From Corallococcus llansteffanensis (GTDB lineage: Bacteria; Myxococcota; Myxococcia; Myxococcales; Myxococcaceae): 38,210 nucleotides of DNA. Each line of letters opens with the position of its first letter. Positions within the stretch are counted from its first letter, which is position 1. The translations under genes and the position numbers were made by a program. The DNA is taken from the NCBI RefSeq assembly GCF_003612055.1, contig NZ_RAWB01000020.1, positions 1 to 38,210 on the forward strand. Reading direction: 5' to 3'. Shown piece by piece: positions 1 through 38,210 of the stretch. The notes under the pieces are model-generated. The model had not been told where the DNA came from. It did no database searches and was given only the letters and a program-made list of their open reading frames with translations.

Positions 1-964
1 CCCGCCCTCCGTCCAGCGCCTCGGCGGGGCCCGAGGGGCAGTCCGTGCTGACGATGGGGCACCCCAGCGCGAGCGCCTCCAGGAGCACCATGGGCAGCCC
101 CTCGAAGCGCGAGGAGAGGGCGAACGCGGTGGCCCGCCCCATCAGCGCATGCGGGTTGTCCGCGAAGCCCGGCATGAACACCGAAGCCTCCACGCCCAGT
201 TCGCGCACCAGCGCCTTCAGTTCCGCCTCCAGCGACCCCACGCCCAGGATGAGCAGGTGCGTGTCCCGCCCGGCTGCCTGCATCCGGGCATGCGCGCGGA
301 TGAGCATGTCGAAGGACTTCTGCGCCTCCAGCCGGCCCACGGCGATGACCACCGGTTTCTGGAACACCGGCACGGCCCACTCCGGCAGGGGCGCCCGGGC
401 CGCGGCGCGGACCCGGACAGCGTCCACGAAGTTGGGGATGACCTCCAGCCGCTCACGGTCCACGTTCACCAGCTCCGCGAACGCCTTCGCGGAGTCGTAG
501 CCGCACGCCACGATGCGGTCCATGCCCGGGTACAACACCCGCAGGCCCCAGAGCTGCCGGCGCGGCTGCTCGTGGTGGAACGCCCCCCAGTCGAAGTGCA
601 CCATCCCCAGCACCGGCTTGCCGAGCATCGCCCCGGCCATCCGCGCCAGCAGCGCCGCCCGCCCCTCCTGCCCCGACACGATGATGTCCGCGTTGCGTGC
701 CTCGCGGAACAGGCGCCAGAGCATCCGCGGCAGCTCCCAGCGCCGGTAGGCGTCCACGCCCACGCCCCACGAGATGGGCACGTCCGCGGGGATGCGGTCC
801 CGCGTGTCGGGCGGCGGCGGCCCGTGGTGGAAGAACAACGAAGGGTCGAACCGCTCGCGGTCCAGGCCCGCCAGCACGTTGCACACCGAGCGCTCGATGC
901 CTCCCGTCCCCATGAAGACGAGCGTGAACAACACGCGTCGTCTCGCGGGCACCGGTGCCGTCAT
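1..964 (-). CDS. GT4-type glycosyltransferase, C-terminus cut off by the window edge
   Basis: The frame is open from an ATG at 964 to the left edge (321 residues visible). The start reads MTAPVPARRRVLFTLVFMG and runs into a GT-B N-terminal glycine loop (GTGGIERS, about residues 19-26). The second Rossmann half begins at VIAVGRLEAQKSF. The nucleotide-sugar signature EGLPMVLLEALALGCP, an E-x7-E motif, lies near residue 300. These are hallmarks of the GT4 family, retaining transferases that add a sugar from an NDP-sugar to a lipid-linked or polysaccharide acceptor at the cytoplasmic membrane. It lies 55 bp downstream of the acyltransferase gene on the same strand, so it is probably the third gene of an operon starting at 2995. 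The RBS is weak. Donor and acceptor cannot be told from sequence, and only about the last 50 residues should be missing. Confidence 0.9.
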   Translation of the reverse strand, partial: MTAPVPARRRVLFTLVFMGTGGIERSVCNVLAGLDRERFDPSLFFHHGPPPPDTRDRIPADVPISWGVGVDAYRRWELPRMLWRLFREARNADIIVSGQEGRAALLARMAGAMLGKPVLGMVHFDWGAFHHEQPRRQLWGLRVLYPGMDRIVACGYDSAKAFAELVNVDRERLEVIPNFVDAVRVRAAARAPLPEWAVPVFQKPVVIAVGRLEAQKSFDMLIRAHARMQAAGRDTHLLILGVGSLEAELKALVRELGVEASVFMPGFADNPHALMGRATAFALSSRFEGLPMVLLEALALGCPIVSTDCPSGPAEALDGGR

Positions 965-1019
965 TTCTCGCTGCGCCCGCAGGTTCAATGCTCGAGAGTC
1001 CTGGAAAGAAACGTTTTTC

Positions 1020-2186
1020 TCATTCTCCCGCACGACGCGCGAGCGTCCGGCGGGCCCACCCCTGGAGTTGCTCGTTGCTCAATAGCTCACGCACCTTGCG
1101 ATAGGTAGCGAAGGCGGCACGGCCGCGCCACTCAGGAGACAATTGCAGGGCGTCGTGCGACTGGATCTCCCGGGGGCCCCAACGCAGCTTCGACACATCC
1201 CGGCCCGACGACAGGTGGGCCACCGACAGCCCCTGGGCGATGGCGTACTGGAGCGCCTCCGCCACGGTGGTGGTCATCACGCTGTAGTCGCCCCAGCGGG
1301 GCTCGTAGCCGGAGTAGTAGAGGTAGAGCGCGCCGCCCAGCACGAAGCCCACGCGCGCCGCGACCACCGCCCCGCCGATACACAGTTGAAACACCCGCAC
1401 GGCGTCCTGGCGGGCAAGCTCACCGCACAGCGCCTGGAGGAAGCCCCGCGCCTGCGAGGACGCGAACACGTCCCGGTGCGACACCCCCGCGTCCGTCGCG
1501 GTCGCGCGGGCCTGGTGGAGGCGGAAGAAGGCCTCCAGCGCCGGCGGGATGTCCTCCGGCGCGCGCGCGACCGCGAAGGTGAAGGCGTGCCCGTCGCGCT
1601 TGAGGGAGTTGTAGCACTTGCGCAGCGACTCCTTGATGTTGCGCGAGCGGCTGGCCTTGAACGCCTCCCACGTCGGGGCCAGGGGCAGCACGTACGCGGG
1701 CACCTCGCGCAGGGGCGTGAGCGGGGCCAGGCGAGACAGCTCCCCCGGCGCGGGGCCGTCCAGCGCGAGGCCGCTCCAGAGGATCCAATCCCACTCGCTC
1801 GCGTGCTCGCGCAGGTGGCGCGTGACGGCGGCCCACGCGGAGGCCTCCCACTCCGGCGCGCAGAGCAGGCCGCGCAGTTCCGTGACGTTGGGGTCCGCGC
1901 CCAGGAACTGGAGCACCCGTGCGCGCACGGGGCCGGAGCCCGGGCGTTCGGTGCGCATCAGCGGCGCCACGGCGCGGAGCGTGCCGTCGCGGTCGCGCAG
2001 CGCGAGCACGAAGAGGTGGTCGCGCACGCTGTGGCGCTGCTCCTGGAAGTGCCGCCACCAGGTGACGTTCCACTCCCAGGTGGCGAAGGGCAGCCCCTGC
2101 CCCGCCGACGCCGCCAGGGCCCGCCACCCGGGCCCCAGCGCGTGGAGCTTCTCCACCGTGTCCACCCGTTCGACGTCCAGGCGCAT
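1020..2186 (-). CDS. CelD/BcsL-family GNAT acyltransferase
   Basis: This 388-residue protein starts at the ATG at 2186, whose last two bases with the next base form the TGA of the upstream glycosyltransferase (ATGA overlap), giving translational coupling. A longer in-frame start exists at 2249 but would invade that gene. The sequence resembles the CelD/BcsL group (Acetyltransf_6, related to FemAB): an N-terminal half with LPFATWEWNVTWWRHF, then a C-terminal GNAT fold with SRNIKESLRKCYNSLKRDG and YLYYSGYEPRWGDYSVMT, ending in HLSSGRDVSKLRWGP. Family members sit in exopolysaccharide and cellulose clusters and are thought to acylate sugar or peptide amines. The substrate is unknown. Placement between two glycosyltransferases supports polysaccharide modification. 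Confidence 0.85.
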   Translation of the reverse strand: MRLDVERVDTVEKLHALGPGWRALAASAGQGLPFATWEWNVTWWRHFQEQRHSVRDHLFVLALRDRDGTLRAVAPLMRTERPGSGPVRARVLQFLGADPNVTELRGLLCAPEWEASAWAAVTRHLREHASEWDWILWSGLALDGPAPGELSRLAPLTPLREVPAYVLPLAPTWEAFKASRSRNIKESLRKCYNSLKRDGHAFTFAVARAPEDIPPALEAFFRLHQARATATDAGVSHRDVFASSQARGFLQALCGELARQDAVRVFQLCIGGAVVAARVGFVLGGALYLYYSGYEPRWGDYSVMTTTVAEALQYAIAQGLSVAHLSSGRDVSKLRWGPREIQSHDALQLSPEWRGRAAFATYRKVRELLSNEQLQGWARRTLARRAGE

Positions 2187-2995
2187 CAGAGCCACCGCAG
2201 GACGGTGCGGGTGGCGAGCCTCAGCGCCGTGAACTCGAGCGCGCCCCACTCGCGCCGGTAGCGCTCGTGGATGAGGCGGTACGCGCTCACGGCCTTCTTC
2301 GCGTCGCGCTCGTTGTGCATCAGCGAGGGCGCGCCGGTGCGGTACTCCAGCACCACCCGGTCCAGGAACACGGCGCCCGCGCGGCGGATGGCGCGCAGGT
2401 AGAAGTCCACGTCCTCCACCAGCGGCAGCCGCGGGTCATAGCCGTCCAGCACGGGGAGCAGCTCGCGGCGGATGAGGCACGCGGAGTTCACCAGCACCGT
2501 GGGCCGGAACATCATGTTCGCCACCAGCCAGCGCCGCGACCCCAGCCGCTGGGCGACGCGGGCCCGGCGCGCCGCGTCCTCGAAGTACGCCGTCTGCCGG
2601 GCGAGCACCTGGGCGTCGTCCCCGAAGGGCTCCACCCGCCCGAACGCCACGCCCCGCTCCGGGTGCGCGTCCAGCGCGTGCGCCAGCGCCTGGTACGCCC
2701 CCGGGGCCACGCGGTCGTCGTCGTCCAGGAAGTGCAGGTAGCGGCCGGTGGCGCGCGGCCAGCCCTCGTTGCGCACCGTGGCGGGGTTGCCGCCGGTGGG
2801 CACGTCGCGCTGGACGTAGCGCACGCGTGCATCCCCCAGCGCCAGGACGGGCTCGCGCGCGGAGCCCTCCGGGCTGTCATCCAGCACCTGCACCTCCACG
2901 CGGACGCCGTCCTGGGACAGCGCGCTCTTCACCGCCTCCACCACCAGGGCGGGACGGCGGAACGTGGGCACCACCACGGAGACATCGGGAGTCAT
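2186..2995 (-). CDS. GT2-family glycosyltransferase
   Basis: This 269-residue GT-A transferase opens with MTPDVSVVVPTFRRPA, the canonical GT2 nucleotide-sugar strand. It has VQVLDDSPEG at 36-45, the metal-binding acidic patch HFLDDDD at 88-94 and the late acidic motif VEDVDFY at 193-199. The start at 2995 is favoured over a much longer open frame to 3412 because AGGAGGT lies 6 bases upstream and the GT2 fold begins immediately. It is the first gene of the operon GT2-acyltransferase-GT4 and is divergent from the hydrolase at 3132. It is clearly paralogous to the GT2 at 5358-6218: both share the VVEAxxSAL, GDARVRY, GRYLHFLDDDD and PSLMH segments. No membrane segment is seen. The sugar is unknown. 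Confidence 0.92.
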   Translation of the reverse strand: MTPDVSVVVPTFRRPALVVEAVKSALSQDGVRVEVQVLDDSPEGSAREPVLALGDARVRYVQRDVPTGGNPATVRNEGWPRATGRYLHFLDDDDRVAPGAYQALAHALDAHPERGVAFGRVEPFGDDAQVLARQTAYFEDAARRARVAQRLGSRRWLVANMMFRPTVLVNSACLIRRELLPVLDGYDPRLPLVEDVDFYLRAIRRAGAVFLDRVVLEYRTGAPSLMHNERDAKKAVSAYRLIHERYRREWGALEFTALRLATRTVLRWL

Positions 2996-3131
2996 GAGCG
3001 CACCTCCTGCCAGGACCCACCCGGGTGCGCCAGTACGGGGCAGGACTCGGTCCCCACTTCTTGGAGAAACAACGAACCCGGGGACTCCCCCCGGGAGCCG
3101 AACGCTGGGTATAGGCTCACAAACCATCCTC
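2996..3131. promoter_or_regulatory. Divergent promoter region between GT2 operon and hydrolase
   Basis: This 136-bp spacer must hold the start signals for both directions. On the minus side a strong Shine-Dalgarno (AGGAGGT) sits at its edge. On the plus side TATAGG at about 3111-3116 could be a -10 element for the hydrolase, but no good -35 lies at the right distance. A short dyad, CCCGGGG..CCCCGGG, lies near 3077-3096. Nothing decisive was recognised. Confidence 0.3.
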
Positions 3132-4031
3132 GTGAAGAAACCCATCCATCCCCGCCCCGCCCGCCTCGCCGTGCTCGCCCTGCTGGGCGTCCTCGCGGTG
3201 GCCGCGGTCATCGCGTACCGCAACGTCCGCACGGCACGCGCCGTGTTGCACCCCGCGCGCCAGTCGGTGAGGCCCCCCGCGGACGGAACGCTCGCGACGC
3301 GCACGGACGTGGCGCTGCGCACGCGCGACGGGCTGACGCTGAAGGGCTGGTACGTGCCGTCGCGCAACCGCGCGGCGGTGGTGGTGATGCATGGCTTCGC
3401 GGAGAACCGCACGCAGATGCTCTTCGAGGCGGAGGCGCTGTCGCGCGCGGGCTACGGCGTGCTGCTCTTCGACTCACGCGGCCACGGTGAGAGCGACGGC
3501 GATTTGGTGACGTGGGGCGACCGCGAGCGCGAGGACCTGCGCGCGGCGGTAGACTTCGTGTCGGGGCGCGCGGACGTGGAGCCATCGCGGCTGGGCGTGC
3601 TGGGATTCTCCATGGGCGGCACCACCGCGCTGCTGGGGGCGCTGGAGGATCCGCGCCTCAAGGCGGTGGCCGCCGCCGGCGCGTACCCGTCCCTGGAGGC
3701 GGACACACGCTACAGCTACGGCAAGTGGGGCCCCTTGAGCGTGCAGCCGGTGCTCTGGACGATGCGCCTGTCCGGCGTGGACGTGGACGCGGTGGACCCC
3801 ATGGCGCACCTGTGTGATTTGAAGGGCCGGCCGCTGCTGCTGATCAACGGCGACGTCGACCCGTACGCGCCCGCGTTCCTCCAGGACGCGCTGTTCCAGG
3901 CCGCGTGTGAACCCAAGGAGTACTGGGTGGTGCCCGGCGCGCACCACGGCGAGTACGCGAAGAAGGCCCCGGCGGAGTACGAGCGCCACCTGCGCGACTT
4001 CTTCGACGCGGCGCTGCTCGGCGGCTCCTGA
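3132..4031 (+). CDS. Membrane-anchored alpha/beta hydrolase
   Basis: This 299-residue protein starts at a GTG at 3132, directly before a basic stretch and one hydrophobic helix (residues 11-28, AVLALLGVLAVAAVIA), so it is probably an inner-membrane-anchored enzyme facing the periplasm. The serine hydrolase triad is visible: nucleophile Ser160 in GFSMGG, Asp in NGDVDP (241 or 243) and His271/272 in GAHHGEY. The oxyanion motif HGF is at 87-89, and GHGESDG at 118-124 is typical of the family. It resembles the broad YqkD/BAAT-like group of alpha/beta hydrolases, whose substrates range from acyl esters to peptides; the substrate here is not predictable. It is transcribed away from the GT2 operon and towards bpt. 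If the bpt slip is corrected, the two genes end 7 bp apart. Confidence 0.88.
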   Translation: MKKPIHPRPARLAVLALLGVLAVAAVIAYRNVRTARAVLHPARQSVRPPADGTLATRTDVALRTRDGLTLKGWYVPSRNRAAVVVMHGFAENRTQMLFEAEALSRAGYGVLLFDSRGHGESDGDLVTWGDREREDLRAAVDFVSGRADVEPSRLGVLGFSMGGTTALLGALEDPRLKAVAAAGAYPSLEADTRYSYGKWGPLSVQPVLWTMRLSGVDVDAVDPMAHLCDLKGRPLLLINGDVDPYAPAFLQDALFQAACEPKEYWVVPGAHHGEYAKKAPAEYERHLRDFFDAALLGGS

Positions 4032-4796
4032 CGCGGGCTCAGGGGGGTCGGGCGACTCGGGCGCGGGCCGCCAGGCGGGTGGGGCGTCCAGCGCGGGCCG
4101 GCCCTCCAGCAGCTCGTGCGGGCGGAAGCCGGCCTTGTAGCGCAGCGAGTCGCACGCGAGCACGCGGTAGCCCAGGTACACGTGCGGGATGCCCCGCTCG
4201 CGCGCCAGCTCCACCTGGAACAGCACGCTCGCCTTGCCCAGCGACAGCCGCGCGTAGGCGGGGTCGTAGAAGAAGTACACCGCGCTCCACGCGCGCGGCA
4301 TCTCGTCGCAGATGCCCAGGCCCACGAGCTTCGGGCCCGCCGGGTCACTGTCGTCGTACCAGGCCACCTCGCGCGCGGACGGGTGCGGGAAGGCGAACTG
4401 GAGCGAGTACTCGCGCGCGCCCAGCTCCGACGCGTCCCACTCGCGCGTCGTCTCCCGGTCCGCGTGCCACGCGCGGTAGAGCGCGAGCCGCTCCTCGTCC
4501 ACGCGCGGCGGCCCCACCTCCACACGCAGGTGCGCGCACGCCGCGCGGGCCCGGCGCTGGCTGCGATTGGGCTGGAAGCCCTCCACCGGCACGCGCAGCG
4601 ACACGCACTCCTGGCACGACGCGCACGCGGGCCGGAAGTACTGCGGCCCGAACCGGCGCCACCCGCGCACGAGCAGGTGCTCGTACTCCTGGGGCGACAC
4701 GTTGCGCATCACCAGCGTCTCCAGGGACGCCTCCCGCCCCGGCAGGTAGCTGCACGGACGCGGCGATTCGATTTCATGTGCCAGCAGGACGGCCAT
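3474..4796 (-). CDS. bpt: Aspartate/glutamate leucyltransferase (Bpt/ATE family) with displaced stop codon
   Basis: Residues 1-252 form a complete bacterial Bpt, which transfers Leu from Leu-tRNA to N-terminal Asp/Glu and feeds proteins into the N-degron pathway. The ATE_N part has PCSYLPGREA and four cysteines (C15, C58, C61, C64 in CASCQEC). The ATE_C part has FFYDP and HVYLGYRVLACDSLRYKAGFRPHELL. The ATG at 4796 has AAAGGAA about 7 bases upstream. Bpt proteins are normally about 240-280 residues, but here the frame stays open to 3474 (440 residues), running antisense through the hydrolase. A TGA at 4039-4041 lies just out of frame directly after a C6 run (plus-strand G 4042-4047); one extra C would end the protein at 252 residues. 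The conserved gene is therefore 4039-4796, and the rest is probably a read-through tail from an indel or sequencing slip. Confidence 0.75.
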   Translation of the reverse strand: MAVLLAHEIESPRPCSYLPGREASLETLVMRNVSPQEYEHLLVRGWRRFGPQYFRPACASCQECVSLRVPVEGFQPNRSQRRARAACAHLRVEVGPPRVDEERLALYRAWHADRETTREWDASELGAREYSLQFAFPHPSAREVAWYDDSDPAGPKLVGLGICDEMPRAWSAVYFFYDPAYARLSLGKASVLFQVELARERGIPHVYLGYRVLACDSLRYKAGFRPHELLEGRPALDAPPAWRPAPESPDPPEPASGAAEQRRVEEVAQVALVLRRGLLRVLAVVRAGHHPVLLGFTRGLEQRVLEERGRVRVDVAVDQQQRPALQITQVRHGVHRVHVHAGQAHRPEHRLHAQGAPLAVAVACVRLQGRVRAGGGHRLEARILQRPQQRGGAAHGESQHAQPRWLHVRAPRHEVYRRAQVLALAVAPRHQIAVALTVAA

Positions 4797-4911
4797 CGGT
4801 GTTCCTTTCCTGTCGGCCCCGGGGCCTCGCGTCAAGCGATGCCTGCCTGCCCGGCGACCCACCCTCCGTCGGAAACGACCCTCCTGCCCGGGTCGTTACG
4901 TATGGGTTGGG

Positions 4912-4927
4912 TGGCACAACGACTGCA
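4912..4927 (+). promoter_or_regulatory. Sigma-54 (-24/-12) promoter
   Basis: The sequence TGGCAC-N6-TGCA matches the sigma-54 consensus TGGCACG-N4-TTGCW at every key base except one T in the -12 box. The GG (4913-4914) and GC (4925-4926) dinucleotides are spaced exactly as required. It points at the small acidic gene whose ATG is at 4973, predicting a transcription start near 4938 and a 5' leader of about 35 bases. Sigma-54 needs an enhancer-binding activator, abundant in myxobacteria, so the gene is probably tightly conditional. No activator gene lies in the window. Confidence 0.7.
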
Positions 4928-4972
4928 AGCCACCGGATGACGCCGTACCGGTTGCGGAGAGGACGAACGCAC

Positions 4973-5149
4973 ATGGCCCGCGAAGAACTGCACCCCGGAT
5001 GGCTGCTCCAGGACCCCGCCGAAGAGTCGGATGTCGTCGCCGACGCGGAGGCCTTCTCCGAGGAGGACGGCCCGCAACTCTTCATCGCTTCGGTGGGCGA
5101 CCTGCCGGACGAAGAGGACCCGTTCGAGTGCGCCATCGCCAGCTTTTGA
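4973..5149 (+). CDS. Small acidic protein, 58 residues, sigma-54 controlled
   Basis: The ORF starts MAREELHPGWLLQDPAEE and ends DPFECAIASF. It has 17 Asp/Glu against a single Arg and no Lys, one Cys near the C-terminus, no signal peptide and no membrane segment. GGAGAGGA lies about 10 bases before the ATG. A near-consensus sigma-54 promoter ends 45 bp upstream, strong evidence that the gene is real and regulated. I do not recognise the family. Acidic mini-proteins of this kind can be protein-binding regulators, DNA mimics or modified peptides, and none of these can be chosen from sequence. It lies divergent from bpt and 208 bp before the second GT2 gene. Confidence 0.6.
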   Translation: MAREELHPGWLLQDPAEESDVVADAEAFSEEDGPQLFIASVGDLPDEEDPFECAIASF

Positions 5150-5357
5150 CGCACCGCGAATGGAGCGGGCAGGCAGCCACGGTGTGGCAGCGCTGTCACG
5201 CCCCGGGCTGAAAAACCTGCGGGGCCTGGCGCAAAACCAGCGGTAGGAACTTCCAAGAAATCGCGAGGCAGGTCCCCGAGCGGCGGAAGGGCCGCCGGTG
5301 CGGGCCCGCCGTCCTGCTGGCTTCTCAGCCGTGGGGCGCCACCGGTATAAGGCCGGC
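5150..5357 (+). other. Spacer between small acidic gene and GT2, with one dyad
   Basis: No ORF is convincing here. The spacer contains a near-perfect 16-bp dyad, GTGgCAGCGCTGtCAC at 5184-5199, that could be an operator or a short stem for the upstream transcript, and a smaller CTGG..CCAG repeat near 5226-5240. No clear -35/-10 or second sigma-54 site precedes the GT2 gene at 5358. Confidence 0.35.
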
Positions 5358-6218
5358 ATGTCCCAGATTGACGTCTCGGTGGTGATGCCGACGTACAAGC
5401 GCGAGAAGGAAGTGGTGGAGGCCATCCACTCCGCGCTGCGTCAGGAAGGCGTCCAGGTGGAGGTGCTGGTCCTGGACGACACGGCCGAGGGCACCGCGCG
5501 GCAGGCGGTGCAAGGCATTGGTGATGCCCGGGTGCGCTACTTCCAGCAGGAGGTGCCGTCACGCGGCCGGCCCGCGCTGGTGCGCAACCACGGGGCCACG
5601 CTGGCGAAGGGCCGCTACCTGCACTTCCTGGACGACGACGACCTGCTGGCGGAGGGCGCGCTCCAGGCGATGGTGTCCGCCCTGGACGCGCGGCCGGACG
5701 CGGGCGTCGCGGTGGGCTGGGTGGTGCCCTTCAGCGAGGACCCGGAGTGGCTGGAGGACAAGAGCAGCTACTTCGAGCGCGTCGCCAGGGTGGGGGCCAC
5801 CACGCCCAACAGCGCGTGGACGGTGGCGCACATCCTGTTCCTGGGCACGCTGTACGTGAACTCCGCGTGCATGGTGCGCCGCGACTACTTCCAGCCGCTG
5901 GGCGGGTTCGACCCGAACATCCCCGTCTACGAGGACGTGGACTTCTACATGCGCGGCATCCGCCGCTACGGCCACGTCTACGTCAACCGCCCCATCCTCA
6001 ACTACCGGGTGGGCAAGCCGTCGCTGATGCACGACCTGGGCAAGAAGGGCGAGAAGGTGGAGAAGTCCGTGGCGGAGTCCAACGCCATCATCCACAACAA
6101 GTACCGGCGCGAGCACGGAGAGCTGGAGTACCGCCTGCTGCAGCTCGCCACGCGCGCGCTCAAGAAGCGCTTCGAATTGACGCGCTACCTCCCCCTCAAG
6201 CTGCCCCGCGCCTCGTGA
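5358..6218 (+). CDS. GT2-family glycosyltransferase (paralogue of the 2186-2995 gene)
   Basis: This 286-residue GT-A transferase begins MSQIDVSVVMPTYKRE. It carries VLVLDD at 36-41, GDARVRY at about 55-61, the metal-binding HFLDDDD at 89-95 and VYEDVDFY about 105 residues later. A 20-residue longer frame exists, but the GT2 core starts exactly at this Met. It is strikingly similar to the GT2 on the opposite strand at 2186-2995, so the two flank the hydrolase-bpt-small-gene block as an inverted pair. Its stop overlaps the start of the decarboxylase (GTGA), implying one transcript and coupled translation. The C-terminal basic tail (RALKKRFELTRYLPLK) may associate with the membrane. Sugar specificity is unknown. 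Confidence 0.92.
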   Translation: MSQIDVSVVMPTYKREKEVVEAIHSALRQEGVQVEVLVLDDTAEGTARQAVQGIGDARVRYFQQEVPSRGRPALVRNHGATLAKGRYLHFLDDDDLLAEGALQAMVSALDARPDAGVAVGWVVPFSEDPEWLEDKSSYFERVARVGATTPNSAWTVAHILFLGTLYVNSACMVRRDYFQPLGGFDPNIPVYEDVDFYMRGIRRYGHVYVNRPILNYRVGKPSLMHDLGKKGEKVEKSVAESNAIIHNKYRREHGELEYRLLQLATRALKKRFELTRYLPLKLPRAS

Positions 6219-7678
6219 AAGGCCTGTCCCCCGTGAGCCTGCGTCGTCGTCTCGTTGGAACCGCCAAGCGGCAGCTGAAGCAGACCCTGGGGCCCGTGGT
6301 GCAGCGCGCGATGGCCCCCGCGCGCGCCTTCCTCCCCCCGGAGACGTGGAGCCTGGAGTCCCGGGCCGGCCAGGGCCTGTCGCTGGAAGGCGTGTCGCTG
6401 TCCCAGCTCGTGCGGGAGTACGGCTCGCCGCTTCACGTGGTGCACCTGGCCGCGCTGAGCCGCAACGCGGACGCCTTCCAAGCGGTGCCCCCGGGCGCCG
6501 CGGGCGGCTGCGAAGTGTATTACTCCTACAAGACGAACCCCGTGCCCGGCGTGCTGTCCGCGCTGCACGCGCGAGGGGTGGGCGCGGAGGTGATCTCCGC
6601 GTACGAGCTGTGGCTCGCGCTCAAGCTGGGCGTGGCGCCGGAGCGCATCGTCTACAACGGCCCGGTGAAGTCGGACGCGTCCATCCGCGAGTCCATCACC
6701 CGGGGCATCGGCCTGCTGGCGGCGAACCACGTCGAGGAGCTGGACGTTTTTGCGCGGCACGCGCAGGAATTGCGCAAGCGCCCGCGCGTCGCGGTGCGGG
6801 TGACGACGGCGCAGGGCTGGACGTCACAGTTCGGCACCCCCATCACGGGCGGCATGGCGCTGGCGGCGTACCGCAAGGCGCTGGCCCTGGAGACGCTGGA
6901 CGTGGTGGGGCTGCACGCACACCGGGGCGAGCTCATCCGCACGGAGGCGGAGCTGGAAGGCTTCGTCAGCGCCGTGCTGGACTTCGCGGACGAGCTGCAC
7001 CGGGAGCTGGGGCTGGACCTGGAGGTGCTGGACCTGGGCGGCAGCCTGTGCACGCCGACGGTGGAGCACATCGAGCAGAAGGACTGGCGACTCAACCTCA
7101 CCTTCCAGCGCGACCTGCCCGCGCCGGACTTCGCGGCGGCGCTCTCCATCGAGCGCTACGTGGCGAAGGTGGTGTCCCAGGTGGAGGCGCACTACGCGAA
7201 GCAGGGCCGCGCGCGCCCGCGCATCTTCCTGGAGCCGGGCCGGGCGATGACGGGCAACACGCAGCTCTTGCTGGGCCGCGTGCACGCGCTGAAGGACGGC
7301 GGCGAGCGCACCTGGGCGGTGCTCGACATGGGCATCAACCACGCGGAGTGCGTGCGCAACGAGTACCACCAGCTCTTCCACGTCGAGCGGCCGGACGCGC
7401 CCTCGCACCGGGCCTACACGGTGGTGGGCCCCATCTGCACCCCGGGCGACACGCTGTACCACGCGGTGCGGCTGCCGGAACTGAAGGTGGGCGACACGCT
7501 GGCCATCATGGACGCGGGCGCGTACTTCGTGCCCTTCGGCACGTCCTTCTCCTTCCCACAGCCGGCCATCGTCGGCGTGGAGGGCGGCCAGGTGCGCGTG
7601 CTGCGCCGGGCGGAGACGAACGAGGACCTGGTCACCTTCGACGACCCGGTCCCCGCCCCGTCCCGCGCGGCCCGCTAG
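6215..7678 (+). CDS. PLP-dependent decarboxylase, DAP/ornithine (fold type III) family
   Basis: This 487-residue protein starts at a GTG overlapping the GT2 stop; a GTG at 6233 is an alternative. After about 65 leader residues comes the alanine-racemase-type barrel: Lys106 in YYSYKTNP binds PLP, His234/236 lie in GLHAHRGE, the phosphate-binding GG is in LDLGGSLC (275-276) and EPGR is at 340-343. In the C-terminal beta domain Cys408 (PICTPGDTL) and Tyr437 (DAGAYFVPFG) match the partner-subunit active-site residues of diaminopimelate and ornithine decarboxylases. It lacks the usual lysA surroundings and sits with glycosyltransferases and a convergent ATP-grasp gene, so a specialised role making an amine or amino acid for a glycan or small molecule is likely (inference). 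It shares a CTAG with the ATP-grasp gene at the 3' end. Confidence 0.88.
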   Translation: MKGLSPVSLRRRLVGTAKRQLKQTLGPVVQRAMAPARAFLPPETWSLESRAGQGLSLEGVSLSQLVREYGSPLHVVHLAALSRNADAFQAVPPGAAGGCEVYYSYKTNPVPGVLSALHARGVGAEVISAYELWLALKLGVAPERIVYNGPVKSDASIRESITRGIGLLAANHVEELDVFARHAQELRKRPRVAVRVTTAQGWTSQFGTPITGGMALAAYRKALALETLDVVGLHAHRGELIRTEAELEGFVSAVLDFADELHRELGLDLEVLDLGGSLCTPTVEHIEQKDWRLNLTFQRDLPAPDFAAALSIERYVAKVVSQVEAHYAKQGRARPRIFLEPGRAMTGNTQLLLGRVHALKDGGERTWAVLDMGINHAECVRNEYHQLFHVERPDAPSHRAYTVVGPICTPGDTLYHAVRLPELKVGDTLAIMDAGAYFVPFGTSFSFPQPAIVGVEGGQVRVLRRAETNEDLVTFDDPVPAPSRAAR

Positions 7679-9174
7679 CTGCGGTTGAACACCATCATCC
7701 GCAGGAAGGCGCGGGGGTGGCGCGCGGAGCCATAGGCGATGGTCGCCAGCTCCACCGCCGCGGGCATCATGTCGTCCCGGTCGATGAGCGGATCCACCGC
7801 CTTCTCGCGGTGGGTGGTGAGCCACTGGCGCCACTGCCGCGCCTCGCCGGCCGGCAGCGCGCCGGACAGCCGCTGGAGGTTGAGCAGCATCTCCAGCGCG
7901 ATGCGGTTGCAGAACACCTCCTTGTCATGCTGGGCGCTGACGGCCCGCGCGTCCGCCACCGCGCTCGTGAGCGCGTCCCGGTTGCCCGTGGCGGCGTGGT
8001 ACGCGAGCAGCGGCAGGGGCAGCCCGCGCGCGATGTCGAAGCCCATCTGCCCGTAGAAGCGCGGGTTGAAGTCGATGAGGAGGAAGTCGTCCTTCGTCTG
8101 GATGAACTCCACCTCGAAGACGCCGTGGTAGCCCAGGCGCTTGCACAGGCGCGTGAGGCCCGCCACGAGGTCCGGGCGCAGCGGGGCGGGCTCGAAGCAG
8201 ACGCCCACGCCCAGCTTGCGCGGCCGCTGGAGCACCTTCATGGAGGCGCGCGCCTCGAAGAGCTCCCCCGTCTCGTCCACGAAGCCGGAGAGGCTGTAGA
8301 TGCCCTCGGCCGCCTCGGGGTGGAACTCCTGCACCATGGGGTTCACCACGGCCGGGTCGAACTTCACAAGCATGGGCGCGTACGTGTCGCGGGCGAACTC
8401 GCGGTACTCGCGCGCCAGGTCGTCCGGCGACGCCACCGGCTGCCCCTTGCGGTGCGTGGCGTGGAGGATCTGCGTCGTGGGCTTGAGCAGCACCGGGAAG
8501 CTCGCCTCGCGGCGCACCTGCTCCAGGTCCGCCTCCGACTGGGGGAACCAGGTGCGCGGCAGGTGCAGGCCCACCTCGGTGCCCACCTCGTAGAGACGGC
8601 GCTTGTTGAGCAGCCCGTACACCGCGTCCACGCCCGGGTCATAGAGGTGGAAGAGGTCCTCCAGCTTGGCGCGGTGCGCGGCGATGAGCCACGCCAGCTC
8701 GTCGCTCGTCGGGTAGAGCACGTGCTTGACGGGCTCGCGCAGGCCGAAGTCCACCAGCCACTGGAGGAAGGCCTCCGGCTGGGACTCCGGCGGGCACTGC
8801 ACGCGGCGGCTGACGAAGCGTGAGTAGCTGGCCGGGCCCAACCGGCCCGTGTCCGCCACCGTCACGTCCACGCCAGCACGGCCCAGACAGCGCGCCGCGG
8901 CCAGGGTGCCGTAGAAGTTGGCGGAGAACAGCAACGCAGGGGGACGGGCCGCGATGACAGCCGCGGGGGCCTCATCGGAGAAGGCCGCCTGTTCCATCTC
9001 ATGCTCCAGGTTCGCGGGGTCGGCCTCACGGCGGGGCCGCTGTGAGGGACGACGGGATTGTCTTGGGCGGCGCTGCGCGAGGCGGTTGCCGCCGAGATCA
9101 GGGGTAGACGGACCGGCGACCGCGGTGCTGGCCATCAGCCCCGCGGCAAGAAGCGTCAGAAGGTGCCTGTTCAT
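7675..9174 (-). CDS. ATP-grasp carboxylate-amine ligase (COG3919-like), start ambiguous
   Basis: The catalytic part reads ALLFSANFYGTLAAARCLGRAG (pre-ATP-grasp Rossmann), then SFPVLLKPTTQ with the ATP-binding Lys, and ends with GYHGVFEVEFIQTK and LLIDFNPRFYGQMG, the metal-binding Glu/Asn residues of ATP-grasp enzymes. It is closest to the predicted ATP-dependent carboligases found in polysaccharide clusters, which join a carboxylate to an amine via an acyl-phosphate. The frame opens at 9174 with MNRHLLTLLAAGLMASTAVA, which looks like a signal peptide followed by an Arg/Gln-rich stretch; that is odd for a cytosolic ATP enzyme. An internal ATG at 8997 (MEQAAFSDEA) has GGAG 6 bases upstream, and the 59 codons before it have weaker GC3, so 7675-8997 may be the real gene. 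Its stop shares CTAG with the decarboxylase. Confidence 0.82.
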   Translation of the reverse strand: MNRHLLTLLAAGLMASTAVAGPSTPDLGGNRLAQRRPRQSRRPSQRPRREADPANLEHEMEQAAFSDEAPAAVIAARPPALLFSANFYGTLAAARCLGRAGVDVTVADTGRLGPASYSRFVSRRVQCPPESQPEAFLQWLVDFGLREPVKHVLYPTSDELAWLIAAHRAKLEDLFHLYDPGVDAVYGLLNKRRLYEVGTEVGLHLPRTWFPQSEADLEQVRREASFPVLLKPTTQILHATHRKGQPVASPDDLAREYREFARDTYAPMLVKFDPAVVNPMVQEFHPEAAEGIYSLSGFVDETGELFEARASMKVLQRPRKLGVGVCFEPAPLRPDLVAGLTRLCKRLGYHGVFEVEFIQTKDDFLLIDFNPRFYGQMGFDIARGLPLPLLAYHAATGNRDALTSAVADARAVSAQHDKEVFCNRIALEMLLNLQRLSGALPAGEARQWRQWLTTHREKAVDPLIDRDDMMPAAVELATIAYGSARHPRAFLRMMVFNRS

Positions 9175-9263
9175 GTCGAGCCGTCTGCCTTCCAGAAGCC
9201 CGGGTGACCCCCGGAGGGCAATTCACGACAGAATACCTTTTCCCGCTGCGCTTGGGACGGGCT

Positions 9264-9287
9264 CCTTGGACGATTGCTCCTCCAAGG
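9264..9287 (-). terminator. Possible hairpin between methyltransferase and ATP-grasp genes
   Basis: CCTTGG (9264-9269) and CCAAGG (9282-9287) form a 6-bp stem with a 12-base loop, 23 bases after the methyltransferase stop on the minus strand. There is no clear T-run. The remainder of the 135-bp spacer shows no firm promoter. Confidence 0.3.
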
Positions 9288-9309
9288 ACTGTCAGGGACG
9301 GGCCTGGCG

Positions 9310-10125
9310 TCAGGGGGGAATCCCCCCGGGCGGGCTCCAGCGCAGGAAGCCGTGGGAGGACAGCCAGGCGTCCGTGGCAATCCCTGGCATCGTCGCCGCG
9401 AGGCGCGGGAGGGACTCCGCGAAGGCCTCCGGTGGGGCTGTATGGCCGGCGGCCCTCGCGGCCTTCCACGCGGCCTCCCAGGCCTGGAAGAAGGCGTGCA
9501 GAGGCTCGCCCGGACGGACGCGGCGGCGCAGGTCGCGGGGCAGCCAGTCGCGCAGCAAGAGGGGCGCGAAGCCGCGGGAGAAGTCGGTGTGGAACAGCAG
9601 GCTCTCGCGCACGGGGGTGTCGCCGTCCGGGGCACGCCGCAGCAGGTGGGCCACCAGCACCGCGCCGTCCGTGTCGGAGCTGCCCTCCACGAGCAGGCCC
9701 GTGGGCAGCAGCGGGCGTGACAGGGTGCGGTGCACCTCCGGGATGCGCTCGGGCGGGCCCTGGCGCAGCAGGTTCATGGCGCGCACCAGGCGGGCGGGCT
9801 CGTCCGGGCCCAGGGGCAGCGCGAAGCCGCCCTCGCGGAACCAGGTGCGCGCGTCCGCGTGGGTGCGCGCGGCGGCCCGGGCGCGCTCGGCGTCCAGCTC
9901 CACGCCGACGACGGTGAGCCCGGGGTTCAGGGCGCGGAAGGCCTGGGCGCTCTCCAGCGTCGTCCAGGGATGTTCGCCGAAGCCCACGTCCGCGAAGACG
10001 GCGCGGGCCCAGGCGTCGTCCTCGCGCGTGAGCAGCGCGGACTCGAAGCGGCACAGGTACGCGTCGAGCGCGCGCAGGCGTCCGGGAGCGGTCCTCCCCC
10101 GCGTGCGAATGTCCAGGTCGACCAT
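9310..10125 (-). CDS. SAM-dependent methyltransferase-like protein
   Basis: This 271-residue protein starts at ATG 10125 (MVDLDIRTRGRTAPGRLR); longer in-frame starts exist but run into the divergent gene. Class I methyltransferase motif I is visible as VFADVGFGEHPW (DVGFG at 46-50), followed by VVGVELD (72-78) whose acidic residue normally binds the SAM ribose. A later VRAMNLLRQ segment fits motif IV/V. The C-terminal 100 residues are basic and unassigned. It is cytosolic with no signal peptide. The substrate is unknown. GGAGG sits almost against the ATG, so initiation may be inefficient or the true start may differ slightly. It is probably transcribed ahead of the ATP-grasp gene. Confidence 0.75.
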   Translation of the reverse strand: MVDLDIRTRGRTAPGRLRALDAYLCRFESALLTREDDAWARAVFADVGFGEHPWTTLESAQAFRALNPGLTVVGVELDAERARAAARTHADARTWFREGGFALPLGPDEPARLVRAMNLLRQGPPERIPEVHRTLSRPLLPTGLLVEGSSDTDGAVLVAHLLRRAPDGDTPVRESLLFHTDFSRGFAPLLLRDWLPRDLRRRVRPGEPLHAFFQAWEAAWKAARAAGHTAPPEAFAESLPRLAATMPGIATDAWLSSHGFLRWSPPGGIPP

Positions 10126-10224
10126 CCCTCCGACATGGGCGAGCGGGGCCGGAGCGTCAAGGCCCCTGGGCCCGGCCCCACCCCGTTTTCGTCCGGCCCA
10201 CGGCCCACCTAGAGTCCGGGCTCC

Positions 10225-11274
10225 GTGAGCGATCCATCCTCCGTCTGCCCCCGCTGTGGTGCGCCCCGCGCGGCTGGCCCCGAGTGCCCGGGCTGCGGCG
10301 TCATCTACCTCCGCGCCGAGGCCCGCGCCGCCGCCCGTCAGGCCGAGGAGCGTGAGCTCGCGGCGCGGAACGCCGCCCAGCGCGAGGCCGAGGATCAGCG
10401 GCTCGCGCTGCGCGAAGCCCTGGAGGCCCACGCGGCGCCCACGTTCGTCCCGCCCCTCGTCGCGGCGATGCCGGAGAGCGTGACGCCGGACCTGACCTTC
10501 GATGGCGGCGACGAAGCGGAAGCGGCCTTCGAGGCGAAGCTGCGCGCGTGCGTGCTGCCCGCGACGCTCGTCATGGCCTGGCTCGCGGTCAAGTCGCCGG
10601 GATTCCACTTCCTGTCACGCATCTTCCTCACCATGCCGGTGCACGAGCTGGGACACGCCGTCACCGCGTGGTTCTGCGGCTTCAGCGCCACGCCCTCGCT
10701 GTGGGTCACCTCCGTCTCGGACGAGCGCTCGTCCTTCATGGTGGTGCTGGTGGCGGGCCTGTTGGGGACCCTCCTCTACCAGGGCTGGAAGCGGCGTCGG
10801 TGGGCGTGGATGGCGGTGGGCTCGGTGCTGCTCGCGGCGCAGGCGGTGGGCACGCTGGCGTTGGATCTGGAGCAGGGCAAGGCGATGTTCACCTTCGGCG
10901 GCGACGCGGGGAAGATGGTGCTGGGCGCGGCGCTGATGACCACGTTCTACGTGCCCCCGGGCCACTACCTGCGCAAGCACGCGCTGCGCTGGGGCTTCGT
11001 CGTCATTGGCGCGGCGGCGTTCATGGACGGCTTCGAGATGTGGTGGGGCGCGCGCACCGACGTGGACCGCATCCCCTTCGGCCTCATCGAGGGCGTGGGC
11101 CTGAGCGACCCCAGCCGGCTGGTGGAGACCTACGGCTGGAACGTGAGCCGCGTCATCCGCTGGAACGTGACGGTGGGCGTCAGCTGCCTCGTCGCGCTGG
11201 GCGCGCTCTACCTGGGCGCCCTCTGGCGGGTCCGCGACGTGTTGCGCGGTGGTGGCGGCACGGGCGCGGCCTGA
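10225..11274 (+). CDS. Zinc-ribbon, HELGH-motif integral membrane protein (M50-like)
   Basis: This 349-residue protein starts at a GTG. Residues 8-24 form a zinc ribbon (CPRC, then CPGC). Residues 33-70 are a charged helix, probably a coiled coil. A membrane segment carries HELGHAVTAW at 140-149, the HExxH zinc-protease signature inside a hydrophobic helix, as in M50/site-2-type intramembrane proteases. Several more membrane helices follow (VVLVAGLLGTLLY, WMAVGSVLLAAQAVGTLAL and others to the C-terminus). A typical downstream NxDG-type metal ligand is not obvious, so the protein may be a divergent peptidase or an inactive relative. The combination suggests a membrane protease sensing a cytosolic partner (inference). 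Its last 67 bp overlap the MBL gene tail to tail. Confidence 0.78.
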   Translation: MSDPSSVCPRCGAPRAAGPECPGCGVIYLRAEARAAARQAEERELAARNAAQREAEDQRLALREALEAHAAPTFVPPLVAAMPESVTPDLTFDGGDEAEAAFEAKLRACVLPATLVMAWLAVKSPGFHFLSRIFLTMPVHELGHAVTAWFCGFSATPSLWVTSVSDERSSFMVVLVAGLLGTLLYQGWKRRRWAWMAVGSVLLAAQAVGTLALDLEQGKAMFTFGGDAGKMVLGAALMTTFYVPPGHYLRKHALRWGFVVIGAAAFMDGFEMWWGARTDVDRIPFGLIEGVGLSDPSRLVETYGWNVSRVIRWNVTVGVSCLVALGALYLGALWRVRDVLRGGGGTGAA

Positions 11275-12809
11275 CGCCAGTCCCCGAAGGGCCACTCGAA
11301 GCCCGGCGTGCGCAGCACCTCCGGCGCCCGGGCCCCCCGCCAGCGCAGGGCCTCTCCGGGCCTCAGCAGGAGCGCCTTGGGTCCCTCGCCCCGCGCCTTG
11401 CGCACCTCCGCCAGCCGCTCCGGATACGGATCCGCGTCGGGGTTCTCGTCGAGGGAGCTCGCGCCCGTGACGGGCTCGCCCGGGTAGCCGACGTAGCGCG
11501 GCCCCATGCCCTCGCGCCAGTACCAGGGGGCACCGCCGTCCGCGCACGGCACGACGTAGCGCGCACCCAGCAACGCACCATAGCGCAGGGCCTCCTCCGG
11601 ACCCGCCATCAGTCGCTGCGGCGTGGTGAGCGCGTCGCGCGGCACGTTGACGAGGAAGGCATCCAGCGTGGTGAAGCCGAAGAAGATGGGCGGCAGCCGG
11701 AAGCCGCGCACGCCGCAGAAGAGCACGTCCACCGGGCCCTGCTCCTTGTGCACCCGGCGGCACACCGCGTCCATGTCCCCGCGCACGTCGTGGCCCGCGT
11801 CCGCGAAGAAGGCGGCGGAGAAGTCCGGCGAGCGCACGAGCCAGGTGTTGCCCTCGTTGAAGAGGCCCGGGTGCGGCCCCTCGCCGTCGGTGGGCTGCTC
11901 GCCGTGGAAGGGCAGCGCGTGCACCGTCACGTCCCCCACCTGCCGCGTCTCACCCCAGCGCAGGGGCTCCACGCGCGTGAAACCCAGCTGCTGGAGCCGC
12001 AGCGCGCAGTCCGTGGAGAAGAGGCTCTCGCGCGCCACCGCCGGCACGAAGATGCGCGTGTCGCGGGGCAGGGGCAGCAGCGAGCCCAGGTGGAAGTGGT
12101 CCCCGTGTGAGTGGGTGATGACCACCGCGTCCACACGCCCCAGGTCACCCGCCTGCAGCGGCGCGTAGCCGGGCAGGTCCGCGTCTCCGGCGGGGCGGAA
12201 ATATGGATCCACCAGCACTCGCCCTTCCCTGCCCGCCACCAGCACCGTGTTGTGTCCCACGAAGAGGGCCCCAGGCCCGGGCACCTCCACCGGCCTCTCG
12301 TGGCGCACGAGCCAGCCGGCCTGCGACAGGTCGCCCAACAGCTCGCCCACGACGGGCACGGTGGCCAGCGCGCGCAGCTCCTCGCGCGTCGCGCCCCGGG
12401 CGAGCGCGGCGAACAGGTCCGCCACCACCGGCCAGTCCTTCGCGCGCACCGGCACGTCCAGGCCCAGCGACTCCTGGCGCAGGTGCAGCACGCGGGGGCG
12501 GTGGCGCAGCGGATCCGGGAAGAGGACGTCCTCGCGCAGCACGCGCCGTCCCATGCGCCGCTTCGTGCCCACGCACAGCGCGGCGTACCGGGGCGTGTCC
12601 TCCAGCCAGCGCACCAGCGCGTCCGCCTCACGCAGCGCGCCCTCGCGACCCAGCGCGGCGATGTGGCGCTTGAGCGGAAGCTGGGCCCAGCGCACCGGAC
12701 GCGCGGTGGGCCCCTGGATGCTGCACCCCAGGTCCTCGTGGTGGTCGGCCTCCGTGCGGGCGGAGGCGAGGACGGCCAGGCTGACGCCGCGGTGCAGGGT
12801 GAGTCGCAT
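11208..12809 (-). CDS. MBL-fold metallo-hydrolase, long form
   Basis: This 533-residue protein starts at ATG 12809 (MRLTLHRGVSLAV); the frame extends 12 codons further but without better signals. The metallo-beta-lactamase metal site is HSHGDH at 233-238, preceded by the strand RVLVDPYF and followed by RIFVPA. Further ligands are expected in LPFHGEQ and FADAGHD. The N-terminal 180 residues are not part of the MBL core. They are rich in basic and helical segments and may bind substrate. The order and the late VPCADGG resemble the lactonase/NAPE-hydrolase branch more than beta-lactamases, but the substrate is unknown. It is divergent from the OPT transporter (165-bp spacer) and overlaps the HELGH gene at its 3' end. 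Confidence 0.82.
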   Translation of the reverse strand: MRLTLHRGVSLAVLASARTEADHHEDLGCSIQGPTARPVRWAQLPLKRHIAALGREGALREADALVRWLEDTPRYAALCVGTKRRMGRRVLREDVLFPDPLRHRPRVLHLRQESLGLDVPVRAKDWPVVADLFAALARGATREELRALATVPVVGELLGDLSQAGWLVRHERPVEVPGPGALFVGHNTVLVAGREGRVLVDPYFRPAGDADLPGYAPLQAGDLGRVDAVVITHSHGDHFHLGSLLPLPRDTRIFVPAVARESLFSTDCALRLQQLGFTRVEPLRWGETRQVGDVTVHALPFHGEQPTDGEGPHPGLFNEGNTWLVRSPDFSAAFFADAGHDVRGDMDAVCRRVHKEQGPVDVLFCGVRGFRLPPIFFGFTTLDAFLVNVPRDALTTPQRLMAGPEEALRYGALLGARYVVPCADGGAPWYWREGMGPRYVGYPGEPVTGASSLDENPDADPYPERLAEVRKARGEGPKALLLRPGEALRWRGARAPEVLRTPGFEWPFGDWRQAAPVPPPPRNTSRTRQRAPR

Positions 12810-12974
12810 GCACCGCGACGTCGCACGCCTCGCCGCCCTTCGCAAGCAGCTCCCGAGTCTCCGCGCCTTTGCGCCACGCGGCGGAGTCGGCGACGGGCCG
12901 CCGGGTCGCCCGCGTCCGGTGACGCGCTCGAGGTTGTGACTCGCCGGGGAACGCCGCTACCCTCCCCCGCACCC

Positions 12975-14822
12975 ATGGCCCAAACCGCCCAGCCGCTCCC
13001 GCCGGAGCCCTCCGTCCCCCTGTCGCCGGCGTCCGAAGCCGTCACGCCGCGCTTCCGCTTCCTGCCCGCGGTGAACACGTGGAAGTACCACCTGCTGCTC
13101 GCCACGGTGGCCATCCTCATCCTGGGCCCGCTGGGCGGCGTGGCCGCGTCGTACATGAACTTCAGCCTGGGCTTCTTCGTCGCGAGCCAGGTGCTCTCCG
13201 GCATCCTCGGCAGCGTCGTCACCTACGGCTACGGCGCGGAGGGCAAGCACGGCGCCAACTACATGCAGACGATGGCCGCGTCGGTGGCCTCGCTGTGCGC
13301 CATGTCCGTGCTCATTCAAGCCATGGTGTGGCTGGGCATGCCCCAGCCGCCCGCGTGGCAGCTCATGCTCTTCGTCGGGTGCGTGGGCATGTTCGGCGTG
13401 GGCGTGGGCATGCTCTACACGCCGCTGCTCGTGGACCGGCTCCAGTTGGACTACCCGTCCGGCTACGCGGTGGCCAACATCCTGCGCGCGCTCACCGACA
13501 AGCGTCTGCTCAAGGCCTCCATCGCGAAGCTGGGCGGCGGCACCGGCCTGGGCATCCTCGCGGCGTTGCTCACGGAGAAGGTGGCCAGGGTGGCCGCGCT
13601 CAGCGTGAGCAGCTCCACCGTGGGCGCGGGCATGGTCGTGGGCAGCCGCATCACCGTGCCCGCGATGTGCATGGGCATCCTGGGCTTCGCGCTCACGCCG
13701 TACCTGCGCGACATCGGCTGGCTGGGGCCCAATGATCCGTACCGGAAGATCGGCTTCCTCATCTCGCTCGCGATGATCTGCGGCGCGGCGCTGGTGGACC
13801 TGGCGCTGCTCGCGGTGCAGGCGGTGGCGCGCATCCGCGGCCAGGCGCAGGCGCCGGTGGACGACGAGCCCTCCTGGAAGAAGGTCAACGTGCCCCGGCT
13901 CATCGCCTGGGTGGTGGGCTGGGGCGCGGCCGTCGTCGTCGTCGCCACGCAGGTGCTGCACCAGCCGGCGGGATTCATCATCTTCGGGCTCGCGCTGTCC
14001 GTGCTGTTCGTGCTGATCAACGGCATCGCCTACGGCATCAGCGACAACAACCCCATCTCCAGCGCGTTCGTGATGTCCGTGCTGCTGATGTCGCTCCTGG
14101 GCCTGAAGGATCCGCTGGTGGGGCTGATGGCGTCCTCCATCCTGCTCATCTCCACGTCGGTGGGCTGCGACATGCAGCAGGACCGCTCCACCGGCTGGCG
14201 GCTGGGCACCAACCGCGTGTTGCAGTTCCGCTACCAGGTGCTGGGCATCTTCATGGGCGCGGTGCTGTGCGTGGCGCTGGCGCGCGTCTTCATGGGTGCC
14301 TACCCGGTGCTGTCCGTCAACCAGTTGGACCATCCCGACACGAAGGTGGGCCAGTGGGGCTCCGCGATGACGTACAAGTTCGTGGGCGCCATCCGCGACC
14401 TGGGCGCGCTGTCCGAGCACAAGGTGAAGGCGCTGCTCGTGGGCCTGGGCATCGGCTTCACGCTGGAGGTCCTGCGGAAGATCATCCGCCGGCACCCGGC
14501 GTACCTGCGCTTCGTGCAGGGCTCGCGCACCGGCTTCGCGGTGGGTTACGCGATGGACTCGGTGGTGCTGGCGAGCCCCTACGCGTCCGCGTTCGGTGGC
14601 TTCATCGCGCTGCCGGCGACGATCTGGTTCGGCGCGGGCGGCGTTCTCACGTCGCTGTTCAACACCGCCTCCAAGCGCTTCGCGCGCCCGCCCGCTCCGG
14701 GTGAGACGGTCCTCCCGGAGGACATGAGCACCATGTCCCTGGTGGGCGGCGGCCTCATCGCGGGCGAGTCGCTCTTCTACCTGTTCGTGGGCCTGTACGG
14801 CCTGCTGGCGCTGCTGGGCTGA
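12975..14822 (+). CDS. OPT-family oligopeptide/metal-chelate transporter
   Basis: This 615-residue polytopic membrane protein begins MAQTAQPLPPEPSVP. After a Pro-rich cytosolic tail come about 14-16 hydrophobic helices. Family features include GGVAASYMNFSLGFFVASQ in the first helices, KLGGGTGLGILAALL, VGAGMVVGSRI, and the C-terminal GFAVGYAMDSVVLASPYAS and FGGFIALPATIWFGAGG. OPT proteins import short peptides or metal-peptide chelates by proton symport; bacterial members are poorly characterised. The ATG at 12975 is preceded by a C-rich stretch with no visible Shine-Dalgarno, and a GTG at 12936 is possible. The gene lies 62 bp upstream of the Thr-leader ORF, so a link between peptide uptake and threonine supply is conceivable but unproven. 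Confidence 0.9.
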   Translation: MAQTAQPLPPEPSVPLSPASEAVTPRFRFLPAVNTWKYHLLLATVAILILGPLGGVAASYMNFSLGFFVASQVLSGILGSVVTYGYGAEGKHGANYMQTMAASVASLCAMSVLIQAMVWLGMPQPPAWQLMLFVGCVGMFGVGVGMLYTPLLVDRLQLDYPSGYAVANILRALTDKRLLKASIAKLGGGTGLGILAALLTEKVARVAALSVSSSTVGAGMVVGSRITVPAMCMGILGFALTPYLRDIGWLGPNDPYRKIGFLISLAMICGAALVDLALLAVQAVARIRGQAQAPVDDEPSWKKVNVPRLIAWVVGWGAAVVVVATQVLHQPAGFIIFGLALSVLFVLINGIAYGISDNNPISSAFVMSVLLMSLLGLKDPLVGLMASSILLISTSVGCDMQQDRSTGWRLGTNRVLQFRYQVLGIFMGAVLCVALARVFMGAYPVLSVNQLDHPDTKVGQWGSAMTYKFVGAIRDLGALSEHKVKALLVGLGIGFTLEVLRKIIRRHPAYLRFVQGSRTGFAVGYAMDSVVLASPYASAFGGFIALPATIWFGAGGVLTSLFNTASKRFARPPAPGETVLPEDMSTMSLVGGGLIAGESLFYLFVGLYGLLALLG

Positions 14823-14848
14823 GGGCCCACCCTGCCCCGGCGCACGAC

Positions 14849-14877
14849 TTGACTTTCCGTGCGACCGGGAGCACTTC
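14849..14877 (+). promoter_or_regulatory. Possible sigma-70 promoter for the Thr leader
   Basis: TTGACT at 14849-14854 is a good -35. With a 17-base spacer the -10 would be CACTTC (14872-14877), which is poor. Transcription would begin near the GTG of the leader at 14885, which would then be nearly leaderless. Read-through from the OPT gene is an alternative source of transcript. Confidence 0.3.
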
Positions 14878-14884
14878 TTGTCCC

Positions 14885-14968
14885 GTGAACCTCGTCAACG
14901 CCACCACCGCGACCACGACCACCACCGCTTCGGCGGGAGTGGGAGCGGTGCGCGTGTCGGTGGTCTGA
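14885..14968 (+). CDS. Thr-rich leader peptide (putative attenuator)
   Basis: A 27-residue ORF starts at GTG (VNLVNA) and has seven Thr in eight residues at positions 7-14 (TTATTTTT), then a Val/Gly/Ala-rich end and TGA at 14966. It lies 112 bp upstream of a threonyl-tRNA synthetase gene, exactly where a regulatory leader peptide would be expected. The sequence straight after the Thr codons can pair with the left arm of a downstream GC-rich hairpin, as in classic attenuation. A GGGAG lies 13 bases before the GTG, rather far for an RBS. Such leaders sense charged tRNA: a ribosome stalled on Thr codons would favour the antiterminator. The peptide itself probably has no function. Confidence 0.6.
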   Translation: MNLVNATTATTTTTASAGVGAVRVSVV

Positions 14969-15017
14969 CGAGCGCACGGTTTCCCGCCCCGCCGAGTTCC
15001 GGCCGGGGCGACCGTGC
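14932..15017 (+). promoter_or_regulatory. Attenuator-like alternative hairpins upstream of short ThrRS gene
   Basis: The terminator-like stem has arms GCACGGT (14974-14980) and ACCGTGC (15011-15017), with an inner stem CGCCCCG (14985-14991) and CGGGGCG (15004-15010) and a small CCG/CGG top. An alternative pairing uses GGCGGGA (14932-14938), directly after the Thr run, with TCCCGCC (14982-14988), and GTGCGC (14948-14953) with GCGCAC (14972-14977). Both break the left side of the first stem. The two folds are therefore mutually exclusive. No U-tract follows, so termination may be Rho-assisted or the effect may be translational. Confidence 0.55.
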
Positions 15018-15080
15018 AAGCATTCACGCCCCGTGTCCGGCCCCGGCTTCTTCACCCGACCGACACACGGAGTCACGACG

Positions 15081-16283
15081 ATGCTCGACGAACACGACCA
15101 CCGCGCGCTGGGCCAGCGCCTCGACCTCTTCCACCTGCAGGAGGAGGCCGCGGGCATGGTGTTCTGGCACCCGCGCGGACTGATGCTGTACCGCCTCCTG
15201 GAGGAGCACGTCCGCCAGCGCATGCGCGACGAGGGCTACCAGGAAGTCCGCTCACCGCAGCTGTTCTCCCAGCAGCTCTGGGAGCAGAGCGGCCACTGGG
15301 AGAACTTCCGCGAGAACATGTTCTGCCTGCCCGAGGGCGACCGGCACCTCGCCCTCAAGCCGGTGAGCTGCCCGGGCCACATCCACCTCGTGCAGCGCAT
15401 GGCGCCCAGCCACCACGACCTGCCCCTGCGCCTGGGGGAGTTCGGGCTCGTGCACCGCAGCGAGCCCAGCGGCGCGATGCACGGGCTGTTCCGCCTGCGC
15501 CAGTTCACGCAGGACGACGGCCACATCTTCTGCGCGGAGGAGCAGGTGGAAGCGGAGGTGGTGCACTTCGTGAAGTCGCTGCGGGCGTTCTACGCGGGCT
15601 TCGGCTTCGACCACGTGCAGGTGGCCTTCTCCAGCCGTCCGGCGCAGCGCGCCGGCAGCGACGCGGTGTGGGACCAGGCGGAGGCGTGGCTGAAGTCTGC
15701 GGCGAGGCAGGCCGGGCTCCAGTTCGCGGAGCAGCCGGGCCAGGGCGCCTTCTACGGGCCCAAGCTGGAGTTCGTGCTCAACGACCGGCTGGGGCGCGCG
15801 TGGCAGTGCGGCACGATCCAACTGGACCTGGTGCTGCCGGAGCGCTTCGACCTGAGGTACGTCGACGCGTCCGGCGCACGCCAGCGCCCGGTGATGCTTC
15901 ACCGCGCGCTGTTCGGCAGCCTGGAGCGGTTCATCGGCATCCTGCTGGAGCACCACGGGGGCGCGCTGCCCGCGTGGCTCGCGCCCGAACAGGTGGTCGT
16001 GGCCTCCGTGGGCGCGGGGGCCGCCGCGTACGCGGAACGGCTGGTGGCCCGGTTGAGACAGGTGGGCTGCCGCGCCCGAGCGGACGTGCGGGACGAATCG
16101 CTGTCGCGCAAGGTCGCCAGTGCGCACCAGGACAGCGTGCCCTTCCTGGCGGTGGTGGGTGGCCGCGAGGTGGAGGGAAACAACGTCCGCCTGCGCCTGC
16201 GCGATGGGGCCCAGCGCGACCTGGCCTGGGATGAGGCCGTGGCGTGGCTGTCCGCCGCGTGCCAGCCGGCCGTGGCGGACTGA
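15081..16283 (+). CDS. thrS: Short threonyl-tRNA synthetase (catalytic core and anticodon domain only)
   Basis: This 400-residue class II synthetase charges tRNA-Thr with threonine. It has motif 1 (EVRSPQ), motif 2 (VHRSEPSGAMHGLFRLR, then QFTQDDGHIFC) and motif 3 (LHRALFGSLERFIGI). The zinc ligands that select threonine are present as C97, H148 and H274, with the same spacing (51 and 126) as Cys334/His385/His511 of the E. coli enzyme. Residues from about 300 form the anticodon-binding domain. Full-length bacterial ThrRS is about 640 residues; the TGS and N2 editing domains are missing, so this enzyme cannot clear Ser-tRNA-Thr itself. It is probably a second, inducible copy, like B. subtilis ThrZ in role but not in architecture. 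The ATG has GGAG 8 bases upstream. Confidence 0.9.
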   Translation: MLDEHDHRALGQRLDLFHLQEEAAGMVFWHPRGLMLYRLLEEHVRQRMRDEGYQEVRSPQLFSQQLWEQSGHWENFRENMFCLPEGDRHLALKPVSCPGHIHLVQRMAPSHHDLPLRLGEFGLVHRSEPSGAMHGLFRLRQFTQDDGHIFCAEEQVEAEVVHFVKSLRAFYAGFGFDHVQVAFSSRPAQRAGSDAVWDQAEAWLKSAARQAGLQFAEQPGQGAFYGPKLEFVLNDRLGRAWQCGTIQLDLVLPERFDLRYVDASGARQRPVMLHRALFGSLERFIGILLEHHGGALPAWLAPEQVVVASVGAGAAAYAERLVARLRQVGCRARADVRDESLSRKVASAHQDSVPFLAVVGGREVEGNNVRLRLRDGAQRDLAWDEAVAWLSAACQPAVAD

Positions 16284-16308
16284 GCGAGGGCCCGGTCTGG
16301 AGTCCGAA

Positions 16309-16346
16309 GGCCCGGCGTTCCCTTCTCGCGAAGGGGATGCCGGGCC
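16309..16346. terminator. Strong bidirectional terminator
   Basis: Arms GGCCCGGC (16309-16316) and GCCGGGCC (16339-16346) continue into an inner stem CCCTTC/GAAGGG around the loop TCGC, giving a nearly perfect stem of about 17 bp. It lies between the convergent ThrRS and CBS genes and can serve both. Confidence 0.75.
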
Positions 16347-16357
16347 CCTTTCGGCGC

Positions 16358-16777
16358 TCACGAGTAGAGGCTGAGGTGCTCCAGCAGCTCGCCGGGGCGC
16401 AGCAGCTTGCCGGGCACCGTGGCGACGTCGTCCATGCTGAGGATGCCCACCGCGTGGTGCTCGTCGTCGACGACGACCAGCCGGCGCACGCTCTTCTCCT
16501 CCATCAGCAGCTCGCCGGCATCCAGCGTGTCGTCCTCGGAGCAGGTGATGACGGTGGGGGTCATCGCCTCCCGCACGGGCGTGACGTTGGGGTCCTTGCC
16601 CAGGGCCGTGGAGCGCACGGCGATGTCGCGGTCCGTCAGCATGCCCACGAGCTCGCCGTTCTCCGTGACGGGCAGCGCTCCCAGCGAGTGGGCCCGCATG
16701 CGTTCCGCGGCGGTGCGCAGGCACTCATCCGCGTCGATGGTCTCCACGTCCTTGTGCATCAGTTCAGAGATCCGCAT
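16358..16777 (-). CDS. Two-CBS-domain protein
   Basis: This 139-residue protein is essentially a CBS pair (Bateman module). CBS1 (about residues 1-60) contains [20 protein letters not shown] and [22 protein letters not shown]2 (about 70-125) contains [20 protein letters not shown] and [20 protein letters not shown]. Stand-alone CBS proteins bind adenine nucleotides such as AMP, ATP or SAM and regulate partner enzymes or channels; no partner can be named. The start at ATG 16777 has GGGGGAGG about 6 bases upstream, better than the longer frame to 16885. It is divergent from msrB. Confidence 0.92.
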
Positions 16778-16916
16778 CGCTGCCTCCCCCGGGGGTGATG
16801 AGCGCCCACCGTGGAGTAGAACCGCCGTGCCGGGGCCCCTTCGTCGGCCCCGTCCCAGGGCCTGGAAGGCCGTGCCTGGGGGCATCGGGATGCCGGGCGC
16901 CCGCCTGCTCCCCTGC

Positions 16917-16966
16917 TATACGGTGCGACGGGAAACGCCCCGGAGCATCCAAGACGCTGCTCCGGG
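16917..16966 (+). promoter_or_regulatory. Candidate msrB promoter and 5'-UTR hairpin
   Basis: TGCTATACG at 16914-16922 is an extended -10 (TGnTATAnn) without a clear -35. About 17 bases downstream, CCCGGAGCA (16939-16947) and TGCTCCGGG (16958-16966) form a perfect 9-bp dyad with a 10-base gap, ending 30 bases before the msrB ATG. It could be an operator just after the start point or an mRNA hairpin. Confidence 0.4.
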
Positions 16967-16995
16967 CAGCAGGCCCGAAACGTGGAGGAGGACCC

Positions 16996-17418
16996 ATGGC
17001 GGACAAGCTCAATCTTTCCAATGACGAGTGGCGCAAGCGCCTCACCCCCGAGGAGTTCGACGTGCTGCGCCGGCACGGCACCGAGTACCCCGGGACGGGC
17101 TGTTTCCTGGCCACCAAGACGCCGGGCACCTACGTGTGCGCGGGCTGCAACAACCCACTGTTCAAGTCCGGGACGAAGTTCGAGTCCGGCACGGGCTGGC
17201 CGTCCTTCACCCAGGCGCTGTCCCCGGACTCGCTCACGGAGATCCGCGACGTGTCCCACGGCATGGTCCGCACCGAGGTCCGCTGCGCGCGCTGCGACGG
17301 ACACCTGGGTCACGTCTTCCCGGACGGCCCCGCGCCCACGGGGCTGCGCTACTGCATGAACTCCGTGGCGATGAAGCACGTCCCCGAAGGCAGCCCCATC
17401 GAGCTGGTCCGCGCCTGA
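16996..17418 (+). CDS. msrB: Peptide-methionine (R)-S-oxide reductase MsrB
   Basis: This 140-residue enzyme reduces the R epimer of methionine sulfoxide in proteins, repairing oxidative damage in the cytosol. Zinc cysteines form two CxxC pairs (C48/C51 in CAGC and C97/C100 in CARC). The catalytic Cys120 is in the family signature RYCMNS, and the substrate-pocket motif GTGWPSF is at 65-71. GGAGGAG lies just before the ATG at 16996. The length is normal for a single-domain MsrB. The last 70 bp are overlapped antisense by the end of the GntR-type ORF. Confidence 0.96.
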
Positions 17419-18611
17419 GCAGGTCGCCAGAAGCTCGTTGATACATCGACGAGAGACGAGGCGAAGGACTGTCGCTGCTCACCAAGCAGGTGGTCCTTGG
17501 CCGCGGGCAATGGAGGAGCAGGGGTGTCCGCGGGCGCCTGTGGGTGGAGGCCCCCTTCCGGAGACAAGGTGCCACAACCTGTCCGACTGTCGGACAGGTT
17601 GCCCAAGGCCACACCCGGCACGTCCCCTCTGGCGCACTCAGCACCGGAGTCGCTGGGGTTGAGCCCCGGGGCGGCCTGGAACCGCAGCGCCTCGCGGTCC
17701 GGCTCCACGGGAAGGGCCTGCGCATGGGGCCTGGGTGCAGCCCCGAGCGCCTCGGTGTCCTCGGCGTTTGGCGCGAGGCGGCCGGGGCCATGCGCCTCCA
17801 CGCAGGGATGTGCCTCCAGAGCAGCGTCCTGCTCGGTGGCTGACGCGAGGTCGCCGAGGGGGCACGCCTGGGCGCGGTGGGCTTCTGGAGCGGCAGCCTG
17901 GAGGGCGGGGGCGAAGTCGTCGAGCACGCGCTCATCGCGCGTCCTCAGCAGCGCCGGCAACTGGCGCTGGAGCGCCCGCGTGTCGCGTTCCCGCAGGGCC
18001 TCCATCGCACAGCTGACCCACTGACGCAGCGGCTCACCCCCCATGAAGGACAGGAGCCGGGCCGCGCCGCCGTGCAAGGCCCGCTGCAGCGATTGAATGA
18101 GGAGCAGGTGACCGGGACGGTCCGCCGCCTGGGCTGCCAACCGCAGCAACTCGAATTCCAACTGCGCGCACCGCGCACCCGACTCCCAGCGCGCCGCGTC
18201 CCAAAGCCTGAAGCAGGCTTCTCCCAGCCTGCCCAGGGCGGCCTCGGAAGCGCTCGCGCAGCAGTCGGCCAGCAGTTCCACCAGCACCTGCCGCTTGAGG
18301 CTGAAGTATCCCTCAAGCAGCCTCTGGCCTTCCGGAGAGCGCGCGTCATGCAGCGCCAGGCCCAGGTTCTCCAGCGTCGGCGATTCGTCCAGCCCCACCG
18401 CGCGCGTCTTGCGTCCGGGGTGCTGCACCACCAGGCCCCGCGCCGCCAGCCGTCGCAGCGCCTCGCGCACGGTGCCCCGGCACACCCCATAGCGACGTGC
18501 CAACTTCTGCTCCGAGCCCAACTGCCCGCTCTCCGGCAGCCTCCCCAGCGACATCTCGCGCTCGAGTTGCTCCTCCACGTACGCAACCAGCCCTACCCGC
18601 TCCATCACCAT
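17349..18611 (-). CDS. GntR-family (FadR/FCD-like) transcriptional regulator with long C-terminal tail
   Basis: The start at ATG 18611 follows GAGGAGGGCG. The N-terminal 70 residues form a GntR winged helix: [19 protein letters not shown], then [19 protein letters not shown]. Residues 75-260 are all-helical, consistent with an FCD ligand-binding domain ([20 protein letters not shown]), though metal-binding His/Asp residues are not obvious. From about residue 265 to 420 the sequence is Ala/Pro-rich and low in complexity, includes a 25-bp palindrome translated as NLSDSRTG, and its last 23 codons run antisense into msrB. FCD proteins are usually 220-260 residues, so the tail is odd and may result from a lost stop codon. 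The effector is unknown. Confidence 0.75.
17576..17600. repeat. 25-bp perfect palindrome, copy 1
   Basis: Arms AACCTGTCCGAC and GTCGGACAGGTT surround a single T; one more flanking base pair (17575/17601) also matches. It lies inside the 3' part of the GntR-type ORF. An identical 25-bp copy lies at 18726-18750. It is either a dispersed palindromic repeat or a regulator binding site. Confidence 0.9.
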
Positions 18612-18957
18612 CGCCCTCCTCGCCCCAGCCTCTCCCACCAAACCAGAGGGGTCTGACATGGACGCGAGGGCCACCCGTCTTCGTCTTCTGCCGGGCCGGT
18701 GCGGCCCGCGGCCTCATGCGGCGCGAACCTGTCCGACTGTCGGACAGGTTGGGCGCGAAGTGCGGCGGCGGGCGCCTCTGCGTGCGGCCCCCCAACCTTG
18801 GCGTCCGCTCCAGCACTCCGTCGCCCCCTTGCGCTCCGCAAGGCGCGCGTCCTCGCGGCGAACTTCGGGTCACAGGAGTTGTTGACGACCTCCTGGCGAC
18901 CTCCTCGATCTCCCGAAGCAGGACGCGCCTCCTCTCCCTCTGCGAGGATGGGAGGCC
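18612..18957. other. 346-bp divergent intergenic region between GntR-type regulator and GH18 gene
   Basis: This gap holds the second copy of the 25-bp palindrome (18726-18750), a TTGACG (about 18882-18887) that could be a -35 for the GH18 gene, and a GACCTCCT direct repeat just after it. Open frames crossing it are Arg/Pro-rich and non-coding in character. No small gene is convincing. Confidence 0.5.
18726..18750. repeat. 25-bp perfect palindrome, copy 2
   Basis: This copy is identical to the one at 17576-17600 (arms AACCTGTCCGAC and GTCGGACAGGTT around T), about 1.15 kb away. It lies 115 bp upstream of the regulator start and 207 bp upstream of the GH18 start, a plausible operator position. 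Confidence 0.9.
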
Positions 18958-20850
18958 ATGCGACGACCTCCGGCCGGACTCCGGGTGCTGCTCACCGCGC
19001 TGTTGCTCGGCGGTGTTTCCCAGGGGGCCCCGCCCCCGAAGGCCGCACCGCCCACGCCCCCCCAGGTGACGTGGCTCTATCAGGACCGGCTGGCGTCGCC
19101 CTGGGAGGACCTGACGTGGGCTGGCGCGTACGCGATGAGCGCCACCACGCCAGGGGCCTCGGGCCGCCACGCGATCTCCGTGACGCTGGGGCCGTGGGAG
19201 GCGCTGTACTTCGGCCACCCGGGCTTCGATGTGTCACCGGAGGACACGCTGGTGCTCAAGGTGAATGGCGGGAAGGACGGCGCGAACGCGGCGGTGCGCG
19301 CGCGGGTCGTCATCGGCTCCGAGCAGCCCGTGGGCGTGCCCCTGGGCCCCACCTGCGAGGGCGGCGCCATCCCGGCCCGCAAGTGGACGACGTGCCGCGT
19401 GTCGCTTGCGAAGCTGCTGCCCGAAGACCGCTCGCGCATCACCGGCCTGTGGCTCCAGGAGGACAGCGGCAGGACGCTGCCGCCCCTCTTCTTCGACGAC
19501 ATCGGCGTCGAGCAGGGCCCCAGGCCGGTGAGCCTCACGCTGGAGACGTCCGCGGTCTTCCTGGCTCCGGGCGCCACGCACGCCTTCCGCGCCACCGTGA
19601 CGAACAGCACGAACACGGAAGTGACGTGGAGCGTGGAGCCCGGAAACGAGCGCGGCACCCTCACCGCCACCGGCGTCTACACCGCGCCCCGCAAGCCGGG
19701 CACGTACCGGGTGATGGTCCGGAGCAAGGCCGACCCGAGCCAACTGGCCGTGGCCAGCGTGGTGGTGGGCGCATCCCCGGTCGTGAGGGGTCCTCCGGGC
19801 CAGGGCGGCAAGTGGGTGTCGGGCTACTACACGGGCTGGAACGCGGACGACTATCCACCGGAGAAGGTGGACTTCAGCGCGCTCACGCACATCCTCGTGG
19901 GACGCGTCACGCCGAAAGCGGACGGTACGCTGAGCACGAAGTTCGACAACGACCGGGGGCCGGAGATCGCCCGCACGCTGTCGAAGCGCGCGCACGCCGC
20001 GGGCCGCAAGGCACTCATCATGGTGGGCGGCTCCGGTGAGCACGACGGCTGGGTGGGCGCGGCGTCCGACGCGAACCGCGCGAAGTTCGTCCGCTCGCTG
20101 CTGAAGGCGCTGGATGACTTCGGCTACGACGGGCTCGACTTGGACTGGGAGCCCGTGAAGAAGGAGGATCGGCCGCAGCTGCTGGCCCTGGTGAAGGCCC
20201 TGCGCGAGGCGCGGCCGAAGATGCTCCTCACCTTCCCGCTTCACTGGATCAACACCAACTTCCCCACCGACGCCGACCCCTGGTTCGCGGAGCTGGCGAC
20301 GCACCTCGACCAGATGAACCTGATGTCCTACGAGATGATTGGCGCATGGGACGGCTGGAAGTCCTGGCACACGTCCGCGCTGAAGGGCGAACAGGGGCTG
20401 CACCCCACGTCCATCGCCTCCAGCCTGGAGCTGTGGGTCAAGGCGGGCCTCCCCAAGGCGAAGCTGGGCATCGGCATCCCCTTCTACGGCCTCGCATGGC
20501 GCCACATCACCGGCCCCTACCAGCCCTTCACGAACTGGTCCGACTACGTGGGCGGCGACAACTCGTTCACCTACAAGAAGATCCTCCGCTATTCGAAGCA
20601 GGGCACGTACCACTGGGACGAGAAGGCCCAGGCCAGCTACGTGACGTTCGCTCCGGACAAGCTCGTGGAGGACGGCACGGTGACGTGGATCTCCTACGAC
20701 AGCCCGCAGGCCATCGCCGCCAAGGGCGCCTTCGTGAAGCAGGAGGGCTACGGCGGCACCATCCTCTGGACGCTCAACCAGGGGTGCATCGACCCGGAGA
20801 CTGGCGCCAACCCGCTGCTGGACGCGGTGAAGGCAGCCTTCCTCCCGTAG
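18958..20850 (+). CDS. Secreted GH18-family glycoside hydrolase (chitinase-like)
   Basis: This 630-residue protein has a signal peptide (RVLLTALLLGGVSQGAPP). Residues about 35-190 resemble a sugar-binding beta-sandwich (WEDLTWAGAYAMSATTPG to LPPLFFDDIGVEQ). Residues about 195-275 form an Ig-like bacterial surface domain (VFLAPGATHAFRATVTN to YTAPRKPGTYRVMV). The GH18 barrel then runs from about 285 (WVSGYYTGWNADDYPP) to the end. The catalytic DxxDxDxE motif is DGLDLDWE, with proton donor Glu398; MNLMSYE and GIPFYGLAW are further GH18 strands. It would cut beta-1,4-GlcNAc polymers such as chitin or peptidoglycan-like glycans outside the cell, fitting predation. GGGAGG lies just before the ATG. 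Confidence 0.93.
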   Translation: MRRPPAGLRVLLTALLLGGVSQGAPPPKAAPPTPPQVTWLYQDRLASPWEDLTWAGAYAMSATTPGASGRHAISVTLGPWEALYFGHPGFDVSPEDTLVLKVNGGKDGANAAVRARVVIGSEQPVGVPLGPTCEGGAIPARKWTTCRVSLAKLLPEDRSRITGLWLQEDSGRTLPPLFFDDIGVEQGPRPVSLTLETSAVFLAPGATHAFRATVTNSTNTEVTWSVEPGNERGTLTATGVYTAPRKPGTYRVMVRSKADPSQLAVASVVVGASPVVRGPPGQGGKWVSGYYTGWNADDYPPEKVDFSALTHILVGRVTPKADGTLSTKFDNDRGPEIARTLSKRAHAAGRKALIMVGGSGEHDGWVGAASDANRAKFVRSLLKALDDFGYDGLDLDWEPVKKEDRPQLLALVKALREARPKMLLTFPLHWINTNFPTDADPWFAELATHLDQMNLMSYEMIGAWDGWKSWHTSALKGEQGLHPTSIASSLELWVKAGLPKAKLGIGIPFYGLAWRHITGPYQPFTNWSDYVGGDNSFTYKKILRYSKQGTYHWDEKAQASYVTFAPDKLVEDGTVTWISYDSPQAIAAKGAFVKQEGYGGTILWTLNQGCIDPETGANPLLDAVKAAFLP

Positions 20851-20856
20851 CAGGAA

Positions 20857-20872
20857 GGAAGGCCCCCTTTCC
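20857..20872. terminator. Weak hairpin between GH18 gene and purL
   Basis: GGAAGG (20857-20862) can pair with CCTTTCC (20866-20872) with one bulge and a three-base loop, inside the 34-bp gap between these convergent genes. It is the only terminator candidate there. Confidence 0.35.
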
Positions 20873-20884
20873 GCGAACGCGTCA

Positions 20885-23800
20885 TCAGCCCAGGGCGGCG
20901 CGGGCGTTGCGGAACATGCGCATCCACGGGCCGTCCTCGCCCCACGCCGACGGGGCCCAGGAGTGCTGCACGGTGCGGTGCACGCGCTCCGGGTGCGGCA
21001 TGGTGATGGTGAAGCGCCCGTCCTTCGTGGTGAGCCCCGCGATGCCGTGCGGCGAGCCGTTGGGGTTGGCCGGGTACTTCGTCGCCACCTGCCCGCGGTT
21101 GTCCACCCAGCGCGTCGTCACGAGGCCCAGGCCGTTCACGCGCGCGGCCTCCTCGGCGCTGGAGAACTCCGCGCGCCCCTCGCCGTGCGACACGACGATG
21201 AGCATCCGGCTGCCCTCCATGCCCCGGTAGAACAGCGAGGGCGACGGGGACACTTCCACCGTGCCCAGGCGCGCCTCGAACTGCTCGGACGCGTTGCGCA
21301 CGAAGCGCGGCCACGCCTCCGCGCCGGGGATGAGGTCTCGCAGCTGCGCGAACATCTGGCAGCCGTTGCACGCGCCCAGGCCGAAGCTGTCCGGCCGCGC
21401 GAAGAACTGGGAGAACGCGTCGCGCGTGCGCGGGTTGAAGAGGATGGACTTCGCCCAGCCGCCGCCCGCGCCCAGCACGTCGCCGTAGCTGAAGCCGCCG
21501 CACGCCAGCACGCCGTGGAAGTCCTCCAGCGACACGCGGCCCGCCAGCAGGTCGCTCATGTGCACATCCACCGCGGTGAAGCCCGCGCGGGTGAACGCCG
21601 CCGCCATCTCCTGCTGGCTGTTGACGCCCTGCTCGCGCAAGACCGCCACGCGGGGCCGCGCCCCCTTCGCGATGAAGGGCGCCGCCACGTCCACCGCCGG
21701 GTCGAACGTGAGCCGCGGCGACAGGCCCGGGTCTCCCGCGTCGCACCTGGCCGCGTACTCCTCCTCCGCGCAGGTGGGGTTGTCGCGCAGCTTCTGCATC
21801 TCGTAGCTGACGCGCGACCAGGTGCGCTTGAGCGCCACGGTGTCCTCCGCGAGCAGTTCCTTCGCGCCGTGCCGCACGCGCACCGCCTGCGCCACCGTGG
21901 GCCGGCCCAATTCGTGGACGTGCGCGCCCAGGCCGTGCCGGGCGAACACCTCGCGCACCTGCTCCACGTCGGCCGCCCGCACCTGCACCACCGCGCCCAG
22001 CTCCTCGTTGAAGAGGGCCGCCACGGCGTCACCGCCCAGCGCCGCCACGTCCACGTCCACGCCGCAGTGGCCCGCGAAGGCCATCTCCGCGAGCGTGCCC
22101 CAGAGCCCACCGTCGGAGCGGTCGTGGTAGGCGAGCAGCACGCCCGCCGCCTGGAGCTCCTGCACGCCTGCGAAGAAGCCCTTCAGGCGCGCCGGGTCGT
22201 CCACGTCCGGGCACTCGGGGCCCACCTGCTGGTGGCACTGCGCCAGCACGGAGGCGCCCAGGCGCTGCCGGCCCGCGGCCACGTCCACCAGCAGGAGCCG
22301 CGTGTCACCCGCCACGTCCACCGGCTGCGGCGTCAGCGCGCGGCGCACGTCCAGCACCGGCGCGAACGCGGTGATGATGAGCGACAGGGGCGACGTCACG
22401 GCCTTCTTCGCGCCGTCGTCCTGCCACTGCGTGCGCATGGACATGGAGTCCTTGCCCACCGGGATGGCGATGCCCAGCGCGGGGCACAGCTCCATGCCCA
22501 CCGCATGCACCGCCGCGTAGAGGTTCGCGTCCTCGCCGGGGCTGCCCGCCGCCGCCATCCAGTTGGCGGACAGCTTCACGTCCGACAGCTTCCCGATGCG
22601 CGCCGCCGAAAGGTTGGTGAGCGCCTCGCCCACCGCCATCCGCGCGGAGGCCGCCGCGTCGATGAGCGCCAGCGGCGTGCGCTCGCCCAGGGCCATGGCC
22701 TCACCCGTGTTGGAGAGGATGGACGACAGCGTCACCGCGCAGTCCGCCACCGGCACCTGCCACGGGCCCACCATCTGGTCGCGCGCGGTGAGGCCGCCCA
22801 CGGTGCGGTCGCCAATGGTGATGAGGAATGACTTGTCCGCCACCGTCGGGTGCGCGAGCACGGCATGCGCCAGGGCCTTCAGGTCCCCCGGCACGCTGAG
22901 CGGCGCGTGCTTCAGCGGGCGCGACACATGCTCGCGGTGCATGCGCGGCGCCTTGCCGAAGAGCACGTCCATGGGCAGCGCGATGGGCGTGTCCCCCAGC
23001 TCGCGGTCGCTGAGCGTGAGCACCTCTTCCTGCGTGGCCTCGCCCAGCACGGCGAACGGGGCGCGCTCGCGCTCGCACAGGGCGGCGAAGCGCGGCAGGT
23101 CCTCCGGCGCCACGCCCAGCACGTAGCGCTCCTGCGCCTCGTTGCACCAGATCTCCACTGGGGACATGCCCGGCTCGTCGTTGGGCACCTCGCGCAGCTC
23201 CAGCCGGCCGCCCAGGCCGTTGTCGTGCGCCAGCTCCGGCAGCGCGTTGGACAGGCCGCCCGCGCCCACGTCGTGGATGGAGCGCACGGGGTTCGCGTCG
23301 CCCAGCATCCAGCACTGGTCGATGACCTCCTGACACCTCCGCTCCATCTCCGCGTTGTCACGCTGCACGGAGGCAAAATCGAGATCGGCCGCGCTCGTGC
23401 CCTGCGCCATGGAGGACGCCGCGCCGCCGCCCAAGCCGATGAGCATCGCCGGGCCGCCCAGCACGATGAGCTTGTCGCCCGCTCGCAGCGGGGCCTTCTT
23501 CACGTGGCCCGCGCGGATGTTGCCCAGGCCGCCCGCCAGCATGATGGGCTTGTGGTAGCCGCGCACCTCCACGCCGTCCGCCGTGGGTACCTGCTGCTCG
23601 AAGCTGCGGAAGTAGCCGCACAGGTTGGGCCGGCCGAACTCGTTGTTGAACGCCGCGCCGCCCAGCGGGCCATCAATCATGATGTCCAGCGCGGACACGA
23701 TGCGGTCCGGCTTGCCGTACGGCACCTCCCACGGCTGCGCGTAGCCCGGGATGCGCAGGTGGCTGACGGAGAAGCCCGTGAGCCCCGCCTTGGGCTTCGC

Positions 23801-24781
23801 GCCGCGCCCGGTGGCGCCCTCGTCGCGAATCTCGCCGCCCGCCCCCGTGGCGGCGCCCGGATAGGGGGAGATGGCGGTGGGATGGTTGTGCGTCTCCACC
23901 TTCATCATGATGTGCGCGGGCTCGCGCACGGCGCCCCACTCGCGCGCCTCTCCCTGCGGGAAGAAGCGCTCCACCTCGAAGCCCTCGATGACGGCGGAGT
24001 TGTCCTTGTACGCGGACAGCACGCCACCGGGGCTGACTGCGAAGGTGTTCTTGATGGCCTGGAAGAGCGAGCGCTCCTGCTTCTTGCCGTCCAGCGTCCA
24101 CGACGCGTTGAAGATTTTATGGCGGCAGTGCTCGCTGTTGGCCTGCGCGAACATCATGAGCTCGACGTCGGTGGGGTTGCGCGCAAGCTCCGTGAAGCGC
24201 GCGACCAGGTAGTCGATCTCGTCCTCCGCCAGCGCCAGGCCCAGCTCGCCGTTGGCCTTCACGAGCGCGTCGCGGCCTCCGCCCAGCACGTCCACGCGCG
24301 TGAGCGGCCGGGGCGCGTTCGTGGTGAAGAGCACCGCCGCGTCGTCCAGCCGGGGCAGCACCGCCTGCGTCATCCGGTCGTGCAGCACCGCCTCCACGCC
24401 CGCGGCCTCGTCCGCCTCCAGCGCGCGGCCGCCGGGGCCGGTGAGGAAGAACGCGATGCCGCGCTCCATGCGGCGCACCTTCTCCAGGCCGCAGTGGTGC
24501 GCGATGTCCGTCGCCTTCGACGACCAGGGGGACACCGTGCCCGGACGCGGCACAACGAGCAGCAGCGTGCCCGTGCGCTCGCGCTTCGCCGCGTGGGGGC
24601 CATACTCCAGCAGCCGCCCCAGGCGCTCCCCTTCCGCGTCCGTCAGCGGCGCCGCCGTGTCCGCGAAGTGGACGTACTCCGAATAGAGGGTGGCCACCGT
24701 GGGCACCCGTTCCCGACAGCGGACGAGCAGCTTGGCGAGCCTGAATTCGGAGAGGGCCGGAGCCCCGCGCAGCGTGAGCAT
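20885..24781 (-). CDS. purL: Phosphoribosylformylglycinamidine synthase, single-chain PurL
   Basis: This 1298-residue enzyme makes FGAM from FGAR, ATP and glutamine, the fourth step of purine synthesis, in the cytosol. The N-terminal PurS-like part starts [15 protein letters not shown]. The first ATP-site half contains [19 protein letters not shown] and [14 protein letters not shown], and a second AIRS-like half follows ([11 protein letters not shown] region). The C-terminal glutamine amidotransferase domain reads [20 protein letters not shown], with nucleophile Cys1138 in [10 protein letters not shown] and a later HGEG. The length matches the large PurL of gamma-proteobacteria and eukaryotes rather than the split PurL/PurQ/PurS form. 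AAGG lies 8 bases before the ATG at 24781. The frame extends upstream to 24997, but without family similarity. Confidence 0.97.
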
Positions 24782-25025
24782 GGAGGACCTTGCGAACGGG
24801 TGACGGGAGGTAACAGCGGGGCCGTCCTTATCACCGCGCCCCGCGTCACAAGGCCCGGACTTCGCGTCTGGATGGCTGCCCCCCGGCCGGGGTGGGTGCG
24901 ACGCCGCCGACGTGGGCCTCCCTCCGTCCCTGCACTCCATGTCCTCCAGGAAGCACGCTGACAGTGGGTCTTCCATGCTTTGCTCGGAAGGCTGCACAGC
25001 TCTGAATCGTCACAAGGGGTGTTCC
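24782..25025. other. Divergent spacer between purL and the M4 protease gene
   Basis: These 244 bp should contain promoters for both genes. GATAAG on the minus strand near 24829 might be a -10 for purL, but no matching -35 was found. On the plus side only the AAGGGGTG Shine-Dalgarno is clear. No riboswitch-like structure or small gene was recognised. Confidence 0.3.
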
Positions 25026-26933
25026 ATGACGCGCAATACCCGCTGGCTCCTGGCCGGCCTGACGCTCACGTTGTCCGCCTGTGGCGCGGGAGGGCCGGAA
25101 GCCGAGGCGCCCACTTCCCCGCCGTCCCACGGCGATGGTGTCTCCAGCCTCCGGGAGGTGGAGGCGGCGCTCGGCGCGCTGCCCGGCGCCCAGGTGCTGG
25201 ACGTGCACCCGGACGGGGTCCCCGCCCTGCTGAAGGGGGCGCTGGGGGCCACGGGTCGCCCCATCTCTGGCGCCTCGGCCTGGCAGGCGCATGCGCTGCT
25301 GGAGCCCACGCTCGCGCGCGTGCTGCCGGCCTTCCGGTTGAAGGCGCGGGACCTGGTGCCGGTGGCAATCCGTCGGGACGGGCTGGGCCACAGCCACGTG
25401 CGCTACGCGCAGACGAAGGCGGGCCTGCCCGTGGTGGGCGAGGAACTGCTGGTGCACCTGGATGAGGCCGGCCGGGTGTACCTGGTAAATGGCAATGCGC
25501 GCGACGGCGAGGCGCTCGCGGACCTGGCGCGCATCTCACCGGACGTGGCGCGGCGGGCGGCCCTGGCGGCGACGCCCGGGGGGCGCACGGCGGAAGCGCC
25601 CCGGGAGGTGTTCGTGCGCCCGACGCCGGACGCGGCCCTCGTGCGGGCCTTCGAGGTGGTGGTGTCGGGCGAGGACTCCGACGGCACGGAGGTGCGCGAC
25701 CACGTCTTCCTCAGCGCGGCGGACGGCACGGAGGTGCTGCGGACGTCGGACATCCACCCCGCGCGCAACCGCCGGGTGTGTTCGGTGGGGGGCCCGACGA
25801 GCGGCACCTGCCGTCTGGAGGGCCAGGCCGCCACGGGGGACACGGGCATCGACAAGACGTACGACAACCTAGGCCTCTTCTACGACTGCTTCCAGCAGAA
25901 CTTCGCCCGCGATTCGTTTGACGGCTCGGGCGGGCAGCTCTTCGCGAACGTGCACTACGGCACGCAGTACACGAACGCCTTCTGGAACGGCACCACGATG
26001 GTGTGCGGCGACGGCGACGGCACCTCCGTGGGGCCGCCGTGCTCGGATCCGGACATCGTGGTGCACGAGCTCACCCACGGCGTGACGGACTACACGTCCG
26101 ACCTCGTCTACTCCGGGCAGTCGGGCGCGCTCAACGAGTCCCTGTCGGACATCTTCGCCGCGACGTGCGGAAGCTGGGCGACGGGCACCTGGAGCACCGC
26201 GACGAACATCTGGCGCATCGGTGAGCTGTTCTGGACGCCGAACACGCCCGGGGACGCGCTGCGCTACATGGACAACCCCGCGCTGGACGGCGCGTCCCTG
26301 GACTACTACACGCAGATCACCTCCAGCTCGGACGTGCACTACGCCTCCGGCGTGCCGAACCTCGCGTTCAAGCTGCTGTCCACCGGTGGCACGCACCCGC
26401 AGGGCAAGTCCACGGTGAACGTGACGGGCATCGGCGTGCAGGCCGCCGGGCGCATCTTCTATTACGCCAACGCCAACCTCTTCCTCCCCAGCACTACGCT
26501 GGCACAGGCCAAGACGCTGACGAAGCAGGCCGCGCAGTCCCTGGGTTACAGCGCCGCCATCCAGGCCTCCGTGGAGGCCGCGTGGACCGCCGTGGGCGTG
26601 GGCGCCGTGACGCCGCCCCCGACGTGCCTCCTGCTCCCGAACGACCTCACGCTCGCGGGCATCACCGGGGCGTCGGGTTCGGAGCAGTACTACTGCCTGG
26701 ACGTGCCCGCGAACACGGCGTCCACCATCACCGTCTCCGGAGGCACCGGGGACGTGGACCTCTACACGCGCTTCGGCGGCGCGCCCACCACGTCGCTCTA
26801 CAACTGCCGGCCCTACCTGGGCGGCAACAACGAGACCTGCACCCTGGCCGCGCAGGCGACCGCGGGCCGCCAGTGGATCCTGCTGAAGGCCTTCAGCGCC
26901 TACAGCGGCGTGTCCCTGTCCGTGCACTACTGA
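25026..26933 (+). CDS. M4-family (thermolysin-like) metalloprotease, lipoprotein with PPC-type C-terminal domain
   Basis: This 635-residue protein has a lipoprotein signal (WLLAGLTLTLSAC, acylated Cys19). Residues about 50-230 are an FTP/PepSY-type propeptide (VRYAQTKAGLPVVGEELLVH). The M4 catalytic domain has HELTH at 347-351 and the third zinc ligand Glu371 in ALNESLSDIF, 20 residues later as in thermolysin; VHYASG near 435-440 contributes the active-site His. Residues about 540-635 resemble a bacterial pre-peptidase C-terminal domain (DVPANTASTITVSGGTGDVDLYTRFGG). It is a secreted or surface endopeptidase that is expected to self-process. GGGGTG lies 5 bases before the ATG. The frame extends upstream, but the signal peptide fixes the start. 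Confidence 0.93.
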   Translation: MTRNTRWLLAGLTLTLSACGAGGPEAEAPTSPPSHGDGVSSLREVEAALGALPGAQVLDVHPDGVPALLKGALGATGRPISGASAWQAHALLEPTLARVLPAFRLKARDLVPVAIRRDGLGHSHVRYAQTKAGLPVVGEELLVHLDEAGRVYLVNGNARDGEALADLARISPDVARRAALAATPGGRTAEAPREVFVRPTPDAALVRAFEVVVSGEDSDGTEVRDHVFLSAADGTEVLRTSDIHPARNRRVCSVGGPTSGTCRLEGQAATGDTGIDKTYDNLGLFYDCFQQNFARDSFDGSGGQLFANVHYGTQYTNAFWNGTTMVCGDGDGTSVGPPCSDPDIVVHELTHGVTDYTSDLVYSGQSGALNESLSDIFAATCGSWATGTWSTATNIWRIGELFWTPNTPGDALRYMDNPALDGASLDYYTQITSSSDVHYASGVPNLAFKLLSTGGTHPQGKSTVNVTGIGVQAAGRIFYYANANLFLPSTTLAQAKTLTKQAAQSLGYSAAIQASVEAAWTAVGVGAVTPPPTCLLLPNDLTLAGITGASGSEQYYCLDVPANTASTITVSGGTGDVDLYTRFGGAPTTSLYNCRPYLGGNNETCTLAAQATAGRQWILLKAFSAYSGVSLSVHY

Positions 26934-26942
26934 CAGGCCATG

Positions 26943-26983
26943 CCCCCGCCTCCACCCCCGTGTCCCCGGGGTGGAGGCGGGGG
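26943..26983 (+). terminator. Strong terminator after the M4 protease gene
   Basis: Arms CCCCCGCCTCCACCCC (26943-26958) and GGGGTGGAGGCGGGGG (26968-26983) form a perfect 16-bp stem with a 9-base loop, followed by TTGCTTC. It begins 9 bases after the stop codon. Confidence 0.9.
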
Positions 26984-27073
26984 TTGCTTCACACCGGGAA
27001 CTGGCCTCTTTCCGGCCGCTGGGCGAAGAATGCGCGCCTGGGACCTTTCGGGCCCCCAAGGGGACTCAAGGCC

Positions 27074-27631
27074 ATGCGGGACGAGCGCGTCATCTTCGGC
27101 AACACCGTGGACAGCCTGTACCGCAAGACGCTGCTGCCGCACCTGCCGGGCGCGTTGATTGAACGGCTGCGCGGCCGGGGGTTGGATCTCAAGGCCCCGC
27201 TGCTCGCCGCGTATCCCCTGGCGACGTGGGTGGAGTGCCTGGACGACGTGGCCCGCACCCTCCATCCGGACCGGCCGCTGGACGTCGCCCGGCGCCTGTT
27301 GGGCAAGCGGATGATCGAGGGCTACGCGCAGACGTTGATGGGCGGCGCGGTGATTGCCCTGGCGCGCGTGGTGGGGCCCGTGCGGTCGCTGGAGCGGATG
27401 CAGCACAACTTCCGCAGCGGCAACAACTTCACGGAGACGCGCCTCACGGTGCTGGGTCCCACGGCCGCGGACCTCTGGTTCAACGAGCCGGAGATGATGG
27501 AGGGCTTCGCGGAAGGGGTGCTGGAAGAAGGGCTGTTGCGCATCGGCGTGCACGGCCTCACCCTGCACCGCACCCGCCACTCCCCGGAAGCCGTCACCTA
27601 TCACCTGGAGTGGACGGCCCGGCCCTCCTGA
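27074..27631 (+). CDS. DUF2378 (TIGR02265-type) myxobacterial protein
   Basis: This 185-residue protein begins MRDERVIFGNTVDSLYRK and shows the pattern of the myxobacterial DUF2378 family: an N-terminal VIFGNTVDSLY, a central YPLATWVECLD and the segment FRSGNNFTETRLTVLGPTAADLWFNE. Members occur in many copies per myxobacterial genome, and their function is not established. There is no signal peptide or membrane segment. The longer frame to 26582 lies antisense or out of frame in the protease gene and is rejected. It ends 14 bp before the next gene, so the two are probably co-transcribed. Confidence 0.85.
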   Translation: MRDERVIFGNTVDSLYRKTLLPHLPGALIERLRGRGLDLKAPLLAAYPLATWVECLDDVARTLHPDRPLDVARRLLGKRMIEGYAQTLMGGAVIALARVVGPVRSLERMQHNFRSGNNFTETRLTVLGPTAADLWFNEPEMMEGFAEGVLEEGLLRIGVHGLTLHRTRHSPEAVTYHLEWTARPS

Positions 27632-27645
27632 CACACCGCCACGCC

Positions 27646-28740
27646 ATGTCCTCCATCCTTTCGACCCTGCCCGCGCTCTACCGGGACCTGCTCCCGTCCT
27701 TCTTCCAGCAGCAGGCGCCCACGGAGACGAAGGCCACGTGCGCGAAGTGCGCCATGAGCCGCACGTCCGCGCAGTCCACCGTGGAGTCGGTGGACGGGGT
27801 GGAGCACCTGTTCCGGCCGGACACCAAGTGCTGCACGTACTACCCGCGCCTGCCCAACTACCTCATCGGCGCGCTGCTGTCGGACGACTCCCCGGAGATG
27901 GCCGAGGGGCGCCGGCGCATCGAACAGAAGATCGACAGCCGCATCGGCGTGAGCCCGCAGTGGGTGAAGCCGCCAGCAAAGTTCAACCACCTGTACAAGA
28001 ACTCGCACCAGTTCTTCGGCCGGTCCGCGACGATGCGGTGCCCGTACTACGCGCTGGACACCGGCGGCTGCACCATCTGGGCGTACCGCGAGTCGGTGTG
28101 CTCCACGTTCTTCTGCAAGTACGTGGCGGGCGCGGACGGCCGGCGCTTCTGGATGTCGCTGAAGACGTACCTGACGCTGGCGGAGTTCCAGCTGTCGCGC
28201 CACGCGCTGCTCCAGCTCATGCCGGAGTTCCTCCTGGACGGCCGGGACAAGGCGGAAGTCGCCACCGCCCCCCTGTCCGTGGAGGACCTGGACGACGCGG
28301 CGCCCCCGCCCAAGGTGTACGCGGCGCTGTGGAAGGAGCACGTCGGGAAGGAGCGGGACTTCTTCCGGGCCTGCTACGACGCGGTGCGCACCGTGCCCGC
28401 GGACGGACTGGAGCGGATGCTGGGCCTGGATGGCACCATCGAACTGAAGGTGCTGGAGAAGCTGCACACCCAGGCCACCGCGCCCCAGCTGCCGCGCGTG
28501 CTGCGCTTCAACCCGGACGCGACGGTGAAGTGGCTGCCGGACGGCAGCGTCGCGCTGGGCTCCTACAGCGAGTTCGACGCGGTGGCGCTCCCCGGCGAGG
28601 CGTACGCGCTGCTGGTGGAGTTCACCGGCCAGAAGCCCGTGGAGGCGGTGCGCCAGCACCTGCGCGACCACAAGCAGGCGGACCTGGACGCGGACATCCT
28701 GCTGGAGCTGTACCGGCACCGCATCCTCATCGAGCAGTAG
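27646..28740 (+). CDS. Cysteine-rich protein of unknown function
   Basis: This 364-residue protein starts at ATG 27646 (MSSILSTLPALYRDLLP). Eight cysteines lie in the first 160 residues: C32/C35 (CAKC), C62/C63 (KCCTYYP), C132 (RCPYY), C142 (GGCTIW), C152 and C157 (VCSTFFC). The rest contains none except one around 245. The spacing suggests bound zinc or an iron-sulfur cluster, as in YkgJ-type cysteine-cluster proteins, but this is inference. The C-terminal 200 residues are helical, then beta-rich (VLRFNPDATVKWLPDGSVAL), and end in charged helices. No signal peptide is seen, so it is probably cytosolic. It probably forms an operon with the DUF2378 gene 14 bp upstream. Confidence 0.75.
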   Translation: MSSILSTLPALYRDLLPSFFQQQAPTETKATCAKCAMSRTSAQSTVESVDGVEHLFRPDTKCCTYYPRLPNYLIGALLSDDSPEMAEGRRRIEQKIDSRIGVSPQWVKPPAKFNHLYKNSHQFFGRSATMRCPYYALDTGGCTIWAYRESVCSTFFCKYVAGADGRRFWMSLKTYLTLAEFQLSRHALLQLMPEFLLDGRDKAEVATAPLSVEDLDDAAPPPKVYAALWKEHVGKERDFFRACYDAVRTVPADGLERMLGLDGTIELKVLEKLHTQATAPQLPRVLRFNPDATVKWLPDGSVALGSYSEFDAVALPGEAYALLVEFTGQKPVEAVRQHLRDHKQADLDADILLELYRHRILIEQ

Positions 28741-28756
28741 CCGACGAGCCGTCGCC

Positions 28757-28782
28757 GAGCCGCGGCCCTTCGGAGGCGGCTC
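28757..28782. terminator. Bidirectional hairpin between convergent genes
   Basis: GAGCCGC (28757-28763) and GCGGCTC (28776-28782) form a 7-bp GC stem with a 12-base loop in the 40-bp gap between the Cys-rich gene and the minus-strand unknown. The right arm touches the latter's stop codon. Confidence 0.55.
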
Positions 28783-29611
28783 AGGGCTGCCCGGCGAAGG
28801 CGCCCACCTCGCGCAGCCAGCGCGCCGTGGCCTGGGTGCGCTCCCACGCGGGCGTGGACGCGACCAGGTGCTCCGCGAGCCAGGCGCTAAAGGCGGGGTC
28901 GCCCGCGCGCAGCCACGCGGCGGACTCGGCCAGTTCGTGGGCGGCGGACTCCCAGGCGCGGCGCACCGCGCTGGCGAAGGCCATCAGCTCCGAGATGCAG
29001 CGGGTGAAGGCCTCCACGCCCGCGCTCAGCTCAGTAGGGCTGGGGCCCGCGGCCAGGGCCAGCGCGCGCAGGCGGCCCAGGTCCTTGAGCAGGCCCTGCT
29101 CCAGCGCGGCGGCGGTGCCCAGCCGGGCCTGCGCGGCACGCTGGAGCAGCTCCACGTCCTCGCTGAGGTGGCGCCAGGCCTCGTCGTCCCCCAGGGGGAA
29201 GCTGCCGCGGCGGCGCAGCCGGACGCCCACGGCCTGCCAGAGGTTGCCGAAGACGAGCACCTCCTCGACACTCCGGCGCACGTGCGGCGGGATGTGATCC
29301 AGGAAGTCCACCACGCACGCCCGCGCCTCGCGCAGGAACGCGTCGCCGCGCGGGGCCGCGTCCACCACGCCCCGGGCGAGCTGGAGCACGCGCCACGCCC
29401 ACTGGAGGGCGCGCTCGGACGCGGTGAAGAGGCACTCCAGGCCGGTTCCCAGGGCACCCGCGGCGTGGCTGGTGTCGGCGAGCGTCGGGGACGGAATGGG
29501 AGGCAGGCCCGAGCCGGAGCGCACTTCGGGCGCACGGGGAGACGTCGTCCCCTCGTCCTCGCTGTCGCGGGGAGGCCCGTGTGGCCCTGGCGCCGTGTAC
29601 TCACGCCCCAT
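28781..29611 (-). CDS. Unknown helical protein
   Basis: This 276-residue protein starts at ATG 29611 with GGAGAAGAG upstream. The first 45 residues are Pro/Ser/Gly-rich and probably disordered (MGREYTAPGPHGPPRD). The remainder is Ala/Leu/Arg-rich and predicted to be almost all helix, with an amphipathic heptad look (ALQWAWRVLQLARGVV, DEAWRHLSEDVELLQRAAQARL). No catalytic motif, signal peptide or membrane helix was seen, and I do not recognise the family. Codon use is normal for the window. It faces the Cys-rich gene convergently and is downstream of the DUF2383 gene on the same strand. Confidence 0.6.
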   Translation of the reverse strand: MGREYTAPGPHGPPRDSEDEGTTSPRAPEVRSGSGLPPIPSPTLADTSHAAGALGTGLECLFTASERALQWAWRVLQLARGVVDAAPRGDAFLREARACVVDFLDHIPPHVRRSVEEVLVFGNLWQAVGVRLRRRGSFPLGDDEAWRHLSEDVELLQRAAQARLGTAAALEQGLLKDLGRLRALALAAGPSPTELSAGVEAFTRCISELMAFASAVRRAWESAAHELAESAAWLRAGDPAFSAWLAEHLVASTPAWERTQATARWLREVGAFAGQP

Positions 29612-29746
29612 GCACTCTTCTCCAGACCCTGGCTTCGCCGGCGGAAGACGGCTTCCAAGTATCGCACGCCCCTACCGGACCTCCAGGCCTGGATGAGGGG
29701 ACGTGCGATGCACCCCAAGGCGTCCCCCGGAGCAGGAGGGGCGCCT

Positions 29747-29765
29747 CGCGGTGTCCGGCACCGCG
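29747..29765 (-). terminator. Hairpin after the DUF2383 gene
   Basis: CGCGGTG (29747-29753) and CACCGCG (29759-29765) form a perfect 7-bp stem with loop TCCGG, 12 bases past the stop of the minus-strand DUF2383 gene. No T-run follows. The rest of the 166-bp spacer has a 12-bp palindrome TCCAGGCCTGGA (about 29683-29694). Confidence 0.45.
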
Positions 29766-29777
29766 CCTCCAACACGC

Positions 29778-30221
29778 TCAGTGCAGGTTGGGGTTGTGCT
29801 TCAGGCGACTGAGCCGGCTGTGCGTCTGCTTCTGCGCCGGCAGCAGCTGCTGGCGCACGAAGGTGCGCGCCTCGCCGTGCAGCTTGTCCACGTCGCGGTT
29901 GTAGTCCGCCAGGCCGTGGTCCTCGCCCTCTTCCAGCGCGTCGATGGCGCGCTTCTCCCCCATCAGGTCCGCGCCGGCCTGGACGACCTTGGCGAAGATG
30001 CCCCACACGCCGGAGCCCGACGCGGGGCTGCCGCCCAGCTTCTCGATGCGCTCCTTGAGGGACGCCACGCGCGCCTCATGGTCTTGAAGGCAGGCCTCCA
30101 CCTCCGTTTTCGCCACGGGGGTCTCGATGTGCTTCGTCGCGAGCCGGTAGGTCTCCACCGCGGAGATCTCCCCGCGCAGGAAGGAGTTCAGCGTTTCGAT
30201 TTCGGCGGCGGCCTGGGCCAT
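29778..30221 (-). CDS. DUF2383 ferritin-like four-helix protein
   Basis: This 147-residue protein begins MAQAAAEIETLNSFLRGE. It has the DUF2383/PA2169-type four-helix pattern, with Glu residues (ISAVETYRLA), a central DHEARVASLKERI and GALADYNRDVDKL-like spacing near residues 100-115. Some relatives carry a ferritin-like di-metal centre, and here E22 and the DHE motif could bind metal; several relatives respond to stress. It is cytosolic and has AAGGAGAAG before the ATG. It is divergent from xdhC with a 158-bp spacer that contains a CTTCCG-ACAA-CGGAAG hairpin (30285-30300). A role in iron or oxidative stress is inference only. Confidence 0.82.
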   Translation of the reverse strand: MAQAAAEIETLNSFLRGEISAVETYRLATKHIETPVAKTEVEACLQDHEARVASLKERIEKLGGSPASGSGVWGIFAKVVQAGADLMGEKRAIDALEEGEDHGLADYNRDVDKLHGEARTFVRQQLLPAQKQTHSRLSRLKHNPNLH

Positions 30222-30379
30222 GGGTTCTTCTCCTTGAGGTGGGTGAACGGAATGCGTCTTGGCGCAAAGGTGGTGACCCCCGCTCTTCCGACAACGGAAG
30301 CCCCCCTCCTCGTTCGCTGAGCAGGCGCCCGGGCAAGCGCTGGGAGGGTGCGGCGCGTCGTGGCAAGCTGCGGGCCTTC

Positions 30380-31198
30380 ATGTGGAACTGGGTGCACCAG
30401 CTGGCGGAGTGGGGACGGACGGACGTCCCGTTCGCCGTCGTCACGGTGACGGAAGTCAAGGGCAGCACGCCCGCGGCCCCCGGCGCGAAGCTGCTGGTGC
30501 GCGCGGACGGCGCCTTCCACGGCACCATTGGCGGCGGCCACCTGGAGCAGCTCGTGCTCCAGGACGCGCGCGCGTGCTTGGACAAGGGCGAGGCGCGCAC
30601 GTTCCGCTATCCGCTGGGCGCGAAGCTGGGCCAGTGTTGTGGAGGGGTCGTGGACATCTTCGTCGAGCCCGTCAACCACGGGCCCCAGCTCTACCTCTTC
30701 GGCGCCGGCCACGTGGGCCAGGCCCTGTGCCGCATCCTCGAAGGCACGCCGTTCCGCGTGCACCTGGTGGACGAGCGCGCGGAGTGGGTCCAGTCCCCCC
30801 AGGTGCCGGCCTCCGTGGCGCGCCACGAGGAGCCCTGGGACGAGTTCGCCGCGAGCGCCACCTGGGATGACCTGCGCACCTACGTGGCGGTGATGACGCA
30901 CCGTCACGACGTGGATCAGGACATCATCGCCTTCGCCATCCAGAAGCCGGCCCGCTACATCGGCCTCATCGGCAGCGACACGAAGTGGGCCCGCTTCCGG
31001 CAGCGACTGGAGGCGAAGGGCCTGCCCGCCCGGCAGGTGGGCCGTGTCCAGTGCCCCATGGGGCTGCCCATCGGGGGAAAGTCGCCTCAGGAGGTGGCGG
31101 TCAGCATCGCGGCGGGGCTGCTCCAGCTCCACCACGGGCTGGCACGGGAGCCAGGCCCTCAGCCGTCGCCCGCGCCCCTGCTATCCTCCGGAGAATGA
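30380..31198 (+). CDS. xdhC: XdhC-family molybdenum cofactor maturation protein
   Basis: This 272-residue protein starts MWNWVHQLAEWGRT. The XdhC/CoxI N-terminal domain has VTVTEVKGSTPAAPGAKLLV and the conserved GTIGGGHLE near 48-56, then LGQCCGGVVDIFVE with the paired Cys. The C-terminal Rossmann part contains LYLFGAGHVGQAL and VMTHRHDVDQD. XdhC binds the molybdenum cofactor, helps sulfurate it and delivers it to xanthine dehydrogenase in the cytosol. Its TGA overlaps the ATG of the dehydrogenase (ATGA at 31195-31198), giving direct translational coupling. The frame runs upstream to 30239 but has no family similarity before 30380. No strong Shine-Dalgarno is visible. Confidence 0.93.
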   Translation: MWNWVHQLAEWGRTDVPFAVVTVTEVKGSTPAAPGAKLLVRADGAFHGTIGGGHLEQLVLQDARACLDKGEARTFRYPLGAKLGQCCGGVVDIFVEPVNHGPQLYLFGAGHVGQALCRILEGTPFRVHLVDERAEWVQSPQVPASVARHEEPWDEFAASATWDDLRTYVAVMTHRHDVDQDIIAFAIQKPARYIGLIGSDTKWARFRQRLEAKGLPARQVGRVQCPMGLPIGGKSPQEVAVSIAAGLLQLHHGLAREPGPQPSPAPLLSSGE

Positions 31199-34100
31199 GC
31201 ACCCCTTTCGAGTTCCGGCTCAATGGCCAGACCGTCCGGGTCGACGACGCGTCGCCCAACACCACGCTGCTGGACCACCTGCGCTCGCGCGGGCTGACGG
31301 GCACCAAGCAGGGCTGCGCCGAGGGCGACTGCGGCGCCTGCACCGTGGCGATGGTGGATCAGGACCACCAGGGCCAGAAGAACCTGCGCGCCTTCAACAG
31401 CTGCATCGCGCTGCTGCCCATGGTGGCCGGCCGCGAGCTCGTCACCGTGGAGGGCGTGGGTCAGCGCGGCGCGCCCCACCCCGTGCAGCAGGCCATGGTG
31501 AAGCACTACGGCTCGCAGTGCGGCTTCTGCACCCCGGGCTTCGTCGTCTCCATGGTGGAGGCGTACTGTCGCAAGGACGCGGGCTCGCCGGAGGCCGTGG
31601 CGGATCAGCTCTGCGGCAACATCTGCCGCTGCACCGGCTACCGGCCCATCCGCGACGCGATGATGGACGCGCTCGCCACCCGCGATGCGAAGGGCGTTGG
31701 GCCCGCGCTCCCGGGCGTCTCGCTGGAGGGGCCACCCTCCCCCTTGCCGCCCCTGCGCTACGAGGCGCGGGACGGGCTGTTCCTGCGGCCCGCCACGTTC
31801 GAGGACCTGCTCGCGCTGCGCGCCCTGCACCCGGAGGCGATGCTCGTGGCCGGGGCCACCGAGCTGGGCGTGGACATCACCAAGAAGTCGCGCCGCTACC
31901 CCTTCCTCATCTCCACCGAGGGCGTGGAGTCCCTGCGCGCCATCCGCCGTGAAGCGGACGGCTGGTACGTGGGCGGCGCCGCGTCGCTGGTGGACGTGGA
32001 GGACGCACTGGGCGCGGAGGTGCCGGAGCTCGCGAAGATGCTCAACGTCTTCGCCTCGCGGCAGATCCGCCACCGCGCCACGCTGTCGGGCAACCTCGTC
32101 ACGGCCTCGCCCATTGGCGACCTGGCGCCGGTGCTGCTCGCGCTGGACGCCCGCCTCGTCCTCGCGTCCGTGCGCGGCGAGCGGACGGTGGCGCTCAGCG
32201 ACTTCTTCCTCGCCTACCGCAAGACGGCGCTCCAGCCGGACGAGGTCGTCCGCGTCATCGTCGTCCCCCACGCGCCCGCGAAGGACAGCGGCCTCCAGCG
32301 CCACGCGGACAGCTTCAAGGTGTCCAAGCGCCGCGAGCTGGACATCAGCATCGTCGCGGCGGGCTTCTGCATCGAAACGGACGCGCTGGGCCTCGTGCGC
32401 ACCGCGAGGCTCGCCTACGGCGGCGTGGCGGCCACCCCCGTGCGCGCGCGCGACACCGAGGCCCTGCTCGTGGGCCACCCCTGGAACGCTGAAGCGGTGG
32501 CCCGCGTGCGGGCGACCCTGGCGCGCGAGTTCTCCCCCATCACCGACCTGCGCGGCAGCGCGGACTACCGGCGTGGGCTGGTGGTGTCGCTGCTGGAGAA
32601 GTTCGCCTCCGGCGAGCGCAGTCCCGTGCTGGACGCGCGCCCCCGCTTCGTCACCGGAGCGCCTGCCGCATCACCTGAGCCCGCCGCATCACCTGAGCCC
32701 GCCGCGGCGCTAGAGCCCGCGGCGGACACGGGGCGCGAGCTGCGCCACGAGAGCGCGCTGGGCCACGTGACGGGCAGCGCGCAGTACGTGGACGACCTCG
32801 CGCAGCGCCGGCCCATGTTGACGGTGTGGCCGGTGATGTCGCCGCACGCGCACGCGCGCATCCTCCGCCGCGACGCGAGCCCGGCGCTGAAGGTGCCCGG
32901 CGTGGTGAAGGTGCTGCTCGCGGAGGACATCCCGGGCATGAACGACACCGGGCCCATCCGCCACGACGAGCCACTGCTCGCGAAGGACGAGGTCCTCTTC
33001 CACGCGCAGGTGGTGGCGCTCGTCGTCGGGGAGACGCCCGAGGCCTGCCGCGAGGGCGCCCGCCAGGTGGTGGTGGACTACGAGCCGCTGCCCGCCGTGC
33101 TCACGCTGGACGAGGCCCGTGCGCAGGGCAGCTACCACACCGAGCCGCACGTCATCCGCCGGGGCGACGTGGACAGCGCGCTCGCGTCCAGCCCCCACCG
33201 GCTGGACGGCCAGTTCGAGATGGGCGGCCAGGAGCACTTCTACCTGGAGACGCACGCCGCCTTCGCGGAGCCGGGCGAGGACGGCGACCTCACCGTGACG
33301 TCCTCCACCCAGCACCCGTCGGAGGTGCAGGCCGTCATCGCGCACGTGCTGCACCTGCCCCGCAGCCGCGTGGTGGTGAAGGCGCCCCGCATGGGCGGCG
33401 GCTTCGGCGGCAAGGAGACACAAGGCAACGCGCCCGCCGCGCTGGTGGCGCTGGCCGCGGTGCACACGGGCCGCGCGGTGAAGTGGATGCTGGACCGGGA
33501 CATCGACATGGTGGTCACCGGCAAACGCCACCCGTTCCACGCGGACTGGGAGGTGGGCTTCGACGCCACGGGCCGGCTGCTGGCGCTGCGCGCGGACCTC
33601 GTGTCCAACGGCGGCTGGTCGCTGGACCTGTCCGAGTCCATCACCGATCGCGCCCTCTTCCACCTGGACAACGGCTACTACGTGCCGTCGGTGCGCTACA
33701 CCGGGCGCGTGGCGAAGACGCACCTCGTCTCCAACACCGCCTTCCGGGGCTTCGGCGGGCCGCAGGGCATGCTGGTGATGGAGGACATCCTGGGGCGCAT
33801 CGCGCGCGTGCTGGGCCTCGCGCCGGAGACCGTGCGCCAGCGAAACCTCTACGACGGCACCGGCGACACCAACACCACGCACTACGGCCAGGAGCTGGAG
33901 GACAACCGGCTGCCGAAGCTGTGGAACGACCTGCTGGAGTCGTCCGACTTCGCGAAGCGCCGCGCGCAGGTGGATGCGTTCAACGCGAAGAGCCCCCGCA
34001 TCAAGCGCGGCCTCGCCATCACGCCGATGAAGTTCGGCATCTCCTTCACCGCCACCTTCCTCAACCAGGCGGGCGCGCTGGTGCACGTGTACCGCGACGG

Positions 34101-35076
34101 CTCCGTGCTGCTGTCGCATGGCGGCACGGAGATGGGGCAGGGGCTGCACACCAAGATTCAAGGCGTGGCCATGCGCGAGCTGGGCCTGTCCGCGGACCGC
34201 GTGCGCGTGGCGCAGACGGCCACCGACAAGGTGCCCAACACGTCCGCGACGGCGGCCTCCAGCGGCTCGGACCTCAACGGCGCGGCGGTGCGCGAGGCGT
34301 GCATCACCCTGCGCGAGCGGCTGGCGCCGGTGGCGGCGCGGATGCTCGTGCAGCGGCACGGCCAGGCGGTGTCCCCGGACGCACTGGTGTTCCAGGACGG
34401 GCACATCGCCGCGGCGTCGCGGCCCGGCCAGGGGCTGCCCTTCGCGGACGTGGTGGAGGAGGCGTACCGCGACCGCGTGGGCCTGTCCGTCACGGGCTAT
34501 TACCGCACGCCGGGCATCGGCTACGACCGGGTGAAGGGGCGGGGCAAGCCCTTCCTCTACTTCGCCTACGGCGCGGCGGTGAGCGAGGTGGAGGTGGACG
34601 GCGACACGGGCATGAAGCGCGTGGTGCGCTCGGACCTGCTGGAGGACGTGGGGGATTCGCTCAACCCCGGCGTGGACCGGGGCCAGGTGGAGGGCGGCTT
34701 CGTGCAGGGCCTGGGGTGGCTCACCGGCGAAGAGCTGAAGTGGGACGCGAAGGGGCGGCTGCTCACGCACTCGGCCAGCACCTACGCGGTGCCCGCCTTC
34801 AGCGACGCGCCCATCGACCTGCGCGTGTCATTCGTGGAGCGGGCGGAGCAGCAGGGCGTCATCCACGGCAGCAAGGCCGTGGGAGAGCCCCCGCTGATGC
34901 TGGCCCTGTCCGTGCGCGAGGCGCTGCGCGACGCGGTGTCCGCCTTCGGACAGCCGGGCGGCGACGTGGAGCTGCCCTCGCCCGCCACGCACGAGGCGCT
35001 GTTCCTCTCCATCCAGAAGCGTCGCGCCCGGGAGGTGGACGTTCCGGCTCTGGACGCCGCGCGTGAGGTGGCGTGA
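31195..35076 (+). CDS. Fused single-chain xanthine dehydrogenase (Fe-S, FAD and molybdopterin domains)
   Basis: This 1293-residue protein oxidises hypoxanthine to xanthine and then urate. Residues 1-150 bind two [2Fe-2S] clusters: C41, C46, C49, C70, and C109, C112, C144, C146 (CGNICRCTGYR). Residues about 185-475 are the FAD domain (LVAGATELGVDITKKS, ATLSGNLVTASPIGDLAP). A linker of three 6-residue repeats, AASPEP-AASPEP-AAALEP, spans about 491-508. The molybdopterin domain then runs from GSAQYVDDL to the end, with GGGFGGKE, AFRGFGGPQG and the catalytic base Glu1231 in VGEPPL. Most bacteria split this into XdhA and XdhB; the one-piece layout resembles the eukaryotic enzyme. It is coupled to xdhC. 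A related aldehyde oxidase activity is possible, but the partner and motifs favour xanthine. Confidence 0.93.
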   Translation: MSTPFEFRLNGQTVRVDDASPNTTLLDHLRSRGLTGTKQGCAEGDCGACTVAMVDQDHQGQKNLRAFNSCIALLPMVAGRELVTVEGVGQRGAPHPVQQAMVKHYGSQCGFCTPGFVVSMVEAYCRKDAGSPEAVADQLCGNICRCTGYRPIRDAMMDALATRDAKGVGPALPGVSLEGPPSPLPPLRYEARDGLFLRPATFEDLLALRALHPEAMLVAGATELGVDITKKSRRYPFLISTEGVESLRAIRREADGWYVGGAASLVDVEDALGAEVPELAKMLNVFASRQIRHRATLSGNLVTASPIGDLAPVLLALDARLVLASVRGERTVALSDFFLAYRKTALQPDEVVRVIVVPHAPAKDSGLQRHADSFKVSKRRELDISIVAAGFCIETDALGLVRTARLAYGGVAATPVRARDTEALLVGHPWNAEAVARVRATLAREFSPITDLRGSADYRRGLVVSLLEKFASGERSPVLDARPRFVTGAPAASPEPAASPEPAAALEPAADTGRELRHESALGHVTGSAQYVDDLAQRRPMLTVWPVMSPHAHARILRRDASPALKVPGVVKVLLAEDIPGMNDTGPIRHDEPLLAKDEVLFHAQVVALVVGETPEACREGARQVVVDYEPLPAVLTLDEARAQGSYHTEPHVIRRGDVDSALASSPHRLDGQFEMGGQEHFYLETHAAFAEPGEDGDLTVTSSTQHPSEVQAVIAHVLHLPRSRVVVKAPRMGGGFGGKETQGNAPAALVALAAVHTGRAVKWMLDRDIDMVVTGKRHPFHADWEVGFDATGRLLALRADLVSNGGWSLDLSESITDRALFHLDNGYYVPSVRYTGRVAKTHLVSNTAFRGFGGPQGMLVMEDILGRIARVLGLAPETVRQRNLYDGTGDTNTTHYGQELEDNRLPKLWNDLLESSDFAKRRAQVDAFNAKSPRIKRGLAITPMKFGISFTATFLNQAGALVHVYRDGSVLLSHGGTEMGQGLHTKIQGVAMRELGLSADRVRVAQTATDKVPNTSATAASSGSDLNGAAVREACITLRERLAPVAARMLVQRHGQAVSPDALVFQDGHIAAASRPGQGLPFADVVEEAYRDRVGLSVTGYYRTPGIGYDRVKGRGKPFLYFAYGAAVSEVEVDGDTGMKRVVRSDLLEDVGDSLNPGVDRGQVEGGFVQGLGWLTGEELKWDAKGRLLTHSASTYAVPAFSDAPIDLRVSFVERAEQQGVIHGSKAVGEPPLMLALSVREALRDAVSAFGQPGGDVELPSPATHEALFLSIQKRRAREVDVPALDAAREVA
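32665..32718 (+). repeat. 18-bp tandem repeat in the xanthine dehydrogenase hinge
   Basis: Two identical 18-bp units (32665-32682 and 32683-32700, GCCGCATCACCTGAGCCC) and a diverged third (32701-32718) encode AASPEP, AASPEP and AAALEP. They lie at the junction of the XdhA-like and XdhB-like halves and likely lengthen a flexible Pro/Ala linker. Confidence 0.9.
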
Positions 35077-35158
35077 ACCCGGCGCGGGTGCGGCAACATG
35101 CCACGGCATGTCCACCTGGACCGTGCGTTAGACGGGGGCATCTTTCAAGGAAGCCCCC
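35077..35158 (+). promoter_or_regulatory. Structured 5' region of the mbnP-mbnH operon
   Basis: This 82-bp spacer carries three dyads: ACCCG-GCG-CGGGT (35077-35089), ACATGCC-AC-GGCATGT (35096-35111) and a hairpin GGGGGC (35134-35139) / GCCCCC (35153-35158). The hairpin's 13-base loop contains the AAGGAA Shine-Dalgarno and it ends directly at the ATG. The first two look like operator half-sites for a dimeric regulator. The third would control ribosome access. No clear -35/-10 is seen. Confidence 0.5.
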
Positions 35159-36031
35159 ATGACCTCCGTGCTCCGCTCCCGCGTCCTGCTCCCACTGGCC
35201 CTCGTTGGTGTTCTCGGTTGTGGTGAGGACGAACCCACGCCTCCCGCAACCCTGACAGTGGACATCCCCGTCGTGGCGCGCGTGGGCACCCAGCCCTTCG
35301 CCTGCGGAAGCGTCTACACGAACGTCGGGACGACGAAGACGACCTACGAGCCGATGGACTTCCGCGTCTACGTCCACGACGTGCGGCTGGTGACGTCGGG
35401 CGGGCAGGAGGTGCCCGTCGCGCTGACGGACGACGGCGTGTGGCAGCGCGAGGGTGTGGTGCTGCTGGACTTCGCGAACAAGGACGGCCTGTGCGCCAAC
35501 GGCACGGCGGGGATGAACCTGTCCATCAAGGGCACGGTGCCCTCGGACACCTACGCGGGCCTGCGCTTCCGGCTGGGCGTGCCGGAGACGTTGAACCACG
35601 GCAACGTGTCCACCGCGCCCGCGCCCCTGGGTGACCAGAGCCTGTTCTGGCACTGGCGCAGCGGCTACCTCTTCACGCGCATCGAGGGCCGCACCGCCGG
35701 CCTGCCGGAGCACGTCATGCACCTGGGCAGCACCGACTGCGCGGCGCTGCCCAGCGGCGATCCGAACGGCACCGCGGGGTGCGCGTACAACAACCGTCCC
35801 GACGTGAGCCTGGACGGCTTCAAGGTCGGGACGAACCAGGTGGTGCTGGACCTGGGCGCGCTCTTCGCGGGCTCCAACCTGGACGTGAACGCCAGCGGGC
35901 CCAACACGGCCGTGGGCTGCATGTCCTCCCAGGGCGACGTGGACTGCGCGCCCATCTTCGAGCGCATGGGGCTCGCGTTCGGGGCGCAGGCCGCGAACCC
36001 CGCGGCGCAGTCCTTCATCCGGGCCGAATAG
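35159..36031 (+). CDS. mbnP: MbnP-like copper-binding lipoprotein (metallo-mystery pair four-Cys protein)
   Basis: This 290-residue protein has a lipoprotein signal (LPLALVGVLGC, acylated Cys21). The mature part starts with the family strand LTVDIPVVARVGTQPFACGSVY and holds six further Cys (49, 112, 194, 208, 254, 263). It also has VYVHDVRLV and the signature SLFWHWRSGYLF (161-172) with Trp164/166, then GLPEHVMHLGSTDC. In the characterised relative, MbnP binds copper and one of its Trp residues is turned into kynurenine by the di-heme partner MbnH; these Trp/His residues are candidates here. It acts in the periplasm or on the membrane surface. The di-heme gene follows 12 bp later, which strongly supports the identification. 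Confidence 0.88.
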   Translation: MTSVLRSRVLLPLALVGVLGCGEDEPTPPATLTVDIPVVARVGTQPFACGSVYTNVGTTKTTYEPMDFRVYVHDVRLVTSGGQEVPVALTDDGVWQREGVVLLDFANKDGLCANGTAGMNLSIKGTVPSDTYAGLRFRLGVPETLNHGNVSTAPAPLGDQSLFWHWRSGYLFTRIEGRTAGLPEHVMHLGSTDCAALPSGDPNGTAGCAYNNRPDVSLDGFKVGTNQVVLDLGALFAGSNLDVNASGPNTAVGCMSSQGDVDCAPIFERMGLAFGAQAANPAAQSFIRAE

Positions 36032-36043
36032 GAGCACGCCGCC

Positions 36044-37189
36044 GTGGCACGACGACGATGGCAGCCGTGGAGGTGTCTGGCGGTGGCGCTGCTGGTCGTG
36101 GGCTGCGGTGAGCCCACACCCGAGCCCGCCGGACCCGCTCCGTATGACTGGAAGCTGCCCGAGGGCTTCCCCACGCCGCGCGTGCCGGAGGACAACCCGA
36201 TGTCGGAGGCGAAGGTCCAGTTGGGCCGGAGCCTCTTCTACGACCAGCGCCTGTCACTCAACGGCACGCAGTCCTGCGGCTCCTGCCACGAGCAGGCCCG
36301 CGCCTTCACCGATGGGCGCACGCACTCGGTGGGCAGCACGGGCCAGACGCACCGCCGCAACGGGCAGGGGCTGGCCAACGTGGCGTATGCGACGAGCCTG
36401 ACGTGGGCCAACTCCGCGCTCCTCACGTTGGAGTCGCAGGCGCTGACGCCGCTGTTCGGCGAGGAGCCGGTGGAGCTGGGGTTCGCGGATCAACAGGAGG
36501 TGTTGCTCGAGCGGTTCCGGTCGGATCCGGAGCTGTCGGCGCGCTTCGCGGAGGCGTTCCCCGCCGCGTCCCCGCCGGTGTCGCTCGCCACGCTGACGTG
36601 GGCGCTGTCGGCCTTCGAGCGGACGCTGCTCTCCGGCACGTCGCCCTATGACCGCTACCTGGCGGGAGGCGCGGTGGACGCGCTGAGCCCCGCCGCCAAG
36701 CGGGGCCTGGCGCTGTTCCTGTCCGAGCGCATGGAGTGCGACCACTGCCACTCCGGCTTCAACTTCCAGGACGCGACGGCGCACGAAGCCACGCCGGAGC
36801 CCATCCTCCCGTTCCACAACACGGGCCTCTACAACGAGGACGGCCGGGGCGCGTACCCGGCCACGGACCCAGGCCTCATCGAACTGACAGGCCGGGCGGA
36901 GGACATGGGGCGCTTCCGCGCGCCGTCCCTGCGCAACGTGGCCGTCACCGCGCCGTACATGCACGACGGCAGCCTGGCGACGCTCTCCGACGTGCTGGAC
37001 CACTACGCGGCGGGAGGCCTCGCGCGGGCCCGGAACGGCGGAGCGGCAAGCCCCCTCCAGAGCGCCTTCGTGCGCGGCTTCACGCTGACGCCCGCGGAGA
37101 AGGCGGACGTCATCGCGTTCCTGGAGTCGCTCACGGACACGGAGTTCCTGCACGACCCGCGCTTCGCGGATCCGAACGCCGCGCCGTGA
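36044..37189 (+). CDS. mbnH: MbnH-like di-heme enzyme (MXAN_0977 type)
   Basis: This 381-residue protein starts at a GTG 12 bp after mbnP, with GGAG upstream. It has a lipoprotein signal (CLAVALLVVGC, acylated Cys21). Two c-type heme sites are present, CGSCH at 78-82 and CDHCH at 232-236, within a cytochrome-c-peroxidase/MauG fold: LGRSLFYDQRLSLNGTQSCGSCH, then GFADQQEVLLERF and the C-terminal FRAPSLRNVAVTAPYMHDGSL with a probable distal-side Met/His. MbnH relatives use peroxide and a high-valent di-heme state to oxidise Trp in MbnP rather than simply detoxify peroxide. The operon with the MbnP-like gene supports that role over a plain peroxidase. Confidence 0.9.
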   Translation: MARRRWQPWRCLAVALLVVGCGEPTPEPAGPAPYDWKLPEGFPTPRVPEDNPMSEAKVQLGRSLFYDQRLSLNGTQSCGSCHEQARAFTDGRTHSVGSTGQTHRRNGQGLANVAYATSLTWANSALLTLESQALTPLFGEEPVELGFADQQEVLLERFRSDPELSARFAEAFPAASPPVSLATLTWALSAFERTLLSGTSPYDRYLAGGAVDALSPAAKRGLALFLSERMECDHCHSGFNFQDATAHEATPEPILPFHNTGLYNEDGRGAYPATDPGLIELTGRAEDMGRFRAPSLRNVAVTAPYMHDGSLATLSDVLDHYAAGGLARARNGGAASPLQSAFVRGFTLTPAEKADVIAFLESLTDTEFLHDPRFADPNAAP

Positions 37190-37195
37190 GCCCGG

Positions 37196-37218
37196 GCCGC
37201 CGCTAACGCGCGGGCGGC
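37196..37218. terminator. Possible bidirectional hairpin after mbnH
   Basis: GCCGCC (37196-37201) and GGCGGC (37213-37218) can form a 6-bp stem with an 11-base loop, in the 13-bp gap and first codons between the convergent mbnH and small-lipoprotein genes. It contains the latter's stop codon. Confidence 0.35.
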
Positions 37219-37388
37219 TTCAGGTCCTCCGGCAGCCGGTCACCCGGGGGACGCTCCAACGTCCCGGGCTGCTCCACGCCGGAGGGCACCTGCACGCCCG
37301 CGTCGGTGGTGGGCAGCGGTGAAACGGGCGGCTTGTCCGAACAGGCGGCAAGCACGCCGACAACCATCACGAAGAGAAGGGGGCGCAT
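37203..37388 (-). CDS. Small Pro-rich lipoprotein, 61 residues
   Basis: The ORF begins MRPLLFVMVVGVLAACSDK. The hydrophobic helix ends in the lipobox LAAC, so the mature 45 residues start at acylated Cys16 and are mostly Pro, Asp and Gly (KPPVSPLPTTDAG to RLPEDLKPPAR). No known domain and no His or Met cluster that would mark a metal site are seen. It follows the YcnI-like gene by 21 bp on the same strand, with GGGAG 9 bases before the ATG, so it is probably co-expressed. It may be an accessory or spacer lipoprotein of the copper locus, but function is unknown. Confidence 0.65.
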   Translation of the reverse strand: MRPLLFVMVVGVLAACSDKPPVSPLPTTDAGVQVPSGVEQPGTLERPPGDRLPEDLKPPAR

Positions 37389-37409
37389 GGTCGTGGTCTC
37401 CCGGCCGCG

Positions 37410-38126
37410 TCAGTACTTCACCCAGATGACCGTGCCCGGATGGATCTCCTTGAGCGGCTGCATGCCGGGCTCCTTCTCGATGAGCGCCTGCGTGACGGGG
37501 TTGAAGCTGTACGCCTGCGCGCCAGACCAGACGATGAGCGCGTCCTTGAACACCGTGAGGTCATGCACGTGCTCCTCCACCGTGTACTGGTTCCAGCCCG
37601 GAAGCCTCGCGGGCAGGAGGTAGAGTGACGGCGCCGGGTTCTCCGCGGGCGCCGTGCCTGCGTCCGCGCCATGGCTGTGCTCGCCGGACGTGCCCGTCCA
37701 CGCCACCGTCGTCTCCACGCCCGCTGGCGTGCGACACGTCTGCTCGGTGGAGAAGAACACCGTGCTGAAGGGCCGGGCGGGCAGCTTCGCGCGCAGGCCG
37801 AAGTGGTAGTAGTGCGAGTCCGTCGCCTTCACCTCCCCCGTCGCCTTCGTCCACGTCACCGCCGTCACGTTGCCGGCCGCGTCCTTCTCCACTTCCGCCT
37901 TGCCGAACGTGGAGTCCACGGGCCGCACGCCCGTGACGCCCGCCGGAATCTGGACCTTCACCCGGTACGTGTCCGCGCCGTCACACCCGTGGCTCACGGT
38001 GAAGTCGGCATCGAACGACGCGCCCGCGTAGGGCGGCGTCGGTCCCGCCACCGCCGCATGCGCGAAGGCGACCGTGGAGAAGAGCGAACCCGCGACGACA
38101 CACACCGGACCCAGGGAAGGCTTCAT
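37410..38126 (-). CDS. YcnI-like (DUF1775) probable copper-binding periplasmic protein
   Basis: This 238-residue protein starts at ATG 38126 with GGAG 7 bases upstream; a longer frame to 38195 is less likely. The signal peptide ends at VAFA, leaving His23 (HAAVAGPTPP) as the predicted mature N-terminus. YcnI proteins bind Cu(II) through this N-terminal His in a mono-histidine brace with nearby Glu/Trp. Further family signs are YAGASFDADFTVSHGCDGAD and VQIPAGVTGVRPV, followed by TWTKATGEVKATDSHYYHFGLRAKLP. The C-terminal 95 residues are an extension not seen in short YcnI proteins, with His-rich segments GEHSHGAD and EEHVHDL. It is convergent with the MbnP/MbnH operon and forms an operon with the small lipoprotein. 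Confidence 0.83.
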   Translation of the reverse strand: MKPSLGPVCVVAGSLFSTVAFAHAAVAGPTPPYAGASFDADFTVSHGCDGADTYRVKVQIPAGVTGVRPVDSTFGKAEVEKDAAGNVTAVTWTKATGEVKATDSHYYHFGLRAKLPARPFSTVFFSTEQTCRTPAGVETTVAWTGTSGEHSHGADAGTAPAENPAPSLYLLPARLPGWNQYTVEEHVHDLTVFKDALIVWSGAQAYSFNPVTQALIEKEPGMQPLKEIHPGTVIWVKY

Positions 38127-38210
38127 CGGCCGACTCCAGACGCAAGAGAGGGCTCGCAGATAGCAGCCCTCCCCCAGCCCCCCGGGTGCGGTCAATTGCC
38201 GCAGCGTCCC

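Follow-up and report, generated by a model that had tools for sequence, protein, structure and literature searches.

Our analysis of a 38,210-nucleotide stretch of Corallococcus llansteffanensis DNA (hereafter the window) identified a sigma-54-type promoter element and a small-protein gene that, on sequence comparison, form a well-supported pair maintained in three genera. The C-terminus of the encoded protein (family 1) recurs on a second, apparently separately controlled family of small proteins (family 2), which occurs in the same three genera. Our preferred interpretation, to which we assign a probability of only about 0.4, is that a signal-induced, mostly disordered family 1 protein docks via its free C-terminus on a partner common to both families. 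The features of the locus, in window coordinates, are as follows.

4912-4927, plus strand: sigma-54-type -24/-12 promoter element TGGCACAACGACTGCA, from sequence and conservation.
4938, plus strand: candidate transcription start, placed by the usual sigma-54 geometry, 12 nt past the -12 GC.
4956-4963, plus strand: likely ribosome-binding site GGAGAGGA, 9 nt 5′ of the ATG, from sequence.
4973-5149, plus strand: small-protein gene, 58 aa, from the ORF and its orthologues.
4973-5005, plus strand: conserved N-terminus MAREELHPGWL, 10 of 11 residues invariant in 16/16 Corallococcus genomes.
5114-5146, plus strand: conserved C-terminal tail EDPFECAIASF-COOH, from AS[YF]-stop in 41/41 proteins and hhalign.
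4031-4796 (part analysed), minus strand: divergent neighbour, arginyl-tRNA-protein transferase (ATE; Pfam ATE_C 1e-27, ATE_N 5.5e-22).
5358-6218, plus strand: downstream neighbour, a family 2 glycosyltransferase (GT2; Pfam Glycos_transf_2 4.2e-22).
4868-4879, plus strand: short inverted repeat GTCGGAAACGAC, candidate activator site in Corallococcus only, from a conserved alignment block.

The initial annotation had proposed a near-consensus sigma-54 site, and TGGCACAACGACTGCA indeed places GG and GC at sigma-54 spacing. It departs from TGGCAC-N5-TTGCA by a single mismatch (C replaces the first T), and its seventh base is A instead of the G of TGGCACG-N4-TTGC(T/A), the sigma-54 promoter consensus given in excerpts of PMC9765219. 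This lone match is not above chance: TGGCAC-N6-TGCA with at most one mismatch matches once in the window where shuffles expect 0.69, and 43 of 100 shuffled windows contain at least one such match. The significance of the match comes from the cross-genome comparison.

To define the distribution of the gene, we combined protein searches with synteny. A protein search of 96 genomes of the family recovered an orthologue in 16/16 Corallococcus genomes and 0/80 others, and a profile of the 16 Corallococcus proteins, run against 145 genomes of the order, gave weak matches outside the genus (best 0.0098), several of them aligned at the C-terminus only and some adjoining ATE. ATE itself was searched in 92 genomes and matched in 81, including 65 non-Corallococcus loci; upstream DNA was examined at 60 of these 65 (G023, G024, G025, G028 and G088 were left out), and four g19 genomes of the protein search (G053, G055, G061 and G068) lie outside the 92-genome sample. 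TGGCA[CT]-N6-TGCA followed by a small ORF of 74-86 aa precedes ATE at 25/60 loci, comprising 23/23 from genus g19, which we infer to be Myxococcus, and 2/2 from genus g5; no tail-bearing ORF was found upstream of ATE at the other 35. Synteny thereby revealed three genera where a single-sequence search had seen family 1 in one genus of 26, and it rules out a genus-only orphan.

The resulting set comprises 41 genomes (16 Corallococcus, 23 g19 and 2 g5), in all of which the small-protein gene is divergent from ATE. The homologue conserved in both position and length that the initial annotation called for was recovered in part: position beside the divergent ATE holds in 41/41, whereas lengths change outside the genus (Corallococcus, 56-65 aa; g19/g5, 74-86 aa). 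Corallococcus orthologues retain the ATG and stop, and all their length changes are in-frame (56, 58, 62 and 65 aa).

Conservation of the promoter element is strict. TGGCA-N7-TGCA lies at the same spacing 5′ of the orthologous small ORF in 41/41 genomes, with all nine TGGCA and TGCA positions invariant; the anchor pattern itself requires these bases, yet none of the genomes examined from these genera was dropped for lacking it. Columns flanking the motif (8 before, 9 after) carry 0.10-0.66 bits. The GG at -24 and GC at -12 with 10 nt between them are present in every genome, and the motif start lies 46-63 nt from the ATG throughout (the gap between motif and ATG in the window is 45 nt). Spacer bases are also retained, with C9 and G10 in 38/41 and C12, the C for T ahead of TGCA, in 40/41, which exceeds the sigma-54 requirement. 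The expectation that the -24/-12 bases would not vary freely among relatives was thus borne out, and these comparisons support the original proposal of a dedicated sigma-54-type promoter for a real, unrecognised mini-protein. We infer that this promoter depends on sigma-54 in vivo.

Within Corallococcus, 14/16 motif positions are invariant, compared with 4/30 before and 13/30 after the motif. Other intergenic blocks are equally conserved there, among them the ATE start region, whose best stretches reach 15/16, and a block ending near 4880, so the motif is not uniquely conserved within this genus alone. The extended motif TGGCAYRNCGNCTGCA occurs 17 times in the 16 Corallococcus genomes, 16 of these at the small-protein gene; 15 genomes carry one copy and one carries two, each having one at this gene. 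The 16-genome alignment also retains the A/G-rich block at GGAGAGGA.

Further conserved elements and neighbours were noted around the gene. CGTCAAG at 4830-4835, 5′ of the ATE gene, hardly varies among Corallococcus and g19 genomes, and its ATE-strand reading, CTTGACG, is possibly an ATE promoter or operator. The Corallococcus alignment also contains two conserved non-coding blocks at 5170-5260, past the small ORF and ahead of the glycosyltransferase gene (GCCACGGTG[TC]GGCA...CTGTC and GTAGAAACTTCC). A hydrolase gene also appears among the scanned neighbours, besides ATE and GT2.

Comparison of the upstream regions revealed no enhancer site common to the genera 5′ of the promoter. The inverted repeat GTCGGAAACGAC, about 64 nt 5′ of the candidate start, belongs to a conserved block in the 16-genome Corallococcus alignment and is not retained in the other genera compared. 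Upstream matches to the Nla28 and NmpR consensus sites were no better than in shuffled sequence, leaving membership of the gene in either regulon without support.

Analysis of the protein revealed conserved ends around a variable middle. Corallococcus members start MAREEL[HL]PGWL and end with F or Y, 2-3 residues and then A[VI]AS[FY]; g19/g5 members start MAR[DH] or MTRN, sometimes 2 residues further in. Across genera, no more than a MAR[ED]-like start is kept. The middle permits no confident alignment between genera. The tail terminates in A-S-[Tyr/Phe]-COOH in all 41 proteins, mostly as [DE]F[DE][FLS].[VIF]AS[YF] in g19/g5, or as PLEFGVASF, and a g19 clade around G076 carries DFDLEFASY with Phe replacing Val/Ile. 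A comparison of the Corallococcus and g19/g5 family 1 profiles by hhalign gave P 9e-7.

The composition initially reported for the window protein (58 residues, 17 acidic, one Arg and a single Cys) was confirmed, and it proved a poor guide to the family. Only the Corallococcus proteins are strongly acidic (14-19 acidic and 1-2 basic residues, versus 8-18 acidic and 5-11 basic in g19/g5), and a Cys stands at that place in 3/41 proteins. We ruled out acidity or DNA mimicry as the feature that the family conserves, because charge is not kept between genera, and Cys chemistry was ruled out by the rarity of that residue.

Mean pN/pS values in Corallococcus were 0.06/0.25 for the N-terminus, 0.31/0.42 for the middle and 0.17/0.23 for the tail. 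Over 120 Corallococcus pairs the ratio had a median of 0.63 and a maximum of 1.9, and the protein is therefore fast-evolving, above all in its middle; by these sequence measures, the N-terminus is under real constraint and the rest under modest constraint. The AlphaFold2 model of the window protein has a mean pLDDT of 64.9 and a pTM of 0.19, and since its input alignment comprised 8 sequences, the low pLDDT is a weak sign of disorder. The last block reaches pLDDT 77, with a weak short C-terminal helix at 50-56. Neither the window protein nor 25 orthologues matched Pfam or NCBIfam at the curated cut-offs, and the PDB contained no relative of the 25 orthologues.

A DNA pattern for the tail plus stop, followed by a looser pattern, was run on the genomes and uncovered a second gene in g19. 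The looser pattern returned 64 rows in 92 genomes, versus 2 matches for a reversed control; 57 rows have a true stop, and every one of these falls at a gene of family 1 or family 2; the other 7 end TGG/GGG. In g19, family 2 reads MFR.DA..(Q/H)G...G.WAPEEGRG...GG.W, with (D)D[LF][DE]F[QRE][IV]AS[FY] as its usual ending, while Corallococcus copies mostly end DL[DE].VASY or D(L)DGVASY-like; this body differs from that of family 1. With a wider profile, family 2 is present in 39/41 genomes (23/23 g19, 2/2 g5 and 14/16 Corallococcus) and in 0/51 genomes outside the three genera at E < 1e-3. The copy in the window's own genome is cut by a contig end, as contig ends also split some g19 copies, and the copy in G062 (L145, G062:C1:6143738-6143985) shows an apparent frameshift, real or an assembly error, that puts start and tail in different frames. 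Family 2 gave no Pfam match (17 members) and no NCBIfam match (2 members).

Profile comparison confined the likeness between the families to their ends. When g19/g5 family 1 was aligned to family 2 by hhalign, the last 11 columns of each aligned and nothing else (P 2.2e-5); the Corallococcus family 1 tail also matched family 2 over the tails only (P 2.8e-4), and the A1 and A2 profiles alone reached a probability of just 41. The tail match is short and could reflect convergence. No neighbouring gene is common to the family 1 and family 2 loci.

In the g19 and g5 genomes examined, family 2 sits in a cluster: upstream of it are, in order, an ECF sigma gene, a gene for an anti-sigma-like zf-HC2/TPR/CHAT protein and a 60-aa ORF, and downstream is the gene of an M24 peptidase lipoprotein. 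The gene order comes from L197-L200 and the domain assignments from one genome, L197. RtcR, RtcB and kinase genes are also among the scanned neighbours, and the 60-aa ORF has a PPE..(P)GL-like motif. The CHAT (caspase-like) domain occurs on the zf-HC2/TPR protein in g19 and, by layout, in g5, and is absent from the one Corallococcus protein scanned (L209); such loss or gain of a protease domain between genera may merit study. Cluster loci are L197 (4220-13217), L198, L199, L200, L209, L221 and L222. A box, CCAAGG-N14-CGT[CT]T, lies 5′ of family 2 in 11/11 loci scanned from Corallococcus and g5, and boxes like it precede the ECF gene. This box may be the promoter of the cluster's ECF sigma factor.

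In the mechanism that we favour, the family 1 gene would be transcribed by sigma-54 RNA polymerase with an enhancer-binding protein, and the product would be small, cytoplasmic and for the most part disordered. It would act through its free C-terminus, a short linear motif (usually [DE]F[DE]F.[VI]AS[FY]-COOH) docking on a partner protein. Family 2, which has the same tail and an apparent ECF-sigma promoter, would inform that partner of a different signal; bodies and promoters would give each family its own signal, and the tail with its free carboxylate would provide the contact. This docking interpretation is based on two distinct alternative-sigma promoters, different bodies and one tail, a combination that the sample shows in three genera and in no others. 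The partner could be a protease (making the tail a degron), an adaptor or a receptor. The two families probably constitute a real signalling device; the narrower proposal, that in all three genera a sigma-54-driven and an ECF-driven small protein present the same tail to one receptor so that two unrelated inputs converge, is possible and put forward tentatively.

The tail itself has two alternative explanations. If the tail were a C-terminal degron, both small proteins would be short-lived substrates of Clp, Lon or a PDZ-type tail protease and would act through their bodies, in line with a hydrophobic end that is always at the free C-terminus (41/41) and with bodies that differ between the families. 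Active bodies should be conserved, however, and these diverge past alignment between genera while the tail stays, making this explanation rather unlikely. In the fragmented assembly of the window organism, a search for tmRNA, whose ssrA tag would be the natural comparison for the tail, gave matches below the cut-off only. It is less probable still that the proteins are precursors from which a peptide signal or a modified peptide is made, the C-terminus being the released or modified core and the variable body the leader. Ten to twelve conserved C-terminal residues behind a variable stretch resemble precursor design, and the gene after family 2 encodes an M24 peptidase lipoprotein; yet maturase, radical SAM and transporter domains are absent among the nearby genes scanned at both families' loci, most tails have no Cys or Thr to modify, and the Corallococcus proteins conserve their N-terminus better than their tail.

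The promoter element also admits other readings. The spacer conservation beyond the sigma-54 consensus (C9 and G10 in 38/41, C12 in 40/41) and the lack of an enhancer site conserved between genera would suit another regulator's operator with a chance likeness to -24/-12. Such an operator would have to account for exact GG-N10-GC geometry, fixed direction and a start 46-63 nt from the ATG in all 41 genomes, as well as for TGGCA and TGC agreeing with the consensus excerpted from PMC9765219; moreover, spacer bases in orthologous promoters of one gene can persist by descent, and we regard this reading as improbable. A chance promoter-like site before a non-coding ORF, as the expectation of 0.69 sites per window might suggest, is contradicted by conservation over three genera and scarcely credible.

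Promoters of this type are well known. The protein family and the shared tail appear to be undescribed as far as our searches reach; among the open-access papers that these searches returned, no title or abstract treated the small protein or an ECF/CHAT small-protein cluster in Myxococcus. As described in excerpts of PMC9765219, PMC11841059 and PMC7910581, myxobacterial sigma-54 (RpoN) -24/-12 promoters, such as those of Nla28 and NmpR targets, share with this element the TGGCA...TGC core and the GG-N10-GC spacing. Relative to the target promoters in those excerpts, CTGCA here replaces TTGC(A/T), no recognisable Nla28 or NmpR sites lie upstream, and the target is an undescribed small protein.

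Families of fewer than 90 aa with conserved ends only escape ordinary homology search. As a sigma-54 promoter that is very clean, present in single copy and paired with a strictly conserved small target, the element offers a rare handle on an activator and its signal, and a tail shared by two separately controlled small proteins would serve as direct bait for a common partner. In E. coli, IraP, IraM and IraD are stress-specific anti-adaptors, several of which report to one adaptor. The myxobacterial proteins are likewise small and would be separately induced and converge on one target, and by analogy they may act in an anti-adaptor-type manner. To our knowledge, IraP, IraM and IraD have no common tail, whereas a common C-terminal motif is present in families 1 and 2. 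We know of no C-terminal short linear motif that [DE]F[DE]F.[VI]AS[FY] matches. As with PDZ or TPR ligands and C-degrons, its recognition would likewise need the free carboxylate and the last aromatic residue.

Follow-up and report, generated by a model that had tools for sequence, protein, structure and literature searches.

A putative threonine-codon attenuator in front of a second, short threonyl-tRNA synthetase gene of Corallococcus llansteffanensis and related myxobacteria

How is a second threonyl-tRNA synthetase (ThrRS) gene controlled that is preceded by a very short open reading frame (ORF) rich in Thr codons? This question is raised by a locus of Corallococcus llansteffanensis, which was studied here within a window of 38,210 nucleotides, i.e., the whole stretch of DNA analysed (GCF_003612055.1, contig NZ_RAWB01000020.1, positions 1-38,210, forward strand). 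In our view, the leader is probably a ribosome-mediated attenuator, which senses the charging of tRNA-Thr and controls the second, short ThrRS (thrS2) via a relay from a leaderless ORF to the Shine-Dalgarno sequence (SD) of the gene. Conservation, mutually exclusive pairings and a switch in the predicted fold form the computed basis of this mechanism; that the transcript is leaderless, that the ribosome stalls, that the readout is translational and that thrS2 is induced in vivo is what we infer.

The leader ORF and the short synthetase

The locus comprises the following features:

14849..14854, + strand: -35-like box TTGACT; TTGAC is found in 70/70 leaders
14872..14877, + strand: -10-like box CACTTC (consensus CAYYTT), 17 nt past the -35 box; position 2 is A in 67/70 leaders, position 5 is T in 63/70
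14885..14968, + strand: leader ORF of 27 codons with GTG start and TGA stop (MNLVNATTATTTTTASAGVGAVRVSVV), probably leaderless
14903..14926, + strand: regulatory run of seven Thr in eight codons, the core of segment 1; pairs with segment 2 in the minimum free energy (MFE) fold
15081..16283, + strand: thrS2, a 400-aa ThrRS with catalytic and anticodon-binding domains only; TIGR00418 match of 451 bits (cut-off 384 bits) that begins only at model position 170; in Pfam no domains other than tRNA-synt_2b and HGTP_anticodon

The 27-codon GTG ORF with seven Thr codons in eight, located 112 nt before a ThrRS gene according to the initial annotation, is borne out by direct reading of 14885-14968: the run consists of ACC ACC GCG ACC ACG ACC ACC ACC (14903-14926), and 112 nt separate the leader stop from the thrS2 ATG (15081). 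The region marked at that time does not begin with a start codon: its left edge, 14849, coincides with the invariant -35-like TTGAC box. A large gene encoding an OPT-family oligopeptide transporter (12111-14822) lies immediately ahead of the leader promoter.

Across the 70 leaders, which are 21-28 codons long, the ORF starts with GTG (58) or ATG (12), usually preceded by a C and by no SD. From TTGAC, the start codon is reached after exactly 36 nt in 59 of them and after 35-41 nt in all, and transcription is therefore expected to start at the leader start codon. A generic promoter scan of the window did not score the -10-like box, which is weak by the sigma-70 consensus. Judged from promoter spacing alone, the leader ORF is probably leaderless, with a transcript beginning at the GTG. 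For a short attenuator ORF, an RNA that begins right at the start codon, as predicted for the thrS2 leader, is described in Sinorhizobium meliloti, where the trpL attenuator RNA starts with the ATG of its own ORF; unlike the thrS2 leader, trpL responds to Trp, and its output is transcription attenuation (PMC7298713).

The thrS2 product aligns to residues 249-622 of the full-length solved ThrRS structure 6vu9, and thus lacks the TGS and editing domains; the zinc ligands expected in a ThrRS, one Cys and two His (KPVSCPGH, GAMHG, MLHRA), are present by inspection. The second ThrRS match in the same genome is full-length (727-codon frame) and 45% identical. The short enzymes form one clade (branch support 100/99), with that of L019 as deepest member in the tree as drawn.

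Conservation and spread of the leader

A short ThrRS was found in 67 genomes of the order (counted from the results table), and in all 67 a Thr-rich leader ORF precedes it; in every ortholog examined, its stop codon is located 100-123 nt ahead of the ThrRS start. Leaders also precede the short enzymes of L006, L010 and L019, which are more distant, here with up to 138 nt between stop codon and ThrRS gene, and the leader extends to Polyangiaceae-type relatives and one more distant relative. A covariance model, built from 30 leaders and run against 195 Myxococcota genomes, matched 70 of them, i.e., the 67 thrS2 genomes, two further thrS2 loci and one relic; in the two further loci, G161 and G162, which belong to another family, the leader match is followed by thrS2 at 56% identity. 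At the full-length ThrRS genes checked among the sampled loci, the leader is absent. In a broad genome scan of 80 ThrRS loci, those with a short upstream frame all bear the leader except L061, whose frame is interrupted by the contig end.

The relic (L181, G123 contig 315, about 963-1110) has kept the Thr run, the 3:4 hairpin and the thrS2 start region, and the thrS2 frame is lost after a few codons; with thrS2 broken off, it was rejected as a functional copy by inspection. Likewise, a second covariance-model match in G114 (L182, contig 1, about 1271-1366, - strand of that stretch) is a partial leader copy that spans the last part of the Thr run and segment 2; it was rejected by inspection, being far from any ThrRS gene and having unrelated flanks.

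Conservation of the Thr codons among orthologous leaders, which the initial annotation had set as a check, holds throughout: the best eight-codon stretch contains five to eight Thr codons in 70/70 leaders, and seven in 46 of them. Considered by itself, such a run is not evidence, since a reversed control codon pattern is equally common in the genome (21 matches vs 10) and the seven-of-eight pattern occurs at four separate places in its 10.5 Mb; the evidence is the recurrence at the same offset before every ortholog. Regarding codon choice, the leaders use ACC 332, ACG 135, ACT 77 and ACA 1 times, whereas four large ORFs of the window contain 57 ACG, 34 ACC, 2 ACT and 1 ACA, and the leaders are therefore enriched in ACC and ACT. 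Both codons are decoded by the tRNA with the GGU anticodon. This preference, visible at 14903-14926 and in all related leaders, looks as if one tRNA-Thr isoacceptor were sensed.

A scan of the leader against Rfam 15 gave no family at gathering score and just unrelated weak matches at E up to 10; the leader represents a clean RNA family. Its identity as a T-box or as an enterobacterial Thr operon leader was rejected, as neither covariance model was matched. In the literature searched, mostly openly accessible papers without the earlier large-scale attenuator predictions, we found neither a ThrRS gene nor any myxobacterial gene described as controlled by leader-peptide attenuation. Altogether, the thrS2 leader is best read as a new family of threonine-sensing, ribosome-controlled attenuators, real and conserved.

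Mutually exclusive pairings and the predicted switch

Beyond the Thr run, five further segments can be delimited in the window:

14932..14953, + strand: segment 2, the switch strand (GGCGGG and GTGCGC); pairs with segment 3 in the consensus fold
14972..14993, + strand: segment 3 (GCGCACGG...GCCCCGCC), with segment 2 or 4 as partner
14999..15017, + strand: segment 4 (CCGGCCGGGGC...ACCGTGC); 3' strand of the 3:4 hairpin (14974-15017), with segment 5 as alternative partner
15028..15040, + strand: segment 5 (GCCCCGTGTCCGG), the anti-SD strand, with U-A/A-U compensatory changes in 5:6
15065..15072, + strand: segment 6, the thrS2 SD and its flank (ACACGGAG), with GGAG 8 nt before the ATG; paired with segment 5 in the OFF folds

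The leader RNA of the window is more stable than all 200 dinucleotide shuffles (z = -4.3). Its ribosome-free MFE fold consists of 1:2 and 3:4, as in 68/70 leaders, and in the window also of 5:6, while the unprompted consensus fold of the alignment is 2:3 plus 4:5. In a swap test, which compares cognate pairing energies with cross-clade mixtures, the cognate strands paired better for 2:3 (p=0.0001), 3:4 (p=0.0008) and 5:6 (p=0.0016), with p=0.08 for 4:5; six control pairings ranged from 0.43 to 0.99. These results support a six-segment, ribosome-controlled switch with 1:2 + 3:4 + 5:6 as OFF state and 2:3 + 4:5 as ON state.

Regarding compensatory changes in both stems, the second check that had been set, the OFF pairs (3:4, 5:6) covary (0.140 vs 0.087 in shuffled alignments, reached in 0/500; at most 0.080 when slid), while 2:3 varies little and is backed by the swap test. 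The ON pairs are formed in 96.9% of cases, and their low variation is expected where strands are constrained in two structures. Best kept is the 3:4 hairpin, whose top helix has 98.8% of its cells paired. The initial annotation had given the sequences GGCGGGA (14932-14938) and TCCCGCC (14982-14988) and the hairpin at 14974-15017 correctly. As to the proposed pairing of the first two, the upstream pairing as such stands, and the exact register is confined to the own genus; across 40 aligned leaders, the conserved partner of GGCGGG is CCCGCC at 14988-14993.

The hairpin over the thrS2 SD and the pairing 4:5 that undoes it are additions to that earlier picture. Within 5:6, 87.8% of cells are paired, with compensatory changes, and L179 provides an independent case, in which the strand opposite the SD differs in sequence (GCTTGCTCC with GGAGCAAGC) and segments 4 and 5 form an 11-nt pairing (both by eye). 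For the genus of the window, shuffled sequences form SD hairpins of at least equal strength. For 4:5, pair counts exceed those of segment-5 shuffles by a modest margin (11.2 vs 8.3; mean z -1.06), and the pairing is backed by conservation of its register rather than by strong covariation. The competing strands are GC-rich and promiscuous in pairing.

To model the switch, all RNA up to the ribosome edge was withheld from pairing, followed by equilibrium folding. For an edge at Thr codon 1, 2 or 4, the window RNA reached occupancies of 0.99-1.0 for 2:3 and 0.82-0.91 for 4:5, vs 1.0 for 3:4 with the ribosome at the stop codon or absent. At the last Thr codon, part of segment 2 is covered and the switch is mostly lost, so that, according to this model, it is important to stall early among the Thr codons. 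Averaged over all leaders, the occupancy of 2:3 rises from 0.00 at the stop to 0.30-0.42 when stalled; just 23-30 of the 70 flip to 2:3 at equilibrium, so kinetic folding must be invoked for the others. Once segment 3 has found its partner, 4:5 forms in the nascent RNA of 42/42 leaders before the SD is made, and opening the SD costs a mean of 4.4 kcal/mol with 2:3 formed vs 8.2 with 3:4 formed, the cost being lower in 39/42 leaders. At equilibrium, the SD is unpaired with a mean of 0.13 when stalled vs 0.07 at the stop and in many species largely paired in both states; this effect is too small on average to be relied on as proof of the relay.

In the mechanism we favour, the RNA would start at the leader GTG and be translated as a leaderless ORF. 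With charged tRNA-Thr in plentiful supply, the ribosome would reach the stop codon (or be absent), 3:4 would pair, and segment 5 would be left to cover the thrS2 SD (5:6), keeping thrS2 off. With charged tRNA-Thr in short supply, a ribosome stalled in the Thr run would mask segment 1, enabling 2:3 and leaving segment 4 free for segment 5; this 4:5 pairing would relieve the SD, and thrS2 could be made. The case for the Thr-codon switch is strong, the translational relay onto the thrS2 SD is likely but unproven, and the translational readout and the 4:5 step are the least certain parts of the model.

Level of output, alternatives and known systems

The main competing explanation is a classical transcription attenuator, which would use the same leader and the same choice between 2:3 and 3:4, with 3:4 serving as terminator, either intrinsically in spite of the missing U-tract or assisted by a factor such as Rho; the hairpin over the SD would then be incidental. 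Consistent with this, 3:4 is the best kept part of the leader, and it is followed by a U-rich tail in L019, the most distant relative (CTTTTGATTT), and by a T-rich tail in L148 (GTTTCGCTTTTC). However, the window and the other Myxococcaceae leaders sampled are devoid of a T-rich tail past this hairpin, where 8 nt mostly contain 0-2 and never more than 4 T, and a terminator scan of the window gave none at 15017. A 3:4 hairpin lacking a U-tract makes a shortened transcript ending near 15017, as implied by the initial annotation, doubtful. Moreover, the compensatory changes and swap-test support of 5:6 would be superfluous for a terminator, and we regard this explanation as rather unlikely. The earlier idea that stalling at Thr codons turns the synthetase on consequently keeps its sensing part, given Thr codons in all orthologs, better cognate 2:3 and 3:4 pairings and a fold that flips upon masking, whereas the implied termination output is not supported.

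Leader genes have generally been proposed to allow reinitiation (PMC4833913), and the leader peptide could accordingly mainly boost thrS2 translation by coupling or reinitiation, with the hairpins as secondary elements; the stop-to-start distance of 100-123 nt across a very stable hairpin is unfavourable for this, and the conserved Thr codons and alternative pairings would remain unexplained, which renders it very improbable. Slightly less probable still is an autoregulation in the style of E. coli thrS, where ThrRS would bind the structured 5' leader and the Thr codons would be incidental: ThrRS genes of E. coli are known to be autoregulated (PMC2965389), but this would account neither for strands that exclude each other in pairing nor for the fact that every ortholog keeps a Thr run in frame between a start and a stop codon. 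A chance ACC/ACG repeat in a GC-rich intergenic region, as similar codon runs at three other places of the genome might suggest, is hardly credible in view of the universal linkage to thrS2 across deep divergence (56% protein identity), the near-fixed promoter spacing and the covariation, conservation already contradicting it.

In the classical ribosome-mediated attenuators of enterobacteria, e.g., the trp, his, thr and pheST leaders, the position of the ribosome picks 1:2/3:4 or 2:3. The thrS2 leader shares with them a short ORF with many codons for the amino acid to be sensed and the mutually exclusive pairings 1:2/3:4 vs 2:3, but differs by the absence of a U-tract terminator in the window, the extra segments 5 and 6 reaching the SD, a probably leaderless ORF and a paralogous synthetase as target. 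In erm/cat translational attenuators, a stalled leader ribosome frees a sequestered SD via alternating hairpins. A comparable SD release is proposed for thrS2, yet with hungry Thr codons instead of a drug as signal and a relay starting from a probably leaderless ORF. Bacillus subtilis has a second ThrRS gene, thrZ, as a reserve that is induced by threonine limitation and uses T-boxes. As a reserve gene with predicted induction by threonine limitation, thrS2 resembles thrZ, but its leader would sense via Thr codons.

Attenuation of synthetase genes, placed mainly in gamma-proteobacteria by the initial annotation, has a precedent outside this group in the trpS and leuS attenuators of Streptomyces (PMC1262725). 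As in the thrS2 case, leader peptides there attenuate synthetase genes of GC-rich bacteria, but those systems were predicted with terminators and differ in amino acid, lineage and sequence (PMC1262725). Actinobacterial ileS is controlled by a translational T-box, whose SD-sequestering hairpin responds to tRNA charging (PMC1262725); thrS2 would likewise be a synthetase gene under such a hairpin, but lacks an Rfam T-box match in its leader and would sense by translated codons and not by direct tRNA binding.

If true, the proposed mechanism would represent a ribosome-based sensor of threonine charging in myxobacteria. Development of these bacteria is triggered by amino-acid starvation. The mechanism would also place a ThrRS without editing domain under starvation control, raising the question whether starved cells tolerate more Ser-for-Thr mistranslation. 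A further-reaching proposal is that of a distinct class of amino-acid sensors, in which a leaderless Thr-codon ORF and a six-segment relay gate translation of an editing-less reserve ThrRS and which derives from a transcription-terminating, L019-like ancestor; for this, we see the chances as evenly balanced. With few outgroups behind it, the simplest reading of the sequences would be an ancestral transcription attenuator, whose output shifted to the SD in Myxococcaceae. The relatives, ranging from a U-tract terminator to SD sequestration, would then be a natural case of an attenuator changing its level of output, and L148 possibly combines both outputs, termination and SD.
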